From: Alphaproteobacteria bacterium CG11_big_fil_rev_8_21_14_0_20_39_49
GTDB taxonomy: Bacteria > Pseudomonadota > Alphaproteobacteria > Rickettsiales > UBA6187
Direction: 5' to 3'
Length of the DNA stretch: 64,000 bases
NCBI GenBank assembly: GCA_002787635.1
Contig: PCXK01000017.1
Coordinates: 1 to 64,000, forward strand
The translations under genes were made by a program, and so were the position numbers. The notes under the pieces were generated by a model. The model had not been told where the DNA came from, did no database searches, and worked only from the letters and a program-made list of their open reading frames with translations. Shown piece after piece: positions 1 through 64,000 of the stretch (positions are counted from its first letter, which is position 1; each line of letters opens with the position of its first letter).

Positions 1-89
1 CTATCGCCATGGATGAGGGCTTACGCTTCGCAATCCGTGAAGGTGGTAGAACCGTCGGTGCAGGTGTTGTTGCTAAAATTGTTAAATAA
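1..89 (+). CDS. tuf: Elongation factor Tu, C-terminal end (partial)
   Basis: Only the last 28 codons are in the window; the reading frame starts at base 3 and ends with TAA at 87-89. The translation contains MDEGLRFAIREGG and ends GRTVGAGVVAKIVK, the conserved C-terminal barrel of EF-Tu, which brings aminoacyl-tRNA to the ribosome as a GTP complex. The position just before tRNA-Trp, secE and nusG is the usual place of one tuf copy in proteobacteria. The 5' part lies outside the window, so the start and full length cannot be judged. Confidence 0.95.
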   Translation, partial: IAMDEGLRFAIREGGRTVGAGVVAKIVK

Positions 90-171
90 TTGATTGATGT
101 CGGCGGGAAGTAATTTTGCTTCTCGCTGAAAATATGGGTTTTGGAGTTAGTTTTAATAACTAGGAAAGTTT

Positions 172-247
172 AGGAGTGTAGCTCAATTGGTAGAGCACCG
201 GTCTCCAAAACCGGGGGTTGGGGGTTCGATTCCTCTCACTCCTGCCA
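172..247 (+). tRNA. trpT: tRNA-Trp (CCA anticodon)
   Basis: A full cloverleaf can be folded. The acceptor strand AGGAGTG at 172-178 pairs with CACTCCT; the D arm is GCTC...GAGC; the anticodon stem CCGGT/ACCGG encloses the loop CTCCAAA, giving anticodon CCA for tryptophan; the T arm carries GTTCGAT. The 3' CCA (245-247) is encoded. It sits between tuf and secE, as in many proteobacteria, and is probably processed from the same transcript. Confidence 0.97.
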
Positions 248-306
248 CTTACAATTATTAAAACCGGGTTTCGATTTTAATCTAAACTCAACAGGTGTTG
301 GAAATT

Positions 307-498
307 ATGGCACGAACAGGAGTAGCAGAGTTTATAAAGCAAGTACGTCAGGAAACTATGAAAGTTACTTGGAGTACAAGAAAAGAGACTATCACTTCTA
401 CAATAGTAGTTTTGATAATGGTTTTTATAGCGTCACTTTTCTTTTTACTTGTTGATAGCGTAATTTTAAAGCTTACCCAGTTAATAATGGGTTTTTAG
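307..498 (+). CDS. secE: Preprotein translocase subunit SecE
   Basis: This 63-residue protein has the short single-span form of SecE: an amphipathic cytoplasmic helix with the family-typical KVTWSTRKET stretch (about residues 18-27), then one hydrophobic segment near residues 32-58. SecE clamps SecY in the inner-membrane Sec channel. An in-frame GTG (295) lies upstream, but ATG 307 gives the normal N-terminus MARTGVAEFI and is preferred; the ribosome binding site is weak (GGTG...GGA). nusG follows after 11 bases, and the secE-nusG pairing confirms the call. Confidence 0.93.
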   Translation: MARTGVAEFIKQVRQETMKVTWSTRKETITSTIVVLIMVFIASLFFLLVDSVILKLTQLIMGF

Positions 499-509
499 GA
501 GTTGATAAA

Positions 510-1040
510 GTGACTTATAAATGGTATATAGTTCAGGCTCATTCAGGCTTTGAGAAAAAAGTTGCTGCTGCTATTGCTGAAAGAGCTGATATGGAGAAGA
601 TATCAGATGCCTTTGAAGAGATAACGGTTCCGACCGAAGGTGTCGTAGAGGTGAAAAAAGGACGCAAAGTAAGTACTGAGCGTAAGTTTTTCCCCGGTTA
701 TGTTTTAGTTAAGATGAAAATGAGCGATAAAGCTTGGCATCTTGTTAAAACAACTCCTAAGGTTACAGGTTTTTTGGGCGGTCAGGGTAAGCCTCAGCCT
801 ATATCTGATGCGGAAGCACAGCGGATATTCCGTCAGGTAGAGGAAGGTTTGGAAAAACCGAAGCATACGGTTTCATTTGAAACAGGTGAATCGGTTAAGA
901 TTAATGACGGTCCTTTTGAATCCTTCGTCGGTGTTGTTGAGGGTGTTGATGAAGAAAAAGGTACATTGAAGATTTCAGTTTCGATATTTGGCAGGGATAC
1001 ACCTGTAGAACTGGAATTTTCTCAGGTAGAAAAAGTTTAA
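510..1040 (+). CDS. nusG: Transcription termination/antitermination protein NusG
   Basis: This 176-residue protein has normal NusG length. The N-terminal NGN domain starts YKWYIVQAHSGFEKKV and includes FFPGYVLVKM; the C-terminal KOW domain contains the segment around GPFESFVGVVEGVDEEKG. NusG binds RNA polymerase, reduces pausing and links it to Rho or the ribosome. Translation starts at GTG 510, with a TAGGAG ribosome binding site that overlaps the secE stop codon, so the two genes are probably translated together. It is followed by the L11/L1 operon without a clear terminator. Confidence 0.97.
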   Translation: MTYKWYIVQAHSGFEKKVAAAIAERADMEKISDAFEEITVPTEGVVEVKKGRKVSTERKFFPGYVLVKMKMSDKAWHLVKTTPKVTGFLGGQGKPQPISDAEAQRIFRQVEEGLEKPKHTVSFETGESVKINDGPFESFVGVVEGVDEEKGTLKISVSIFGRDTPVELEFSQVEKV

Positions 1041-1078
1041 AATAATAACTGATTAGGATAAATTAAGGAACTAAAGTA

Positions 1079-1519
1079 ATGTCTAAGAAAATAACGGGTT
1101 ATATAAAACTGCAAGTTCAAGCCGGTGCTGCTAATCCATCACCTCCGGTAGGTCCTGCGTTGGGTCAGAAGGGTGTTAACATAATGGAATTTTGTAAAGC
1201 TTTTAATGCGGCTACTCAAGAGCAGCAAAAAAAGTTTCCCGGCATGAAGCTACCTGTAGTTATAACGGTTTTTGCCGACCGTAGTTTTGAGTTCATTACG
1301 AAGTTGCCTCCTGCGGCACAATTATTGAAGAAAGCTGCAAACCTTAAGAAGGGTTCGGGTGAAACGGGGCAAAAAATAATCGCTAAACTAAGAACAAGCC
1401 AAATTAAAGAAATAGCTGAAATGAAAATGGCTGATATGAATGCAAACACTGTCGAAGCCGCTGTACAGATGCTTATAGGTACTGCTGCTTCTATGGGAAT
1501 CGAAGTAATTGAAGGTTAA
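1079..1519 (+). CDS. rplK: 50S ribosomal protein L11
   Basis: This 146-residue protein has normal L11 length. The N-terminal domain contains the signature [20 protein letters not shown] and the C-terminal rRNA-binding domain contains [19 protein letters not shown]11 forms the base of the GTPase-associated centre on 23S rRNA. The TAA stop shares one base with the first possible ATG of rplA, so L11 and L1 are likely translationally coupled, as in other bacteria. Confidence 0.97.
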
Positions 1520-2229
1520 TGAATATGTCTAAGATTGGAAAAAGATTTGAAGCCGCTTTAAAAAATATTAATGCCGAAGAAGAGTACGCATTAAATAAAG
1601 CCGTTTCAGTTGTTAAAGGTAATGCCAAGGCAAAATTCGATGAAACTATCGAAATAGCTATGAATTTGGGTGTTGATCCTAAGCACGCCGACCAAATGGT
1701 GCGTGGTGTGACTCAATTGCCTAACGGTACTGGAAAAGATATAAGAATCGCAGTATTTGCTAAAGGTGCTAAAGCTGATGAGGCAAAAGCCGCAGGTGCC
1801 GATATTGTCGGCGACGATGACCTCATCGGTAAGGTGCAGGGCGGAACGATTGATTTTGACCGTTGTATAGCGACACCCGATATGATGGCTGCACTTGGTA
1901 AAGCTGCTAGGATTCTTGGTCCTAAAGGACTAATGCCTAATCCTAAGCTTGGCACTGTAACTACCGATGTAGCTGCTGCCGTTAAAGCTGCAAAAGCAGG
2001 TCAGGTTGAGTACAGAGTTGAAAAGAACGGAATTATACACGCCGGTGTCGGTAAAGCCAGCTTCGATGAAAAAGCATTAAAGGAAAACCTGCTTTCATTC
2101 ATCAAAGCTATTATTACTGCAAAACCAAGCGGTGCGAAAGGAACTTACGTAAAGAAAATTTCTTTAAGTTCTACAATGGGTCCTTCTGTGAATCTTGATA
2201 TAGCAGAAGTATTGGCTGAAGCCGCATAA
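1519..2229 (+). CDS. rplA: 50S ribosomal protein L1
   Basis: This 236-residue protein matches L1 length. It carries the L1 core, including [15 protein letters not shown] and the C-terminal [13 protein letters not shown]1 forms the mobile stalk at the E site and, in known bacteria, represses its own operon mRNA. Two in-frame ATGs lie at 1519 and 1525 (MNMSKIGKR); the second gives the more usual N-terminus MSKIGKR, so the true start may be six bases downstream. rplJ begins 20 bases after the stop. Confidence 0.97.
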
Positions 2230-2249
2230 TAAATTTTGGAGAGAAGTAA

Positions 2250-2762
2250 GTGGATAGAGTAGAAAAAAAACAAACGGTTGAGTCTCTTAATGCGGCATTT
2301 GCAGATGCTAATACATTTGTAATAACCCATTATATGGGGCTTACCGTAGAAGAGATTACACAGTTAAGGAAAAAGCTGTCTTCATTAGGCGGTAATTTTA
2401 GAGTAACTAAGAACAGATTGGCTAAACTGGCTTTAAAGGGAACTCAATACGAGTCTCTTGCCGACCAGTTTGTCGGACCTACGGCTGTAGCGTATTCGGA
2501 TGATCCGGTAGCTGCTGCTAAGGGTGTTGTAGAATTTGCGAAGAATAATGATAAACTTATCATTATCGGTGGAGCTATCGGCAATAAGCAGATAGATGTC
2601 AATGAAATAAATTCACTGGCAAAACTACCTTCGCTAGACGAATTGCGCGCGAAAATCGTTGGTATGATAAGTACCCCGGCTACACGTATAGCCGGAGTTG
2701 TTCAGGCTCCTGCCGGACAAATAGCGAGAGTATTGAATGCTCGTTCGCAGCAAGCAGAGTAA
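2250..2762 (+). CDS. rplJ: 50S ribosomal protein L10
   Basis: This 170-residue protein is L10, the stalk base that holds L7/L12 dimers. It starts at GTG 2250 after GGAGAG, giving MDRVEKKQTVESL. The conserved segment LRKKLSSLGGNFRVTKNRL (about residues 40-58) and the helical C-terminal tail that binds L12 are present. It is followed by a 96-base spacer before rplL, which holds a weak 7-bp inverted repeat (2770-2776/2795-2801). Confidence 0.96.
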   Translation: MDRVEKKQTVESLNAAFADANTFVITHYMGLTVEEITQLRKKLSSLGGNFRVTKNRLAKLALKGTQYESLADQFVGPTAVAYSDDPVAAAKGVVEFAKNNDKLIIIGGAIGNKQIDVNEINSLAKLPSLDELRAKIVGMISTPATRIAGVVQAPAGQIARVLNARSQQAE

Positions 2763-2858
2763 TTATGTAACTTATATGTGTTTGATGATTAGCTTATAAG
2801 TATTACGTTTTTTACCATATTTAACTATTTTATTTTATAAATTTACGAGGATGTAAAA

Positions 2859-3233
2859 ATGGCTGATTTAGCAAAAATTGTTGATGAACTATCTGGTTTG
2901 ACAGTATTGGAGGCCGCTGAGCTTTCAAAACTACTTGAAGAAAAGTGGGGCGTTTCTGCTGCCGCTCCTGTTGCGGTTGCCGCTGCCGGTGCTGCTGCCG
3001 GTGCTGAGGTTGCTGCTGAGAAAACTGAATTTGACGTTATACTTGCCGCTGCCGGTGACAAGAAAATCAACGTTATCAAAGAAGTTAGAGCTATAACAGG
3101 TCTTGGCTTGAAAGAAGCTAAAGATTTGGTAGAAGGTGCTCCAAAACCAATTAAAGAAGGCGCGTCTAAAGACGAAGCTGAAGAAATTAAAAAGAAACTT
3201 GAAGCTGCCGGTGCGACTGTTGAGGTTAAATAA
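2859..3233 (+). CDS. rplL: 50S ribosomal protein L7/L12
   Basis: This 124-residue protein has the L7/L12 plan: an N-terminal dimerisation helix ([24 protein letters not shown]), an Ala/Gly/Val-rich hinge near residues 38-52, and a C-terminal factor-binding domain with [18 protein letters not shown]. It recruits translation GTPases. The ribosome binding site ACGAGGATG is strong, suited to a multi-copy protein. A stem-loop follows the gene and probably limits read-through into rpoB. Confidence 0.97.
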
Positions 3234-3262
3234 CTACCTTACATTAAGTAACCAATGAGAAA

Positions 3263-3300
3263 TGAGGCACGTGCCTTAAAGCGTGCCTCACTTTTGTGTT
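3263..3300 (+). terminator. Stem-loop attenuator between rplL and rpoB
   Basis: TGAGGCACG (3263-3271) pairs perfectly with CGTGCCTCA (3282-3290), a 9-bp stem with a 10-base loop, followed by CTTTTGTGTTTG. The T tract is short, so this is likely a partial terminator. An attenuator in this place is known to lower rpoBC expression relative to ribosomal protein genes in other bacteria; its function here is inferred. Confidence 0.75.
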
Positions 3301-3376
3301 TGTAAGATAATTTAAATTTGCTGTTGCAATTTATGCTGCAAACACATAATAAGTAATATATAAGTGGAGAACTACT

Positions 3377-6300
3377 TTGGCATACTCATTCACAGCTCGT
3401 AAACGTATTCGTAAAAGTTTCGGTAAGATTGAAGCGGTGGCAGAAATGCCTAATCTTATTGATATTCAAAGTAAATCATATGAATCATTCCTGCAAATGA
3501 CAACTCCTAGTGAGGAGCGTTCGGATGTCGGTTTGAACGGTGCTTTGGCATCGGTCTTTCCGATAAATGATATGGCGGAAACCTGTACCCTAGAGTATAT
3601 AGGCTATGCATTTGATAAGCCTAAATATGATGTTGAAGAGTGTAGGCAGCGTGGAATTAACTTTTCCGCTCCTTTAAAGGTAACTTTACGTCTTATTGTA
3701 TGGGACGTAGATGAAGATACCGGTGCCCGTGAGATAAAAGGCATTAAAGAGCAGGATGTTTATATGGGGGATATCCCTCTAATGACAAAGAACGGTACTT
3801 TTATTATTAACGGTACCGAGCGTGTTATAGTATCGCAAATGCACCGTTCTCCCGGTGTTTTCTTCGACCATGACAGAGGTAAGACGCATAGTTCGGGTAA
3901 GTTCCTGTACTCTGCACGTATTATACCTTACCGTGGTTCGTGGCTTGATTTTGAATTTGATGCTAAAGACTTGCTGTTCTTCCGTATTGACAGAAGAAGA
4001 AAGCTTCTTATAGGTACTTTGCTCAGAGCTTTAGGTTTTGATAAAAAACAGATGTTGGAAACTTTCTACAATAAGGATTTATTGAAGAGAGTTAAGAAGG
4101 GCTGGTCGTTCCCTTTCAATCCTGATGCGTTAAAAGGCACTAAACTTACTCGTGACCTGATAGATGCCGCAACCGGCAAGGTTGTTGCCGAAGCCGGTAC
4201 TAAAATGAGTCCGAGGGTGCTAAAAAAGCTTGTACAGTCAGGCATGAAGGAACAGCTTGTTAGTTCCGATGACTTAGTCGGTAAATATGTTGCCGAGGAT
4301 ATTATAGACCCGTCTACAGGTGAAGTATTCGTATCATTTGGTGATGAGCTTACATCAGACGCAATTGCATTTATTGAAAATTCAAAGTTAAAAGAAGTTT
4401 CGGTACTATCTGTTGACACTAATTCTAACACGGCATATATACGTAACAGCGTTGAAGCGGATAAGAACGTTACCTATGAAGAAGCGTTAATGGATGTTTA
4501 TAAGGTGATGCGTCCGGGTGAACCTGCTACTGTTGAGGCGGCGGAGGAATTGTTCCACAACCTGTTCTTTGATAAGGAAAGATATGACCTGTCAGCCGTC
4601 GGTCGTGTTAAGCTAAATGCAAGGCTTGATCTTGATACTCCTGAGGAAGTTGGCGTACTTACAAAAGAAGATATCATTACAATCATCAGAAAATTTGTAG
4701 ATATCAAGGACGGTAAAGGTGAGATTGACGATATCGACCACTTGGGTAACAGACGTGTGCGTTCTGTCGGTGAGTTAATGGAAAATCAGTTCCGTATAGG
4801 ACTTGTACGCATGGAACGTGCTATAATTGAGCGTATGGCTGCCGTTGAAATAGATACCGTAATGCCTCACGATTTGGTGAACTCCAAGTTATTGGCGGCT
4901 GTGCTTCGTGAGTTCTTCGGATCATCACAGCTTTCACAGTTCATGGATCAGACGAACCCTCTGGCTGAAATTACCCATAAGCGTAGATTATCGGCACTAG
5001 GACCCGGTGGTTTAACCCGTGACCGTGCCGGATTTGAGGTGCGTGACGTACATACTACCCACTATGGAAGAATATGTCCTATCGAGACTCCTGAGGGACC
5101 CAATATCGGTCTTATCAACTCGCTTGCCACATACGCAAACATAAATAAATACGGTTTCATTGAAAGCCCTTACAGAAAAGTTGTTGAAGGTAATGTTACT
5201 AATGAAGTTAGCTACATGTCGGCAATTGATGAGGGTAAGTACGTGATTGCCCAGTCAAATGCGGAACTAAGCAGTGATAACCGGTTTGTTGATAAGCTTA
5301 TAAGTTGCCGTAAAAACGGTGAGCTTGTTATGGTTAACCCTAAAAATATCGACTATATGGACGTATCGCCGATGCAGGTGGTATCTGTAGCCGCTTGTTT
5401 GATACCTTTCTTAGAAAATGACGATGCAAACCGTGCATTGATGGGATCGAACATGCAACGTCAGGCAGTGCCGTTACTTCGTAATGATGCACCGCTGGTC
5501 GGCACCGGTATTGAAGCTACCGTTGCTAGGGATTCGGGTGTAACCGTGGTTGCAACACGTGACGGTGTTGTCGAGCAGGTTGACGCTAACCGTATCGTTG
5601 TTAAATCAACTGACCTTGATTCTACCTCTCCGGGAGTTAAGATTTATAACCTGTTGAAATATCAGCGTACTAACCAAAATACTTCTATCAACCAAAGACC
5701 TGTCGTTAAAGCGGGTGACGTTGTGAAAAAAGGCGATATAATCGCTGACGGTTCCAGTACCGATTTGGGTGAGTTGGCTTTGGGACGCAACGTGCTTGTG
5801 GCGTTCATGCCTTGGAACGGTTATAACTTTGAGGACTCAATCCTTATATCTGAAAGGATAGTAAAAGATGATGTGTTTACTTCCGTTCATATCGAACAGT
5901 TTGAGATAGTTGCACGTGATACAAGGATAGGACCTGAGGAAGTTACCCGTGATATACCGAATGTAGGTGAAGAAAGCCTGAAGCATCTGGACGAGATAGG
6001 TATAGTTCACGTTGGTGCGGAAGTAATGCCGGGTGATATTTTGGTAGGTAAAGTTACTCCTAAGAGTGAGTCACCTATGACTCCTGAAGAAAAACTTCTT
6101 CGTGCCATTTTCGGTGAGAAAGCCGCTGACGTTAGAGATTCATCCCTTCGTGTGCCTCCGGGTGTAGGTGGTACTGTTGTTGAGGTTCGTGTGTTCTCAA
6201 GACGAGGTATCGAAAAGGACGAACGTGCGCTTTCAATTGAACAGGCTGAAATAGAACGTCTTGCTAAAGACCGTGATGATGAGCTTGCTATTGTTGAGAA

Positions 6301-7507
6301 CTTTATCTATGGCAGACTAAAAGAGATTATGAAAGGTAAAGAAATCTCCGATGGTCCTAAAGAAGCTAAGTCGGGAAAAGTCAGTGATGAGACTTTTGAA
6401 AAACTTAGCAACGGTCAGCTATGGCAGATTGTACTTAAAGACAGCAAAGCCATGGATGAGATTGAGATTCTTAAAGGTCAGCTTGATGATATTACACGTG
6501 ATTCTCAGGAGCGTTTTGATAACAAAGTTGAGAAACTACAATCAGGTGACGATCTGCCTCAGGGTGCTTTGAAAGTCGTTAAGGTTTTCCTTGCAGTTAA
6601 GAGAAAGCTACAGCCGGGTGACAAAATGGCAGGACGTCACGGTAACAAAGGGGTTATCTCAAGAATACTTCCGCAAGAGGATATGCCTTATTTAGAAGAC
6701 GGTACTCCTGTTGATGTTGTGCTGAACCCTCTTGGTGTACCTTCTCGTATGAACGTGGGACAGATACTTGAGACTCACTTGGGCTGGGCATCTGCCGGAC
6801 TCGGTAAGCAGATAGGTAGTGCCTATGATAAATATACCGCTAAGGAAGCTACGATTGATGACCTTAAAAAGCAGATAAACGCTTCATATAAAGATGCTAA
6901 AGTCAGCCGTGAAGTCAATGCCATGACCGAAGATGATGTTGTGGAGCTTGCACGTAACTTGCGTAAGGGTATTCCTTTTGCGACACCTGTTTTTGACGGT
7001 GCAAAAGAGGCGGATATCGTTACCGAGTTAGAAAGGGCAGGGCTAAATAGCAGCGGTCAGGTTACTTTGTATGACGGTCGTACCGGTGAGAAATTCGACA
7101 GAGATGTAACGGTAGGTTATATCTATATGTTGAAACTACACCACCTTGTTGACGATAAGATTCACGCAAGGTCGATAGGTCCTTATTCACTTGTAACGCA
7201 GCAACCGTTGGGCGGTAAGTCGCACTTTGGCGGACAGCGTTTCGGGGAAATGGAATGCTGGGCGTTACAGGCATACGGTTCATCTTATACATTGCAGGAA
7301 ATGCTTACTGTTAAATCTGATGACGTTGCAGGACGTATCAAGATGTATGAAGCTATTGTTCGCGGTGATAACAACTTTGAATCGGGCATACCGGAGTCAT
7401 TCCACGTAATGGTGAAAGAGCTTCGCTCACTATGCTTAAACGTTGCGTTAGAGCAAAGTGACGAAATTGATGACGTTACGCCTGAAAAACCGGCTGAGGC
7501 AGCTTAA
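3377..7507 (+). CDS. rpoB: DNA-directed RNA polymerase subunit beta
   Basis: This 1376-residue protein has the full beta-subunit length of alphaproteobacteria. The rifampicin-pocket region reads [20 protein letters not shown], followed by [12 protein letters not shown]; near the C-terminus [19 protein letters not shown] is the conserved switch/clamp segment. The start is TTG at 3377 ([16 protein letters not shown]) with GTGGAGA nine bases before it; a TTG start may help keep levels low. Both rifampicin-contact D and H residues (MDQ, THKRR) look wild type. rpoC follows after a 163-base spacer. Confidence 0.98.
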
Positions 7508-7582
7508 TTAAACGGTGATTAGAGTCTAAGTTTAGAATCTAGTTATTTTGAAGTGATTTTTATTTATAAGAAATTATATAAA

Positions 7583-7651
7583 TTGTCGGGTTAGAGTCTA
7601 AAGTTTGTTTTTTTACTAAAATATGAACTTTTAGACTTTTAATCCCGACAA
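7583..7651 (+). promoter_or_regulatory. Long imperfect hairpin between rpoB and rpoC
   Basis: TTGTCGGG at 7583-7590 pairs with CCCGACAA at 7644-7651, and the inner arms AGAGTCTAAAGT and ACTTTTAGACTTTT extend the pairing imperfectly around an A/T-rich loop. The structure ends 19 bases before the rpoC start codon. No T tract follows, so it is not a standard terminator; it may be an RNA processing or stability element. Confidence 0.5.
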
Positions 7652-7667
7652 ACAAAACAGGAGCTAA

Positions 7668-11924
<4,257 letters not shown>

Positions 11925-11945
11925 GCTTTATAGTTAAGTTTAAAG

Positions 11946-11977
11946 AAAAAAGCGGGCTTTTTAGCTCGCTTTTTTTA
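11946..11977 (+). terminator. Bidirectional terminator between rpoC and ispE
   Basis: AGCGGGC (11951-11957) pairs with GCTCGCT (11964-11970), one G-T pair, with a run of A before and seven T after the stem (11971-11976 and the final stem T). The A and T runs allow it to serve rpoC on + and ispE on -, whose stop codon lies at 11975. Confidence 0.88.
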
Positions 11978-12811
11978 TATAGACCTTATCCACCACCGAG
12001 GGTATTGAACGCTTAGAGTATTATAAGCGTTTTGCAGTTCAAAATTGCTCTTGAACAAACCGAAGCATGTAGAGCCGCTACCCGTCATTCTTGCAAGCAG
12101 GCAACCTGACTGTTCTGATAAAACGTTCAGTATATCGTTTATTTGCGGAACAAGTTGTATGGCGTTTTTCTCAAGTTCATTATCGCACATATTAAGCAAT
12201 GAAATTAATTCTTCCATATTACTATGGGTGTTTATAATAGGCATTTCATTTGAATAGTTAAACGGTGCATATTTGAACACCTCTGTGGTAGATAGTGCTA
12301 TATTAGGATATATAAGCAATATATACAACGGAGGCACGTCAACAAGTGTTTCAATATTTCCGACTCCTGAAATAAGGGCAGGGCGGTTTTCTATGAAAAA
12401 AGGAATATCCGCACCGAATTTTAAGCCTATTTTTTCCAAAGTATCGTTGCTGTAATTTAGTCCAAGCAGATTATTCATGATTTTCAGGGTAGTAGCGGCA
12501 TTGGAAGAACCGCCACCAAGCCCGGCACCGACAGGTATATTTTTCTCCAGATAAATATTAACCCCTTTAGGCTTTATTTGTGCATGTTCACAAATGGCAT
12601 CTATCGCTTCTAATATCAGGTTGTCACTCTTATCCACAAGATGTGCATAATCACCGTTAATATTTAAATGATTAGTGTTACTTTCATTAAATGAAATATA
12701 TATATTGTCGCAAACAGATATAGGTATCATTAAGCTTTCAAGTTTATGATAACCGTTATGAAACTTTCCGGTAATGTGTAAATATAAGTTAAGTTTTGCA
12801 TTTGAAAGCAT
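11975..12811 (-). CDS. ispE: 4-diphosphocytidyl-2-C-methyl-D-erythritol kinase
   Basis: This 278-residue protein is a GHMP kinase. Visible motifs are the N-terminal SNAKLNLYLHITGK with the catalytic-loop lysine, the ATP-binding PVGAGLGGGSSNAA (about residues 92-105), and the C-terminal MTGSGSTCFG. IspE phosphorylates CDP-methylerythritol in the non-mevalonate (MEP) isoprenoid pathway, so this cell probably makes its own isoprenoid precursors. It overlaps the rpoC terminator at its 3' end and lies downstream of a TPR protein gene on the same strand with a 52-base gap. Confidence 0.95.
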   Translation of the reverse strand: MLSNAKLNLYLHITGKFHNGYHKLESLMIPISVCDNIYISFNESNTNHLNINGDYAHLVDKSDNLILEAIDAICEHAQIKPKGVNIYLEKNIPVGAGLGGGSSNAATTLKIMNNLLGLNYSNDTLEKIGLKFGADIPFFIENRPALISGVGNIETLVDVPPLYILLIYPNIALSTTEVFKYAPFNYSNEMPIINTHSNMEELISLLNMCDNELEKNAIQLVPQINDILNVLSEQSGCLLARMTGSGSTCFGLFKSNFELQNAYNTLSVQYPRWWIRSI

Positions 12812-12863
12812 ATATCATCCTATATGAGCCATAATATAATAATGCATGAATACTAAAATAATT

Positions 12864-14603
12864 TTACGAATTGCCATTACCCTCAGGAAGACCGTAACGG
12901 ATTTTCTGACGTATGTCTTTTTCAGATAAATCTTTATTAGTATTATACTTTAATACCCTTTTCCATTGAAACACGGCTTCGTTTGTGCGTCCAAGCCGCC
13001 AGTACGTATCGCCTAAATGGTCGTTTATCGTTGAATCGTAAGGTGTAATTTCAACTGCTTTTTCAAGATATTCCGAGGCTTTTTCAAAATCGTTCATTTT
13101 ATATAAAGCCCAACCCATTGAGTCTATAATCTGCGGGTCGTTAGGTCTTGCTTTTACAGCTTTTTCTATCATTCCCTTGGCTTTGTCTATATTCTCGTTA
13201 CGGTCTATCCAGCTATATCCGAGGTAATTAAGCACCTCAGGTTGTTCAGGTTTTAATTCAAGTGCTTTTAATAAATCCTTTTCGGCTAATCCCCATTGTT
13301 TGGAACGCTCAAAAGATATACCCCTTGCAAAAAATATAAGCCAGTTCTGTACGGAAGGATTTTTTATCATTGCAATAGCCTTACTATAAGCATCGGCCGC
13401 TTCTTTAAACTTTAAATCCTTACGGTAAAGGTCGGCTAAAGTAAGCAGTGCAATCATTGACGGGTTTTCATTATCTGTTAACTGCTTTAAAAGGCTTATT
13501 GCCTTATCTTTTTCTCCTGCATTATGGTAGTTTTCTGCAATAGATATCCTGCCGGTAAGATAAAAGTCTGAACCTTCAGGTACTTTTTTGTATATCTTTA
13601 TGGCACTTTTATATTGTTCAATATCCTCATAAAAACCTGATAATAAAACTCTGGTTTCGTCATTTTCCGGCTTTAAATACATTGCAAGGCGTAAATAAGA
13701 TATCCCTTCATCGCTATAGCCGCTGTTGAAAAGAACTCGTGCCGCTTCTTCTAATACTTCGGCAAAGCCATAACGTGCGTCTTTTATTAGAGGTTCGGGT
13801 TTTTCGTTGCCTGCATTAATACGGTCAATATTCGTTTGAAAATATCCCGAATGAGGATATTGCTGGCGGTATTTAGTGTATAATAAAAGTGCCTGTTCTT
13901 TTTCTCCTGCCCTTTCATAAAAGTTTCCGGCACTATTTATAAAGTGATATGGAAGTATGGCATCTTTGCTCATAACGTTCGTAAAGCTCTTGTTGGCTTC
14001 TTCAGCATTACCTATAAAATCATTAAGAAGTGCTTTTTGATAGTGGGTGAATAAAGACGGAGCGGAGCTATCCTCTATCTTTTTATTAATAAAATCAGTG
14101 GCTTCAGAGTTTTTGTTCTGTCCGGTCATTATCCATAACTTTAAGAACGGCGATATAACCCTGTTTATACTTGATGAAACGGTTATAGGCTCATGTTTTG
14201 TAGATATATTTAATATCTCTTCAGCCTTATCGTAATCCTGATTTTTTATTGCCTGAGTGGCACGCAATATATTTATATTTGAATCTACGTCAGATAGTTT
14301 TATATATTTTTCTGCTAATTCAATGGATTCATCTATTTTTCCGACCTTTAGCATTAAATTGTAGCTGTAACTAAGCAAAATGCTGTTATCGGGCGATTGT
14401 TTTGAGGCGTTTAAAAATATCTGTGCAGCTTCTTCATGGTTATTCGTCCTTATCGCATAGTCACCTGTCAGGTAGCTTTTTACAAAGTTATCGGGAAAAT
14501 AATCGTTCTCCTTCTTTGTTTCGTTGGAAGATGTAGCTTTTTGAGTTAATATAATTATCAGGAAAGCTAATACTAAAGCAAACTTATTTTTTTTTCGCAT
14601 CAT
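12864..14603 (-). CDS. Exported tetratricopeptide-repeat protein
   Basis: This 579-residue protein starts MMRKKNKFALVLAFLIIIL, a signal peptide or membrane anchor, and then consists almost wholly of TPR-type helix pairs, for example the blocks around NYLGYSWIDRNENIDKAKGM and DHLGDTYWRLGRTNEAVFQW near the C-terminus. Proteins of this architecture are common next to ispE in alphaproteobacteria, but the partner is not known. TPR units usually hold protein complexes, probably here in the periplasm. No enzymatic motif is visible. Confidence 0.85.
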   Translation of the reverse strand: MMRKKNKFALVLAFLIIILTQKATSSNETKKENDYFPDNFVKSYLTGDYAIRTNNHEEAAQIFLNASKQSPDNSILLSYSYNLMLKVGKIDESIELAEKYIKLSDVDSNINILRATQAIKNQDYDKAEEILNISTKHEPITVSSSINRVISPFLKLWIMTGQNKNSEATDFINKKIEDSSAPSLFTHYQKALLNDFIGNAEEANKSFTNVMSKDAILPYHFINSAGNFYERAGEKEQALLLYTKYRQQYPHSGYFQTNIDRINAGNEKPEPLIKDARYGFAEVLEEAARVLFNSGYSDEGISYLRLAMYLKPENDETRVLLSGFYEDIEQYKSAIKIYKKVPEGSDFYLTGRISIAENYHNAGEKDKAISLLKQLTDNENPSMIALLTLADLYRKDLKFKEAADAYSKAIAMIKNPSVQNWLIFFARGISFERSKQWGLAEKDLLKALELKPEQPEVLNYLGYSWIDRNENIDKAKGMIEKAVKARPNDPQIIDSMGWALYKMNDFEKASEYLEKAVEITPYDSTINDHLGDTYWRLGRTNEAVFQWKRVLKYNTNKDLSEKDIRQKIRYGLPEGNGNS

Positions 14604-14707
14604 ATACTTTATTTTACCTTAAAACACGCTTAATCACAATATATGTAAAGCTTATATTGTATCAAATCTTTATTAACGGATTGTTAACTACTTGTTCGTT
14701 GGGCTAT

Positions 14708-14855
14708 GGAGTGTTTACTAAATATATATTTTTGTCATACTGAATTTATTTCAGTATCTTTTTTGTTTCAAAGTAGATGCTGAAACAAGTTCAGCATGGC
14801 ATAAATAAAGTTTTCAGTACAAATTTATAAAAAATATATATTTAGTAAACGCTCC
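14708..14855. repeat. Nested palindromic spacer element 1
   Basis: This accounts for most of the 340-base gene-free stretch at 14604-14943. The outer arms 14708-14733 and 14830-14855 are inverted repeats of 26 bp with a single mismatch (core GTTTACTAAATATATATTTT). Inside are two small palindromes: ATACTGAA-loop-TTCAGTAT (14737-14757) and ATGCTGAA-ACAAG-TTCAGCAT (14778-14798). No transposase is coded. Similar inner palindromes recur at elements 2-4 with other outer arms. The rest of the gap is AT-rich with no gene seen. Confidence 0.85.
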
Positions 14856-14943
14856 CTTGCCATAAATGCAAATTTCATGTCGCAAAAAGCCCGAAAACGT
14901 TATATTACATCTTTATGTTATTAATTCCATAAGATTATAAAAA

Positions 14944-15744
14944 ATGAAAAAATTAGCTATTATTATTCCCGCAAGGTATGGCTCATCAAGATTTGAGGGC
15001 AAGCCTCTGGCTCATATTGCAGGTAAGTCAATGCTGCAACGTGTTCATGAAATAGCAAAAAGTGCCATAGAAAAAATAGGGCAGGGTGAGGTTTTTGTTG
15101 CAACTGAAGATGACAGGATAAAGCTCCATGCCGAATCTATCGGTGCAAAAAGCGTTATGACACCCGATAGCTGCAAAACTGGTTCCGACAGAGTCTTATC
15201 CGCCTGTGAAAATATCGGTTACGAGCCTGACATGGTTATAAATCTGCAAGGTGACGCACCCCTTACGCCCGTATCTTTTGTTGAAGCCATAGCCAAACAA
15301 TTACTTGATGATGACTCTGCCGATGTCGTAACTCCCGTAGTGCAGCTATCGTGGGAAGCTCTTGATGTTTTGCGGGAATCTAAAAAAACAACGCCTTTTA
15401 GCGGTACTACCGCTATAGTCGATAAAGACGATAATGCATTGTGGTTCTCGAAAAATATAATTCCTGCTATCCGCAATGAACAGCATCTTCGTTTGCAAGG
15501 AGAGATTTCGCCTGTATTGAAACATGTCGGTATGTACGGCTATAAATACGATGCTTTAAAAAAATTTGTAAGCCTGCCCGAAGGTATCTACGAAAAACTT
15601 GAGGGGCTTGAGCAACTTAGAATTATAGAATCAGCTATGAAAATTAAGGCGGTACGTGTTGAATATGGCTCTATTTCGCCAATAGGCGTGGATACTCCCG
15701 AAGACGCTAAGCGGGTTGAAGAGATATTAAAACAACTGGGATAA
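14944..15744 (+). CDS. kdsB: 3-deoxy-manno-octulosonate cytidylyltransferase (CMP-KDO synthetase)
   Basis: This 266-residue protein begins KLAIIIPARYGSSRFEGKPL, the nucleotide-binding start of CMP-KDO synthetases, and contains INLQGDAPLTP (Mg/CTP site) and KHVGMYGYKYDAL plus LEGLEQLRIIE, both typical of KdsB. It activates KDO with CTP for the inner core of lipopolysaccharide, so the cell has a KDO-bearing outer membrane. It is about 15-20 residues longer than E. coli KdsB. The following histidine phosphatase gene is 104 bases downstream on the same strand. Confidence 0.95.
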   Translation: MKKLAIIIPARYGSSRFEGKPLAHIAGKSMLQRVHEIAKSAIEKIGQGEVFVATEDDRIKLHAESIGAKSVMTPDSCKTGSDRVLSACENIGYEPDMVINLQGDAPLTPVSFVEAIAKQLLDDDSADVVTPVVQLSWEALDVLRESKKTTPFSGTTAIVDKDDNALWFSKNIIPAIRNEQHLRLQGEISPVLKHVGMYGYKYDALKKFVSLPEGIYEKLEGLEQLRIIESAMKIKAVRVEYGSISPIGVDTPEDAKRVEEILKQLG

Positions 15745-15848
15745 CAAAATTATAGGATGACAGGATACGTAAATAACAAGTGATTTTATTATTGGCTGTG
15801 ATAGTTGTTTTTGCTAATATCCCGTAAGTATAAAATGAGATACGGAAA

Positions 15849-16469
15849 ATGACCGGATTATTGATAGCAAGGCACGGCAACACATTTGATAAGGGCGATG
15901 TTTTATTAAGGGTCGGCAAGAGGACGGATATTCCTTTATCCGTAAGCGGTAAGGAGCAGGCTTTAAAGCTCGGAAAATTCTTTTTGCACGAAGGCTTGGA
16001 AATCGACGAGGTGTTCTCATCAAATCTTAAGCGTACTAAAGATACGGCAAAGATAGCCTTAGAGAATATGGGCAGAAGTGATATCGGCGTAATGCCGATG
16101 GATATTTTTGATGAAATTGATTACGGCTTCGATGAGGGAAAGCCCGAAGACGAGGTGGTAGCAAGAATCGGTCGGGACGCTATAACAAAATGGGATAAGC
16201 ATGCAATAGCCCCCGAAGGCTGGATAGTTGATATTGATAAAATAAAAGATAACTGGAAAGAATTCGCAAATTCTATAAAAGACAGTAATAAGAATATACT
16301 GGTGGTTACAAGTAACGGTATAGCACGTTTTGCACCATACATATTAAATAACCCCGATGAATTTATGTCCTCTAATAACATAAAGCTATCTACGGGGGCG
16401 GTTTCCTGTTTTTTATATAAAAACGGTAACTGGGAAGTTGAATACTGGAATAAAAAACCTGCATTTTAA
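15849..16469 (+). CDS. Histidine phosphatase family protein (phosphoglycerate mutase-like)
   Basis: This 206-residue protein starts MTGLLIARHGNT, the RHG catalytic signature of the branch-1 histidine phosphatase superfamily, followed by IPLSVSGKEQALKLG. A second conserved region, FSSNLKRTKDTAKIAL, supplies the phosphate-binding arginine, and EIDYGFDEGKP matches the acidic catalytic loop. Substrates in this family vary widely (sugars, nucleotides, cofactors), so the function is open. The typical second histidine is less clear: the C-terminal segment reads VTSNGIARF where many members have a histidine (SHGG...). Activity should therefore be treated with care. Confidence 0.8.
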   Translation: MTGLLIARHGNTFDKGDVLLRVGKRTDIPLSVSGKEQALKLGKFFLHEGLEIDEVFSSNLKRTKDTAKIALENMGRSDIGVMPMDIFDEIDYGFDEGKPEDEVVARIGRDAITKWDKHAIAPEGWIVDIDKIKDNWKEFANSIKDSNKNILVVTSNGIARFAPYILNNPDEFMSSNNIKLSTGAVSCFLYKNGNWEVEYWNKKPAF

Positions 16470-16480
16470 TATAATGCGTG

Positions 16481-17149
16481 TCAGCTTCTTCCTTGTTCAG
16501 CGTTATTTCCCTGCCTTCTTGCAAGCTCTGCCCGCACATGCGAGCCTTGCTCCTCGGTTTTTTCTTCTTGTTGCCTGTTGTTTAGAACGTTCCTTGCTGC
16601 ATTAATTGCTTTAGGTGTGAACTCTATCGCCGATGCACCTGCTTGCGATAACATGGCAAAAATACCTGTTGTTTTATCTGATGCTGCTGTTGAGGCTATA
16701 CCGAGAATCACAGCTCCCGCTCTTAGTCCTTTTGCCGTCAAGTTTGCTGTTGTCCTTTTTTCTTCATTTTGAAGCGGATTTTCTAATCCTAACGATGCGG
16801 CAAGTAGTAATATTCCGCCACTTTTAAAGGAGTTGATTATAGCAGGGCTTGCCCCCGTATGTTCGGCTGCTGCACCGGATGCTGCCAGAATCATTCCCCC
16901 GATTTTTGCTGCCATTCCGGCTCTTTCCCGCCATGCGGGATTATTATTTACGGCGGGTTGTTCCTCTGCCTCCGAATGACTTACGGATATTTGTGATTCT
17001 ATATCGGGATTATTAGCAGGTGATTGAGTTAGCGTATTCGGTATCGGTAAGGGCGGTAGTTTTGTAGGGTTATTTTCCTGATTTACGGATTTGGTTAGTT
17101 TTGAACGTACCGAAGATGTAGTGCCGTAATTGTTCTTTTCGTTAGTCAT
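16481..17149 (-). CDS. Uncharacterised protein with disordered N-terminus and two hydrophobic helices
   Basis: I do not recognise this 222-residue protein. Residues 1-75 are hydrophilic and rich in Asn, Pro, Ser and Gln. The middle holds two moderately hydrophobic, Ala/Gly-rich segments (around GMAAKIGGMILAASGAAAEH and GLRAGAVILGIASTAAS). The C-terminus is charged and rich in Gln and Glu. There is no signal peptide. The codon pattern looks normal and no other frame competes, so it is probably real. Such architecture occurs in lineage-specific secreted or membrane-inserting proteins, but that is inference only. Confidence 0.6.
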   Translation of the reverse strand: MTNEKNNYGTTSSVRSKLTKSVNQENNPTKLPPLPIPNTLTQSPANNPDIESQISVSHSEAEEQPAVNNNPAWRERAGMAAKIGGMILAASGAAAEHTGASPAIINSFKSGGILLLAASLGLENPLQNEEKRTTANLTAKGLRAGAVILGIASTAASDKTTGIFAMLSQAGASAIEFTPKAINAARNVLNNRQQEEKTEEQGSHVRAELARRQGNNAEQGRS

Positions 17150-17268
17150 AATTTTTATTATCTATTCTTATCTAATAAAATTATAAGCCTTTTTTATGAA
17201 GGTTTTCTTAAAAAATTAAAAAAATTTTAAAATATCTAATGTTTGCATAAGATATAACAAAAAAACTT

Positions 17269-17297
17269 TTTACAATATGCAAGACAGGGGGTATATT
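17269..17297 (+). promoter_or_regulatory. Sigma70-type promoter for the DsbA-like gene
   Basis: TTTACA (17269-17274), a 17-base spacer, then TATATT (17292-17297), each 5/6 to consensus. It lies 43 bases before the start codon of the DsbA-like gene, with the GAGGAG-like ribosome binding site in between. Confidence 0.55.
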
Positions 17298-17339
17298 TAT
17301 TACTAAAGGATTTTAAAGGATATTAAGAGGAGTCTGATT

Positions 17340-18089
17340 TTGAAAAAATTAATAACATTATTTGCGGTTGTTTTATTTTCATTTAATTCATTTGCGATAG
17401 CACAAAGCGAGGTTTCCGGCAGCGATGCGGAAAAGCCTCTTGAGGAAAATTTGACGGTAGAGCAAGTGCTTGAGGTTACGGAAAATGATATTTTTCTGGG
17501 TGATGAAAACGCTCCCGTTACTATAGTAGAGTATGCTTCTATGTCATGCCCGCATTGTGCTCAATTCCACAACGATACGTTTGATGATCTTAAAACCAAA
17601 TATATAGATACCGGTAAGGTTAAGTTCGTATTCAGGGATTTTCCGCTAGATGAGCCTGCCTTAAGGGGGGCTATGCTTTCAAGATGTGCCGGAAAAGAAG
17701 GCTCGGAAAGTTATTTAAAATACTTAAAAGTTCTGTTTAGCACCCAACAAAACTGGGCTCCTAAGAAAAACTATATTGAAGTTTTATCGAACATTGCAAA
17801 ATTAGGCGGTATGAAAGGTGAGGAATTTGAAGCATGTATGGCTGATAAAGAAGTTGAAACCCGTATCATGACCGGCAAATATTATGCCGCTAAGTTCCTT
17901 GAAATACGTTCAACTCCTTCATTTTACATAAACGGGGTTTTGCACAGGGGCGCACAGAATATGAAATATCTGTCTGAGGCAATTGACGGAGTTTTAAAAG
18001 GCGTTAATGCCGATATTTCCGTTGAAGGTGAAGAAAATACGGAGGGAGAAGCCGAGGAACCGACTGAAGAAGGTGTTTCCGAGGAATAA
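17340..18089 (+). CDS. DsbA/thioredoxin-family periplasmic disulfide oxidoreductase
   Basis: This 249-residue protein has a signal peptide (MKKLITLFAVVLFSFNSFAIA), a thioredoxin fold with the active site MSCPHCAQF (about residues 69-77), and the cis-proline loop RSTPSFYING. It resembles the alphaproteobacterial DsbA-like branch (thioredoxin_4 type) that oxidises or isomerises exported proteins. The last 25 residues are strongly acidic (EGEENTEGEAEEPTEEGVSEE region), an unusual tail. Translation starts at TTG 17340 after AAGAGGAGTCTGATT. It stands alone, between an orphan gene and the Fo operon. Confidence 0.88.
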   Translation: MKKLITLFAVVLFSFNSFAIAQSEVSGSDAEKPLEENLTVEQVLEVTENDIFLGDENAPVTIVEYASMSCPHCAQFHNDTFDDLKTKYIDTGKVKFVFRDFPLDEPALRGAMLSRCAGKEGSESYLKYLKVLFSTQQNWAPKKNYIEVLSNIAKLGGMKGEEFEACMADKEVETRIMTGKYYAAKFLEIRSTPSFYINGVLHRGAQNMKYLSEAIDGVLKGVNADISVEGEENTEGEAEEPTEEGVSEE

Positions 18090-18129
18090 TTAATCCACAG
18101 CAAATTGCCGTTTTAAGCATATTTTAAAC

Positions 18130-18158
18130 TTGACATAAACGGCTTATATCCATAAATT
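18130..18158 (+). promoter_or_regulatory. Sigma70-type promoter of the ATP synthase Fo operon
   Basis: A consensus TTGACA at 18130-18135, a 17-base spacer and TAAATT at 18153-18158. An imperfectly placed inverted repeat, GCCGTTT (18107-18113) and AAACGGC (18137-18143), surrounds the -35 box and could be an operator. The predicted start site near 18165 lies upstream of the preferred atpI ATG (18190). Confidence 0.6.
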
Positions 18159-18189
18159 GCGTTCAAGCTATATTATAGGGTTGTCCGAT

Positions 18190-18480
18190 ATGAGTGACGA
18201 AGAAGATTTACCTTCATTGCAGGAATTGGATAAGTCTATAAAAGAGGCAAAGAAAAGAGCCGAAGGCGGTGATTCACAAGCGAATAAATCAGGCAGTGCT
18301 TTTCGTACAAGCATAGATCTGGTTGCCGGAGTTATCGTTGGCTCGGTGGCGGGCTATTATATTGATAAGTGGCTTGATACTCTGCCTGTGTTTTTTATAG
18401 TTTGTTTTTTCTTAGGAGTTGCAGGAAGCGCTCTTAATATTTATAGGTCAATTCAACGAGATAATAATAAAGATAGCTAG
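18190..18480 (+). CDS. atpI: ATP synthase accessory protein AtpI
   Basis: The 96-residue protein has a charged N-terminal helix (LPSLQELDKSIKEAKKRAE) and two membrane segments (LVAGVIVGSVAGYYIDKWL and PVFFIVCFFLGVAGSALN), the alphaproteobacterial AtpI form. AtpI helps assemble the c-ring. I chose ATG 18190 instead of the upstream TTG at 18157, because the N-terminus then matches the family and the predicted promoter start lies between them. It ends two bases before atpB, so the operon is tightly packed. Confidence 0.88.
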   Translation: MSDEEDLPSLQELDKSIKEAKKRAEGGDSQANKSGSAFRTSIDLVAGVIVGSVAGYYIDKWLDTLPVFFIVCFFLGVAGSALNIYRSIQRDNNKDS

Positions 18481-18482
18481 TT

Positions 18483-19220
18483 ATGTCTGAAGGTCAAAGC
18501 CCGTTAGAGCAGTTTAAAATAAAATATTATACGGATGTGCCGGAAATTTTCGGTGCTAATCTGAACTTCTCAAATTCATCCATGTTTATGGTATTTGTGA
18601 TAACAGCGGTTTCACTATTCCTGATTTTGAGCATGAAAAGAAGGGAGTTAGTTCCCGGTCGCTGGCAAAGTATGGCTGAGTTAAGCTATGAACTGGTCGC
18701 AAATATGATTAAAGATAATGTGGGAAATGAAGGGAAGCCGTATTTTCCGATTATATTCTCGCTATTTATGTTCGTCCTGTTTTGTAACCTGTTCGGTATG
18801 CTGCCTTATAGCTTTACCGTAACTAGCCATATATCTATTACATTCGCCCTTGCATCACTGGTATTTATCGGAGTAACCGTTATAGCTTTGGTAAAGCATG
18901 GTGTTAAGTTTTTCGGGTTCTTCCTTCCTGCCGGGACTCCGTGGTGGATGGCTCCTCTTATGTATTTTATAGAATTATTTGCATATCTTGCACGCCCTGT
19001 AAGTCTGTCTATTCGTTTGGCGGCTAACATGATGGCAGGACACACTATGCTTAAGGTAATAGCGGGCTTTGTTGTAAGTTTAGGTATAACCCTAGGCTGG
19101 GCTCCGCTTGCGATGCTGGTAGTGTTAACAGGCTTTGAGATTTTTGTTGCCGTGTTGCAGGCTTATATATTTACGGTTCTGACTTGTGTTTATTTAAATG
19201 ATGCTCTGCATCTGCACTAG
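18483..19220 (+). CDS. atpB: ATP synthase Fo subunit a
   Basis: This 245-residue membrane protein has five to six hydrophobic segments and the hallmark helix SLSIRLAANMMAGHTMLKVI, holding the essential arginine that faces the c-ring. It forms the proton half-channels with subunit c. Upstream is atpI; atpE follows after 143 bases. The Fo genes stand apart from the F1 genes, which is the alphaproteobacterial arrangement. Confidence 0.96.
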   Translation: MSEGQSPLEQFKIKYYTDVPEIFGANLNFSNSSMFMVFVITAVSLFLILSMKRRELVPGRWQSMAELSYELVANMIKDNVGNEGKPYFPIIFSLFMFVLFCNLFGMLPYSFTVTSHISITFALASLVFIGVTVIALVKHGVKFFGFFLPAGTPWWMAPLMYFIELFAYLARPVSLSIRLAANMMAGHTMLKVIAGFVVSLGITLGWAPLAMLVVLTGFEIFVAVLQAYIFTVLTCVYLNDALHLH

Positions 19221-19363
19221 CCGTACCGTTTAAAAGGAATATTATTAATTCTGTTGTATCTTAATATAAGAATATTGGCGGGGAAGATGCCGAGAACTTA
19301 TATCAGAAAAAGCAGTTTTAGTAATTGTTTTAACTTAAAATTTAATATTAAAGGATTTTTATT

Positions 19364-19591
19364 ATGGAAGGTGAAGCTTTAAAATATATTGGTGTAGGCT
19401 TAACAGGTTTTGCGATGCTTGGTGCTGCTATCGGAGTGGGTAACATTTTTGCCGCTATGTTAAACGGTATAGCACGTAACCCTTCTGCGGAGCCGAAACT
19501 TGCCAAGTATGTATATGTTGGTGCCGGTCTTGCAGAGGCAATGGGTCTTTTCGCCCTTGTACTTGCATTTATCATGCTTTTTGTATCGTAG
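19364..19591 (+). CDS. atpE: ATP synthase Fo subunit c
   Basis: This 75-residue hairpin of two membrane helices is subunit c. The first helix has the glycine pattern GAAIGVGNIFAA, the polar loop is ARNPSAEPKL, and the second helix AGLAEAMGLFALVLAF carries the ion-binding glutamate (about residue 59). The residue pattern suggests proton rather than sodium coupling, though this is a judgement from family knowledge. The strong RBS AAAGGA and the 143-base upstream spacer suggest separate control for the high copy number it needs. Confidence 0.96.
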   Translation: MEGEALKYIGVGLTGFAMLGAAIGVGNIFAAMLNGIARNPSAEPKLAKYVYVGAGLAEAMGLFALVLAFIMLFVS

Positions 19592-19669
19592 TAACAAATT
19601 ATAAAAATGCTTCAGTGCCGTTCTTTATGAGCGGCACTTAGCATAACTAAACATAATATCGGATTAATT

Positions 19670-20152
19670 ATGCCACAGTTAGAATTTTCAACATTCGCTT
19701 CCCAAATATTCTGGTTAGCAACTACATTTGTTATTTTGTGGATTATAATGTCAAGGTCGGCAATACCTACAATAAGGGAAGTGCTGCAAAACCGTCAGAC
19801 CCGTATCTCGGAAGATTTGAGAAAGGCTGAAAAACTAAAAGAAGAGGCGGAATCCGCCGAGGCTGATTTTACATCGGTTATAGTCAATGCAAGAAGCAAG
19901 GCAAGCTCAATGCTTTCTAAGGTAAGAGATCAGGCAGGTGAAGAAGCTGAAAGACGCAATGCCAAGCTTGATGAAACGTTCGCCAGGCAAGCAAGAGAGT
20001 CTGAACATCGTATTGAAGTAATAAAAAAAGAAGCTATAGAACAAATGGCTCCCGTTACAATAGAGGTAACTCAGGAGATATTAAAAAAGCTGATAAATGT
20101 TAAAGTTGATAAGGCTAAGGTTGAAAAAGCAATCGAAGCCGTAAGCGAGTAG
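19670..20152 (+). CDS. atpF': ATP synthase Fo subunit b'
   Basis: This 160-residue protein has one N-terminal membrane helix (ASQIFWLATTFVILWIIM) and a long charged helix for the peripheral stalk. The beginning MPQLEFSTFASQIFW is typical of the b' form found in alphaproteobacteria and cyanobacteria. b' pairs with b (next gene) to make a heterodimeric stalk. A downstream gap of 22 bases separates the two genes. Confidence 0.93.
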   Translation: MPQLEFSTFASQIFWLATTFVILWIIMSRSAIPTIREVLQNRQTRISEDLRKAEKLKEEAESAEADFTSVIVNARSKASSMLSKVRDQAGEEAERRNAKLDETFARQARESEHRIEVIKKEAIEQMAPVTIEVTQEILKKLINVKVDKAKVEKAIEAVSE

Positions 20153-20174
20153 TAATAAAAAAGAGAGATTAATT

Positions 20175-20657
20175 ATGTTCTATGATCCTACATTTTGGGT
20201 GGCGGTTTCATTCGTTGTATTTATCGCATTAGTTTATAAGCCCGTCGGAAACCTGATAGTAGACGCACTTGACAAAAGGTCTTTAAGGATAAAAAACGAA
20301 CTTGGTGAAGCATTGCGTTTAAAAGAAGAGGCTCAGGCTTTACTTGCCTCATATCAAAGAAAACAGAAAGAAATGGCAGAAGAGGCAGAAAGCATAGTTG
20401 CCGAAGCTGAAGCAGAGGCTAAGAGAATAGCCAAGGAAGCTGAAAAAGAACTTGATATCACACTTAACAAAAGAGTGGAAATGGCAATGCAGAAAATTGC
20501 GGCTTATGAAGCTTCTATAGTGCAGCAGGTTAAGGATAATTCCGTTGATATAGCTATAAGCACTGTTCGTGCTATCGTTATGGACACCCTAAACAAGGAA
20601 GCAAGCGAAGAGTTAATCGGGCATGCAATATCAGGTATAGGTAAAAAACTGCATTAA
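20175..20657 (+). CDS. atpF: ATP synthase Fo subunit b
   Basis: This 160-residue protein starts MFYDPTFWVAVSFVVFIALVY, a single membrane anchor, followed by KPVGNLIVDALDKRS and a long alanine- and glutamate-rich helix. It is the partner of b' in the stator stalk. It is the last gene of the Fo operon; an intrinsic terminator lies 49 bases after the stop codon and overlaps the start of the next reading frame. Confidence 0.94.
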   Translation: MFYDPTFWVAVSFVVFIALVYKPVGNLIVDALDKRSLRIKNELGEALRLKEEAQALLASYQRKQKEMAEEAESIVAEAEAEAKRIAKEAEKELDITLNKRVEMAMQKIAAYEASIVQQVKDNSVDIAISTVRAIVMDTLNKEASEELIGHAISGIGKKLH

Positions 20658-20706
20658 TTAATTTAGCATAGATACTATGCCGATGGTGAAAAATATAAGT
20701 TGGTAG

Positions 20707-20745
20707 CAGGCAATGGGTAGATATAACTTATTGCCTGTTTTTTTT
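20707..20745 (+). terminator. Intrinsic terminator of the Fo operon, inside the next gene's 5' end
   Basis: CAGGCAAT (20707-20714) pairs perfectly with ATTGCCTG (20730-20737), with a 15-base loop and then eight T (20738-20745). The ATG of the next gene (20713) lies in the left arm, and the T run codes for a Phe-Phe pair in its signal peptide. See findings. Confidence 0.85.
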
Positions 20746-21657
20746 ATCATATCATTTTTAATTACCGAAAATTCACTATGTGCTGCATGGACACAGGCAA
20801 AAGGCGAGGGACAGCTCATACTTAATGTGTCGGGCTATAAATCAAATAAATATTATGACCACGACTCGCAGCTGCAAAGTTCAGATATTGATTTTCAAAA
20901 ATTAGAGGTAAACCCGTTCTTTGAATTCGGTATAACCGATAATCTGACAGTCGGTTTGAACCAGACTTTACAATACTGGAATTTTGATAATCCTGAATCT
21001 AGCAGCATAAATAATATAAGGCAATGCGATCTTAGCGATAGTTTAAATAGCGGATTGATTGACAGTTCCAATCTGAATGTATTTATGACTGATGCCGAGA
21101 TATTTGCCAGAATGCAAATATATTCAAATGATAACTTCGTTATTTCGCTACAACCTTTAGTAAAATCCCCATGCTTATTATTTGTTAACGGATATATGCA
21201 GATACCGGGTAATGATATTGATTATGAAATAAGAGCTTTGGCAGGGTGGGGTTTTAAATGGGATCCCGATATAGATATCGGTTTTTTTAAAATACCTTTT
21301 TCAGGGCAGAACCACTTTATAAACTTTGAGACCGCATACAGGAAAAGATCAACAAGATTTGCCGACCAGCTAAAATTTGACGCAACGGCAGGATTCAGAT
21401 ATCAAAAAGACCTGCTAATACTGGCACAGATGTTCTCAACATTCAGTGCCTTTGATAAAAATGTAGAAGCCGATAGTTTTAACGGTGTGAATACAGTAAC
21501 ATACGAAGATGATTATTATAGCGTTAAGGCTCAGATTTCTTTGGTGCAGCAAATGACAAAAAATACATCTGCACAATTGGGCATGTTCCATGAAGTAGCC
21601 GGAGAAAATGCAGGTCGGGGAACGGGAATGATTTTATCTTTGTGGTATAGTTTTTAA
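20713..21657 (+). CDS. Probable outer-membrane beta-barrel protein
   Basis: This 314-residue protein has a signal peptide (MGRYNLLPVFFIISFLITENSLCA) and then alternating polar/hydrophobic stretches with many aromatic residues, for example LTVGLNQTLQYWNF and GMILSLWYSF. It ends in Phe, the usual C-terminal signal for BAM-mediated insertion. I recognise no specific family. ATG 20713 is used here; TTG 20731 is an alternative. Both lie within a terminator hairpin that closes the upstream Fo operon, so expression may depend on read-through or on another promoter. Confidence 0.75.
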   Translation: MGRYNLLPVFFIISFLITENSLCAAWTQAKGEGQLILNVSGYKSNKYYDHDSQLQSSDIDFQKLEVNPFFEFGITDNLTVGLNQTLQYWNFDNPESSSINNIRQCDLSDSLNSGLIDSSNLNVFMTDAEIFARMQIYSNDNFVISLQPLVKSPCLLFVNGYMQIPGNDIDYEIRALAGWGFKWDPDIDIGFFKIPFSGQNHFINFETAYRKRSTRFADQLKFDATAGFRYQKDLLILAQMFSTFSAFDKNVEADSFNGVNTVTYEDDYYSVKAQISLVQQMTKNTSAQLGMFHEVAGENAGRGTGMILSLWYSF

Positions 21658-21704
21658 GGACATTATATAATGACAAATAAGGCGTTTTATGTTATAGTTC
21701 CCGC

Positions 21705-21929
21705 ATGAAAGAGATTATTTTATTCCTTACTCCTTTAATGCATTCCTTGTCGGTTCAAGATATTCTAAAACCGAAAGAGTATGAATTAGAAGAAAATATG
21801 AGGCTTGCAAAAGAAGCCGTCAAAAGTTCTCCTTATATTGATATGGCATCTTATAGTATAAGTGCTATTGTTGTCTTTACGCTTCTTGTGATAGCGGTTT
21901 TGTTCCTTATTATGTTTTTGAAGCGTTAA
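21705..21929 (+). CDS. Small membrane protein, tail-anchored type
   Basis: This 74-residue reading frame codes for a charged middle (PKEYELEENMRLAKEAVK) and a C-terminal hydrophobic helix (ISAIVVFTLLVIAVLFLIMFL) ending KR. The N-terminus is also mildly hydrophobic. I do not know the family. It fills the space between the beta-barrel gene and the convergent metalloprotease gene, overlapping the latter's 3' end by four bases, which makes it plausible but not certain as a gene. Confidence 0.5.
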   Translation: MKEIILFLTPLMHSLSVQDILKPKEYELEENMRLAKEAVKSSPYIDMASYSISAIVVFTLLVIAVLFLIMFLKR

Positions 21930-23239
21930 TCCTTTTCTATATAAGATAAAAGATCATTTGCACGAAAATGGGACGGCGAGCCTTCTTTTAAGTGTTTTTT
22001 GGCAAGATTGACAAATTTGCGTACCTCGCTTTTATCGTCGGATAAATAGGCTTCTTCGGCAAGAGCCAGATTTGACATTCCAAAATCACCGCTTCTGCCA
22101 TAGGCAATCGCCAGTTGATGCCACGCAAAAGAATTACGCTGCTCCTCTAATACCGCCTGTCTTAGGTTGAGTATCGCTTTGTTTAAGTATTTTTCATCTT
22201 CAGTGGATATCTGAGCCGTAGCCAGAATAATTTTCAACAATACTGAATTAGGCAAAAGGTCGGCAGCCTTCTGATAATACGGCACTGACTCATTTACACT
22301 GCCGTTTTCAAATAATATCTGCCCTTTAAGCTCATTGAAGAACGGGTTTTCGGGAGCCATTTCAATCAGTGCGTCTATCTCTTTTATGGATTCTGTTATA
22401 TTGGGGACTTTATACTGGGCGATTGCCCTTCCATAACGAGCATTGATGCTATTATCCGTTTTCGGGTATTTTGCAAGCGTCTTTTCATAAGGCTCTAAGA
22501 ACGCATTTAATTTTACTATAGCCCGTTGAAATTTCCGTTTCTCTTCCTGTGTTCCCGTATAGCCTTTATATTTTGAGTTTTTTAGGTGGTTCTCAACATG
22601 TGATATCCTCTCTCTACTTAAAGGGTGGGTAAGGGTATAAGGGTTAAGTTCATCGTATATCTGGTTTTCTTTGCTATACAGAACCTCTAAAAGCTCTAAC
22701 AGTCCGCCTGATGATTTGCCTATTTTATCAAGATATGAAAGTGCAGCCTGATCAGCGGCTTCCTCATGGGTTCTTGAATGCTTTAAAAGCTGCCTTTGGG
22801 CTACATGCCCTGCACCTTGTGCAATGGCAACTCCGGCTTGCGGAGATCCTGCCGCAGCGGCTGCCAGACCAAGCATATAACCTAAAGTGGCTTTAAGCGA
22901 TGTAGCTTTATATTCTTCGGTAGTTCTAAGCAGGTGACCGCCTGCAATATGCCCCGTCTCGTGAGCCAGCACGCCTGTCAGTATGTTTGGGTTTTCGGAT
23001 ATCCCCAAGAGTCCGGTATTTATATAAATATTACTGCCGCCCGATACATATGCATTTATTTGCGGGTCGTTTATAATATATATATTTATCGAATCATGCG
23101 ATAATCCGGCAGCTTCAAATATCGGTTCGGAGATATCACGAAGTACATTTTCAATTTCCGCATCACGTATAATAGTAACAGCATAGGCACTCTGGCACAG
23201 AAGCGTTATTATAAGGATTATCTTCGAAAATATCTTCAT
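21926..23239 (-). CDS. Periplasmic M48 metalloprotease with TPR domain (BepA-like)
   Basis: This 437-residue protein has a signal peptide (MKIFSKIILIITLLCQSAYA), an M48 peptidase domain with the zinc site HETGHIAGGH and the third-ligand region EEAADQAALSYL, then TPR-like repeats in the second half (SVLLKIILATAQISTEDEKY and following). This layout is that of BepA/YfgC, which checks assembly of outer-membrane proteins such as LptD. Its neighbour on the other strand codes for a probable outer-membrane barrel. BepA is the best guess, but other M48-TPR proteins exist. Confidence 0.88.
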   Translation of the reverse strand: MKIFSKIILIITLLCQSAYAVTIIRDAEIENVLRDISEPIFEAAGLSHDSINIYIINDPQINAYVSGGSNIYINTGLLGISENPNILTGVLAHETGHIAGGHLLRTTEEYKATSLKATLGYMLGLAAAAAGSPQAGVAIAQGAGHVAQRQLLKHSRTHEEAADQAALSYLDKIGKSSGGLLELLEVLYSKENQIYDELNPYTLTHPLSRERISHVENHLKNSKYKGYTGTQEEKRKFQRAIVKLNAFLEPYEKTLAKYPKTDNSINARYGRAIAQYKVPNITESIKEIDALIEMAPENPFFNELKGQILFENGSVNESVPYYQKAADLLPNSVLLKIILATAQISTEDEKYLNKAILNLRQAVLEEQRNSFAWHQLAIAYGRSGDFGMSNLALAEEAYLSDDKSEVRKFVNLAKKHLKEGSPSHFRANDLLSYIEKD

Positions 23240-23318
23240 TATATTTGTTTATGTGTTACTAATTAGTCTATTATTAAGACTACACCAATTACGTTCAACC
23301 AACAACCAAAACTATATT

Positions 23319-24146
23319 ATGCATCAAACTTTATTCGTATTCGACATTGAAACTATTCCAGATACCCAAGCTGCCTATAACCTTACAGGTACAACCCAAA
23401 CTGATGAAGCGGCTTTAAGAGAGGAACTGGAAAACTATCATCTTGCAATTACCGACGGCAAAAATGCTTTCTTAAGGCAACCGTTCCATAAAGTTGTGGC
23501 TATAAGTTTTCTTGTGGCACAGATAGACAGGTCTTCAGACGGCGAGCAATACCATTTTAAGGAGTTGCGTTCAGGTGGGGAAGAAGGTGCTACGGAAAAA
23601 GAGCTAATCGAAGGGTGTTTTAGCTATTTAAGCAAAATAAAGCCGAGATTTGTAAGTTTTAACGGCAGGACTTTCGATATACCGGTAATGAAATACAGAG
23701 CTATGAAATATGGGATAGCAGTGCCTTGGTATTATAATTCAGGTGATAAATGGAACAGCTATTCTTCAAGATACAGCCTTGACTGGCACTGCGACCTGAT
23801 AGACGGATTGTCGGATTTCGGTGCGTCAGCCAGAATAAAGCTTAATGAAGTTTGTGCCATACTGGGCTTTCCGGGAAAGTTCGGGGTAGATGGCGGCAAA
23901 GTATCGCAAATGTTCGATAACGGAGAAATAAAAGCGATAAGGGATTATTGCGAAACCGATGTTTTGAACACCTACCTTGTATATTTAAGATATATGCAGC
24001 ATAGGGGAGAGCTATCAAAGAAAAATTATAATAAAGCAATAGATGATGTGCTGATGCTTATTGAAAATGAAGGGAATAAAAGAACGCATCTAAAAGAATT
24101 TTATGATGCATGGAAAGATTCCTGTGGTGGGGTGTTTGATTTATAA
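23319..24146 (+). CDS. Predicted 3'-5' exonuclease of the PolB-exonuclease type
   Basis: This 275-residue protein has an RNase H-like fold with DEDD-type motifs: TLFVFDIETIPD near the N-terminus (Exo I), FVSFNGRTFDIPVM (Exo II) and a C-terminal region RDYCETDVLNTYLVYLRY (Exo III). This matches the family of predicted 3'-5' exonucleases related to the PolB proofreading domain (Pfam DNA_pol_B_exo2). I chose ATG 23319; an upstream in-frame start would add 22 unlike residues. Its stop overlaps the end of the methyltransferase gene by six bases on the opposite strand. Confidence 0.82.
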   Translation: MHQTLFVFDIETIPDTQAAYNLTGTTQTDEAALREELENYHLAITDGKNAFLRQPFHKVVAISFLVAQIDRSSDGEQYHFKELRSGGEEGATEKELIEGCFSYLSKIKPRFVSFNGRTFDIPVMKYRAMKYGIAVPWYYNSGDKWNSYSSRYSLDWHCDLIDGLSDFGASARIKLNEVCAILGFPGKFGVDGGKVSQMFDNGEIKAIRDYCETDVLNTYLVYLRYMQHRGELSKKNYNKAIDDVLMLIENEGNKRTHLKEFYDAWKDSCGGVFDL

Positions 24147-25190
24147 ACGGCAAATGCTATATAAATCTTTTTTCCGGTAAAAATTATGATTAAAAGCAGT
24201 ATGATTTTCGGCAAGATCAATGTAAATTTTTGTAGCTAAAGCCGTTGCAAATTCTACAGGTACGGCGTTCCCAACCATTTTATACCCATCGGCAAGTGAA
24301 TTATACACAAATTTATGGCTGTCGGGAAATGTTTGAATCCTTGCACATTCACGTAATGATAGCCTTCTATATAACTTTTCAAAACCCTTTTTAAAAATGA
24401 ATTTGTCCTTACCGACTTTTTCCATTTGCGGTGCCGAAGGGTGAATGGGTGCGTGCCTTCCTCCTGCTTGTATAGTAAAAGAAGGCTCGTCCCATGTTCG
24501 GACTCTGTTTCTTGACATAAACATTGTCGACCAACCGCCGGTCATATATTCGTTATTTAGAATATTCATACCATGTCCGTTAGTTTTATTCTTATCTAGT
24601 GCCGGAACTGCCAAGCCGTTTAAGTCATAGATACTATCACGTAATGTCGGAATATAATTTGAAGGTGTCGGAAAGGTGAAGCTCTTATTTAGTCGTTCGT
24701 GATAACCGATTATTATTACTCTTTTTCTGTCTTGCGGAACATTGTAATTTTTGGCATTAAGTAACTTATACGATATATTGTACCCTAATTTACGAAAGCT
24801 ATTTAAAATATCATTGAATGCTTCTGCGTGTTTTTCAAATAGTATTCCGGCAACATTCTCAGCTAAAAAAAATTTTGGCTGTTTATCTTTTAATATACGG
24901 ATATATTCATAAAATAATTTACCCCTTGAATCGTTTATTCCCCTTCCTGAGCCTGCTTCGCTCCAGCTTTGGCAAGGAGGACCGCCGATAATACCATCTA
25001 TATCACTTGGAATATCAACGGAAGGAACGTCAACAATGCTTCTTCTATCCAAAACCGTATCGGGGAAATTATAGCTATATGTATCCCATATGGTTTTGTC
25101 ATATTCATTTGCCCATATAGTCTTGAACCCTGCTTTTTCAAATCCTAGGTCTAAGCCGCCACAACCTGAAAACAGAGAAATTAGTTTCAT
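24141..25190 (-). CDS. DNA (cytosine-5-)-methyltransferase, HaeIII-like (probable GGCC)
   Basis: This 349-residue protein shows the ordered m5C methyltransferase motifs: I LFSGCGGLDLGFEKAGF, IV GGPPCQSWSEAGSGRG with the catalytic Cys, VI AENVAGI, VIII QDRKRVIIIG, IX RECARIQTFP and X GNAVP. The stretch between VIII and IX, including PALDKNKTNG, FMSRNRVR and EPSFTIQAGGR, follows M.HaeIII closely as I remember it, so the target is probably the inner C of GGCC. The gene lies three bases after the restriction gene on the same strand. Specificity is inferred; sequencing for modified bases would settle it. Confidence 0.93.
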   Translation of the reverse strand: MKLISLFSGCGGLDLGFEKAGFKTIWANEYDKTIWDTYSYNFPDTVLDRRSIVDVPSVDIPSDIDGIIGGPPCQSWSEAGSGRGINDSRGKLFYEYIRILKDKQPKFFLAENVAGILFEKHAEAFNDILNSFRKLGYNISYKLLNAKNYNVPQDRKRVIIIGYHERLNKSFTFPTPSNYIPTLRDSIYDLNGLAVPALDKNKTNGHGMNILNNEYMTGGWSTMFMSRNRVRTWDEPSFTIQAGGRHAPIHPSAPQMEKVGKDKFIFKKGFEKLYRRLSLRECARIQTFPDSHKFVYNSLADGYKMVGNAVPVEFATALATKIYIDLAENHTAFNHNFYRKKDLYSICRL

Positions 25191-25193
25191 TGT

Positions 25194-26054
25194 TTAACCT
25201 ACATGTTTTATTAGTTTGCAATCCATTAGCCTTGCCGGATTATCGGGAAATTGAATTCTAATATCATCAACAAAAATGCCATCAAGACCTTCTATGTTAT
25301 TCCTGTCATCTTGGTTAAAAGAGTCGTATTTTTCTTTTTTCATAATTGATATAACAGAAAATTCAGAGTTTTTTATCTCGGTTTTATCTATAACGTCTTT
25401 AAAAATATCAATCGGATTCTTAATTATCCACATTCCTCTTATCCTAAGATAAGTTATACCTAACGGGTCGATTGATTCAACTCCTCCTAATTCGTTAGTT
25501 TCTTTTAAAACTATATCCGGAATATCATTTAGACCTTCAGTTATTTTATCACTTATTCTGCTATAAATATCTTTTCCGGCTGCGAAGCAATCACCATAGA
25601 TAAACCATAACGCCTTGATTTTTTCTTTTGGCGTTATTCCTATAACATATAGTATATCTTTTTCAATCCAACCACCGTTTTCATTCTCACAGTTTCGGCA
25701 TGATTGAATTATACGTGTATCATTTGAGTATAGTTTATTTTTTGGATGTGAGCTATTAAGCTGTATTGTACTTGCAATGCCATCTAGTTTTTTTACTTCA
25801 ACAGCATCGCTATTTTTTATGATAAAATCAGGAGGATTATTTTGGTTGCCATAATATGAGAATTCGTCACTGTATCTTTCCTTTATAAGGCTTATATTGC
25901 TTTCACCAATTGTGTTGCAAAAAGAATCCTTTATGTATTCCTCCAAAGCATCACCCATGTTGTTAGCACGGTTTAAGCTTTTATAGACTTTTTTTAACTC
26001 TCGTTTGTCACTAGTTAAAATATTATAAATTGCTTTTAGAATATTGGTGGTCAT
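25194..26054 (-). CDS. Type II restriction endonuclease, NgoPII-like (probable GGCC)
   Basis: This 286-residue protein has the segments NNMGDALEEYIKD and GNQNNPPDFIIKNSDAVEVKK, the second being a PD-(D/E)xK nuclease site (PD...EVK). A pattern of cysteines follows (SCRNCENENGGWIEKDILYV). These match the NgoPII family of restriction enzymes (Pfam RE_NgoPII), which cut GGCC. It precedes its methyltransferase in what looks like a two-gene operon. The gene is rather AT-rich, as restriction genes often are. No frameshift or stop is seen, so it is probably active. Confidence 0.88.
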   Translation of the reverse strand: MTTNILKAIYNILTSDKRELKKVYKSLNRANNMGDALEEYIKDSFCNTIGESNISLIKERYSDEFSYYGNQNNPPDFIIKNSDAVEVKKLDGIASTIQLNSSHPKNKLYSNDTRIIQSCRNCENENGGWIEKDILYVIGITPKEKIKALWFIYGDCFAAGKDIYSRISDKITEGLNDIPDIVLKETNELGGVESIDPLGITYLRIRGMWIIKNPIDIFKDVIDKTEIKNSEFSVISIMKKEKYDSFNQDDRNNIEGLDGIFVDDIRIQFPDNPARLMDCKLIKHVG

Positions 26055-26205
26055 ATTTAAAAACTATCTTTTTATTAACTGAAAATTTAAATATCTTTAA
26101 CACTATATGCAATCTCCATATATAAACTAATAATTTGCTTTTATTAAGTCAAATATGTATAAATGCATGACTTAACGTCATGCCGAACTTTTTAGATTAT
26201 TGAGT

Positions 26206-27450
26206 ATGAGTCATAAATTACAGCCCGTAAGAGGAACTAAGGATATCCTGAGCGATGAGTTCAGGGTATTTAGCCATGTGCAAAAAACCGCAAGAAAAGT
26301 CAGTTCCCTGTATGGCTTTAAGGAAATATCTACACCTATTTTTGAATTTACGGAAGTTTTTGCCAAAACTCTCGGTGAAGAATCCGATGTTGTCGGCAAG
26401 GAAATGTATGTTTTTGAAGACAGGGGGGGTGAGAGCATAACGCTACGCCCTGAATTTACGGCGGGTATCGCAAGAGCTTTCATATCGGGCGGTTTAACTA
26501 ATCAATTGCCTTTGAAGCTGTTTTCTACCGGTCCGCTCTTCAGGTATGAGCGTCCGCAAAAAGGCAGGCAGCGTCAGTTCCACCAGATAAATTTCGAGAT
26601 GCTTGGCGTTGCCGACTATACGTCCGACGTTGAGGTTATATCAATGGCAGCTCATATTTTAGAAGCACTTGGCGTATCCGATAAAATAAAATTAGAGATA
26701 AATTCGCTGGGTGATAAAGAATCACGTGAGAAATACCGTGATGCTCTGGTTGACTACTTAAATGATTATAAGAATGACCTTTCGGACGATTCAAAGATAC
26801 GTCTGGAGAAAAACCCTATGCGTATTTTGGATTCAAAAGATGATGGTGATAAGAAGATAGTGGAAAATGCACCCTCAATTTCAGAATATTATAGCAATGA
26901 GGCAGCGGAATTTTTCGCTAATGTTAAAAGCGGACTTGAAAGTCTGGGTGTGAGTTACAGTGTAAATAGCCGTTTGGTAAGAGGGCTTGATTATTATTGC
27001 CATACTGCATTTGAATTTACAACCGATGCTTTGGGTTCTCAAAACGCAGTCCTTGCAGGCGGAAGGTATGACGGGCTTATTTCAATGATGGGTGGGGCGG
27101 ATACTCCGGCGGTTGGTTTTGCAGGAGGAGTTGAGCGTCTTGTTGCCTTGTTCGGTAAAGAAATTCCCGATATAAGACCTGTAGTTCTTATACCTATCGG
27201 TGAAAAAGCTGAAAAGCAGGCTGCTTTATTAGCTGGCGTTTTACGAAAAGAAGGAATATATATCGAACTTGGATATTCCGGAAATGTAAAAAAACGTATG
27301 AAGAGGGCTAACGGTATGAATGCTAAGGCTGCCGTTATTTTCGGTGATGACGAAATCGCCGCTAAGGTTGCTAAGGTAAAGGACTTTGATAGCGGTGAAG
27401 AAGTGGATATATCCGTGGATAAGTTGGTGGATAAGTTGAAAAGCGTTTAA
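26206..27450 (+). CDS. hisS: Histidine--tRNA ligase
   Basis: This 414-residue class II synthetase contains PVRGTKDILSDE at the start, LRPEFTAGIARA (motif 2 entry), FRYERPQKGRQRQFHQ, the histidine-specific LVRGLDYYCHTAFEF and the motif 3 segment AVGFAGGVERL. It charges tRNA-His. A TTG at 26200 is in frame, but ATG 26206 gives the usual N-terminus MSHKLQPVRG. It stands alone between the restriction operon and a palindromic spacer element. Confidence 0.96.
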   Translation: MSHKLQPVRGTKDILSDEFRVFSHVQKTARKVSSLYGFKEISTPIFEFTEVFAKTLGEESDVVGKEMYVFEDRGGESITLRPEFTAGIARAFISGGLTNQLPLKLFSTGPLFRYERPQKGRQRQFHQINFEMLGVADYTSDVEVISMAAHILEALGVSDKIKLEINSLGDKESREKYRDALVDYLNDYKNDLSDDSKIRLEKNPMRILDSKDDGDKKIVENAPSISEYYSNEAAEFFANVKSGLESLGVSYSVNSRLVRGLDYYCHTAFEFTTDALGSQNAVLAGGRYDGLISMMGGADTPAVGFAGGVERLVALFGKEIPDIRPVVLIPIGEKAEKQAALLAGVLRKEGIYIELGYSGNVKKRMKRANGMNAKAAVIFGDDEIAAKVAKVKDFDSGEEVDISVDKLVDKLKSV

Positions 27451-27459
27451 ATTAATAAG

Positions 27460-27594
27460 GAATTGTACGTTTAATGGTTGAGTCGTTAGAATTAGTTTTT
27501 TGTCATGCTGAATTTATTTCAGCATCTCATTTTACCTAGAAAAGACCCTGAAACAAGTTCATCGGTGACAAATCAACAATTGAACGTACAATTC
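27460..27594. repeat. Nested palindromic spacer element 2
   Basis: The outer arms 27460-27481 and 27573-27594 are inverted repeats with 20 of 22 matching bases (core GAATTGTACGTT). The inside holds GTCATGCTGAATTTATTTCAGCATC, a palindrome nearly identical to the one in element 1, and a degenerate second copy, CTGAAACAAGTTCAT. The outer arms do not resemble those of elements 1 or 3. It fills the hisS-prfA spacer. Confidence 0.82.
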
Positions 27595-27654
27595 AGAATA
27601 AAATAAGACACCCAAAAAGGTGTTCAGGGTGAAAAAAATCGGTAATATAAGAAT

Positions 27655-28719
27655 ATGGAATTTAAAGAAAAGTTAGAAAATATAATAAAACAACATCAGG
27701 ATCTTGAGCAGAAAATAGCAGACCCTTCCGCTATGAATCAGCAGGAGTTTGCAAAACTTTCAAAAGAATATTCCGATAGGGTGCATGTAGTTGAGCTTGC
27801 TAAAGAATATATAATTGCTTTTAAAGAGCAGGAAGATTTGAAAGAGATGCTGGAAGACCCTGAAATGAAGGATATGGCAGAAGAAGAACTTTATGATATA
27901 AGAAAGAAGCTGCCTAAACTTGAAAAGCAGATAAAGATTGCGTTGCTGCCCAAAGATAAGGCGGATAGTAAAAACGCTATTTTGGAAATAAGGGCAGGAA
28001 CAGGAGGGGAGGAAGCCGCTTTATTCGCCGGTAACCTGTTTCGCATGTATCAGCGTTATTCTGAAAAACGCGGCTGGCAAATGGAAATATTGTCAATGTC
28101 CGAAACCGGTATAGGTGGTGTTAAGGAAGCTTCCGCAAATATTATAGGCAAAGATGTATTCGCACGTATGAAGTTTGAATCGGGCGTGCATAGGGTGCAA
28201 CGTGTTCCTGAAACCGAAACAAGCGGAAGGGTGCATACTTCGGCCGCAACGGTAGCAGTGCTGCCGGAGGCAGAGGATGTAGATGTTAAGATAGAAGAAA
28301 AAGACTTGCGTATAGACGTTTTCAGAGCAAGCGGTCCGGGTGGACAGTCGGTAAATACAACAGATAGTGCCGTGCGTATTACCCACATTCCTACGGGTAT
28401 AGTTGTTTCGCAGCAAGATGAAAAATCACAGCATAAGAACCGTGCCAAGGCAATGAAAGTGCTGATGGCAAGAATATATGATATGGAGCGTGCAAAAGTC
28501 GATGCCGCAAGAGCCGCTGACAGAAAAAGTCAGGTAGGCACAGGTGACCGTTCCGAAAGGATAAGGACATATAACTATCCGCAAGGCAGGGTTTCCGACC
28601 ACCGTATCAACCTGACATTATATAAGATACATGAAATTGTCGAAGGCGGTGAACTCGATGAGGTAATTGACGCACTGATATCCGAAGATCAGGCGGAAAG
28701 ATTGGCTACTGCTGTTTAG
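27655..28719 (+). CDS. prfA: Peptide chain release factor 1
   Basis: This 354-residue protein has RF1 length and carries the GGQ loop that enters the peptidyl transferase centre ([20 protein letters not shown]), preceded by the codon-recognition domain ([20 protein letters not shown], with the RF1-type PET segment) for UAA and UAG. The C-terminal [12 protein letters not shown] is also typical. In many bacteria prmC, which methylates the GGQ glutamine, follows; here an unrelated gene on the opposite strand follows instead. Confidence 0.97.
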
Positions 28720-28724
28720 AGATA

Positions 28725-29201
28725 TTATCTAAGATGTTCTATTTGTTCTCCGCGAGTTATATCTTTGTAATCGCTAATTTTGTTTAATATCTGTATCTCA
28801 GGCATTTGTTGTATTTCTTCAAGGCTTTTGTTATTACTTTCATCGGATTGAACTTGTTCAATAAAATAAATACTCATGTCGTTTATCCTTTTTGCATCAA
28901 TCTTATCCGCTCGTCTTGACATTATTATTTTATCAGAATTATTTCTGTTATATATGGCTCCTAACGGATCAACTACCGACTCTGATAATGCTTTTAAGTC
29001 TTTCATGAAATTTAGTTCCTCTTTGCCATACTGTAAGCCTTGTTTTTTGTTTTCTATAGCATTTATAATGCAAACGTCATTATAGGGTTTTATATCGGCT
29101 TCGTATATATCAAGTATCTTGGTACGCAAGGCTATTAGCTCAGACATTTTTTTTCTAGAGCCGACTCCTAGCCCTTCAGAGTTATTATATCTTTTTGACA
29201 T
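28725..29201 (-). CDS. Uncharacterised cytoplasmic protein
   Basis: I do not recognise this 158-residue protein. It is hydrophilic, rich in Asn, Lys, Glu and Ile, with predicted helices (ELIALRTKILDIYEAD, EELNFMKDLKALSESV) and no signal peptide or membrane segment. The start ATG 29201 is followed by MSKRYNNSEGLGVGSRKK. It is convergent with prfA, five bases from its stop. No other frame here competes, so it is probably real and lineage-specific. Confidence 0.55.
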   Translation of the reverse strand: MSKRYNNSEGLGVGSRKKMSELIALRTKILDIYEADIKPYNDVCIINAIENKKQGLQYGKEELNFMKDLKALSESVVDPLGAIYNRNNSDKIIMSRRADKIDAKRINDMSIYFIEQVQSDESNNKSLEEIQQMPEIQILNKISDYKDITRGEQIEHLR

Positions 29202-29297
29202 CTTATTTATCAGCTTATTATGTTATGCAGGCAGCATTTCATTGCTATTATTGTAGCATAATAATGTCGTTTTGTCAAATTTAGGGGGTAACCTAAC

Positions 29298-30803
29298 CTA
29301 ACCGAACTTAATACCTTGAGCCAGTTGAGGAGCTTCCTGTCCGTAATAAGTAGTGCTTGTCTGACGACGCATATAGGCTTTCCATGAGTCTGAACCCGAT
29401 TCACGTCCGCCTCCGGTTTCTTTTTCGCCTCCGAATGCTCCGCCTATTTCCGCACCTGATGTGCCTATATTTACATTGGCAATACCGCAATCGCTATATT
29501 GCTTGAAAATCTCGGCTTCACGTAAATCATTAGTGAATATTGCAGATGATAAACCTTGCGGTACATCATTTTGCATTTTTATTGCACCGCACAAATCGTC
29601 AAAAGGCATTACATATAAAATTGGGGCGAATGTCTCTTTCTTAACAATGTCCTCCTGCTCTTTTATCATAACAAGTGCAGGCTCTACATAATATGCATTG
29701 GGGAATTTCTTCTCTAATATCCTTTTGCCTCCGACAATTTTAGCGTCTTTATAATTACGCACGATATTCAGGCTGTTCTGTATATTATTAAATGCCTCTT
29801 CATCAATTAACGGTCCTATTAGAGTGCCGTCTTTCAAAGGATTGCCTACTTTTTTCGGCAATCCTGAATAGGCAACCCTTAATTTTTCAAAGAATTTGTT
29901 ATATATATCGTTATGGACAAATACACGCCTTGTTGATGTGCAACGCTGACCTGCCGTACCTACCGCACCAAATAATATTGACGGCAACGCTACATCAAAA
30001 TCAGCGGAGGGGGTAACTATAACAGCATTATTACCGCCTAATTCCAATATTGATTTACCCATTCTTGATGCAGCATGCTGACCTACAACCTTGCCCATCG
30101 CACTGCTTCCTGTGGCACTTATTAAAGGAATGCGGCTGTCATTTACTATCTGTTCTCCGATATTGGCAAAACCTAGCACCACTTGCGAGATGTCTTTATG
30201 TTCTTCCATACCTGATTTTTTTAGGGCGTTTTGGAAAACAGCCTGACAGGCAAGGGCGGTAAGAGGGGTTTTTTCAGAGGGTTTCCAGATAACCGAGTCA
30301 CCGCAGATAATTGCAATCGCAGTATTCCAAGCCCATACGGCAACGGGGAAATTAAACGCACTGATGATTCCAACAGGACCAAGGGGAAGCCAGTTTTCAT
30401 GCATAACGTGCATTGGGCGTTCTGACGGAAGGGTAAGTCCGCCTATCCGGCGTGAAAGACCGACGGCAAAATCACAGATATCTATCATTTCCTGAACTTC
30501 ACCCAGACCTTCCTGTAATATCTTTCCGCACTCCATAGTAACTAGTTCTGCCAGATTCTCTTTATTTTCCCTTAGCTCGTTACCGAAGCATCTGATAATC
30601 TCCCCACGTTTCGGAGCAGGCACATCACGCCATTTTTCAAATGCAGTTACAGACTTTGCTATCTTTTCATCGGCGGTTTGATGGTCGTCGGCATGGATAC
30701 TTGCAAGATGGCTTCCGTCAATCGGCGAATATACTTCTATATCACGCCCCTTAAAGTCATCTAGTTTCACACCCAATTCTTTCAAAGTTTTTTTAGCGTT
30801 CAT
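29298..30803 (-). CDS. Aldehyde dehydrogenase, ALDH7 (antiquitin) type
   Basis: This 501-residue NAD-dependent aldehyde dehydrogenase has AFNFPVAVWAWNTAIAI (cofactor-binding region), WKPSEKTPLTA, the catalytic glutamate in ELGGNNAVIV and the nucleophile in GTAGQRCTSTRR. The C-terminal half ends with GTSGAEIGGAFGGEKETGGG. The FNFPVAVW start and ELGGNN/GQRCTSTRR forms point to the ALDH7A1 subfamily, whose known members oxidise alpha-aminoadipate semialdehyde in lysine breakdown. No other lysine-pathway gene is close, so the substrate is a guess. Confidence 0.88.
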   Translation of the reverse strand: MNAKKTLKELGVKLDDFKGRDIEVYSPIDGSHLASIHADDHQTADEKIAKSVTAFEKWRDVPAPKRGEIIRCFGNELRENKENLAELVTMECGKILQEGLGEVQEMIDICDFAVGLSRRIGGLTLPSERPMHVMHENWLPLGPVGIISAFNFPVAVWAWNTAIAIICGDSVIWKPSEKTPLTALACQAVFQNALKKSGMEEHKDISQVVLGFANIGEQIVNDSRIPLISATGSSAMGKVVGQHAASRMGKSILELGGNNAVIVTPSADFDVALPSILFGAVGTAGQRCTSTRRVFVHNDIYNKFFEKLRVAYSGLPKKVGNPLKDGTLIGPLIDEEAFNNIQNSLNIVRNYKDAKIVGGKRILEKKFPNAYYVEPALVMIKEQEDIVKKETFAPILYVMPFDDLCGAIKMQNDVPQGLSSAIFTNDLREAEIFKQYSDCGIANVNIGTSGAEIGGAFGGEKETGGGRESGSDSWKAYMRRQTSTTYYGQEAPQLAQGIKFG

Positions 30804-30893
30804 TTTGCCCCCTAAAGATATTTGTACCTTAATCCTATAGCAAGATACTATATATTTTATATCTAATCCAGTGCATTATGGGACGTAGTTCGG

Positions 30894-31313
30894 CTATATG
30901 GTCGGGGAAGAATCCTTACCTTCGTTTTGACGTTCAGCTATTTCGTGAGGTCTTAACGCTTTGGGTTTTACTAATCGGGTGTATCCGGGCGGATTTTTTT
31001 GAATTGAATCCGTAAAAAAAGGCATAGTTTTTTGTTCAACAGGTGATGCGGTAACCGTTCTAAAGCTAGTGGCATATGTTTCATTTGTCGGTTGCATGGC
31101 TGCTTCACCTAAATTAAAAGCCGGTATGACAGGCTGGCATGTTAAAGCGGTTAACTCTTTGCTGCATGGTGTTGATGCATCTGTGTTCGGTGTACCATTT
31201 ACAGATGGCGACAAGTCCGGATTTTGTCTTCCGTCTGCGGGGAGCATTTGAGCTAAAATTCTTGGCGAAATCACATTTTCTGGTGTGATAGACCTGTTTT
31301 CATCGTTATCCAT
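30894..31313 (-). CDS. Uncharacterised Pro/Thr-rich protein
   Basis: I do not recognise this 139-residue protein. It has low hydrophobicity, with many Pro, Thr, Ser and Asn residues, and looks disordered (for example SPSVNGTPNTDASTPCSK). I chose the ATG at 31313 (MDNDENRSITPEN) because GGAG lies nine bases before it, instead of the upstream ATG at 31328. A perfect 14-bp palindrome overlaps the predicted promoter and the ribosome binding site. It could be a secreted effector-like orphan, but that is not shown by the sequence. Confidence 0.5.
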   Translation of the reverse strand: MDNDENRSITPENVISPRILAQMLPADGRQNPDLSPSVNGTPNTDASTPCSKELTALTCQPVIPAFNLGEAAMQPTNETYATSFRTVTASPVEQKTMPFFTDSIQKNPPGYTRLVKPKALRPHEIAERQNEGKDSSPTI

Positions 31314-31349
31314 ATAATATAACTCCATAATTTAAGAGTTATATTATAT
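31312..31349 (-). promoter_or_regulatory. Perfect 14-bp palindrome over promoter and RBS
   Basis: The arms 31312-31325 and 31336-31349 are a perfect inverted repeat with a 10-base centre. On the - strand, a TATAAT box lies in the upstream arm, with TTAACT 17 bases before it, and the downstream arm holds the GGAG ribosome binding site and ends at the ATG of the Pro/Thr-rich gene. It may be an operator or an RNA hairpin. Confidence 0.6.
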
Positions 31350-31387
31350 CATAATTTTATTAAAAAGTTAACTATTTGCTGTAATTG

Positions 31388-31481
31388 CGTCATCGCCCGA
31401 GTTTCCGTAGGAAGCTATAGGGCGATATCATGAGATTACCCTATAATTTGCTTCGCAAATTCGGGTAATAACGTAATGACG
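31388..31481. repeat. Palindromic spacer repeat, family B copy 1
   Basis: The copy is bounded by CGTCAT (31388) and ATGACG (ends 31481). It holds AGCTATAGGGCGAT and a 35-base stretch at 31435-31469 that is identical to 43777-43811. That stretch folds as TTACCC...GGGTAA around AATTTGC-TTC-GCAAATT. It lies between the Pro/Thr-rich gene and aas. Confidence 0.85.
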
Positions 31482-31495
31482 GGCGTAATTATATA

Positions 31496-31515
31496 CTTAA
31501 TTTACTATAATTAAG
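31496..31515 (-). terminator. Weak AT-rich stem-loop at the aas stop codon
   Basis: CTTAATT (31496-31502) pairs with AATTAAG (31509-31515) around a six-base loop; the aas stop codon lies in one arm. There is no strong GC stem or T tract, so termination here is uncertain. Confidence 0.3.
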
Positions 31516-33637
31516 AGGCAAGCTTCTGTACCGAAACATAATCTGTCTTACCTGTGCCAAGTAGCGGAACTTTATCAACTATCTTAATTGTTTTGGGAAC
31601 AGAGAGTTCGCCTATTCCTTGTTTTTTTGCATAGGCTGAAATGTCGGCACGCTCTGCATCGGTCTTATCGGTTACTAAAACCAGTGCTTCCCCTTTTTTT
31701 GCATCGGGGATACTGACTACCGCATGATGGTTATAAGCCCATAATTTTGAAAGATATGTTTCAACTGCCGTCAGAGATACCATCTCACCGGCTATTTTGG
31801 CAAAACGCTTGGCACGCCCCTTAATGGTTATATATCCCTCATCGTCCATTGATACGATATCGCCCGTATCATAATAACCGTCTTCGGGAGGAATAAGCTT
31901 ACCGGGAGTTTTACTTAGCAGATATCCTTTCATGATATTAGCCCCTTTTACTATCAGCTTGCCGCCTTCTTCAATGCCCGGCACATCTTCGAGTTTATAC
32001 TCAATTGCAGGCAATAGCCTGCCGACAGTTCCCGGCTTGTTGTGCATGGGGGTGTTGGTAGAAAGGGCAGGGGAGGTTTCGGTTGCCCCGTATCCTTCAA
32101 ATATCCTGACACCATATTTTTCCGCCCATAGCCTTCTGGTTTCTTCCTTTAATTTTTCTGCACCTGCAAATACGTAGCGGACGGAATAAAAGTCGTAGTT
32201 ATTTGCAAATCTTGCGTAACCCGATAAGAAAGTATCCGTTCCGAACATAATAGTAGCATTGGTGTCGTATATCAGTTCGGGTACTATACGGTAGTGCAGA
32301 GGGGAAGGATAAAAGAATGTACGGATACCTGAAAGTAAAGGTAATAATGTTCCGCCTGTCAAACCGAATGAATGGAAAATAGGCAATGCGTTAAATACGA
32401 TATCGGTAGGACCAAAATCTACACGGGACGCAAGCTGATAGCGGTTTGCCTGAATGTTCTCATGTGATAGCACAACACCTTTGGGCGTTCCTTCCGAGCC
32501 TGATGTAAATAAAACAACGGCAGGTTTCTGATAGGCGTTTTTCTCAGGCTTATAAAAGGCAGAGGGGAATAATCCCTTACAAAATCCTGTCAATTTATCA
32601 AAGATATTAACTTCTCCCGCTATATCTTCTAAATAAATTACTTTAATCTTTTGCTTTTTTGCAGCTTCAACTATGCCTTCGAGCTTACCCATAGTTACGA
32701 AGCGTTTCGATGTGTAGATTGTTTTAATCTTTGCTGTTTTACATGCGGAAATAAGGTTTTTTTCTCCTGTGGAAAAGTTAAGCATTGCCGGAACTCTGCC
32801 AATATATTGCAACGCAAAAAAAGTTACTATAGATGTGACCATGTTAGGTAGCATTACGCCTACATATTCACCTTTCTTGGTATTTTGGGCTATTTTATCC
32901 CCAAGTATAAAGCAGCGTGTGATAAGTGAGCCGTAATTTATCGGTTTTCTCAAGGCATCTTCGGCTATTATATGCCTACGTCCGTGAATATGTGACTGGT
33001 CAATTACCGATCGGAACAATGTTCTTTTGTAATCGGAGCTATCAAAAAGCATTTGGCTCATAAGGTCATAAAGTTTGATGCCTGCGGCATGACGGCGTTT
33101 TCTACCCTTTATTTCAGCATCTATATCAAAGGTTCTAGGTTCTAATATTGTTACTGTTATTTTAGGGAATAGTTTTATACGGACTTTTCCTTTTAAACGT
33201 GAGAACGGTGTGTATTGTGCGCCGTCAATGCGTACGGGAAGTATTTTTGCGTTAGACTTATCCGCAATCATACCGGGACCTTCATACACTTTCATTAATG
33301 AGCCTGTAACGGTAATTCTGCCTTCAGGGAAAATCATACATTTTTTGTCTTTCCTTATCTCGTTTATCATGGCTTTTGTTGCCATGGGGTTGGTTGGGTC
33401 AAGCGGGAAGTTTTTAACCAGTTTTAAAAACGGCTTGAAATACCATTTTTGGGCAATAAAGCGGTTTACCGCAAATAGGGGTCTTTGCGGCATGAAAAGA
33501 TATATCAATGCGGCATCAATAAATGATAGATGGTTGGCAACTATTAAAACCCTGTCACCTGCTTTTTCAAAATTTTCCAGACCCTTAACCTCTACATTGT
33601 AGAAAAATTTGAAAAGTTTACGCATTATTGTTCTCAT
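31511..33637 (-). CDS. aas: Bifunctional acyl-[ACP] synthetase / lysophospholipid acyltransferase (Aas)
   Basis: This 708-residue protein fuses two domains. Residues 1-200 are a PlsC-type acyltransferase with NHLSFIDA (HX4D) and FPEGRIT; residues 220-708 are an AMP-forming acyl-activating enzyme with VLFTSGSEGTPKGVVLSH, GYGATETSP and the C-terminal lysine in LLGTGKTDY. Aas re-acylates lysophosphatidylethanolamine at the inner membrane. The lplT gene, whose product flips the lysophospholipid, lies upstream in the same direction, but two small membrane protein genes separate them here. The start overlaps the preceding gene by four bases. Confidence 0.94.
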   Translation of the reverse strand: MRTIMRKLFKFFYNVEVKGLENFEKAGDRVLIVANHLSFIDAALIYLFMPQRPLFAVNRFIAQKWYFKPFLKLVKNFPLDPTNPMATKAMINEIRKDKKCMIFPEGRITVTGSLMKVYEGPGMIADKSNAKILPVRIDGAQYTPFSRLKGKVRIKLFPKITVTILEPRTFDIDAEIKGRKRRHAAGIKLYDLMSQMLFDSSDYKRTLFRSVIDQSHIHGRRHIIAEDALRKPINYGSLITRCFILGDKIAQNTKKGEYVGVMLPNMVTSIVTFFALQYIGRVPAMLNFSTGEKNLISACKTAKIKTIYTSKRFVTMGKLEGIVEAAKKQKIKVIYLEDIAGEVNIFDKLTGFCKGLFPSAFYKPEKNAYQKPAVVLFTSGSEGTPKGVVLSHENIQANRYQLASRVDFGPTDIVFNALPIFHSFGLTGGTLLPLLSGIRTFFYPSPLHYRIVPELIYDTNATIMFGTDTFLSGYARFANNYDFYSVRYVFAGAEKLKEETRRLWAEKYGVRIFEGYGATETSPALSTNTPMHNKPGTVGRLLPAIEYKLEDVPGIEEGGKLIVKGANIMKGYLLSKTPGKLIPPEDGYYDTGDIVSMDDEGYITIKGRAKRFAKIAGEMVSLTAVETYLSKLWAYNHHAVVSIPDAKKGEALVLVTDKTDAERADISAYAKKQGIGELSVPKTIKIVDKVPLLGTGKTDYVSVQKLAS

Positions 33638-34155
33638 TTTACTTTCTCCTTTTTAAACAACTTTGTCCAAAGCTTTATAAATACCCATATTAATATTGCT
33701 GAAAATAGTATTATCAGGTTTATAAAAGCTATATGTACTATGCCTAGTACTAAATTAGTGGAAAACAGATACCATTCTTTGGGGCATGTTTTCCATGGTG
33801 TCTCTATAGATAGTAATTCCCCCGTAGATATGTATGACAGCATAGCAATCCAAATAGAATCTAAAGGAAATACGGTAATTATTTTTAATATAACGGCTAT
33901 TTTTAGTGCTTTATAAAATGTTTTTTTATTATTCTTTATATTCGTGAAGAATGATGTTGATGTAAGTAAGCTATAAAAAATAATCGATAATATTATAAAA
34001 AATATAACTATATATGTCTGTAGATTGCATAAACTATGCCTGCTTATTAATGTCAAAAACATATATGGCAAGGAATAAACCGATACCAGGATACTCCATA
34101 TTTTTAAGTTTTTTTTGAAATTGTGCAATTTAACTAGCATTTTTCTTTCCTTCAT
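33634..34155 (-). CDS. Small multi-span membrane protein, paralogue A
   Basis: This protein of up to 173 residues has about four hydrophobic segments. Conserved with its upstream neighbour are KLHNFKKNLKIW at the start, TSTSFFTNIKNNKKTFYKALKI in the middle, and a C-terminal hydrophobic helix followed by a KLWTKLFKKEK tail. I know no family. The start may be ATG 34155 or the internal ATG five codons later (MLVKLHNF). Its first codons are part of a 56-bp tandem repeat. Its end overlaps aas by four bases, so it may be coupled to phospholipid repair, though no function is shown. Confidence 0.7.
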   Translation of the reverse strand: MKERKMLVKLHNFKKNLKIWSILVSVYSLPYMFLTLISRHSLCNLQTYIVIFFIILSIIFYSLLTSTSFFTNIKNNKKTFYKALKIAVILKIITVFPLDSIWIAMLSYISTGELLSIETPWKTCPKEWYLFSTNLVLGIVHIAFINLIILFSAILIWVFIKLWTKLFKKEKVK

Positions 34156-34208
34156 ATTTTTAAGTTTTTTTTGAAAGTATGCAATTTAACCGGCATTTTT
34201 CTTTCCTT
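34097..34208. repeat. Two tandem 56-bp direct repeats
   Basis: Unit 1 (34097-34152) holds the start of paralogue A; unit 2 (34153-34208) holds the end of paralogue B and the spacer. They match at 52 of 56 bases. On the - strand, unit 2 codes for a 14-codon frame (MPVKLHTFKKNLKI, then TGA) matching the start of paralogue A, which looks like the stump of a third copy. Confidence 0.9.
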
Positions 34209-34731
34209 TAAAAATCAGAAGCCATATTCTTATTATTCCCCAAATTAAAAATGCTACGAATAATAAAAATAAGCTCATTATTACAGCTTCGGATAATGTT
34301 GTTATAAAGGTAGGTAGAAATGCTTGTTTATATGCTTCATTATTGCCGTAAGTATTCTTGCCCATTGTTAGGTATGTTAACATTAATGCAGCCAGTCCGG
34401 CAGCGTAGTCTATCCAAAAAAAACAAACTGTAAAATTAGGACTGGAGGAATTGAATTCAAAAGGTAAGCTAGCGATGCCATTAAGTATTCTAATACCAAA
34501 AGAAATTCTCAGTGCCTTATAAAAGTATATTTTATTACTCTTTATATTCTGATAAAAGCTTGTTGAACTGATGAAAGTGTAACCTGCAATAATTATTGCT
34601 ATTCCGGTTATCATTGCAGTAACATTAAATCCTTCGAAGAAGGCCATTTTAAAACTTGGGCATGCACAAATTATCGTTACAACCGTCCATATAACCAGAT
34701 TACGTCCGACATTATGAAGCTTCATTGCCAA
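34186..34731 (-). CDS. Small multi-span membrane protein, paralogue B
   Basis: This 181-residue protein has four hydrophobic segments. It shares KLHNVGRNLVIW, SSTSFYQNIKSNKIYFYKALRI and the C-terminal helix plus basic tail with paralogue A; I estimate overall similarity as clear but moderate. It overlaps the 3' end of lplT by 20 bases. Its end lies in the tandem repeat that also carries the start of paralogue A. I do not know the family; the context suggests a role in membrane lipid handling. Confidence 0.7.
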   Translation of the reverse strand: MAMKLHNVGRNLVIWTVVTIICACPSFKMAFFEGFNVTAMITGIAIIIAGYTFISSTSFYQNIKSNKIYFYKALRISFGIRILNGIASLPFEFNSSSPNFTVCFFWIDYAAGLAALMLTYLTMGKNTYGNNEAYKQAFLPTFITTLSEAVIMSLFLLFVAFLIWGIIRIWLLIFKGKKNAG

Positions 34732-36010
34732 GCCTCCTTTTTACAATGCGTCTAACCATGAAAAATACAGGGATATTCAGTAAGCCGACCGACAGTAAAA
34801 GTTCTACAACGTTAAAGCCCTGTTCAAATATTAATATTGCGTAAATACTGGCTATTACCATGAAGAAGGCGTTTATAACGTTATTTGCCGCAATAATGCG
34901 TGAAATATGCTTATTATCCGAACGGTGCTGCATTATCGTATATAAAGGTACGATATAAATTCCTGAGAAAACCGAAAGCATAAGTAAGTCTATGATAATC
35001 AGCCATGCAGGAATGCCCGAACTTAAAAATTCCATTATGGATATCTCTGTGGATAAGTTGGTGTATAAGCCCGATGCATAGGCAAAAAGGAATATGGAAA
35101 CTGTCATTCCCGCAGCACCCATGGGTACTAGTCTGCCGTTTATCTGTCCTTTTAGCAGTTTGTTGCATAAAACCGAACCTATGCCGACTCCGATTGAGAA
35201 AACGGCAAGGAACAATGTAACGACATGTTCATTTCCGCCGATAATATTTTTAGTATATATCGGGAATTGTGTAAGGAAAGTAACCCCGACGAACCAGAAC
35301 CATGATATACCGATAATAGATAACCATACGGTACGTTCCTGACGGGCATAGCCTATTATTTTCCATGTCTGGGCTATGATATTCCAGCTTACTTTCAGAT
35401 TCTTATCGCCTATCTTTGCTGTGGGGATATATCTGCTGGAAAACCAACCGATAACGGCAAATAAAATTACAAAAGCCGATAGTAAGCCGACACCGTATGT
35501 TGTGCGGATTATCAGTCCGCCAAATATTGTTCCCAGTAATATTGATAAGAATGTACCGCCTTCTATCAACCCGTTACCGCTTATTAGTTCATCTTCCTTT
35601 AAATGTTCGGGCAACAGGCTGTATTTTATAGGACCGAAGAAAGTTGACTGAACTCCCATAAAGAATAATATTACCATCAAGCCTTCTACGCTTTTTAGGT
35701 AGAAAAAAAACGCACAGCCTATCATAAGTATTATTTCGACTTGCTTTATTTTTTGGGTTAACAATGATTTTTCATATTTATCGGCAACCTGACCGGCGGT
35801 AGCTGAAAATAAAAAGAAAGGCAGTATGAAAAGACCGGCAGCCAAAGTAACTACAAAATTGGCATCTGCACCCGTTTGTTTTGCTATATCGTAAGTAAAC
35901 CATATAAGGAATGCGTTTTTAAATGCATTATCATTAAACGCCCCCATAAACTGTGTAATAAACAGAGGGAGGAAGCGTTTTGTTTTTAGTAAGTGCAATG
36001 TGTCTTTCAT
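34712..36010 (-). CDS. lplT: Lysophospholipid transporter LplT (MFS)
   Basis: This 432-residue protein of the major facilitator superfamily has about 12 membrane segments. The start reads FLPLFITQFMGAFNDNAFKNAFLIW, a motif typical of LplT and of fused LplT-Aas proteins; the MFS loop is seen as FSATAGQVADKYEKS. LplT flips lysophospholipids inward for Aas. Its ATG shares one base with the stop of the preceding gene, which suggests translational coupling in this - strand run. Confidence 0.88.
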   Translation of the reverse strand: MKDTLHLLKTKRFLPLFITQFMGAFNDNAFKNAFLIWFTYDIAKQTGADANFVVTLAAGLFILPFFLFSATAGQVADKYEKSLLTQKIKQVEIILMIGCAFFFYLKSVEGLMVILFFMGVQSTFFGPIKYSLLPEHLKEDELISGNGLIEGGTFLSILLGTIFGGLIIRTTYGVGLLSAFVILFAVIGWFSSRYIPTAKIGDKNLKVSWNIIAQTWKIIGYARQERTVWLSIIGISWFWFVGVTFLTQFPIYTKNIIGGNEHVVTLFLAVFSIGVGIGSVLCNKLLKGQINGRLVPMGAAGMTVSIFLFAYASGLYTNLSTEISIMEFLSSGIPAWLIIIDLLMLSVFSGIYIVPLYTIMQHRSDNKHISRIIAANNVINAFFMVIASIYAILIFEQGFNVVELLLSVGLLNIPVFFMVRRIVKRRLGNEAS

Positions 36011-36699
36011 TATTTAACCTGCCACCCTTCATCTGTTAGTATTAAAAACTTCTCCTTATAATTTTCGGACTTATCAACGCCTATTTTAAAATGCTGGAAT
36101 TTTATCTCGTTATTAGAAATCCAGCCGTCAGATTCTTTGGTCGTAACCTGATTGTTATCGTCAAGATAATTTATAGTAGATATAGAGTAGACCATATCAC
36201 CGAATTTTATCATGTTGTTTTGTTCGGGGGTTTTATATTCGTTTTCTATATTGCCGTTACTAATATTATATATTGCCAATTCTTTGGTAAAATCGGTAAC
36301 TATCCTTTTTCGGTCAGGTGATAAAATCGGTTGTGTCATGCTCTTAATAGCTTGTTCCTCACCGTTTTTTATGTCGATAAGTAAATAAGATATGTTCATC
36401 GGCTCTTTCGCATAACCGTTAGTTACTTTAAATAAAGCAATATCAGATTCGCTTATATATTCGGTAAGTTCAATTGAACTTTCTCCCCTGACACTGCTTT
36501 TACAAAAACCGGTAAATTCTTTGTAGCCACCGTTTCTAAAACGCAATACATAATCAATTGTACGGTCGTTTACGGTATAAGTTATGAAGTTATGTTTTTT
36601 AAGCTCATCTAAATAAGCGATGCATGGTTCGTCACTTGCCACTGAAAACGTTGGTAAAAACATTATAATAATAAGAAGAATTGAGTAGATTTTTTTCAT
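36010..36699 (-). CDS. Uncharacterised secreted protein
   Basis: This 229-residue protein starts MKKIYSILLIIIMFLPTFSVAS, a clear signal peptide with a likely cleavage after SVAS. The mature part has beta-strand-like alternation (IDYVLRFRNGGYKEFTGFCK) and two cysteines that could form a disulfide. I do not recognise a family. It lies four bases after the amidohydrolase-lipase gene and shares its stop with the lplT start, so it belongs to the same transcription unit. Confidence 0.7.
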   Translation of the reverse strand: MKKIYSILLIIIMFLPTFSVASDEPCIAYLDELKKHNFITYTVNDRTIDYVLRFRNGGYKEFTGFCKSSVRGESSIELTEYISESDIALFKVTNGYAKEPMNISYLLIDIKNGEEQAIKSMTQPILSPDRKRIVTDFTKELAIYNISNGNIENEYKTPEQNNMIKFGDMVYSISTINYLDDNNQVTTKESDGWISNNEIKFQHFKIGVDKSENYKEKFLILTDEGWQVK

Positions 36700-36703
36700 T
36701 AGA

Positions 36704-38596
36704 CTATTTCCTTATAAATTTGCCGTGTTTTAAAAAATGCGATACCTGCTCATGGACTTCCTCATTACTTGGGAAGAACATGTGTGAGGCAGGAACTACT
36801 ATATGATCCTTCATGCCGTCTAGTTTGGTACTTTCTATAGATACCTTACCGTCATCATCACCGTCAATAATATATGATGAAATAGGGTCTATTGTGCTGT
36901 TGCCCGCTACAACGCCAAGCTCATACGAGACTTTGCCCAATAATTTCAGGGTCTGATGATTATTTGTCGTAAGTTCCTGACCGGCAGGACCGTAAATTTT
37001 CTTGTATAAATATCGGTTCTTTACAAAATCGGCAACTTCACTACCGTTATTCGGCGATGCCAGTTGTACTACACGCCCAAGATTATTCGGTCGGTATTTA
37101 TCGAGATAAGCCCTTAAAAGGATACCTCCCATTGAGTATCCTACAAAATGTACGGGCTTATCTTCAACTAGTGTTGACCTCATGTCGTAATTTAGTATTT
37201 CTACCAGTTGCTTCAAGTCATAGTCGGTTGACGGATAATCAATGTTGATAACGTCATAGCCTTCTTTTGCCAGATGTTCTTCAACAGGTTCCATGTGTGA
37301 CTTGCTCCTTGCAATTCCGTGCAGCACTACGACATAGTCATTTTTTGTAGAAAAAACAGGCAGCTTTTTATCTCTCATTTTATTATCTATTCCCACAAAA
37401 ACAGATGGCGAAAAACCAAGCCCTGTTTCAGGGTGTTTCAGGGTGCGTTTTAAGACGTAATCGAATAATAACGGGTTATATTTATATATCAGGTTCAGGT
37501 ATTTACGCTCTTTCTGAGTTATCATCTTGTGTTTTACCAGACTGCGTGTGTGGATTACCGCATTAATGGAGGGTAGGGGATAGTCACTACCGTTTAAAAG
37601 GCGGTGATGCAGGTCGGTTCTTTTCAAAAGGGTAAGCAATGGTGTGGGTATGCGGTTTACCTGTGTTATGGCGGATATTTCACCAAATAGCAGACCTTCA
37701 TATTTGGGGTTATCCATCATACGCATAAAAAGGTCAAAGCTTGTTCTTATCTGCCTCGGATTATCCAAGTCTTTATCTTTACCCAAACTTGCACAATGTG
37801 CCATCACCACCCGAACACCCATATCAAGCGGCTTCCTAAATAATAGAGGATTGCCTAAAGACTGCTCTTCATCGGCCTCTACTGCCTGTTCTTCGCCAAC
37901 ATGGGTAAGCAGGGTCATGTCGTATTTTTTCATAAGCTGATAATATTCCGTAATGTCCTCGTCTGAAGGGTTAATGCCGTGGGCATTAGGTAGCCATTTT
38001 ACCAACTTAGCTCCTTTTTCTGCCCATTTTTCCAACTCTTGCAGGGCATCTTTTCTGTACGGGTGTACCGATATTATAGGAATGAATATATCGGGGTATT
38101 TTTCGGTCAATTCGAAGATATATTCATTAGAGGTGTAGAACTCGCTTTTTTTATAATTTATAGAGCCGTCCTTGTTGTAATGGTGGTCAAAAGCTAATAT
38201 GTGGAACTTACCGTGATTATCTATGCTTCTTATCAGGCTTACAAGGCGTTCGATATATTCGTTACTGCCGTTTTTTATATTATCTATATCAGCTCCGCTT
38301 AAATAGACGCTTGTCTTTAAGCGTTTAATAGGATTTGACCATGTCAGCATTTCGGGGTTTACATAAGCACCTTTATCCTTGTCCAAGCCTATTATATGGG
38401 TGTGATAATCCCTTAATTCATTTTGCGGGATATCGGAAAATGCGTCTTTGATTAATGCCTTAGCTCCATCGCTGATATTTTGCTCCAGATTGTCTGGGCT
38501 TCCTTTGAAATTGCCACCGACAGCATCTATTATTGCATATGAGCGAACAGGCGATAAGCAAAGAAATACAATAATAAAAGCTAATTTTTTCATCAT
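36704..38596 (-). CDS. Exported amidohydrolase fused to an alpha/beta-hydrolase (lipase-like)
   Basis: This 630-residue protein has a signal peptide (MMKKLAFIIVFLCLSPVRSYA). Residues about 55-380 look like a metal-dependent amidohydrolase (amidohydrolase_2 type): DYHTHIIGLDK, LLTHVGEEQ, VVMAHCASLGK and NGSDYPLP give the expected metal ligands. Residues about 405-630 are a lipase-like alpha/beta-hydrolase: VVLHGIARSK (oxyanion turn), FVGYSMGGILLRAY (nucleophile Ser) and a late His in VVPASHMFFPS. Such a fusion is unusual. Its start overlaps the TetR gene by four bases, so the regulator probably controls it. Confidence 0.85.
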   Translation of the reverse strand: MMKKLAFIIVFLCLSPVRSYAIIDAVGGNFKGSPDNLEQNISDGAKALIKDAFSDIPQNELRDYHTHIIGLDKDKGAYVNPEMLTWSNPIKRLKTSVYLSGADIDNIKNGSNEYIERLVSLIRSIDNHGKFHILAFDHHYNKDGSINYKKSEFYTSNEYIFELTEKYPDIFIPIISVHPYRKDALQELEKWAEKGAKLVKWLPNAHGINPSDEDITEYYQLMKKYDMTLLTHVGEEQAVEADEEQSLGNPLLFRKPLDMGVRVVMAHCASLGKDKDLDNPRQIRTSFDLFMRMMDNPKYEGLLFGEISAITQVNRIPTPLLTLLKRTDLHHRLLNGSDYPLPSINAVIHTRSLVKHKMITQKERKYLNLIYKYNPLLFDYVLKRTLKHPETGLGFSPSVFVGIDNKMRDKKLPVFSTKNDYVVVLHGIARSKSHMEPVEEHLAKEGYDVINIDYPSTDYDLKQLVEILNYDMRSTLVEDKPVHFVGYSMGGILLRAYLDKYRPNNLGRVVQLASPNNGSEVADFVKNRYLYKKIYGPAGQELTTNNHQTLKLLGKVSYELGVVAGNSTIDPISSYIIDGDDDGKVSIESTKLDGMKDHIVVPASHMFFPSNEEVHEQVSHFLKHGKFIRK

Positions 38597-39177
38597 ATGA
38601 TACTTTTTAAATAATTATCAATTAGTGAATCGGTTAATTCATGCACCGATTTTGCACCGACAATATCAAGCTTACCCGTCAGACCCAACTGGCAGATGCC
38701 GTGTATGCCTGCCCATATTGTCCTTGCCGCCATTCGTGACTTTTCTTTGTCCTTGATAACTGTAGAGAAAATACCTTCAACGGCAAGGAATATTTTCTTA
38801 ATTTCAGCATCATACCAATCAGGTAAAGGCGTATCTTTTGGCATTATATGCTCAAACAAAGCACTCCACCTATTGTAATCGGTTCGGGCAAACTCAATAT
38901 AGGCATCTGCCATTTGCTTTATGCCGTCTATTCCCGTCTTATTAGTCTTTGAGGCGATGAACTGCCCGATATCATCAAGTGTTACACGGTTAATATGTAA
39001 AATAAAATCATCATGGCTTTCAAATATATTATATATCGTACCAATGGTATAGCCTATATTTCTGGCTACTTTTCTGGCACTGAAATTTGAAAAGCCTTCT
39101 TCCCTTATAATCTCCTGACCTGCCGATATAGCTAATTCTTTTAACTCCTTGCGTGAATGGTCACTTCTTCTTGCCAT
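38593..39177 (-). CDS. TetR/AcrR-family transcriptional regulator
   Basis: This 194-residue protein has an N-terminal helix-turn-helix domain, from AGQEIIREEGFSNFSARKVARNIG to TIGTIYNIFESHDDFI, as in TetR proteins, and a helical C-terminal ligand and dimer domain. I chose ATG 39177 (MARRSDHSRKEL); an ATG at 39189 is also in frame. It heads the - strand run of amidohydrolase-lipase, secreted protein, lplT and aas genes, and faces the divergent metallophosphoesterase gene across an 87-100 base region with overlapping promoters. Confidence 0.9.
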   Translation of the reverse strand: MARRSDHSRKELKELAISAGQEIIREEGFSNFSARKVARNIGYTIGTIYNIFESHDDFILHINRVTLDDIGQFIASKTNKTGIDGIKQMADAYIEFARTDYNRWSALFEHIMPKDTPLPDWYDAEIKKIFLAVEGIFSTVIKDKEKSRMAARTIWAGIHGICQLGLTGKLDIVGAKSVHELTDSLIDNYLKSII

Positions 39178-39180
39178 ATA

Positions 39181-39233
39181 ATTATACACTGTTTATTTTA
39201 GTTATTGAACATTGTATAATTGTATGCTATAAT
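39181..39233. promoter_or_regulatory. Divergent promoter region with TetR-operator candidate
   Basis: On +, TTGAAC (39205-39210), 17 bases, TATAAT (39228-39233) forms a good promoter for the metallophosphoesterase gene. On -, TTGTTA, 16 bases, TACAAT forms a weaker one for the tetR gene. ATTATACA (39181-39188) and TGTATAAT (39213-39220) are inverted copies that could bind the regulator. Confidence 0.55.
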
Positions 39234-39276
39234 AACAATATTGGCAACAATTATTTTTTGCTAGGAGATACAAAAC

Positions 39277-39990
39277 GTGACTGATAAAGATACAAAAATA
39301 CAAAATGGATTCGTTATATCCGACCTTCACCTTGATACAAGCCGTACAGATTCAAGTGTTGAGAGTAAAATTGAGGAGTTTGCAGCAAGTTCTGATTTTT
39401 GCGTTCTAAACGGTGATATATTTGATTTTAAGTGGTCGACAAGGGAGTCCACGAAAGAAGCGATAGATTTTGCGGTTAATTGGGTTGAAAGTCTATGTAA
39501 AAGCCGACCTCATTGCCGTTTTTATTATATATTAGGCAACCATGATTGTCTTGAGGATTTTGTCAGGCAGCTTGATAAGATAAACCTTGATAATTTTTCC
39601 TACCACAGTACGCATTTATTATTAGATGATAAACTGTTTCTACATGGTGACCTACCGTTAAACAGCGATAACCCTTTTAAAAGGCTCGCGGTAAGTAAAG
39701 ACGATAAAAAAGGCGGCTTCTTAAATAATCTTTACGATTTGGTAATAGCGTTCAGAATCCATAAGCTGATACGTTTTGTTATGACTCCAAATTATTGTGT
39801 TAAAAAGATAATGCGTTCTATAAGGCGTTATAATCCTGAGTTTTTAAATGATGTCAGGCATATATATTTCGGGCATACGCACAACCCTTTCGGTGCTTTT
39901 TTATATGAAGGGGTATATTTCCACAATACGGGCTCGGCAATAAAGCACCTTGAAACCAACCTGTTGGAGGTGAGTTATGAAAAGAGATAA
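39277..39990 (+). CDS. Calcineurin-like metallophosphoesterase
   Basis: This 237-residue protein shows the five blocks of the family: ISDLHLD, NGDIFDF, LGNHDC, LHGD and FGHTHNP. LpxH, the UDP-diacylglucosamine hydrolase of lipid A synthesis, shares these motifs, and the neighbours (a CDP-alcohol phosphatidyltransferase and DgkA) also act on lipids, but LpxH identity is not certain. The start is GTG 39277 after AGGAGATACAAAAC. It overlaps the next gene by 14 bases. Confidence 0.85.
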   Translation: MTDKDTKIQNGFVISDLHLDTSRTDSSVESKIEEFAASSDFCVLNGDIFDFKWSTRESTKEAIDFAVNWVESLCKSRPHCRFYYILGNHDCLEDFVRQLDKINLDNFSYHSTHLLLDDKLFLHGDLPLNSDNPFKRLAVSKDDKKGGFLNNLYDLVIAFRIHKLIRFVMTPNYCVKKIMRSIRRYNPEFLNDVRHIYFGHTHNPFGAFLYEGVYFHNTGSAIKHLETNLLEVSYEKR

Positions 39991-40576
39991 TAAATGTTAT
40001 TCAAGCGGTGAAATGAAGTTTATGTTATGGGGGCAGGAAATACGAGCCTACATATTAGCACCGCTTTTAAATGTCATGAAAGAACATGGTGTAAAACCAA
40101 ACCATATAACTATTTTGTCACTTGTAACAGGTATTGCTGCGGCATTGTCTATAAATTATGATTATGGTTTGACATTGTTCATGTTGCTACTACACGTATT
40201 GCTGGACGGCATAGACGGACCGTTGGCAAGATATAGTAAAACCGATTCAAATAAGGGTAGTTTTGCCGATACCGCTTGCGACCAGATAGTTATAGTTGCA
40301 ATAGGATTGGGACTGATAGATGCTAATCTGGTTACCCCTCTGTCAGGAGCCGTATATATATTACTATACACGGTTGTTATAGGTTTTTCGATGGTGCGTA
40401 GTGCAATGGGCATTCCGTATAAGTGGTTAATAAGACCTCGCTTTTTACTATATATATGGTTATATTTTGAGTTTTATGTTATAGATGGCTTTACAACTTA
40501 TATTTTATGGGGATTCAGCCTGATATTGTTGCTCAATGTCATAACCGGATACTTTAAAATAAGACGGGCTTTATAA
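39977..40576 (+). CDS. CDP-alcohol phosphatidyltransferase family protein
   Basis: This 199-residue membrane protein holds the complete family signature: DGPLARYSKTDSNKGSFADT followed by ACD, that is DG-x2-AR-x8-G-x3-D-x3-D. It has five or six membrane helices. These enzymes move a phosphoalcohol from a CDP-lipid to another alcohol, such as glycerol-phosphate, inositol or choline; the substrate cannot be read from sequence. It overlaps the phosphoesterase gene, suggesting coupled translation. Confidence 0.9.
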   Translation: MKRDNKCYSSGEMKFMLWGQEIRAYILAPLLNVMKEHGVKPNHITILSLVTGIAAALSINYDYGLTLFMLLLHVLLDGIDGPLARYSKTDSNKGSFADTACDQIVIVAIGLGLIDANLVTPLSGAVYILLYTVVIGFSMVRSAMGIPYKWLIRPRFLLYIWLYFEFYVIDGFTTYILWGFSLILLLNVITGYFKIRRAL

Positions 40577-40599
40577 AAAAGATACTTTTAAGGAAAAAA

Positions 40600-40971
40600 A
40601 TGAAACCAAAACAATATCCGTTCTACAGTATAAAAAGGCTAATTAATTCGTTGATATATTCAATCGACGGGCTTACCGCCACCTTTAAAAGCGAGGCAGC
40701 TTTCAGGCTTGAATTATTCGGTATGCTATTTTTCCTGCCTGCGGCACTCATTGTTGAATGCACTACGGTGGAAAGGGTGCTTCTTATAGGGAGTCTGATG
40801 TTGGTGTTAATGGTGGAATTGATTAATACGGCGATTGAAGCCGTTGTGGACAGGATATCGGAAGAAAAACATGAATTATCAAAGAAAGCTAAGGACGTAG
40901 GCAGTGCTGTCGTACTTATAGCACTTCTCAATGCCGCAGTTACATGGGGCATTATATTATTTATGGAGTAA
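40600..40971 (+). CDS. dgkA: Diacylglycerol kinase
   Basis: This 123-residue protein has the DgkA form: an amphipathic start, three membrane helices and the catalytic block ELINTAIEAVVDRISEE followed by KKAKDVGSAVVLIAL. It phosphorylates diacylglycerol to phosphatidic acid in the inner membrane, recycling lipid head-group by-products. It follows the CDP-alcohol phosphatidyltransferase by 24 bases and ends just before the DUF2339 gene. Confidence 0.93.
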   Translation: MKPKQYPFYSIKRLINSLIYSIDGLTATFKSEAAFRLELFGMLFFLPAALIVECTTVERVLLIGSLMLVLMVELINTAIEAVVDRISEEKHELSKKAKDVGSAVVLIALLNAAVTWGIILFME

Positions 40972-40976
40972 CGGCA

Positions 40977-43652
40977 ATGGCATTTTTATTTGGTTTTGGC
41001 ATTTTAATCTTAATTTTAGTAAGCGGCATTATAATGCCTTGGGTTAACCACTCAAGAATTAGTGAGTTGCAAAGGGAAGTAAATCAGTTAAGGAAGAAGT
41101 TAAAGGAATTAACGGTTGGTACTGTAACGCAACAATATAATGAGCCTACTGCCGAGCAACAAAATTTAGAAGAAGAAGCAAATATCTCACAGCCTGAAGA
41201 GCAGGTGCAAGCTATCCAACAGGAAGTTTATGTGCAGGAAGCAGAGGTGGCGGAAAGCTATTTGCCTGAACCGCAAGCTGAGCCGCAACGGCAACCTAAG
41301 CCTCAATTGAGCTTTGAAGAGCGTTTCGGTTCAAGGCTTCCTGTGTGGATAGGTGGTGTAGCTTTGGCATTGGCAGGATTCTATCTGGTTAAATGGTCTA
41401 TAGATAACAACCTTATAGGTCCTGAAATGAGGGTGGTGCTGGGTGTTATATTCGGTGTAGGGCTGCTATATAGCGGAAAATGGGTAAGGCAAAGACCTGA
41501 CTTTGCAAACGGTATCAGGATATCGCAGTCATTAACAGGGGCGGGTATCGCCGTTTTGTATGTTTCTGTGTTTGCAGCAAGCCGTTTATATGAACTGGTT
41601 CCTATGTTCGTCGGTTTTTTAGGCATGGCGGCTGTTACAGCTATCGCTTTAGTGCTGTCGCTCAGGCATGGTCCTCCGATTGCCTTACTGGGCTTTGCCG
41701 GTGGTTTCCTGACACCTGCCTTATTAAGTACGGGTTCGGGGAACATATTGGGATTGTTCATATATCTGTATTTTACGGCATCGGGGCTGCTTATAGTTAT
41801 ACGTAAAACTCAGTGGTGGTGGCTATCCATACCTACCATAATAGCATCATTCTTATGGGTGCTGGCGTGGCTATTTGGCAGCTATACGACGGGTGACAGT
41901 ATATATCTGGGTTTATTCCTCGTAGCTATAGCCGCAACGATAGTTATAAGTTCAAGAAGACAATATGAAGATGACATAGAAAATCAAACTGAAGGCAGTT
42001 CTAAGCTGAGTTCCGTATTGAATTATATAGGTTTGGGCGGAACTTTGATGATAATGGGTATTATCGGTGCTAAAGCTGATTTTGGCGGGTTGGAATGGGG
42101 GTTGTTTGCCTTATTGGCAATTGCAGGTATCGGTCTTGCCTATTTTAATGATAAATTATACGGGTTCGTGCCATGGATATCTATGGCGGTAAACGCCGTA
42201 ATGATAGTTGGCTGGCATACAAAAGAACCATATGACATGGGCTTAACTATCCTTACATTCTCTTTTATTTACATAGCAAGCGGATATATACTTATGTTTA
42301 TGTCCAAGCGACCTATAATCTGGGGAAGTCTGGCAGGTATAACAAGTGTTTCATACTACCTTATGGCTTATGCAAAACTGCATAAAACATCATTACTTGC
42401 CGATATCCCGTTTTTCTGGGGAGGGCTGGCATTAATTCTTGCCGCAATGGCTGTGTATGTATTGTTCAGGATATATAATAAACTTGATGGATATACTTAT
42501 AAGGAGCATTTATACACGATATTCACGGTTGCGGCGACAACATTTATATCACTGGCGTTGTTCATAGAGTTGGATAAAGAGTTCCTTTCAGTTGCAATCG
42601 CAACGCAAGTGCTGGCTTTGGCGTGGATAAATAATAAGGTATCTATAGTTTCACTTAGGAATATAACGGCTATTGTGGCATGTGTATTTGGATTCGTGTT
42701 ATTGCCGCAAATATTACTACTATTTCAACTAACTGCATTTAGTCTTGTTGAAGCTAAATTGCGTTTGCAAGAAGCTGTTCCGATAGTTAAATGGCCACTC
42801 TTTCAGCTTGGCATACCTGCTTGTATGTTGTTGGTAAGTGCCTATTTACTGTGTAAACAAAAAGATAATAACCTTATAAGATGGTTTGAGGTAGCCTCTA
42901 TAGCCCTTATAGCCGTAATGGGGTATTATGTTACACGTAATATTATTCACCCCGATAGCGATGTGTTGTTCATTAAGGCAGGTTTTAATGAAAGGGGTAT
43001 TATTACCAACGTATTGTTTTCCTATGGTCTGCTATGTATGTTCTTTGGAAGATATTGGGGGCGGTGGGCATTTAGTCAAGGCGGAATGGTTTTGTGTCTG
43101 GCAGCGGTATTCCGTATAGTTTATTTTGATATGTTCCTATACAATCCGTTATGGGATGCTCAGAAAATATCGGGCATATACGTCTTCAACTCCTTGTTAT
43201 TGCCTTTCGGTCTGCCTGTTATATGGTCGATATATGCAAGAAGGCAGTTAAGATATATTGAAAAATATAAAACAGCCGGATTTATAGGAGGCTTTATACT
43301 GGCTATAGTATTTATGCTGGTAAGCCTGAATGTAAGGCATATATTCCACGGTCAGTATCTAAATCACGGAATTACCTCAAATGCTGAAATATACTCATAT
43401 TCTGCAGCATGGCTGGTCTTGGGAGTGGCTATATTATTTGCCGGAATAATCAGAAAAGATATAATGCTAAGATACGCCTCACTATGCGTTATATTATTTA
43501 CTGTAGGTAAGGTTTTCCTATATGATGCATCGGAACTTGAAGGGTTATTCCGTGTATTCTCATTCCTTGGGTTGGGTGTAAGCCTTATAGGTATCAGCTA
43601 TTTCTATACAAGGTTTGTATTTGGTAGGGATAGAGTTGTCGGTGAAAAATAA
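40977..43652 (+). CDS. DUF2339 family large membrane protein
   Basis: This 891-residue protein has an N-terminal helix, a coiled-coil stretch (ISELQREVNQLRKKLKEL), a Glu/Gln/Pro-rich linker (about residues 55-110), a conserved entry SFEERFGSRLPVWIGGVALALAG and then more than 20 hydrophobic helices. That plan fits DUF2339, whose function is unknown. I chose ATG 40977 with GGAG eight bases upstream; an earlier ATG (40944) would overlap dgkA by 28 bases. It ends the + strand lipid-related group. Confidence 0.85.
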   Translation: MAFLFGFGILILILVSGIIMPWVNHSRISELQREVNQLRKKLKELTVGTVTQQYNEPTAEQQNLEEEANISQPEEQVQAIQQEVYVQEAEVAESYLPEPQAEPQRQPKPQLSFEERFGSRLPVWIGGVALALAGFYLVKWSIDNNLIGPEMRVVLGVIFGVGLLYSGKWVRQRPDFANGIRISQSLTGAGIAVLYVSVFAASRLYELVPMFVGFLGMAAVTAIALVLSLRHGPPIALLGFAGGFLTPALLSTGSGNILGLFIYLYFTASGLLIVIRKTQWWWLSIPTIIASFLWVLAWLFGSYTTGDSIYLGLFLVAIAATIVISSRRQYEDDIENQTEGSSKLSSVLNYIGLGGTLMIMGIIGAKADFGGLEWGLFALLAIAGIGLAYFNDKLYGFVPWISMAVNAVMIVGWHTKEPYDMGLTILTFSFIYIASGYILMFMSKRPIIWGSLAGITSVSYYLMAYAKLHKTSLLADIPFFWGGLALILAAMAVYVLFRIYNKLDGYTYKEHLYTIFTVAATTFISLALFIELDKEFLSVAIATQVLALAWINNKVSIVSLRNITAIVACVFGFVLLPQILLLFQLTAFSLVEAKLRLQEAVPIVKWPLFQLGIPACMLLVSAYLLCKQKDNNLIRWFEVASIALIAVMGYYVTRNIIHPDSDVLFIKAGFNERGIITNVLFSYGLLCMFFGRYWGRWAFSQGGMVLCLAAVFRIVYFDMFLYNPLWDAQKISGIYVFNSLLLPFGLPVIWSIYARRQLRYIEKYKTAGFIGGFILAIVFMLVSLNVRHIFHGQYLNHGITSNAEIYSYSAAWLVLGVAILFAGIIRKDIMLRYASLCVILFTVGKVFLYDASELEGLFRVFSFLGLGVSLIGISYFYTRFVFGRDRVVGEK

Positions 43653-43663
43653 ATAAAGCGTTA

Positions 43664-43879
43664 AGGGATTGTTCAATAAAAATAGATTTTGTATAAATTG
43701 TGCTATAGTAAATTCTAAATTCATTTACGTCATACCCTGCGTTTTCTTTAGAAAGCTATAGGGTGATTCTGGTGATATTACCCTATAATTTGCTTCGCAA
43801 ATTCGGGTAATGACGTTTCCTTTATAAGATGCTGAAACAAGTTCGGCATAACAAAAACTATTTTTATTGAACACTCCCT
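43664..43879. repeat. Nested palindromic spacer element 3 (composite)
   Basis: This occupies most of the 306-base gene-free stretch at 43653-43958. The outer arms 43664-43685 and 43858-43879 match at 21 of 22 bases in inverted orientation (core TGTTCAATAAAAATAG). Inside is a family B copy (43728-43815) followed by one half of the family A palindrome pair (AGATGCTGAAACAAGTTCGGC). No coding sequence is seen in the stretch. Confidence 0.85.
43728..43815. repeat. Palindromic spacer repeat, family B copy 2
   Basis: Bounded by CGTCAT and ATGACG, with GAAAGCTATAGGGTGAT in the left half and a 35-base stretch (43777-43811) identical to copy 1. It lies within element 3. Confidence 0.85.
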
Positions 43880-43958
43880 AAATAAATATAGCCCTTTACA
43901 TTAGCGTTAATTCCATTTATTTGGTAGAGTAGAAAAAATCTATGTTAAAGGAATAATC

Positions 43959-45149
43959 ATGTTGAAATTTTTTAACTTATCTGTTTTGACGGTAATATCT
44001 GTTGTTAGCGTAATGACTCCAAATATTTCAAACGCAAAATCGGCGATTTTCTTTCACCCTGACGGAATGGGGGTAAATACATGGCAAACGTTAAGATATG
44101 TAAAAGGACTGCCCAAAGAGGGGCTTAACTGGGATAAGCTGGAGAATATGGGAGTTTATATAGGTAATATGTCGGATTCTGCCGTTGCTACCTCTAACGG
44201 CGGTGCGACGGCACATGCTTATGGTGTTTTGGCACAGGCAGGTAGCTACGGTATGATAAACGGAGAGGAAATCACCTCGCAGTCGGGCTTTCGCGGCACT
44301 ATAATCGAAGAGGCAAAATTTCACGGGCATAAAACCGCACTTATCAATTCAGGCAGTATAATTGAACCGGGAACGGGGGTTTTTGCCTCAAGGGCAAAGA
44401 CCCGTTATGAATATGACACTATAGCCGAACAAATAATAAAAAGCGGAGTTGAAGTTATATTGTCAGGCGGGGAAAAGCATATGCTGCCAAGCGGTGTTAA
44501 AGGTGTGCATGGTTTAGGGAGTAGAAAAGACGGCAAGGATTTAATAGAATATGCGAAAAATGCCGGTTATAAGGTAGTTTACAATAAAGACGAGCTGGAG
44601 CAGGCAATAAAAGAAAAGCCTGAGAAGTTACTTGGAATATTTGCCGCCGGTCATACATTCAATGATATGCCCGAGGAAGTGCTGAAAGCCGATAACCTGC
44701 CTCGCTATTTTGATTATGCACCCACAATCGGGCAAATGGTAAAAGCAACGCTAGAACTGTTTGAGGGGCAGGAATTTTTGATTATCGCCGAAGAGGAAGC
44801 AACGGATAATTTTGCCAATAAAGGTAATATTCACGCCGTGATTGATGCCGCAGCAAGAGCTGATGATGCCATAGGCGTAATGTCGGAGTACAGGAAAAAG
44901 CATAATGATACCATGATACTGACTGCGTCCGATAGTGATGCAGGAGGTTTACAGGTGTTGTCAAAAAAGGATAGCGGTGCTTATCATTATAAAAACCACG
45001 AGGGTAAAGAGTTATATTTTGACCTGAAAAATGTCGGGGACGCTGACTATTCGGGAGGAATACTGGTAAGGAGTACGGATAAGCTGCCAACAATAGTACA
45101 TAATACCCAAATACACGGCATCTTGAGGGAGTATCTGTTCGGAAGTTAG
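43959..45149 (+). CDS. Alkaline phosphatase superfamily protein, divergent active site
   Basis: This 396-residue protein has a signal peptide (MLKFFNLSVLTVISVVSVMT...SNA). The order of conserved pieces follows PhoA-type alkaline phosphatases: HPDGMGVNTWQTLRY (metal Asp), SDSAVAT (Ser nucleophile position), EEEATDNFANKGN and ILTASDSDAGGL. In the last two pieces the metal-binding histidines known from E. coli PhoA are replaced (Asn and Ser), by my alignment. It may bind other metals, use another substrate or be inactive. It stands alone between two spacer elements. Confidence 0.78.
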   Translation: MLKFFNLSVLTVISVVSVMTPNISNAKSAIFFHPDGMGVNTWQTLRYVKGLPKEGLNWDKLENMGVYIGNMSDSAVATSNGGATAHAYGVLAQAGSYGMINGEEITSQSGFRGTIIEEAKFHGHKTALINSGSIIEPGTGVFASRAKTRYEYDTIAEQIIKSGVEVILSGGEKHMLPSGVKGVHGLGSRKDGKDLIEYAKNAGYKVVYNKDELEQAIKEKPEKLLGIFAAGHTFNDMPEEVLKADNLPRYFDYAPTIGQMVKATLELFEGQEFLIIAEEEATDNFANKGNIHAVIDAAARADDAIGVMSEYRKKHNDTMILTASDSDAGGLQVLSKKDSGAYHYKNHEGKELYFDLKNVGDADYSGGILVRSTDKLPTIVHNTQIHGILREYLFGS

Positions 45150-45160
45150 CAAGCATACTG

Positions 45161-45253
45161 ACATGTGCTAATTTATTTCAGCATCTCTAACGTGATAAAG
45201 AAGATACTGAAATAAATTCAGTATAACAAAAACTATGTTTATTGAACACTGCC
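45161..45253. repeat. Palindromic spacer element 4 (one outer arm missing)
   Basis: The core has the GCTAATTTATTTCAGCATC half-palindrome and ATACTGAA-ATAAA-TTCAGTAT (45204-45224). The right end, AACTATGTTTATTGAACACT, matches the right arm of element 3, but no left arm is present; the element abuts the alkaline phosphatase stop codon, as if truncated. Confidence 0.7.
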
Positions 45254-45297
45254 GTGACACAACAGCTATTAAATATTACAATTTAGAAAAAGTTTGT

Positions 45298-45486
45298 TTA
45301 AACTGCACGCCCAGATCTGTTTAAGCTTTCTATTTCGGCTAATCTTCTTGCCGTGAAGCTATCGTCTTGTGCCTGTACGGAATTTTTTCTATTACCCTGT
45401 TCCAAGAGCGATCTTGATAGGTCATAATTTTGATTTACTACTAAAGCCTCTTCAACTGAAGCTATTCTGGTTTTGTTTATGCTCAT
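45298..45486 (-). CDS. Small uncharacterised protein
   Basis: This 62-residue, hydrophilic protein is predicted to be largely helical (SVEEALVVNQ, TARRLAEIESL). The ATG at 45486 follows AAAAGGTTAATAT, an acceptable ribosome binding site. I do not recognise a family. It lies alone between element 4 and the tmRNA region. Coding status is supported only by the clean frame and start signal. Confidence 0.4.
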   Translation of the reverse strand: MSINKTRIASVEEALVVNQNYDLSRSLLEQGNRKNSVQAQDDSFTARRLAEIESLNRSGRAV

Positions 45487-45548
45487 ATATTAACCTTTTG
45501 TGAGTTAAGTTTAAACATTTACGATATATTGAAAATATTATGTGTTAG

Positions 45549-45573
45549 GAAGGCTTGTTTATGCCTTCTTTAT
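45549..45573 (+). terminator. Possible stem-loop terminator
   Basis: GAAGGC (45549-45554) pairs with GCCTTC (45563-45568), followed by TTTATT. It is oriented for + strand transcription, but no + strand gene ends close to it. It could end a transcript running from the alkaline phosphatase gene, or a small unannotated RNA. Confidence 0.35.
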
Positions 45574-45667
45574 TCCTATCAATACATCACTTACATTATA
45601 TTTATAATTAACATTTTAATTTATGCAAATGGTTTTTAATGATTTTTATAATTTATATGTGTAAATG

Positions 45668-45697
45668 TTGCAAAACCTTACAAAACCGTGTTATAAT
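45668..45697 (+). promoter_or_regulatory. Promoter of the tmRNA gene
   Basis: TTGCAA (45668-45673), an 18-base spacer and the consensus TATAAT (45692-45697). The predicted start is near 45704, just ahead of the acceptor piece of the tmRNA. Confidence 0.7.
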
Positions 45698-45704
45698 AAA
45701 GGTG

Positions 45705-46045
45705 TTCTTTTGAACTATGGTAATAAAAGTCGCTTGGAATAGGCGTAACGGACCCGGGGGCGGTACCCGGCGTCTCCACCAAAGTCCACTAAATATAGTG
45801 AATTTTGGCGGGGACGAAATAGGATCGACGTGCGTAATAAAGAAGTAAGATTTTGCCCGGCATGATATCACCGTGAAGAATCAAATAAAGTAAATGCTAC
45901 TTTAACAACAATGAAAGCAGCTAACGATAACGCAAAACGTATCGTTGTTGCTAATGACAACTATGCTCCTGTAGCAATGGCAGCAGCTGCATAACCAGTC
46001 ATTAAGCGGTTTGGGGGACACCGGGCAACAGAAGTCCCCTTTTTT
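45705..46045 (+). ncRNA. ssrA: Two-piece (circularly permuted) tmRNA
   Basis: tmRNA rescues stalled ribosomes and adds a degradation tag. The gene is permuted, as in alphaproteobacteria: the acceptor piece comes first, with T arm CCGGG-GGCGGTA-CCCGG and 3' end GTCTCCACCA (ends 45781); after a 28-base processed loop the coding piece begins GGGGACGAAATAGGATCGACG (45810). GGGGAC pairs with GTCTCC to form the acceptor stem. The loop itself folds (CACTA/TAGTG). The tag frame runs 45917-45991 with TAA at 45992: it starts AANDN, has a second ANDN at residues 12-15 and ends YAPVAMAAAA. A GGGGAC/GTCCCC stem plus six T (46014-46045) closes the gene. The exact 5' end is estimated. Confidence 0.93.
46014..46045 (+). 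terminator. Terminator at the tmRNA 3' end
   Basis: GGGGAC (46014-46019) and GTCCCC (46034-46039) form a 6-bp GC-rich stem with a 14-base loop, followed by six T (46040-46045). It may also be part of the final helix or pseudoknot of the coding piece. Confidence 0.75.
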
Positions 46046-46137
46046 CTTGCAAGTTTTTAGTGTAAAGATTAGACTTTAAGAATTAAAAAAACTAGGTATG
46101 TTTTTTATTTTTTAAGATAGGTTGGTAATTTTTTCAT

Positions 46138-46668
46138 ATGAGTGACGATTTTATAGATTACGGAAAATTAATTGATGATGCTATGCACGTTATAGTACGC
46201 AAGGCTTTGCAACGTGTTAGCAAAGAAGGTCTGCCGGGCAAACACCATTTTTTTATTTCGTTCCTTACAAATTATCCGGGAGTGGTTATTTCTGATAATT
46301 TAAAACAAAAATATCCCGATGAGATGACAATTGTGTTACAGCATCAGTTTGAGGATCTTAAAGTTACCGATAAAAGATTCGATGTGGTATTAAGCTTTGA
46401 TAATGTTAAAGAAAATATAGGTGCTCCTTTTGATGCACTCTTGGCATTTGCCGATCCTAGTGTTAAATTCGGTTTACAATTCCGTCAGATGGATGAAATC
46501 TATGAAGATGATATGACTGAGTTGGAGGAAATGACCGAGGCTATTGAAAAAGAGCTGATGGAAGACCTTGAAGCTGAAAAACAAGACTCCAAATCAAAGA
46601 AAAAAAGCAGCAAATCTAAGAAAGAATCAGCAAATGTTGTTGATATTGACGCATTTAGAAAAAAATAG
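46138..46668 (+). CDS. sspB: ClpXP adaptor protein SspB, alphaproteobacterial type
   Basis: This 176-residue protein matches the alphaproteobacterial SspB: a core starting DYGKLIDDAMHVIVRKALQRV with GLPGKHHFFISFLT and FGLQFRQ (about residues 5-125), a charged flexible linker (about 130-163, rich in Glu then Lys/Ser), and a C-terminal ClpX-binding tail VVDIDAFRKK. SspB holds the AANDN part of tmRNA-tagged proteins and passes them to ClpXP. It lies directly downstream of the tmRNA gene, about 90 bases after its terminator, so the tag and its reader are neighbours. Confidence 0.9.
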   Translation: MSDDFIDYGKLIDDAMHVIVRKALQRVSKEGLPGKHHFFISFLTNYPGVVISDNLKQKYPDEMTIVLQHQFEDLKVTDKRFDVVLSFDNVKENIGAPFDALLAFADPSVKFGLQFRQMDEIYEDDMTELEEMTEAIEKELMEDLEAEKQDSKSKKKSSKSKKESANVVDIDAFRKK

Positions 46669-46773
46669 TGAAATAAAATTGTTTCATTTATTGTAAAATG
46701 TGATACAATAAAAGAGCATTTGACGATAAGAAATTATAGTCAAGCGTTTTTTCGTAGGTAACGGGAGGCTAAT

Positions 46774-48792
46774 TTGACAGACGTAAATCAGGGTGCTAGC
46801 AGTGTACCGGCGGGGGGGAATCCACCTAGTACACATGCAGGTATAAACCCGGATAGAATGAAAATGGAACCTAAAAATATCAGCACTAACACAGCTGCCG
46901 GTAACCCTAATCCTAAATTACAGCAAAAGCAAAATACATCAGGTCAAGTGCCGGTGTCTAGGGTAGCCGTTGCAAGTACCGGTGAAAATAAAGCCGGTGC
47001 ATCAACTGTTCCTCCGGCTCCGGTTTCGAGTGTTTCTAAAGTGCCGCCGGTACCTGTTGCCAATAAAGATAGTGAAGGTAAAGAAGGCGAGCCTGTTAAA
47101 AATGTACCGTTGGGTGAAAAGCTTCTAAATAAAGGTCTGATATCAAAAGACCAGTTGGAAACCGCTTTGACCGAGCAGAAGAACCAGCCTAAGGGCAAGA
47201 AGAAGATGCTCGGAGCCGTACTTATCGACATGGGCTTTATTACGGAAAGTACTTTAGGTGAGGTTCTGACCGAGTCGTCCGGCGTAAAAATATTCGATAT
47301 TAAAAAAACTGTTCTTGATCCTAACTTAATCCAAAAAGTCCCTAAAGATGTTGCTATGCGTTCAAAAGCCGTTCCGGTTGCTATGGAAGACGGTGCCGTC
47401 CGTGTGGCTATTACGGATATTTACAACATTCTTGCCATTGACCAGATAAGGAAGTATTTCCCGAGGACATTAAAAATTGTTCCCGTATATGCTCCTGAGA
47501 GCGATCTGCTGGAAATAATTGACCAGTATTATGGTTATGAAACGTCAATAAGCGGCATTTTAAGAGAGATAGAGACGGGTATTTCCGATAAAGATAAGCA
47601 GATAAACGGTGAAATGGACGGTTATATTAATCCCACTGTGCGTCTAGTAGATGCTATTTTAGTAGATGCTATTAAACGGGGAGCTTCGGATATCCACCTT
47701 GAGCCTGAGGGAAACTTTGTAAGGCTGCGTTACCGTATTGACGGCAAGCTTATTCAGGTAAGAAGCTTCCATAAGGATTACTGGCCTGCGGTGGTGGTAA
47801 GGATAAAGATTATGTCCGGTATGAACATCGCCGAAACAAGAAATCCTCAAGACGGTCGTACAAGTTATTTCGTTTTAGGGCGTGATATTGACTTTCGTGT
47901 TGCTACGCACCCTACCGTATTTGGCGAAAATATCGTACTACGTATATTGGATAAACGTAAGTCGTTGGTTCCGTTGGAACAATTGGGATTGTCTGAAAAA
48001 AACGAAATTTTGCTAAGAAAGCTACTGAAGCGACCTGAAGGAATTATAATTGTTACAGGTCCTACGGGTAGCGGTAAAACAACCACTCTTTATTCTATAT
48101 TGAATCTGATAAACGAGGTTGATGTCAATATTATGACATTGGAAAATCCGGTGGAGTATCAGTTGTCAATGATACGTCAGTCGGACATTAAAGAAGATAA
48201 GGGTATGGATTTCGTTGACGGTATCAAATCGTTAATGAGGCAGGATCCGGATATCATATTCGTGGGTGAGGTGCGTGACGAGGCTACCGCCAGTATGGCG
48301 ATACGTGCCGCTATGACCGGTCACAAAGTATTTACTACATTACACACTAATGATGCGGTAGGTGCGATACCGAGGCTGGTAGATATAGGTATTCCGCCGC
48401 ATCTTCTTGGAGGCTCATTAATTTGTGTTATCGCTCAGAGATTGTTAAGAAAGTTGTGTTTAAATTGTAGACAGGCGGATCATATAACCGAAGAGGAATC
48501 AAAAATCTATAGGGTTGATCCTAGTCGGAAAATAAGAATATTCCGCAGGAAAGGGTGTGAAGAATGTATGCATACCGGATATAAGGGGCGTATTGCGGTG
48601 CATGAAATATTCCCTTGTGATAAAGGGCTTGATGAATTGATATCAACGGGGGCATCAAGGCGAACTATGGTTCAGTACGCAGCTGAAAAGGGGTTTGTTC
48701 CGATGGTAAATGACGGAATAAAAAAGGCTCTTGCGGGCATAACCGATCTTGATGAATTAATAAGGACGGTAGATATGACCGAAAGGTTATAA
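46774..48792 (+). CDS. PilB/GspE-family assembly ATPase
   Basis: This 672-residue protein has a Pro/Asn/Thr-rich disordered N-terminus of about 110 residues, a GspE N-terminal domain (GEKLLNKGLISKDQLETAL), and the secretion ATPase core: Walker A GPTGSGKTTTL, RQDPDIIFVGEVRDEATA, GHKVFTTLHTNDA and a zinc motif CLNC...CEEC with TGYKGR. It powers pilus extension or pseudopilus assembly from the cytoplasm. The start is TTG 46774 after GGGAGG. The long disordered head is unusual. The GspF/PilC gene follows after 26 bases. Confidence 0.92.
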   Translation: MTDVNQGASSVPAGGNPPSTHAGINPDRMKMEPKNISTNTAAGNPNPKLQQKQNTSGQVPVSRVAVASTGENKAGASTVPPAPVSSVSKVPPVPVANKDSEGKEGEPVKNVPLGEKLLNKGLISKDQLETALTEQKNQPKGKKKMLGAVLIDMGFITESTLGEVLTESSGVKIFDIKKTVLDPNLIQKVPKDVAMRSKAVPVAMEDGAVRVAITDIYNILAIDQIRKYFPRTLKIVPVYAPESDLLEIIDQYYGYETSISGILREIETGISDKDKQINGEMDGYINPTVRLVDAILVDAIKRGASDIHLEPEGNFVRLRYRIDGKLIQVRSFHKDYWPAVVVRIKIMSGMNIAETRNPQDGRTSYFVLGRDIDFRVATHPTVFGENIVLRILDKRKSLVPLEQLGLSEKNEILLRKLLKRPEGIIIVTGPTGSGKTTTLYSILNLINEVDVNIMTLENPVEYQLSMIRQSDIKEDKGMDFVDGIKSLMRQDPDIIFVGEVRDEATASMAIRAAMTGHKVFTTLHTNDAVGAIPRLVDIGIPPHLLGGSLICVIAQRLLRKLCLNCRQADHITEEESKIYRVDPSRKIRIFRRKGCEECMHTGYKGRIAVHEIFPCDKGLDELISTGASRRTMVQYAAEKGFVPMVNDGIKKALAGITDLDELIRTVDMTERL

Positions 48793-48818
48793 TAAAATTA
48801 ACAAAGGTAAAGTGAAAA

Positions 48819-50021
48819 ATGCCTATATATAATTATGTAGCATTAAATGAAAAAGGAAGGAAGATACGCGGCAATATGTCGGCGGTCAATGAGGTTGACC
48901 TTGCCGAGAGGCTGAACGGTATAGGGCTTGACCTTGTGGACGAAAAAGTTGCCAAAGAAAAAAAAGGCGGAATGTTCAATAAAGTATCGCTACAGGATAA
49001 GATTCTGTTTTGCGTGCATATTGAACAATTAGAAAGGGCAGGTGTGCCTATACTGGATTCAATAGCGGATATCAGGGACTCTGCCGATAGTCCTGCTATT
49101 AAAGATATGATGGCGGAAGTGTTTGATGCGGTACATTCGGGTAAAATGCTTTCTAAAGCTTTGGCAGAACACCCCAAGATATTCGATTCGGTATTTATCG
49201 CACTTGTTGAAGCCGGTGAAAAATCAGGAAACCTGCATGAAGTGTTCCACCATTTGGGACACCACTTAAAATGGGTGAATTATATAAGAAGCAAGATAAA
49301 GAAAGCGATATATTATCCTACGTTCCTGCTGTTTTTGATGTTCGGAATCATATCGTTGATGATGCTTTTTGTTATACCGAAATTATCTTCGTTCCTGACG
49401 GCTCAGAACTTTGATCTGCCTATATATACTACTGCGTTGATAAATACGTCAAACTTTTTTACAGATTACTGGTATTTGATATTTAGCGTACCGATATTAT
49501 TAGTTATTATAATAAAGATGCTTATAAAGTTTTCAGAGAGTTTTGCCTATAATGTTGATGCGTTTAAATTAAAAATACCTGTTGTGGGTACTACTATAAG
49601 TAAGATTGAACTGGCGAGGTTCTGCCATTTCTTCGGAATTATGTATAAAAGCGGTATCGGTATATTAGATTGTCTTGATGTAGCTAATAATGTTGTAAAA
49701 AATAAAGTTATATCTGAGAATGTTAGTGTTATTAAAAAAAGTGTGTCGGAGGGTAACTCGCTAACCGAATCGTTAAAGGTTTCAAGCCGATTCCCTAATC
49801 TGGTGATAAGAATGTTTAAGGTGGGTGAAGAAAGCGGTAACCTTGATGTAACCATTGAGAACATTAACTTCTTCTATGACAAGGAAGTTGAGGATTCGGT
49901 TAATAATATGGTCGGTGTAATACAACCGTTTTTAACTATTGTAATGGGTCTTATAATGATGTGGATATCGTTAGCGGTATTCGGACCGTTATATAACAGC
50001 TTTAGTAAAATGAATTTTTAA
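48819..50021 (+). CDS. PilC/GspF-family inner-membrane platform protein
   Basis: This 400-residue protein has the two-domain GspF architecture: a first cytoplasmic domain with EQLERAGVPILDSIADI and LVEAGEKSGNLHEVFHHL, a membrane helix pair, and a second copy with FCHFFGIMYKSGIGILDCL and VGEESGNLDVTIENI, ending in a hydrophobic helix. It is the platform that the ATPase turns during pilin assembly. It lies between the ATPase gene and the PilM/N-like gene in a tightly spaced run. Confidence 0.92.
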   Translation: MPIYNYVALNEKGRKIRGNMSAVNEVDLAERLNGIGLDLVDEKVAKEKKGGMFNKVSLQDKILFCVHIEQLERAGVPILDSIADIRDSADSPAIKDMMAEVFDAVHSGKMLSKALAEHPKIFDSVFIALVEAGEKSGNLHEVFHHLGHHLKWVNYIRSKIKKAIYYPTFLLFLMFGIISLMMLFVIPKLSSFLTAQNFDLPIYTTALINTSNFFTDYWYLIFSVPILLVIIIKMLIKFSESFAYNVDAFKLKIPVVGTTISKIELARFCHFFGIMYKSGIGILDCLDVANNVVKNKVISENVSVIKKSVSEGNSLTESLKVSSRFPNLVIRMFKVGEESGNLDVTIENINFFYDKEVEDSVNNMVGVIQPFLTIVMGLIMMWISLAVFGPLYNSFSKMNF

Positions 50022-50034
50022 AGGGGCTTTGTTC

Positions 50035-51564
50035 GTGGGATTAGGTAAAAATAAAAAATTTATATTGATGATAGGTGACGATGGTGCCGTATTAGTACTC
50101 ATTGATAATAATAAGGTAGAAAAAAGGCTTTTCACAAAATCAGCATCTTTGAGTGACAGAAGGGAGTTTAACGCTATTTTATCAATACATCCTAACGTTC
50201 CTGTTTGCCTTACAATCGATATAATGGAGCAGTCATATACAAAGCAGGTACTCCCTGCAGTAAGTGCAATGGCTATCGGTAAACTTGTCAAGAAAAGGCT
50301 TGATAGAGATTTTGCCGCATCAGATCTTAAAGGGGCGGTATTATTAGGTCGTGATACCGAAGGCAGGAGGGACTGGATATATCTGTTTGCGTCTTCACCG
50401 CTGACTTCAACCGTGTCAGAGTGGATAGATTATATATTGTCAATGCCGAACAGGTTCGAAGGCATATATATGCTGCCTTTAGAGATGGAAAATCTTGTAA
50501 GGTCGATGAATAAAAAATTATTAAAGCCGAAAGAAGAGGCTCCTTTATGGCAGTTTTTGGTAACAAGCAATAAAACGGGCGGTTACAGACAGGTTGTAAT
50601 ATATAAAAACAGGGTTATATTCACACGTCTTATCAGAACCGGAAAAGATACTATAGTAGAAATAGTTGCCGGAAATATTGAGCAGGAAATACTTAATACT
50701 ATTGATTATATCCGCAGGCTCGGCTTTAACGATGATAGCGAGATATCTATTTCGGCAGTATTGCCCAAAGACATCAAAAAAAGTATGCAGGACGTAAAGA
50801 TTAACGGTCGCCCGATTAATATATACACTCCTCATGAATTGGCATCTCTAATTGATTTGAAAGATGTTGCCAATGAGGACGATAAGTTCTCGGATATAGT
50901 TCTTGCCGCTAATTTTGTAAGGATGAAGCCTATCCTTACTTTAGACAATCCTCAGATGAGATCATTGAATAGCCTTCTAACTTTGAGTAAAGTTGTCAAT
51001 ACAATGACTGTATTAATAACTCCGGGATTAGCTATTTTTGCCGGATATCTGATTTTTAATATATTTTCTACTAACAATGACATAAAAACATTAGAAAGTG
51101 AAAAGGTAAGTATTGAAAAAAAATGGAAAGATGCTCAAAAAACAGATGACTATAGCCTTGATGAGGCAAATAAGATAACCAATGTTTATAAGCTCCATAC
51201 TCTCCTTGAGAGTGTTCCTAACCCTCTTAGCATTGTTGAGAAAATAGCAGTACCGCATATGCGATATGCGATAGCTAAGTCTTTTTCATGGAACCATACG
51301 CAAACTAATGATCAAAGTACCGGAAATACAAAAAGCGTGGAAACGGCAACGTTTGAGCTAAAATATGTTGATGTGGGTAATTCGATAGAAGACCTGCTCA
51401 GGAATTTTGATAATTTTAACAGAAGGATAAAAGATGCAAGCAAGGGTTATGATGTAACTATGTCCGAGCTTCCTTCTACTATTACATTTGACGAAAACAG
51501 GGAGGCTATACCCGTGCAGTTAAAATTAACAACGTCAAGTGGAGAAAATAATAATGATTTTTAA
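50035..51564 (+). CDS. PilM/PilN- or GspL-like platform protein
   Basis: This 509-residue protein has a long cytoplasmic N-terminal domain with an actin-like beginning (KFILMIGDDGAVLVLID), one membrane helix near residues 325-345 (TMTVLITPGLAIFAGYLIFN), then a coiled coil and a periplasmic domain. This resembles a natural joining of PilM and PilN, or a GspL protein. Similarity by eye is weak, so the call rests on architecture and place in the operon. I chose GTG 50035 because GGGG lies eight bases upstream; a TTG six bases earlier is too close. Confidence 0.65.
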   Translation: MGLGKNKKFILMIGDDGAVLVLIDNNKVEKRLFTKSASLSDRREFNAILSIHPNVPVCLTIDIMEQSYTKQVLPAVSAMAIGKLVKKRLDRDFAASDLKGAVLLGRDTEGRRDWIYLFASSPLTSTVSEWIDYILSMPNRFEGIYMLPLEMENLVRSMNKKLLKPKEEAPLWQFLVTSNKTGGYRQVVIYKNRVIFTRLIRTGKDTIVEIVAGNIEQEILNTIDYIRRLGFNDDSEISISAVLPKDIKKSMQDVKINGRPINIYTPHELASLIDLKDVANEDDKFSDIVLAANFVRMKPILTLDNPQMRSLNSLLTLSKVVNTMTVLITPGLAIFAGYLIFNIFSTNNDIKTLESEKVSIEKKWKDAQKTDDYSLDEANKITNVYKLHTLLESVPNPLSIVEKIAVPHMRYAIAKSFSWNHTQTNDQSTGNTKSVETATFELKYVDVGNSIEDLLRNFDNFNRRIKDASKGYDVTMSELPSTITFDENREAIPVQLKLTTSSGENNNDF

Positions 51565-51581
51565 TTAGAGTAGATTAAAAA

Positions 51582-52250
51582 ATGCAGAAGAAAGTTGTAA
51601 AGAAAAAGATTATACTAAGTTTTGTTATATTCCTTATAATTTTAGGAGTATTTTCAGCCGTTATTGTTTATCTGTATAGCTTGCAGGGCAAGACAAAACA
51701 GAAGCATGACTGGTTAAAGAATGACATTTCGTCTAAAAGGCAAAAAATAAACAGCCTTAGCGATCAGGCTGTCAAATTTGCCGAAGCTATCGGCGTGTGG
51801 GAATCTTTTGATGAAGAAACAAAACAATTGCAGGGAATCAGGATTACTCCTGCAAAACTTGTTATTGACGGGCTGGAAGCCAAGTATAACTTATCTAATT
51901 TTAAAGTTGTATTTTCTAAACCGGAAGATGTAAATGTAAATAAATATCCTGAGTTGGATAATGAGGTGGTAACGGTTTCAAGCAGTAATGTTTCGATAGA
52001 TTTCTCCGCAGTCACCGATGAAGTTGTTTTTAATTTTCTTGCCGAACTTATAGAATCATTTCCGGGGTATATTAATATAGATACTTTTTTCGTTGAGCGT
52101 CATCAGGATATTGAAAAAGAACATTTGGAAATGATAGCAAGGGGTGAATATCCTGCTTTAGTTAATGTAAAATTGAGATTTATTTGGAGAGATTTCAAAT
52201 ATACACCTCCTGTCGAGGGAACACCACCTGAAGGTACTGAGGAGGGGTAA
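51582..52250 (+). CDS. PilO/GspM-like platform protein
   Basis: This 222-residue protein has a short basic start (MQKKVVKKK), one membrane helix (IILSFVIFLIILGVFSAVIVYLY), a short coiled coil and a periplasmic domain. That is the PilO or GspM layout, one-pass proteins that pair with PilN/GspL. The C-terminus is Pro/Glu-rich. No catalytic motif is present. The start follows the PilM/N-like gene by 18 bases and the PilP-like gene follows four bases later. Confidence 0.6.
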   Translation: MQKKVVKKKIILSFVIFLIILGVFSAVIVYLYSLQGKTKQKHDWLKNDISSKRQKINSLSDQAVKFAEAIGVWESFDEETKQLQGIRITPAKLVIDGLEAKYNLSNFKVVFSKPEDVNVNKYPELDNEVVTVSSSNVSIDFSAVTDEVVFNFLAELIESFPGYINIDTFFVERHQDIEKEHLEMIARGEYPALVNVKLRFIWRDFKYTPPVEGTPPEGTEEG

Positions 52251-52253
52251 GAA

Positions 52254-53240
52254 ATGAAGTTGATATATTTTGTAATAATTATTATTTTTATTATGCCTGA
52301 TAACGCTTTGTCACAAGGTAGAAGCGGAAGAGCGGCTAGTAATGAAGTCAAATCTGAAGGTAATGTGTTGGAATTGCCGAAAGTAGAAGGTGCGGATAAT
52401 GTAGGAAAAGAAAAAAAAGAAGAAGAAATGTTATGGAAGCTAGGCTCCATAATGTATAGCAGTGAGAAAATTGAATGGGTGAGGAAGGCGACTATAGCTC
52501 ATAAAAAACGCATACCTTTGTCAAAGGTATTGCCGGAGTTGTTCTCCGAAACGCCGAGAATAGTCGATAATAGAACAAGAAGGGCAGCACCGACAACCAC
52601 TACTAATGTTGAGCCGATTATTGAGGTTCCTCAAATTGAAAGACCCAAAGAAGCTCCGGCGTTTTATTTAAGTTCTATATTATATCTTTCACCCGATAAC
52701 TGGTCTGTTTGGATAAACGGTCAAAAAGTATCATTCGGAGAAGGCTATAATAATGTTGAGATAGTAAAAGTAACTGAAACCGAGGTTACTATGATTTGGC
52801 GTGATTCTATGATAGATTATGTATCTCCGGGGTGGAAGGATAAATATAATTTAATGGCTGATGACAGATTCATGTCGAATGAAAGGAACGTAGTTGTGGA
52901 TCTTGAAAACGGTGACATTTCCTTTGTGCTTGGAGTTAATCAGTCTTTTGATTCAATGTCTATGGAAATTATAGAAGGTGTTGCATATACTAAGGATATA
53001 GTTGTTCCGGCCAATGAGGCACAATTAGATTCTAATGGAGTCAATATGAATGACCCGACCGGTTTAGCGGGTGATGTTAACACTATGGTAGATAGTGCAT
53101 CTGAAATAGTTAATAAGGTTTTACCTAATGAAGTAAAAAATAATGATAATCCTGCTAGAAAAAAAATCGATCCTAGTTTAAAATTCAATGAAGATTATAT
53201 TAAACAGCTTGAAGCTCTTCAGTCAATGTTAGGTAAATAA
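52254..53240 (+). CDS. Exported PilP/GspC-like protein
   Basis: This 328-residue protein has a signal peptide (MKLIYFVIIIIFIMPDNALS), a disordered charged part, and a domain around FYLSSILYLSPDNWSVWINGQKV that resembles the beta-domain of GspC/PilP-type proteins, which link the platform to the secretin. A long tail follows with NPARKKIDPSLKFNEDYIKQ. The assignment rests on the last place in the operon and on the WSVWING-like motif. No secretin gene is in the window. Confidence 0.55.
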   Translation: MKLIYFVIIIIFIMPDNALSQGRSGRAASNEVKSEGNVLELPKVEGADNVGKEKKEEEMLWKLGSIMYSSEKIEWVRKATIAHKKRIPLSKVLPELFSETPRIVDNRTRRAAPTTTTNVEPIIEVPQIERPKEAPAFYLSSILYLSPDNWSVWINGQKVSFGEGYNNVEIVKVTETEVTMIWRDSMIDYVSPGWKDKYNLMADDRFMSNERNVVVDLENGDISFVLGVNQSFDSMSMEIIEGVAYTKDIVVPANEAQLDSNGVNMNDPTGLAGDVNTMVDSASEIVNKVLPNEVKNNDNPARKKIDPSLKFNEDYIKQLEALQSMLGK

Positions 53241-53261
53241 TTAATATAAAGGAATTATAAA

Positions 53262-53996
53262 GTGGCAAAAAGTAAAATAGCACCTCTTTCGGTTAGTTCG
53301 GTTTCTAAGGATTTCAAAGAGAAAAAAGTTCTGAAAAACGTATCACTCAGTGTTAAGCTCGGAGAAATATACGGTCTTATAGGGGTTAACGGTGTCGGTA
53401 AAACAACATTGATAAAAGTTATACTAGACCTGTTAAATTCCGATAAAGGTGAAACTAAATTCTTTGATAAGGATTCTACCGACCCTGACAGTAGGAAAAA
53501 TATTGCCTATCTGCCTGAGAAATTTTATCCTTCACCATTCTTAAAGGGAAGGGAGTTCCTGTCATTGTCGTTGTCATATCACGGCAAAAAACTGGATATA
53601 AAGGAAGCAAAGGCAAAAGCCAAAGTTCTTGACCTTGACCCTAAGGTACTTGATCACCGTATCGGTAAATATTCAAAAGGTATGGGGCAAAAACTAGGGT
53701 TGTTATCAATGTTCCTTGCCGGTAGCCCGTTACTATTGCTTGATGAGCCTATGAGCGGACTTGACCCTAATGCGAGGATTAAGCTTAAGGCTTTGTTAAA
53801 AGAGTATAAAGAACAGGGGAATACCGTCTTTTTTAGTTCACACATTCTTGCCGATATTGAAGAAATATGCGACAGAATGGCGGTTATGCATAACGGTAAG
53901 CTTATCTATGAAGGTGATTCGGCTACATTCTTGAAGAAATATAAGGAGAAAAACCTTGAGATGGCGTTCCTTAGGGCAATTGAGTCCGATAAATAG
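53262..53996 (+). CDS. ABC transporter ATP-binding protein
   Basis: This 244-residue ATPase has Walker A GVNGVGKTTL, a Q-loop region, signature YSKGMGQKLGLL (variant of LSGGQ), Walker B LLLLDEP with DPN D-loop, and the switch histidine in FFSSHILAD. It lacks a membrane domain and no permease gene is beside it. Orphan ATPases of this type often pair with ABC-2 permeases elsewhere; a role for the upstream pilus operon is possible but only suggested by position (21-base gap). Confidence 0.88.
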   Translation: MAKSKIAPLSVSSVSKDFKEKKVLKNVSLSVKLGEIYGLIGVNGVGKTTLIKVILDLLNSDKGETKFFDKDSTDPDSRKNIAYLPEKFYPSPFLKGREFLSLSLSYHGKKLDIKEAKAKAKVLDLDPKVLDHRIGKYSKGMGQKLGLLSMFLAGSPLLLLDEPMSGLDPNARIKLKALLKEYKEQGNTVFFSSHILADIEEICDRMAVMHNGKLIYEGDSATFLKKYKEKNLEMAFLRAIESDK

Positions 53997-54002
53997 GGTT
54001 AA

Positions 54003-54656
54003 TTAAGCTATTGCTTCTTTTAAATATAAAGACAGCTTCTTATTAATAATTTCAATTATCTTTTTGTGGATAATCTCTACCGAATCGTTAGCGTTAATTA
54101 CGAAACAACGCTCCGGTTCTTTTTTAGCTATCTCAAGAAATCCCTTGCGGACATTTGAATGAAACTCTTTTCCCATTTTCTCATATCTGTTTTCGGTATT
54201 GCCGCGTTTTGCCGCCCTTGCTATGCCGTCCTTAATAGAAATATCCAGAATAAAGGTGAGGGCAGGGGAAAAATCGCCTAATATCTGTTTTTGCAATGAT
54301 TCTATTTTTTCAAGCCCCAGACCGTGTGCGTATCCCTGATAAGCAATTGTCGAATCGGAAAACCTGTCGCATATAACGAACTTTCCGCTCTCCAAAGATG
54401 GCTTTATGAGATTCCTGACATGGTCTTGTCTTGCGGCAAGATGTAATAATGTTTCGGTGATAGAATCCCACTTATCGATATCACCGGTAACTAATAATTT
54501 CCTTATTTGCTCGGCACCCTTAGTCCCTCCCGGTTCGCGTGTGAGTGTAACATCTATATTGCGGTTATTAAAAGCTTCCTTTAATAATTTGCATTGAGTT
54601 GATTTTCCGCCGCCTTCGCCACCTTCGAATGTAATAAATTTACCGATATTTTTCAT
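54003..54656 (-). CDS. tmk: Thymidylate kinase
   Basis: This 217-residue protein begins KFITFEGGEGGGKSTQCKLL (P-loop), then LTREPGGTKGAEQIRKLL with the dTMP-binding DR/E region, DRFSDSTIAYQGYAHGLG and a LID-like RAAKRGNTENRYE. It phosphorylates dTMP to dTDP. It is convergent with the ABC ATPase gene and divergent from fur. Confidence 0.96.
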   Translation of the reverse strand: MKNIGKFITFEGGEGGGKSTQCKLLKEAFNNRNIDVTLTREPGGTKGAEQIRKLLVTGDIDKWDSITETLLHLAARQDHVRNLIKPSLESGKFVICDRFSDSTIAYQGYAHGLGLEKIESLQKQILGDFSPALTFILDISIKDGIARAAKRGNTENRYEKMGKEFHSNVRKGFLEIAKKEPERCFVINANDSVEIIHKKIIEIINKKLSLYLKEAIA

Positions 54657-54793
54657 AGCACCTTTGTATATTTACTGTAATATATAAATTCAGCGTTGAT
54701 TTTTATAAAAGAACTTAATTATTATATAGCAAAAGTAATATAAAGTATCTACATCTTCGTAAATTACTATAGTCAGATAATGCAGGAGTAAGG

Positions 54794-55207
54794 ATGACAA
54801 AAAAACTTGAACAGTTATGTATTGAAAAAGGATTAAAGATAACCGAACAACGTCGTGTTATATTAAAGATAATATCCGAATCCAAAGATCATCCCGATGT
54901 TGAAAAAATATATGAAAGGGCAGTCAAGAAAGATGCAAAAATAAGTATAGCTACCGTTTACAGGACGGTTAGAATGTTTGAAGAAGGCGGAATAATAGAA
55001 AAGCATGATTTTGGTGACGGTAGGGCAAGGTATGAAGAATCATCAGATGAACATCACGACCATCTTATAGATATCAGGAGCGGAAAAGTAATTGAGTTCA
55101 AAAATGATGAAATCGAAAGATTGCAGGAACAAATTGCAAAAGAGCTTGGCTATGAGCTGGTAGACCACAGGTTAGAGCTTTACGCCGTTCCAAAAAATAA
55201 ACAGTAA
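54794..55207 (+). CDS. fur: Fur-family metal-responsive regulator
   Basis: This 137-residue protein has the Fur winged helix (GLKITEQRRVILKIISES, ISIATVYRTVRMFEEGGII) and the metal-binding HHDHLIDIRSGKVIEF. The CxxC zinc pair after HHDHL in E. coli Fur is absent, as in alphaproteobacterial Fur/Mur proteins. It senses Fe or Mn. It stands alone, and no obvious Fur box was found by eye near it. Confidence 0.9.
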   Translation: MTKKLEQLCIEKGLKITEQRRVILKIISESKDHPDVEKIYERAVKKDAKISIATVYRTVRMFEEGGIIEKHDFGDGRARYEESSDEHHDHLIDIRSGKVIEFKNDEIERLQEQIAKELGYELVDHRLELYAVPKNKQ

Positions 55208-55220
55208 TACTATAGGTGAG

Positions 55221-56372
55221 TTATTCAAGATCATTGGATTTACTGCGTGAGTAGCCTGACATAGACCTGTTATTTAAAGAGTTCATCATTTCTACCGTTG
55301 CAGCACCTGTCTGGTTTATACGAAGCTTTAACGCAGAAGGATTGTCTGATTCATCAATAGCCGTTTCAAGGGAAATTTTATGAGAAGTGAACAGGTCGTA
55401 TAACGATTGATCGAAAGTCCTCATGCCCAGATTATAGAAACGTTCCTGAGAATCTTTGATATCGTTTATTTCTCCCTTGATGATATGGTTTTTTATCAAT
55501 CCCTCGTTCAGCAATATATCGGTAGCAAGTTCACGTTCTTTTTTCAGACCGTTCACAAGCCTTTGAGAGAAAATAGCGATAAGGTTTTGTGCCAAAGTTG
55601 AAAGTACATATGTTCTGGTATCATCGGGGAACAGGTTTATCATCCTGTCAATTGCCTGAGATGCGTTGTTTGAGTGAAGTGTCGCTATACATAAGTGACC
55701 TGTTTCCGCAAATCTTATAGCGTGTTCCATTGCGTGACGGTCACGTATCTCGCCTATTGCTATTACGTCCGCCCTTTGACGTAATGCATTCTTCAGTGCG
55801 TTATTATAAGATACCGTATCAATGCCTACTTCCCTTTGTGTGATAATGCATTTTTGATGTTCGTGGACAAATTCAATAGGGTCTTCAATAGTTACTACGT
55901 GTCCGGACATGTTTCTGTTACGATGTCCTATCATTGCCGCCATTGAAGTTGATTTGCCCGAACCACCCGGACTTGCCAATATTATCAGCCCTCTTTTACG
56001 CATAATGGCTTTAGCATAAATTTCAGGAAGGCGAAGCTCTTCAATAGTAGGAATGTTACAGCTTATCCTACGGATTACAATGCCGTTTTGTTGTTGCTGA
56101 CGAAAAAAGTTAAATCTGAACCGCTGCTTGGAACCTCTGGTAAAAGCAAGATTCAATTCCATTTTTTCTTTGAATTCGGCAATATTATCCTTGGTCATCA
56201 ATTCCTGTATAAAGTGGTCTATATCAATAGGTCTCAAACCGTTTTTTGCAATAGGAACTATCTGATCGTCCTGCATACGTATAACGGGCGGATGACCGAT
56301 AGTTAAATACATATCCGATCCGTTTTTCTTTACTAATTCGTCAAGATATTTATCAACAAGAAGTTCGCTCAT
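55221..56372 (-). CDS. PilU-like twitching motility ATPase
   Basis: This 383-residue protein has the PilT/PilU order: N-terminal PAS-like domain (SDMYLTIGHPPVIRMQD), Walker A with the form ASPGGSGKSTSM, the Asp box ITIEDPIEFVHEH, RQRADVIAIGEIRDRHAMEHA (Walker B) and the His box GHLCIATLHSNNA. The P-loop lacks the first glycine of the usual GPTGSGKS form. It overlaps no gene and follows the PilT gene by three bases; PilU typically assists PilT in pilus retraction. Confidence 0.88.
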   Translation of the reverse strand: MSELLVDKYLDELVKKNGSDMYLTIGHPPVIRMQDDQIVPIAKNGLRPIDIDHFIQELMTKDNIAEFKEKMELNLAFTRGSKQRFRFNFFRQQQQNGIVIRRISCNIPTIEELRLPEIYAKAIMRKRGLIILASPGGSGKSTSMAAMIGHRNRNMSGHVVTIEDPIEFVHEHQKCIITQREVGIDTVSYNNALKNALRQRADVIAIGEIRDRHAMEHAIRFAETGHLCIATLHSNNASQAIDRMINLFPDDTRTYVLSTLAQNLIAIFSQRLVNGLKKERELATDILLNEGLIKNHIIKGEINDIKDSQERFYNLGMRTFDQSLYDLFTSHKISLETAIDESDNPSALKLRINQTGAATVEMMNSLNNRSMSGYSRSKSNDLE

Positions 56373-56375
56373 ATA

Positions 56376-57458
56376 TTAAAAAACTCCTTTTTCTCTTGTT
56401 GTACCGGCGGATTCTTTATCCGCTTCCCCTAAAGTCTGGTTTAACGCCTGCCTTGCGGTATCCCTTGTAATTAAGTCTTCTTCCAGTAGTCTGTAAACAC
56501 TGTCTTTCATAACCTGCATACCGTGTTTTGAACTAACCTGCATCATTGAGTATATCTGAGGTATTTGGCTATCCCTTATAAGGTTTCTAACTGCCGGACT
56601 GGCTATTAGTATTTCGTTAACTGCCAATCTGCCGCTGCCATCAGATACTTTTACAAGTAGCTGGGTTATTATAGCCTCTAAAGAGCCTGCCAGCATCGTT
56701 CTTGCCATAGGTTTGTCACCTTCGGAAAAAGCGTCAATTATCCTGTCTATGGTTTTAGATGCCGAGCTTGTATGTAATGTACCGAAAACCAAGTGTCCTG
56801 TTTCAGCCGCAGTTAAGGCAAGGCTTATTGTTTCAAGGTCACGCATCTCACCTACCAGTATGATATCGGGGTCTTCACGTAATGCACTTTTTAACGCTCT
56901 TTTAAATGAATTTGTCGATGTTCCCACTTCTCTTTGGTTTATAAGCGAATTTTTAGGTTTGTGGATAAACTCTACAGGGTCTTCAATAGTTAAGATATGT
57001 TTGTTACTGTACTGATTTATATGGTCTATCATTGCAGCCAGCGTTGTTGACTTGCCGCTTCCCGTAGGACCGGTAACTAAAATAAGCCCTTTAGTGCGGT
57101 CAAGTAATGTTTCTAAAACCGGTGGCAGTTTTAACTGCTCTAATGTCATTATGTCTGACGGTATTGCCCTTAATGCCGCTGCCGCCCCATTTACCGTATT
57201 AAACGCATTCACACGGAAACGCCCTTCATTTGAAAGCTCTATCGCAAAGTCCAGCTCAAGCTCTTTTTCATATTCAACACGCTGCTTTTCACTCATTATA
57301 GAGTAAAGCATTTGAATTATATCGTCATTGGTTAAAGGACTTACCCTAAGTTGTATAATGTCGCCATTTATACGTAACATAGGAGGAGATGCGACCGTTA
57401 AGTGTAAGTCCGATGCATTGTTCTTCCTTGAAAATGCTAATAGCTCGTTTATGTCCAT
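56376..57458 (-). CDS. pilT: PilT-family retraction ATPase
   Basis: This 360-residue protein has SDLHLTVASPPMLRINGDI, Walker A GPTGSGKSTTLAAMI, LTIEDPVEFIHK, REDPDIILVGEMRDLETIS and GHLVFGTLHTSSASKTIDRI, the full PilT set. It drives pilus retraction and twitching. With the PilU-like gene it forms a two-gene unit on the - strand, behind the gene for the acidic TPR protein. Confidence 0.92.
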   Translation of the reverse strand: MDINELLAFSRKNNASDLHLTVASPPMLRINGDIIQLRVSPLTNDDIIQMLYSIMSEKQRVEYEKELELDFAIELSNEGRFRVNAFNTVNGAAAALRAIPSDIMTLEQLKLPPVLETLLDRTKGLILVTGPTGSGKSTTLAAMIDHINQYSNKHILTIEDPVEFIHKPKNSLINQREVGTSTNSFKRALKSALREDPDIILVGEMRDLETISLALTAAETGHLVFGTLHTSSASKTIDRIIDAFSEGDKPMARTMLAGSLEAIITQLLVKVSDGSGRLAVNEILIASPAVRNLIRDSQIPQIYSMMQVSSKHGMQVMKDSVYRLLEEDLITRDTARQALNQTLGEADKESAGTTREKGVF

Positions 57459-57530
57459 ATTATATATTTCTTATGAAATTTGATTACTATAAGTTAGATT
57501 ATAGATGATAAATATTAAGAAATTCTAAAC

Positions 57531-60008
57531 TTAATTTATAGAAGATAACTTTCCTTGTAAGTAATCCATGCGGCTTGCAATGGCGTTGACAGAACCCGGT
57601 ATTACAGCACCGCTCTTAGCAGCTTCTAAAACCTGCTTGTACAGACTTATAGCCTGATAGTGCTTGTTAAGTTTATCCGATGTTATGGCTAAATTGTATT
57701 TGTAGGTAATATTATCAGGTGACAATACTACGGCTCTTCTTAAATAACGCTCGGCTGTTTCAGGCTGACCTAGTTTTAAATATATCATTGCTATCTGAGC
57801 CGGTATAGGACTGAAATTGCTGTTTATCCTTTCGAGTTTTTGTAACTCCAATAAAGCACTTTCAGGTGATTCGTCCGATACAAGAACAAGGAAGTTATTA
57901 AGAACTTCTTTATTATTAGGCTCTATACGTAATATCTTCGCATATGTAGCCCTTGCTTGTTCATACTGGTAATTTTTATGATAAGCCGTAGCCAGCCCGA
58001 ATAACGCATCCATATTATCCCCGTCAAGTTCCAGAACCTGATTATACAGAACTACTGCAGCGGAAGTTTGACCTGCAATTAAAGCATTATAGGCTTTTTC
58101 CATTTTTAGGATTTTTTCAGATTCAAGACCTGCATTTTTGGATAAGGATATTTCCATTCCTGAATTGCTTCTTATAAAATCTTCATCTTCGTATGGGTCG
58201 GTAGCTCCTGAACTACGTGATATACGGACATTCTTTGAAATGCTCGGTGCTTCTTTTTTCTCTTCTGCGATAGATGGTGCAACTTCTCTTATAGTTTCAA
58301 TTACCGAATCAGGTAGTTGTTTGTCTCTTGGCAGTGCTTTGCGTTTTTCATCAAGCATTTCAAAATATGCTTTGTCCTCTGTGCTTAACTCAAGTTTTTT
58401 AGGCTTAGGAGAAACCGGTCTTTTAGCCTCCGTAGGTTCTTTAGCAACTGGCTTAGCGACAGTTGCTATCTTTTTAGGTGAACACTGTGTAGGGAATTCA
58501 TTTTTAATGTCAAAATTTTCTTTACCGGCAGCATCAAAATAATTTGTTGTTAATGTAGATAATACCGATATATCCCCTGAACTTAAAGTACAATCTATAC
58601 CTTTATTGCCGGACATTGCGGTTTTGTAGCTACAGTTATCACCGCTTTTTACAATTGATACTTTTATAGTGTCATCACCACCGGCAGGATTAGGCATCTC
58701 ACATTCAAATGACTCGCAATTAGCTATTTTATCTGCCAGACCGTTACAACTTCCTAAAAGTATTTCTTGTTGTTCTTTACGCTTTTTCTCCTCTTGTTCT
58801 TTTTTTAACTTCTCTTCCGCAACACGTTTTGCCTCAGCCGCTTTTTTTTCTTCCTCGGCGAAAGTGTTTTCTAAATTCGGTTCATCTTTGTTGAAAAGCT
58901 CTTCAAAGTTCTCAATCTCATCATCAATATCACTAATGTCTTCGATATCTCCGTCAGGTGTATTTCCGTCCATTATATCGTTATCAATATCAGCGGTATC
59001 TTCTTCTTCGAACATTTGTGCCGGATTGAATTCGGCTATATCAGCTTCAATGTTGTCGGAATCGTCATCGGTTCCGTACAAATCATTTTCTTCGCCCATT
59101 CCTTCCAGATTATGTATGCCGGAGGCTTTTGATATAGAAGACTCATCTTCACCGGCAAAGCTTAATAGGAAATTCTTCAGATGCCTTTTTAGTTTACCGT
59201 ATTCGGATTTAATTTCACCGGAAACGCCGTCATTAATAGCAGCCTTAGGGTCAGAAACGTCATCAGAAGAAATTTCATTATAGCCTTCATCAGATTCAAA
59301 AGGTATTTGGATTTCGGAGGTTGAATCCATATCCATATCAGGGCTGATTGTGTCGATATCGGAATCGGATTCTTGAATGTCAGAACTTTCATTGCCGTCA
59401 AAATCAGAGAACAAGCTATCAATTGAATTATTTTCATCAACGAAACTATTATCGTTGTCACTTTCATCTTCAGAAGTGGCGTTAGCATCTTCGCCTTCTT
59501 CTCCCATAAGTAGCTTTTTAAACTCTTCTTCTTCAGGGATTTTTAAAGACTCTTCTTCACGGCTGTTAAATACATAGTCTTCATCGTCTACCTTAATTTC
59601 CTTGTTTTCATTTTCGGGAATTTGTGCAGATACTTCTTCTTTATCGGTTATTGTTGTTTCTTTTTGTTCGGGATTATTCGCACTTGGTTTGTTCGTGCTT
59701 GAAGCCTGTTCTTCTATATCACCGGACTCATCAACGAAATCTACGAAAAGATCGTCTTCAATGCCGAAATTTTCTTCAAAATCCTTATCAGATAAAGACG
59801 GCTCGGCATCATCGGTAGATTCATTAGGCTTATTACCTGAATTGCCTAATTCATCTAACTGATCGGTATCAACATCAAAAATGTCGAACTGTTCTTCCTG
59901 TGCTTTGAGGGTTTCACTATCGGCTGCAAATGCTGTTGAAGCTGATAAAAGGGCTGCATAACTGATTGCTATACTAAGTTTTTTTAATTTTTTTAATCTA
60001 TCTGACAT
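57531..60008 (-). CDS. Large acidic exported TPR protein
   Basis: This 825-residue protein has a signal peptide (LKKLSIAISYAALLSASTAFA), about 360 strongly Asp/Glu/Ser/Asn-rich residues, a charged coiled coil (KRVAEEKLKKEQEEKKRKEQ), a cysteine-containing middle region and a C-terminal block of TPR-like repeats (GLATAYHKNYQYEQARATYA, LVVSDESPESALLELQKL). Its place beside the PilT pair recalls FimV-type pilus hub proteins, which are also acidic and have TPRs, but there is no LysM motif and homology is not shown. Confidence 0.75.
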   Translation of the reverse strand: MSDRLKKLKKLSIAISYAALLSASTAFAADSETLKAQEEQFDIFDVDTDQLDELGNSGNKPNESTDDAEPSLSDKDFEENFGIEDDLFVDFVDESGDIEEQASSTNKPSANNPEQKETTITDKEEVSAQIPENENKEIKVDDEDYVFNSREEESLKIPEEEEFKKLLMGEEGEDANATSEDESDNDNSFVDENNSIDSLFSDFDGNESSDIQESDSDIDTISPDMDMDSTSEIQIPFESDEGYNEISSDDVSDPKAAINDGVSGEIKSEYGKLKRHLKNFLLSFAGEDESSISKASGIHNLEGMGEENDLYGTDDDSDNIEADIAEFNPAQMFEEEDTADIDNDIMDGNTPDGDIEDISDIDDEIENFEELFNKDEPNLENTFAEEEKKAAEAKRVAEEKLKKEQEEKKRKEQQEILLGSCNGLADKIANCESFECEMPNPAGGDDTIKVSIVKSGDNCSYKTAMSGNKGIDCTLSSGDISVLSTLTTNYFDAAGKENFDIKNEFPTQCSPKKIATVAKPVAKEPTEAKRPVSPKPKKLELSTEDKAYFEMLDEKRKALPRDKQLPDSVIETIREVAPSIAEEKKEAPSISKNVRISRSSGATDPYEDEDFIRSNSGMEISLSKNAGLESEKILKMEKAYNALIAGQTSAAVVLYNQVLELDGDNMDALFGLATAYHKNYQYEQARATYAKILRIEPNNKEVLNNFLVLVSDESPESALLELQKLERINSNFSPIPAQIAMIYLKLGQPETAERYLRRAVVLSPDNITYKYNLAITSDKLNKHYQAISLYKQVLEAAKSGAVIPGSVNAIASRMDYLQGKLSSIN

Positions 60009-60231
60009 AATTTCTATAAAAAGCTTTTTAACTAATTAAAAAAAGGTTAGTTCTTTTTATTGCTTAATATGCAAACGGTTATTTTTATGTACCGTTTGCG
60101 GATTTACATAATCAACAATATGCTATTTTAACACAGTTGCTATATAAAACGCAAAAACTAAATATTATGTTATATCAATATAATTAAAATATTATTAATT
60201 TTGTGAATATTTTTTAAGATAAAAGGTTTTT

Positions 60232-61293
60232 ATGGATTATTATAAGATTTTACGCCCCCTGATATATTGTTTTCCCCCTGAAACTGCTCATAATATGGCT
60301 ATTTCAGTATTGAAAAGTAATGTTTTTCCTAAACAATCTGTAAATTCCCCCGATATATTGAAGCTGAATATATTCGGCTTACGGTTTGATAATCCTGTAG
60401 GTATGGCAGCAGGATTCGATAAGAACGGCGATGCTATAGAGGGGCTGTTCGGGCAGGGGTTCGGTTTTGTTGAGGTGGGAACGGTTACCCCCAAGCCGCA
60501 AGACGGCAACGCAAAGCCAAGGCTGTTCAGGCTTGTTGAAGATGAAGCGGTAATAAACAGGTTCGGTTTCAATAATAAAGGAGCCGACCATTTTGTTAAT
60601 AATCTTAAAAATGCTAAGAAAAGCGGTATTTTGGGTGCAAATATAGGTAAGAACAAGACAAGCCAAAGTGCCGTTGATGATTATTTATTCATGATGGATA
60701 AGGTCTACGGGTTAAGTGATTACATAACTATTAATATTTCTTCTCCTAACACACCCGGTTTGTGTGACTTGCAGCAAAAAGACGAGCTTGACGGGTTTTT
60801 GTCGGCAATTTTAAATGCAAAACTGAAGCTAAAGGAAAAAACAGGAGCGGATATACCTATTTTACTAAAGTTGGCTCCCGATACCGACCCCAAGCAAAGG
60901 GAAGATATTGCACAGATAGTTATAAGGCAGAAAATAGACGGACTTATTATAAGTAATACTACGATAGGCGGCAGGGATATTTTAAAATCGGCACATGCAA
61001 ACGAAACCGGAGGTTTGAGCGGCAGACCTTTGTTTGATATGTCTACGCAAATGGTATCGCATATGTATAAATTGACAGAAGGAAAAATCCCTATAATAGG
61101 GGTGGGGGGTATATCATCGGCAGAGGAAGCCTATAAAAAAATAAGAGCAGGGGCATCTTTAGTGCAGATATATTCGGCACTGGTTTTTAAAGGATTTAAA
61201 CTTGTTAAGGACATAAATACGGGTCTTGAGGAATTGTTAAAAAAAGACGGATTTTCAAATGTTTCGGACGCTATAGGCAAAGATTGTATTTAA
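60232..61293 (+). CDS. pyrD: Dihydroorotate dehydrogenase (quinone)
   Basis: This 353-residue protein is a class 2 enzyme, with an N-terminal membrane-associating helix, AAGFDKNGDAIEGLFGQGFG, EVGTVTPKPQDGNAKPRLFR, NRFGFNNKGAD, the catalytic-serine region NISSPNTPGL and IGVGGISSAEEAYKKI. It oxidises dihydroorotate with quinone in pyrimidine synthesis at the inner membrane. The 223-base upstream spacer (60009-60231) is AT-rich and shows no gene. Confidence 0.96.
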   Translation: MDYYKILRPLIYCFPPETAHNMAISVLKSNVFPKQSVNSPDILKLNIFGLRFDNPVGMAAGFDKNGDAIEGLFGQGFGFVEVGTVTPKPQDGNAKPRLFRLVEDEAVINRFGFNNKGADHFVNNLKNAKKSGILGANIGKNKTSQSAVDDYLFMMDKVYGLSDYITINISSPNTPGLCDLQQKDELDGFLSAILNAKLKLKEKTGADIPILLKLAPDTDPKQREDIAQIVIRQKIDGLIISNTTIGGRDILKSAHANETGGLSGRPLFDMSTQMVSHMYKLTEGKIPIIGVGGISSAEEAYKKIRAGASLVQIYSALVFKGFKLVKDINTGLEELLKKDGFSNVSDAIGKDCI

Positions 61294-61417
61294 AATCATA
61301 ATTATACGCTTTATATATAAAGTTTTCCCTTGACCTTTGTAATGAAAAGCTATATAAATTCGCATCTTTTTTTGGAATAAATAAGTGAAAAACTAAATAA
61401 TTTTAGGTGGTAGAAAT

Positions 61418-61780
61418 ATGGCAAAACGTTGTGAATTAACAGGTGTTGGAGTTCAGTCCGGTAACAATGTATCTCACTCAAACAGAAAGACAAGACGTCG
61501 TTTTATCCCTAATCTGCACAGAGTTTCTCTAAGCAGTCGTTTTTTAAATCAGATTTTCAGGCTTCGTATTACTGCGGCAACCTTGCGTTCAATCGATCAT
61601 AACGGTGGTCTTGACGGTTTCCTGCTTAACACTAACAGCAGCAAACTGACTGAAACTGCGTTAAAAATAAAAAGAAAGATTAAAAAGTCTTTACCTGAAG
61701 AAGTTAAAGCCGCTGCAAAAGCAGATGCTAAAAAGCCTGCGGTTAAAAAAGATAAATCAAAAGATTCTGCTGCGGCGTAA
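61418..61780 (+). CDS. rpmB: 50S ribosomal protein L28
   Basis: This 120-residue protein starts MAKRCELTGVGVQSGNNVSH, then NRKTRRRFIPNLHRVSL, the L28 signature, and LRSIDHNGGLDGFLL. L28 sits on 23S rRNA in the large subunit. It is longer than the usual 78-100 residues because of a Lys/Ala-rich C-terminal tail (about residues 90-120), common in some alphaproteobacteria. A strong terminator follows. Confidence 0.95.
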   Translation: MAKRCELTGVGVQSGNNVSHSNRKTRRRFIPNLHRVSLSSRFLNQIFRLRITAATLRSIDHNGGLDGFLLNTNSSKLTETALKIKRKIKKSLPEEVKAAAKADAKKPAVKKDKSKDSAAA

Positions 61781-61803
61781 ATTTATAAATAAGAATTTTA
61801 AAA

Positions 61804-61834
61804 AAAGCCCCTCATTAATAGGGACTTTTTTTAT
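61804..61834 (+). terminator. Bidirectional terminator between rpmB and cobT
   Basis: AAAAGCCCCT (61804-61813) pairs with AGGGACTTTT (61821-61830), one internal mismatch, with a 7-base loop, an A run before and a T run after. It can serve both converging genes. Confidence 0.88.
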
Positions 61835-63645
61835 GCGGCTTTTGAATGTTCGAATATTTCGGTTAGCTGTTCAAACATAGTGTTTTCAAGCTCATCTACA
61901 TCTTTTATTGTCGCTGCGTGTGAGTAATAGCGGTTTACATCATGACCTATGCCTATAGCTATCAGTTCAATATCGGATTTCTTCTCGACTGCATGGATAA
62001 CTTCCCTTAAGTGGTTATCAAGGTAGGATACGGAATTAGATGATATGGTGCTGTCGTCAACCGGCGCACCGTCGGATATTACCATCAATATACGGCGTTT
62101 TTCAGGACGCATCGATAGACGCTTGAACGCCCACAATATAGCCTCTCCGTCAATATTCTCTTTTAAGATGCCCTCCTTTAGCATTACCCCAAGATTTTTG
62201 CGTGCCTTACGCCAAGGAGTGTCGGCAGACTTATATATTATATGGCGAAGGTCGTTTAGCCTGCCGGGGTTTTTGGGGCTGCCTTCATCTTGCCATTTCC
62301 GTCGTGACTTTCCCCCTTTCCATTCAACGGTGGTAAAGCCTAAAATCTCAACTTTTATACCGCAAGCCTCCAGTGTTTTAGCCAGTATTTCGGCACTCAT
62401 GGCAGCTACGGTTATAGGTCGCCCCCGCATTGACCCCGAGTTATCCAAAAGCAGTGTAATTATAGTATTCACGTTTTGGGATTCACGCTCTTGTTTGCAG
62501 TATTCAAGGTAGTTTGGGTCTGCGATTAGGGCAGGGAGCTTGCGGCTGTCAAGTATCCCGTATTCAAGGTTAAAATCCCATGATTTGCTATGCTGTGAAA
62601 GAAGTTTCCGTAAAAAATTATTAGCCGCCTTACGGTTCATTCTTTTTAGCTTGGCAAGCTTTAAATCCAGTTGGTTCCTCAGATATGCAAGCTCTTCATC
62701 ATCGTACAGCTTTTCTGCCTCGACTATCTGGTCAAAGCCGTTCGTATAAATTTTATACGGTATGTAATGTTTACTTTCTAAATTGTTATTGCGTAGGGTT
62801 ACGCTTACCTCAGTGCCTTTATCGGACGGTTTTACACTAACCTCGGAATCACTATCTTCGGATATCTGCGGCTCATCATCTGTGAAGCTATCTTCAAAAG
62901 AAGCTTCCTGTTTCGGCTGGTTTAGCTGCTCATCTTTTATATCTGAAGAAGATGACTCATCGGTTTTTTCATCATTTTGCGGTTCTTCATTCTCATCGCT
63001 ATCGCCGCCCTGTTCGTGTAGCTTTAGATTTTTAATTAAATCAAGAATGCTTTTTGCAAATTCTTCCTGATTGTTGATATTGTTTTCCAGCCTATTGATA
63101 TATTTTGAAGATTTCGCTTTTATAAGGCTACCCCATTTTTCAAGCAAAGCATTAGTTATCGGAGGTAACTTTTGTTTTGTCAGGGCTTGCAATGTTAATA
63201 GATATACAGCCTGATCGACAGGCGGCGGCTTGCCTTCATGCAGCGTTTCATAGTCATTATGTAAAAAATCGTAGATAATCTTATTTTGGATATTCTTAGC
63301 AATGCCTTCCATTTGCAGCGAGCCTATAGCCTCAATGCGGGCTTTTTCTGCGGCGTTGAATATGTCCTGCGAACTGCTCTTGTCAGAGGGGGCAAGTTTG
63401 CGGTGTATGTTCTTATCGTGGTATTTCATTTGTAATGCGGCACTGTCAACCATTCCCCTTATTGCCGCCATATGGCTTTCGGAAAGGTTCGGGGAAATTT
63501 GCGGTATGTTCAGGGTATCGCCCTTTAAGGTTGCATTGATGGAATTGCCCTGCCTGAAATTTACCGAAGCTTCCCCCTTGTTGGAAACGGCACGCAAAAC
63601 CGAAGATTCAGCCTGTTCAAAAAGTTTGTTTTCCGTATCATCCAT
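61831..63645 (-). CDS. cobT: CobT-like cobaltochelatase subunit with VWA domain
   Basis: This 604-residue protein follows CobT: an N-terminal helical domain, a very acidic Asp/Glu/Ser linker (about residues 215-280), and a C-terminal von Willebrand A domain with the metal-site MIDAS motif [12 protein letters not shown], plus [10 protein letters not shown] and [10 protein letters not shown]. CobT works with the CobS ATPase and CobN to insert cobalt in aerobic cobalamin synthesis, yet many alphaproteobacteria keep CobST without that pathway. No cobS or cobN is in the window. The start is ATG 63645. Confidence 0.93.
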
Positions 63646-63671
63646 TTTAATCTCTTTCAGGTTTAATTCCT

Positions 63672-63785
63672 CGAAGCTTGCTTCGTATAATTTAAGTTGT
63701 AAGTTGCAAGTTAGATCTTAAGTCAGGCATAACTTGTAACTCGCTACTTGCAACTAAACTATATACCCCGTAGCTTGCTGCGGGG
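63672..63785. repeat. Palindrome-rich spacer between cobT and usp
   Basis: Holds two tight hairpins, CGAAGC-TT-GCTTCG (63672-63685) and CCCCGTAGC-TT-GCTGCGGGG (63766-63785, one G-T pair), with diverged inverted copies of AGTTGCAAGT between them. It could work as a terminator for the usp gene on the - strand, though it lacks a T run. Confidence 0.6.
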
Positions 63786-63793
63786 TAGTTTAC

Positions 63794-64000
63794 TTAAGCT
63801 AATTCATCAATTTTCTTATTTGTCATATTGCCGGGGACTATCATCATGGGGATTGTCAGCTTGCTACCGAGCGATGCGACAAGGGGAGGGAGTATCTTGC
63901 TTTTTGCCGATGATGCGGAAGCTGCCCCCACTATTAACATATTTATAGATTTATCTTTCTCGATAACCGAAATTATTTTTTCCTCAATTACCCCTTCTTC
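63794..64000 (-). CDS. Universal stress protein family, C-terminal part (5' end outside window)
   Basis: An open frame runs on the - strand from the window edge to TAA at 63794-63796, 68 codons. The translation has SINMLIVGAASASSAKSK and PLVASLGSKLTIPMMIVPG, which match the C-terminal ATP-loop region and last strand of UspA-type domains. The start is outside the window, so length and domain number cannot be judged. It is separated from cobT by the palindromic spacer. Confidence 0.75.
   Translation of the reverse strand, partial: EEGVIEEKIISVIEKDKSINMLIVGAASASSAKSKILPPLVASLGSKLTIPMMIVPGNMTNKKIDELA

Follow-up and report, generated by a model that had tools for sequence, protein, structure and literature searches.

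The intergenic region between hisS and prfA raises the question of how repeats that share their inner palindromes come to be enclosed by different inverted arms. An earlier note had compared three such elements in the window (the whole 64,000-nucleotide stretch of DNA analysed here) and proposed that a core palindrome inserts into, or is copied with, arms peculiar to each locus. The element at this site, element 2 (27458 to 27596), is bounded by inverted arms at 27460-27486 and 27568-27594, which confirms for this copy that the two arms of a pair match one another. Within them lie TIRs of an arm class that we designate C, the left one at 27460 to 27480 (forward strand) matching the class-C arm exactly and the right one at 27574 to 27594 (reverse strand) with two mismatches. 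Two hairpins are enclosed. Hairpin 1 (27501 to 27525, forward strand) consists of the tag TGTC and ATGCTGAA-TTTAT-TTCAGCAT; the inner palindrome TGCTGAATTTATTTCAGCA is found at 27506-27524, and its pattern has two matches in the window against 0.01 expected. Hairpin 2 (27545 to 27570, reverse strand; ACCCTGAAACAAGTTCATCGGT, tag GACA) is partly decayed, with the hairpin at about 27545-27566. Folding of the 139-nt element is far stronger than that of shuffled sequences (z -6.0 as DNA, -6.2 as RNA), and no frame in the program-made list of open reading frames falls within it.

Element 1 (14707 to 14855), which is flanked by divergent genes, carries a full pair of hairpins (14737-14757 and 14777-14797) and gives an RNA fold z of -11.4 over 14711-14856. 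The core is common to all three elements, as the earlier note had it, with the qualification that element 3 (43665 to 43878) has only one hairpin left (43829-43849) and contains another CGTC-tagged repeat. A further repeat was seen at 43729-43817 of element 3 (ACGTCATACCC...GGGTAATGACGT), and similar sequence is present within the class-A copies C7:166346 and C23:45665. The arms of the three elements had also been called unrelated. This is correct for element 2, whose arm differs from that of each of the others at 13 of 20 positions, but not for elements 1 and 3, which differ from each other at 5 of 20 against a shuffled mean of 13.6, with none of 10,000 shuffles as close; a third genomic arm joins the two by steps of at most three mismatches. 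Elements 1 and 3 both belong to class A, element 1 being a variant with arms linked to that class, and element 2 belongs to class C. The window also holds a truncated class-A copy (45167 to 45253) with part of hairpin 1, hairpin 2 at 45204-45224 and an exact right arm at 45233-45249. About 400 bases from it is a permuted two-piece alphaproteobacterial tmRNA gene (45665-46042).

Throughout the alphaproteobacterial host genome (2.30 Mb in 31 contigs, 99.4% complete) the arms around core copies fall into three classes and a variant. The class-A tip is nGGAGTGTTCAATAAACATAG, that of class B is CGGAATGTCCCATTAATTGGTTTT and that of class C is CGGAATTGTACGTTTAATGGTTG; variant D, which has inner arm sequence in common with A, has the tip GGCATTGCTAACTAAACATAG. 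The class-A arm has 126 genome matches against 7 for its reversed control, the class-B arm 34 against 1, and the class-C arm 40 against none at up to three mismatches. In 124 stretches totalling 373,667 bases there are 72 same-class arm pairs (40 A-like, 16 B, 14 C and 2 D), with modal arm-to-arm lengths of about 142 bp (A), 133 bp (B) and 135 bp (C); 13 of the 14 class-C pairs span 135-137 bp between arm ends. At least one pair, of class B at C7:163849, has 5+5 mismatches and no core, and probably arose by chance. Aligned copies show one layout per class, with the core at the same place in nearly all those of full length. Several class-C copies (C7:627589, C15:18664, C15:30688, C26:135 and C28:208687) have a common outer context (TTTTACTAAATTTTTTTCATAGGATGACAG), which is probably a further repeat holding class C. 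At G000:C28:208616-208896 a complete class-C element lies within a stretch flanked by class-A arms.

Among the 90 units that hold an exact core copy, a sample not selected by its arms, loose thresholds gave 48 with arms of class A/D, B or C at both flanks, 24 with such an arm at a single flank, 14 with none and 4 with arms of mixed class; strict thresholds gave 37, 29, 23 and 1 for the same units. A larger set of 147 units came partly from arm-sequence searches, and proportions are therefore quoted for the 90. The background of arm calls was 87 in 2000 window draws, where draws skipped for lying near units are still counted in the 2000. No other inverted arms were found at the 23 units that lacked a known arm and had enough flank for testing, the best matches being 11-14 of 18 compared with 10-17 in 150 mismatched flanks; for locus-unique arms or an extra arm class, nothing rose above the control. 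The earlier note had set its idea of locus-specific arms against a genome-wide set of one or two conserved TIR classes. With three classes and a variant the result comes close to that outcome, and the arms are not specific to their loci.

Target duplications accompany all three classes. Exact 8-bp duplications flank 12 of 37 class-A, 4 of 15 class-B and 5 of 14 class-C elements, against 0.4%, 0.9% and 2.5% of mismatched flanks, and duplications of at least 7/8 flank 22, 8 and 12 (control 7.6%, 18% and 20.5%), each score being the best across all offsets in 16-nt flanks, with elements of more than seven arm mismatches excluded. At one fixed offset per class fall 13 (A), 8 (B) and 7 (C) of the duplications of at least 7/8. 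The elements are also short (below about 300 bp), too short for a transposase gene, and have TIRs common to many copies, all as in MITEs. The target duplications are evident at the level of the class; that of element 2 itself is unclear, being weak (5/8) at the class register and at its best (7/8) out of register. A match of the ends to an autonomous transposon is close for classes C and B and partial for class A.

These matches come from full-size transposons in other genomes. For class C, a 1956-bp element in a genome of the same family (G002) has ends that are identical at 22 of 22 positions, with one mismatch to the arm consensus, an 8/8 target duplication and a 294-aa IS1595 transposase (E 1.7e-63). 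The left arm of element 2 (27460 to 27480) has one mismatch against both ends of this element. For class B, an 1863-bp element on a viral-collection contig (L390) starts with 20 bases of class-B arm and encodes an IS1595 transposase (E 9.4e-67) that is 73% identical to the G002 protein; this element has no 8-bp duplication at its own ends. Another class-B element, in a Nitrosomonas MAG, has a right end starting CGGAATGTCCCATTAATTGATTG and an exact 8-bp duplication. Class-A-type ends (GGGAGTGTTCATTAATTATAG) bound a 3578-bp element in the relative G005, with the duplication GTAGAGTT (8/8) and two overlapping frames that encode an IS1 transposase (E 5.8e-24 and 5.8e-17), each half of the NCBIfam IS1 matches scoring under the whole-protein cut-off, as expected of halves. 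The G005 ends fit class A less closely than the full-size relatives fit classes B and C. In G029, another relative, there are two places where class-A-type ends adjoin IS1 sequence. In contrast to these IS1595 and IS1 elements, those of the window carry no transposase gene, and the agreement of ends with IS1 is partial.

IS1595 transposases were found in 33 of 131 genomes, with no match in the host genome (99.4% complete, 31 contigs), so the IS1595 partner of its class-B and class-C MITEs must be lost or elsewhere. No IS1 was found in the 16% of the host genome examined, and the exact class-A pattern returned no stretch from genome or viral collections, from which records near the host's own may be omitted. 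Other candidate partners gained no support. IS256 (PF00872) has no match in the host genome; the four host matches to DDE_Tnp_1 (PF01609) have flanks without a transposon-length inverted pair of arm sequences; and the genome has one Y1-type, RAYT-like gene (L181), with no core noticed beside it as judged by open frames and the core listing.

The inner palindromes themselves are a head-to-head pair of CGTC/TGTC-tagged REPs, with the tag TGTC, an 8-bp stem and the 5-nt loop CTTGT or TTTAT. The core CTGAAACAAGTTCAG has 258 genome-wide matches at up to two mismatches, against 4 for a control read backwards, and the portions of the genome read hold about 150 copies of the hairpin core, mostly double. 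The 198 tagged hairpins in these stretches, selected for GTC ahead of an 8-bp stem and 5-nt loop, carry the tags TGTC (186), CGTC (8) and AGTC (4), and the loops CTTGT in 107 and TTTAT in 79. All eight stem positions are paired in 186 of the 198 despite variation in the outer three bases (ATG/CAT, ATA/TAT, ACC/GGT, AAC/GTT and ATT/AAT), the pairing count being free of selection at these three positions only. For hairpins of other genomes stem pairing was a search requirement, and their loop counts lean to CTTGT through having been found by a CTTGT-loop pattern. Among 201 hairpins there are 75 head-to-head pairs, with spacers of mostly 19 nt, and the partners have unlike loops in 53 of the 75 compared with a shuffled mean of 36.7; 76 of the 147 units are tagged LR. 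This agrees with passages of the 2013 survey of CGTC-tagged REPs (PMC3733652), in which the TGTC tag, an 8-bp stem starting A:T (as in the host), a 5-nt loop and head-to-head pairs with commonly unequal partners are described. Stem and loop here lie within the 8-9 bp and 4-5 nt of those REPs, whereas the 3-nt tail, mostly CCA in those passages, is CTT (73), CTA (54) or CTC (52) among the 198.

Core and arms are separable modules. As the earlier note had claimed, a conserved core palindrome lies inside differing inverted arms, and the core is also found armless, here and in other genomes. Three hybrids have strict arms that differ left and right, at C7:623795 (B/A), C15:103653 (C/B) and C26:34031 (D/C), and in all three the switch of arm class falls within the core; these strict cases are the only ones that we claim as hybrids among the eight mixed-class units of the 147-unit set. 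Core types in class B are AAC (9), ACC (4) and other (3; n=16) and in class C ACC (11) and other (3; n=14), one class-B core type being common to class C, and the hairpin spacer is nearly the same in some B and C copies (maximum identity 0.96). A single class-A copy, C28:59470, is coreless, with its flanks closed up.

Outside the host, the 26-mer core is patchily spread, being present in 17 of 131 genomes with the host included. Among single copies from relatives with few copies of the core, 15 of the 17 hairpin groups examined show no outer arms (11-14 of 20 matches). Two genomes from other families of the same order (G077 and G239) have class-A-type ends around REP pairs whose stems differ from those of the host (ACCCCGCA; ATCCTGAA), the tag being identical and the loops identical or nearly so. 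Duplications at such elements are 8/8 in L400 and 7/8 in L392; there was no clear duplication in L277, L278 and L398, and for L279, L280, L393, L396, L397 and L399 the end-finder did not delimit an element. A different enclosure is seen in G090, where two copies of another tagged repeat surround the core pair: at least 18 of 20 arm positions match in 10 of the 17 distinct hairpin groups and 12-16 of 20 in the other 7, rows of L205 being duplicates of L190 in this count. Some G090 copies (L190, L223-L234) lie again within arms GTTGTTGCATGGCTC, making three nesting levels. G091 has 121 core matches, many of them listed as tail-to-tail pairs (tags inward), and no outer arms were seen in the one pair examined (L206). 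REP pairs within larger palindromes are thus common; the host genome combines several transposon ends at once.

We consider it very probable that these elements represent a REP pair nested in MITEs of IS1 and IS1595, and that the pattern stems from this nesting with no new kind of element. The outer arms would be the TIRs of gene-less transposons (MITEs), supplied by at least two transposase families, IS1 for class A (and for D by sequence likeness) and IS1595 for B and C. In each MITE family the REP pair would have been acquired at a single, constant position inside the element. The resulting composite would then have been mobilised through its ends, by transposases that we infer to act in trans, and would have produced 8-bp target duplications as it spread. 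The ends would differ because each must fit its own transposase. The core would remain alike for two reasons: it is a repeat in its own right that occurs in every arm class, and recombination among its many copies may exchange arms, giving rise to the hybrids, and keep the cores alike. A wider reading, that CGTC REP pairs spread inside MITEs of different DDE ISs with the core as an exchange point for ends, recurrently or persistently across families, is tentative, and we rate its chances at somewhat below even.

Several alternatives were weighed against nesting in separate MITE families. One ancestral MITE with a REP pair might have had its ends drift into classes after a single nesting event, as could be argued from the tip CGGAAT common to B and C, the 73% identity of their transposases, the nearly identical hairpin spacers of some B and C copies, the inner arm sequence that A and D have in common, and the zinc-ribbon model NF050000 common to IS1 and IS1595 proteins (matched by the IS1 pieces). 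We find this unlikely: IS1 accompanies the A-type ends and IS1595 those of B and C, and these are different transposase families; the sharing of cores between B and C could also come from recombination, class B having two core types. Nor do we favour, to about the same degree, the preferential insertion of REP pairs by machinery of their own into the middle of any palindrome, with MITEs and other REPs as mere targets. The position of the core at the same site in nearly all full-length copies fits one insertion followed by amplification, and the sole REP-type transposase-like gene does not appear to be flanked by the core, judging by open frames and the core listing; on the other side are the G090 core pairs within another tagged repeat, the REP pairs inside palindromes of other bacteria in passages of PMC3733652, and the coreless class-A copy, which suggests entry without target duplication.

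A role as RNA elements kept between genes (terminators, stabilisers or processing sites), in which arms may vary as long as they pair, seems improbable. The RNA folds are strong and the sites intergenic, as between hisS and prfA. The two arms of one class-A copy also share changes beyond chance (46 against 17.7 when shuffled, 0 of 2000 shuffles; for class B 6 against 2.4, 47 of 2000, and for class C 3 against 1.0, 130 of 2000; elements with more than eight arm mismatches excluded), but such shared changes are also expected from sub-families. Moreover, target duplications and full-size transposons account for the arms, many copies are truncated or decayed, and element 1 lies between divergent genes. 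Least probable by far is the capture of, or copying with, locus-specific arms. A common core and the difference in arms between elements 1 and 3 and element 2 would follow from it, but the arms form few genome-wide classes, and units without those arms show no others.

Nested REP/MITE repeats are already known, from Coxiella QMITE2 and from the 2013 survey (Di Nocera 2013, PMC3733652). QMITE2 of Coxiella burnetii is described as a MITE of about 190 bp that has terminal repeats, is flanked by duplications of 7-11 nt and encloses a REP, its truncated copies resembling plain REPs (PMC5896051). It is like the host MITEs in having a REP nested in a MITE, and differs in that the REP is of the GTAG superfamily and one MITE family is described. 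QMITE2 is also treated, along with Rickettsia palindromic elements, in a review of MITEs in prokaryotes from 2024 (PMC10969869). CGTC-tagged REPs apparently have no dedicated transposase, and some of their pairs lie inside larger palindromes, which the relevant passages of PMC3733652 do not tie to IS ends or to several vehicles. A literal search of the literature did not find the core sequence, and in the mostly non-subscription literature we found no published account of a single REP pair shared by MITEs that belong to several IS families. Two features look new: the occurrence of one and the same REP pair in several vehicles, and the presence, in three bacterial families, of class-A-type MITEs with REP pairs inside them. 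The link between CGTC REPs without a transposase of their own and IS1/IS1595 MITEs is the most interesting residue of this analysis. The 2013 survey, in the passages concerned, left the movement of CGTC repeats open (PMC3733652), and the ends traced here give a testable route. The mixed-end hybrids would illustrate an exchange of transposition signals between short repeats, which may offer gene-less elements a simple means of outliving the loss of their transposase.

Two further observations concern the sequences outside the host. The passenger of the IS1-ended G005 element (L391:1246-3690) is an internally repetitive protein of 814 aa. Finally, class-B arms that lead into the REP tag occur in the viral-collection contigs L387 and L388, whose flanks resemble the host sequence at C7:515152 and so possibly belong to the same prophage region.

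Follow-up and report, generated by a model that had tools for sequence, protein, structure and literature searches.

A tmRNA tag is commonly regarded as a short signal that offers a single site to an adaptor. In the stretch of alphaproteobacterial DNA analysed here (contig PCXK01000017.1, 64,000 nucleotides, hereafter the window), the tmRNA gene encodes a tag in which the SspB-type motif ANDN occurs twice. The locus raises the question of whether the doubling arose in this genome or was inherited, and what a second adaptor motif could contribute to the fate of a tagged protein.

The tmRNA gene and its surroundings

A single permuted two-piece tmRNA gene (ssrA), leader included, was located on the + strand at 45665-46042 by covariance-model search, in agreement with ARAGORN, and the search of the whole 2.3-Mb genome gave no other copy. 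The match reached 213.3 bits (E 2.3e-60) with RF01849 and 127 bits with RF04321, against curated scores of 50 and 47, respectively. The order of the pieces is permuted: the acceptor piece (45719-45781, +, placed by the RF04321 alignment and the sequence) ends in CCA at 45779-45781 and is encoded 5′ of the coding piece (45810-46042, +), which starts with GGGGACGAAATAGGATCGACG, has a 5′ block conserved with relatives and an approximate 3′ limit. This order, the conserved 5′ block, and a tag with ANDN and an Ala-Ala end are common to the window and to the alphaproteobacterial two-piece tmRNAs described by both models, whereas the window differs in a 52-nt insert in the tag region relative to the Rfam model and in the length of the tag (32 residues, against about 12). 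A promoter-like site (TTGCAA-18-TATAAT, the second hexamer being preceded by TG) lies at 45668-45697 (+, 10 of 12 consensus matches), the number of such sites recovered by the consensus scan being not above that in shuffled sequences.

The next gene downstream is sspB (46138-46668, +), encoding the ClpXP adaptor as a protein of 176 aa (PF04386, E 5.6e-43), which resembles SspB proteins of known structure (2nys, 2qas, 2qaz) and retains the conserved end VVDIDAFRKK in the alignment. The genome also encodes SmpB and ClpX, at other loci. Adjacency of ssrA and sspB was considered as an order-specific feature and rejected, as sspB is found nearby at 75 of 94 loci of the order but also at 21 of 30 loci outside of it. 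An alkaline phosphatase family protein (PF00245; 43959-45149, +) is encoded just 5′ of the tmRNA, and a T2SSE ATPase (type II secretion or type IV pilus) together with a T2SSF membrane protein (46774-50021, +) follows 3′ of sspB. The start of the window holds a tRNA-Trp (172-247, +) upstream of rpoB (RNA polymerase beta; 3377-7507, +), and a CobT-type protein (PF06213, PF11775) is encoded at 61831-63645 on the − strand.

Resume codon and structure of the tag

The earlier note had let the tag start at 45917 and counted 25 residues. For placing the resume codon, we used a weight matrix of positions −14 to +2, built from 82 unique relatives of the same order. The GCT at 45896-45898 scores 18.5 bits, with a leave-one-out median of 14.8 among the relatives, while the scores are 2.5 bits at 45917, −7.2 at 45920 and −3.3 at 45950; ARAGORN selects the same codon. 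The upstream context in the order is mostly TAAAT or TAAGT, with an A at −4 in 82 of 82 unique cases, and in E. coli this A (A86) determines that translation resumes four bases further on (PMC2481249). With resumption at 45896, the tag therefore has 32 residues and not 25: the frame (45896-45994, +) runs through 32 codons to the stop TAA at 45992-45994 and encodes ATLTTMKAANDNAKRIVVANDNYAPVAMAAAA. The resume codon precedes both motifs, so that resumption past the first ANDN, which the earlier note had left as an option, does not apply.

It is very unlikely that translation resumes instead at 45917 or 45920 and produces a tag of 24-25 residues opening with the first ANDN. Almost every other double tag of the order does begin, right at its resume codon, with an AN-type motif, and the base at −4 of 45920 is an A, but the context scores of these two positions, the ARAGORN choice and the location of the insert downstream of a retained TAAAT context all stand against it; on context score, 45950 was rejected along with them. 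As this case shows, a tag that is delimited by eye on the strength of its ANDN may be given the wrong resume codon.

Within the tag, the first ANDN (GCTAACGATAAC, 45920-45931, +) occupies residues 9-12, and the second (GCTAATGACAAC, 45950-45961, +) residues 19-22, at a distance from the C-terminus (14 residues) like that in an ordinary tag. The near-repeat described in the earlier note was recovered as such: the two copies are 30 bases apart, match at 10 of 12 positions and lie in a single open frame. Its reading of two SspB-type motifs also holds, with sspB present and adjacent. They are separated by the spacer AKRIVV (45932-45949, +), which in the alignment is about 9 nt longer than in the same-family relative L006, and followed by YAPVAMAAAA (45962-45991, +), the expected ClpX-binding end, a function that we take over from general knowledge of ssrA tags. 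An ANDN-type word and an Ala-Ala end, together with SspB in the genome, place this tag among those presumably recognised by SspB, and two ANDN words, the last one within 11-17 residues of the end, among the tandem tags. Its first motif is not located at the resume codon, a position that is the rule among the relatives but is not known to be a requirement, being preceded by ATLTTMKA (45896-45919, +), an N-terminal extension that is not found in the same-family relatives L006 and L117 in the alignment.

Two in-frame additions distinguish the window from L006 (ANDNFVVANDNFAPVAIAAAA): about 24 nt at the resume codon, which make the first motif begin at residue 9, and 9 nt within the spacer. As judged from these alignments, what is unusual and private to the window is the insertion at its resume codon. 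A weak hairpin of the AAAGTA type, with 7 pairs, can be folded at 45886-45904 (+, −3.8 kcal/mol). It arises from the private insertion, and the resume codon reaches into its loop (45893-45897) with two bases, the first and the second.

Distribution of tandem tags

The survey covered the Rickettsiales in a broad sense, an order of mostly host-associated Alphaproteobacteria, assigned here partly through tags that we take to be those of Rickettsia and Ehrlichia. It comprised 111 distinct resolved tags from 25 families; some of the ANDN-less ones were read manually, with the conserved context as a guide. Of the 111 distinct tags, 39 have a second ANDN, and these come from 17 of the 25 families, while 2000 residue shuffles gave a mean of 0.35 such tags and a maximum of 3. 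Outside of the order, a second [ASC]N[DE]N was found in 3 of 88 resolved tags of a class-wide sample. The statement that usual alphaproteobacterial tags have one ANDN is thus accurate for the class outside of this order but not within it. In two further genomes of the same family, both incomplete, no tmRNA was found.

On a tree of SspB proteins, a short protein giving many weak branches, the tandem state needs four changes and occurs on both early branches of the order. A single early origin followed by later losses would be the simplest reading of this tree. Given its presence in 17 families and the four changes on the tree, the tandem is therefore not an event of this genome. The alternative foreseen in the earlier note, that all relatives share the long tag as an old feature, is largely what we observe, except that tag lengths differ.

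In double tags, the last motif is located at a median of 13 residues from the C-terminus and the first one at 22, while the motif of ordinary single tags of the class is located at 12. The distal half of a double tag therefore corresponds to an ordinary tag, to which the proximal motif has been added. The spacing between motifs ranges from 5 to 18 residues, with 9 as the commonest value (21 of the 39 distinct tags). The tags of L006 and L034 (ANDNFVFANDNNSSANLVAA, presumably an Ehrlichia tag) share with the window two ANDN motifs, the last about 13 residues from the C-terminus; they open with ANDN at the resume codon, whereas the window tag opens with ATLTTMKA. Several lineages keep one copy while the other has decayed (ANDDFVAANDNV, ANDNFAAEDN, ANKNVFNGNADKVANDN), and which copy is affected varies by lineage, a pattern that fits redundancy of the two motifs. 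The second motif is encoded in 11 synonymous ways, and the peptide is therefore the conserved thing.

Other deviating tags were observed along the way. In one family with very small genomes, three tags resume at GGA and have Gly in place of the usual first Ala (for example GNDNNKRMALAA). Six tags from other orders of the class, from genomes with SspB, are 20-31 residues long, partly Arg-rich, and contain the AN-x-N words ANRN, ANFN and SNGN instead of ANDN, which perhaps points to a changed adaptor specificity. One genome with 4% contamination gave more than one tmRNA match, with the differing tags ANDNEMALAA and ANRKALGFADLTVGMSKMRLAA.

In the open literature searched, we found no discussion of natural tandem tags and none of four tandem tag strings, although tag databases surely list some such sequences; papers on the tmRNA databases mention neither tandem motifs nor SspB. 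The doubling therefore appears to have gone undiscussed.

Association of the motif with SspB

Among the genomes tested for SspB, the motif [AG]N[DE]N is present in 105 of 110 SspB-positive genomes, which leaves five without it, and in 4 of 14 SspB-negative ones (p 1.6e-8). When counted by family, the link is not significant (p 0.16), and independent losses are few. In one of the four SspB-negative exceptions ssrA lies at a contig end, and sspB may be merely unassembled. All eight genomes of one family, f16, are devoid of SspB; its five resolved tags have 26-40 residues, do not contain ANDN and apparently resume at the glycine codon GGC in the usual context. Likewise, two SspB-less genomes of a Wolbachia-like genus have ANNN where their relatives have ANDN. 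Such a correlative link is suggestive of a motif that is kept for SspB.

Discussion

In regard to the function of the two motifs, we consider it probable that they represent redundant docking sites for SspB, on a normal two-piece tmRNA with a tandem tag of the kind present throughout the order, consisting of an ordinary distal and an extra proximal site. Trans-translation would resume at GCT 45896, adding Ala and 32 residues. The distal half, ANDNYAPVAMAAAA, would behave much as an ordinary alphaproteobacterial tag, offering ANDN to SspB and the Ala-rich end to ClpX, while the proximal ANDN would be an additional SspB docking site retained from an ancestral double tag. SspB could dock on either motif, after which the tail would be fed into ClpX. 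Presumably, SspB is bound to only one motif at any given moment, which would make the two motifs redundant or rebinding sites, with the farther one leaving more free peptide for ClpX.

What the second site contributes is more doubtful. A synthetic AANDENYAANDENY tag caused no significant change in the KD of E. coli SspB, and its authors doubt double occupancy (PMC8512704). That degron shares with the window two SspB-binding words in tandem, but it has a spacing of 7, does not end in ALAA and was combined with E. coli SspB and ClpXP. In the same study, a longer sequence before ALAA improved degradation (PMC8512704). Tag length itself may thus be part of the benefit, and, with no gain in affinity from the synthetic tandem, a longer tag alone may be the target of selection.

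Alternatively, the tag could act as a bivalent clamp, engaging both grooves of one SspB dimer or two dimers at once and thereby tightening delivery to ClpXP, in line with the earlier suggestion that each tagged protein offers two SspB-binding sites. Dimeric SspB offers two sites for tags in E. coli and in Caulobacter, both motifs are intact in 17 families, and the preference for a spacing of 9 would suit such an arrangement; two SspB contacts per tag are possible as far as the motifs go. Simultaneous holding of both motifs is less likely, because the spacing varies from 5 to 18 residues and because the synthetic tandem, though with E. coli SspB and a spacing of 7, gave no significant gain in affinity, and we regard the clamp as rather unlikely.

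A passive second copy appears unlikely as well. The proximal motif would then be a leftover, with selection acting only on a longer tag or on a motif at one place. Loss of one copy in many lineages, the better degradation of longer tags in E. coli, and the f16 tags, which are long yet without ANDN in the absence of SspB, would all agree with such an explanation. However, both motifs are exact in many families though the neighbouring residues vary, and the second motif has 11 synonymous spellings.

Maintenance of the repeat for a hairpin in the tmRNA instead of for the peptide is highly improbable. The fold AACGAT...ATCGTT pointed out in the earlier note does exist, and several relatives allow a hairpin to be drawn around one motif or the other, but the tags fold about as their synonymous recodings do (mean z −0.56 for double tags and −0.19 for single tags; −0.68 for the window), and most SspB-less genomes have lost the motif; a hairpin as the cause of the repeat was rejected on the recoding results. 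Finally, a recent duplication of ten codons, in frame and private to this genome, as initially proposed from the 10 of 12 matching bases at a distance of 30, has almost negligible probability, since both motifs are present in same-family and other relatives, the relatives do not show ten inserted codons, the private insertion is located at the resume codon and in the spacer, and the order survey and the few changes on the weakly branched SspB tree contradict it.

A wider scenario is put forward here tentatively, as one that may well not hold: the order would ancestrally have used a double-docking tag with multivalent handover of rescued proteins by SspB, followed by loss of one copy, or of both together with SspB, while in the window the docking sites would have been moved off the resume codon. 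An order-wide natural tandem, with a motif that tends to vanish along with SspB, represents a natural experiment on the importance of the adaptor. Natural tandem tags also bear on the question of whether several docking sites aid delivery to ClpXP.
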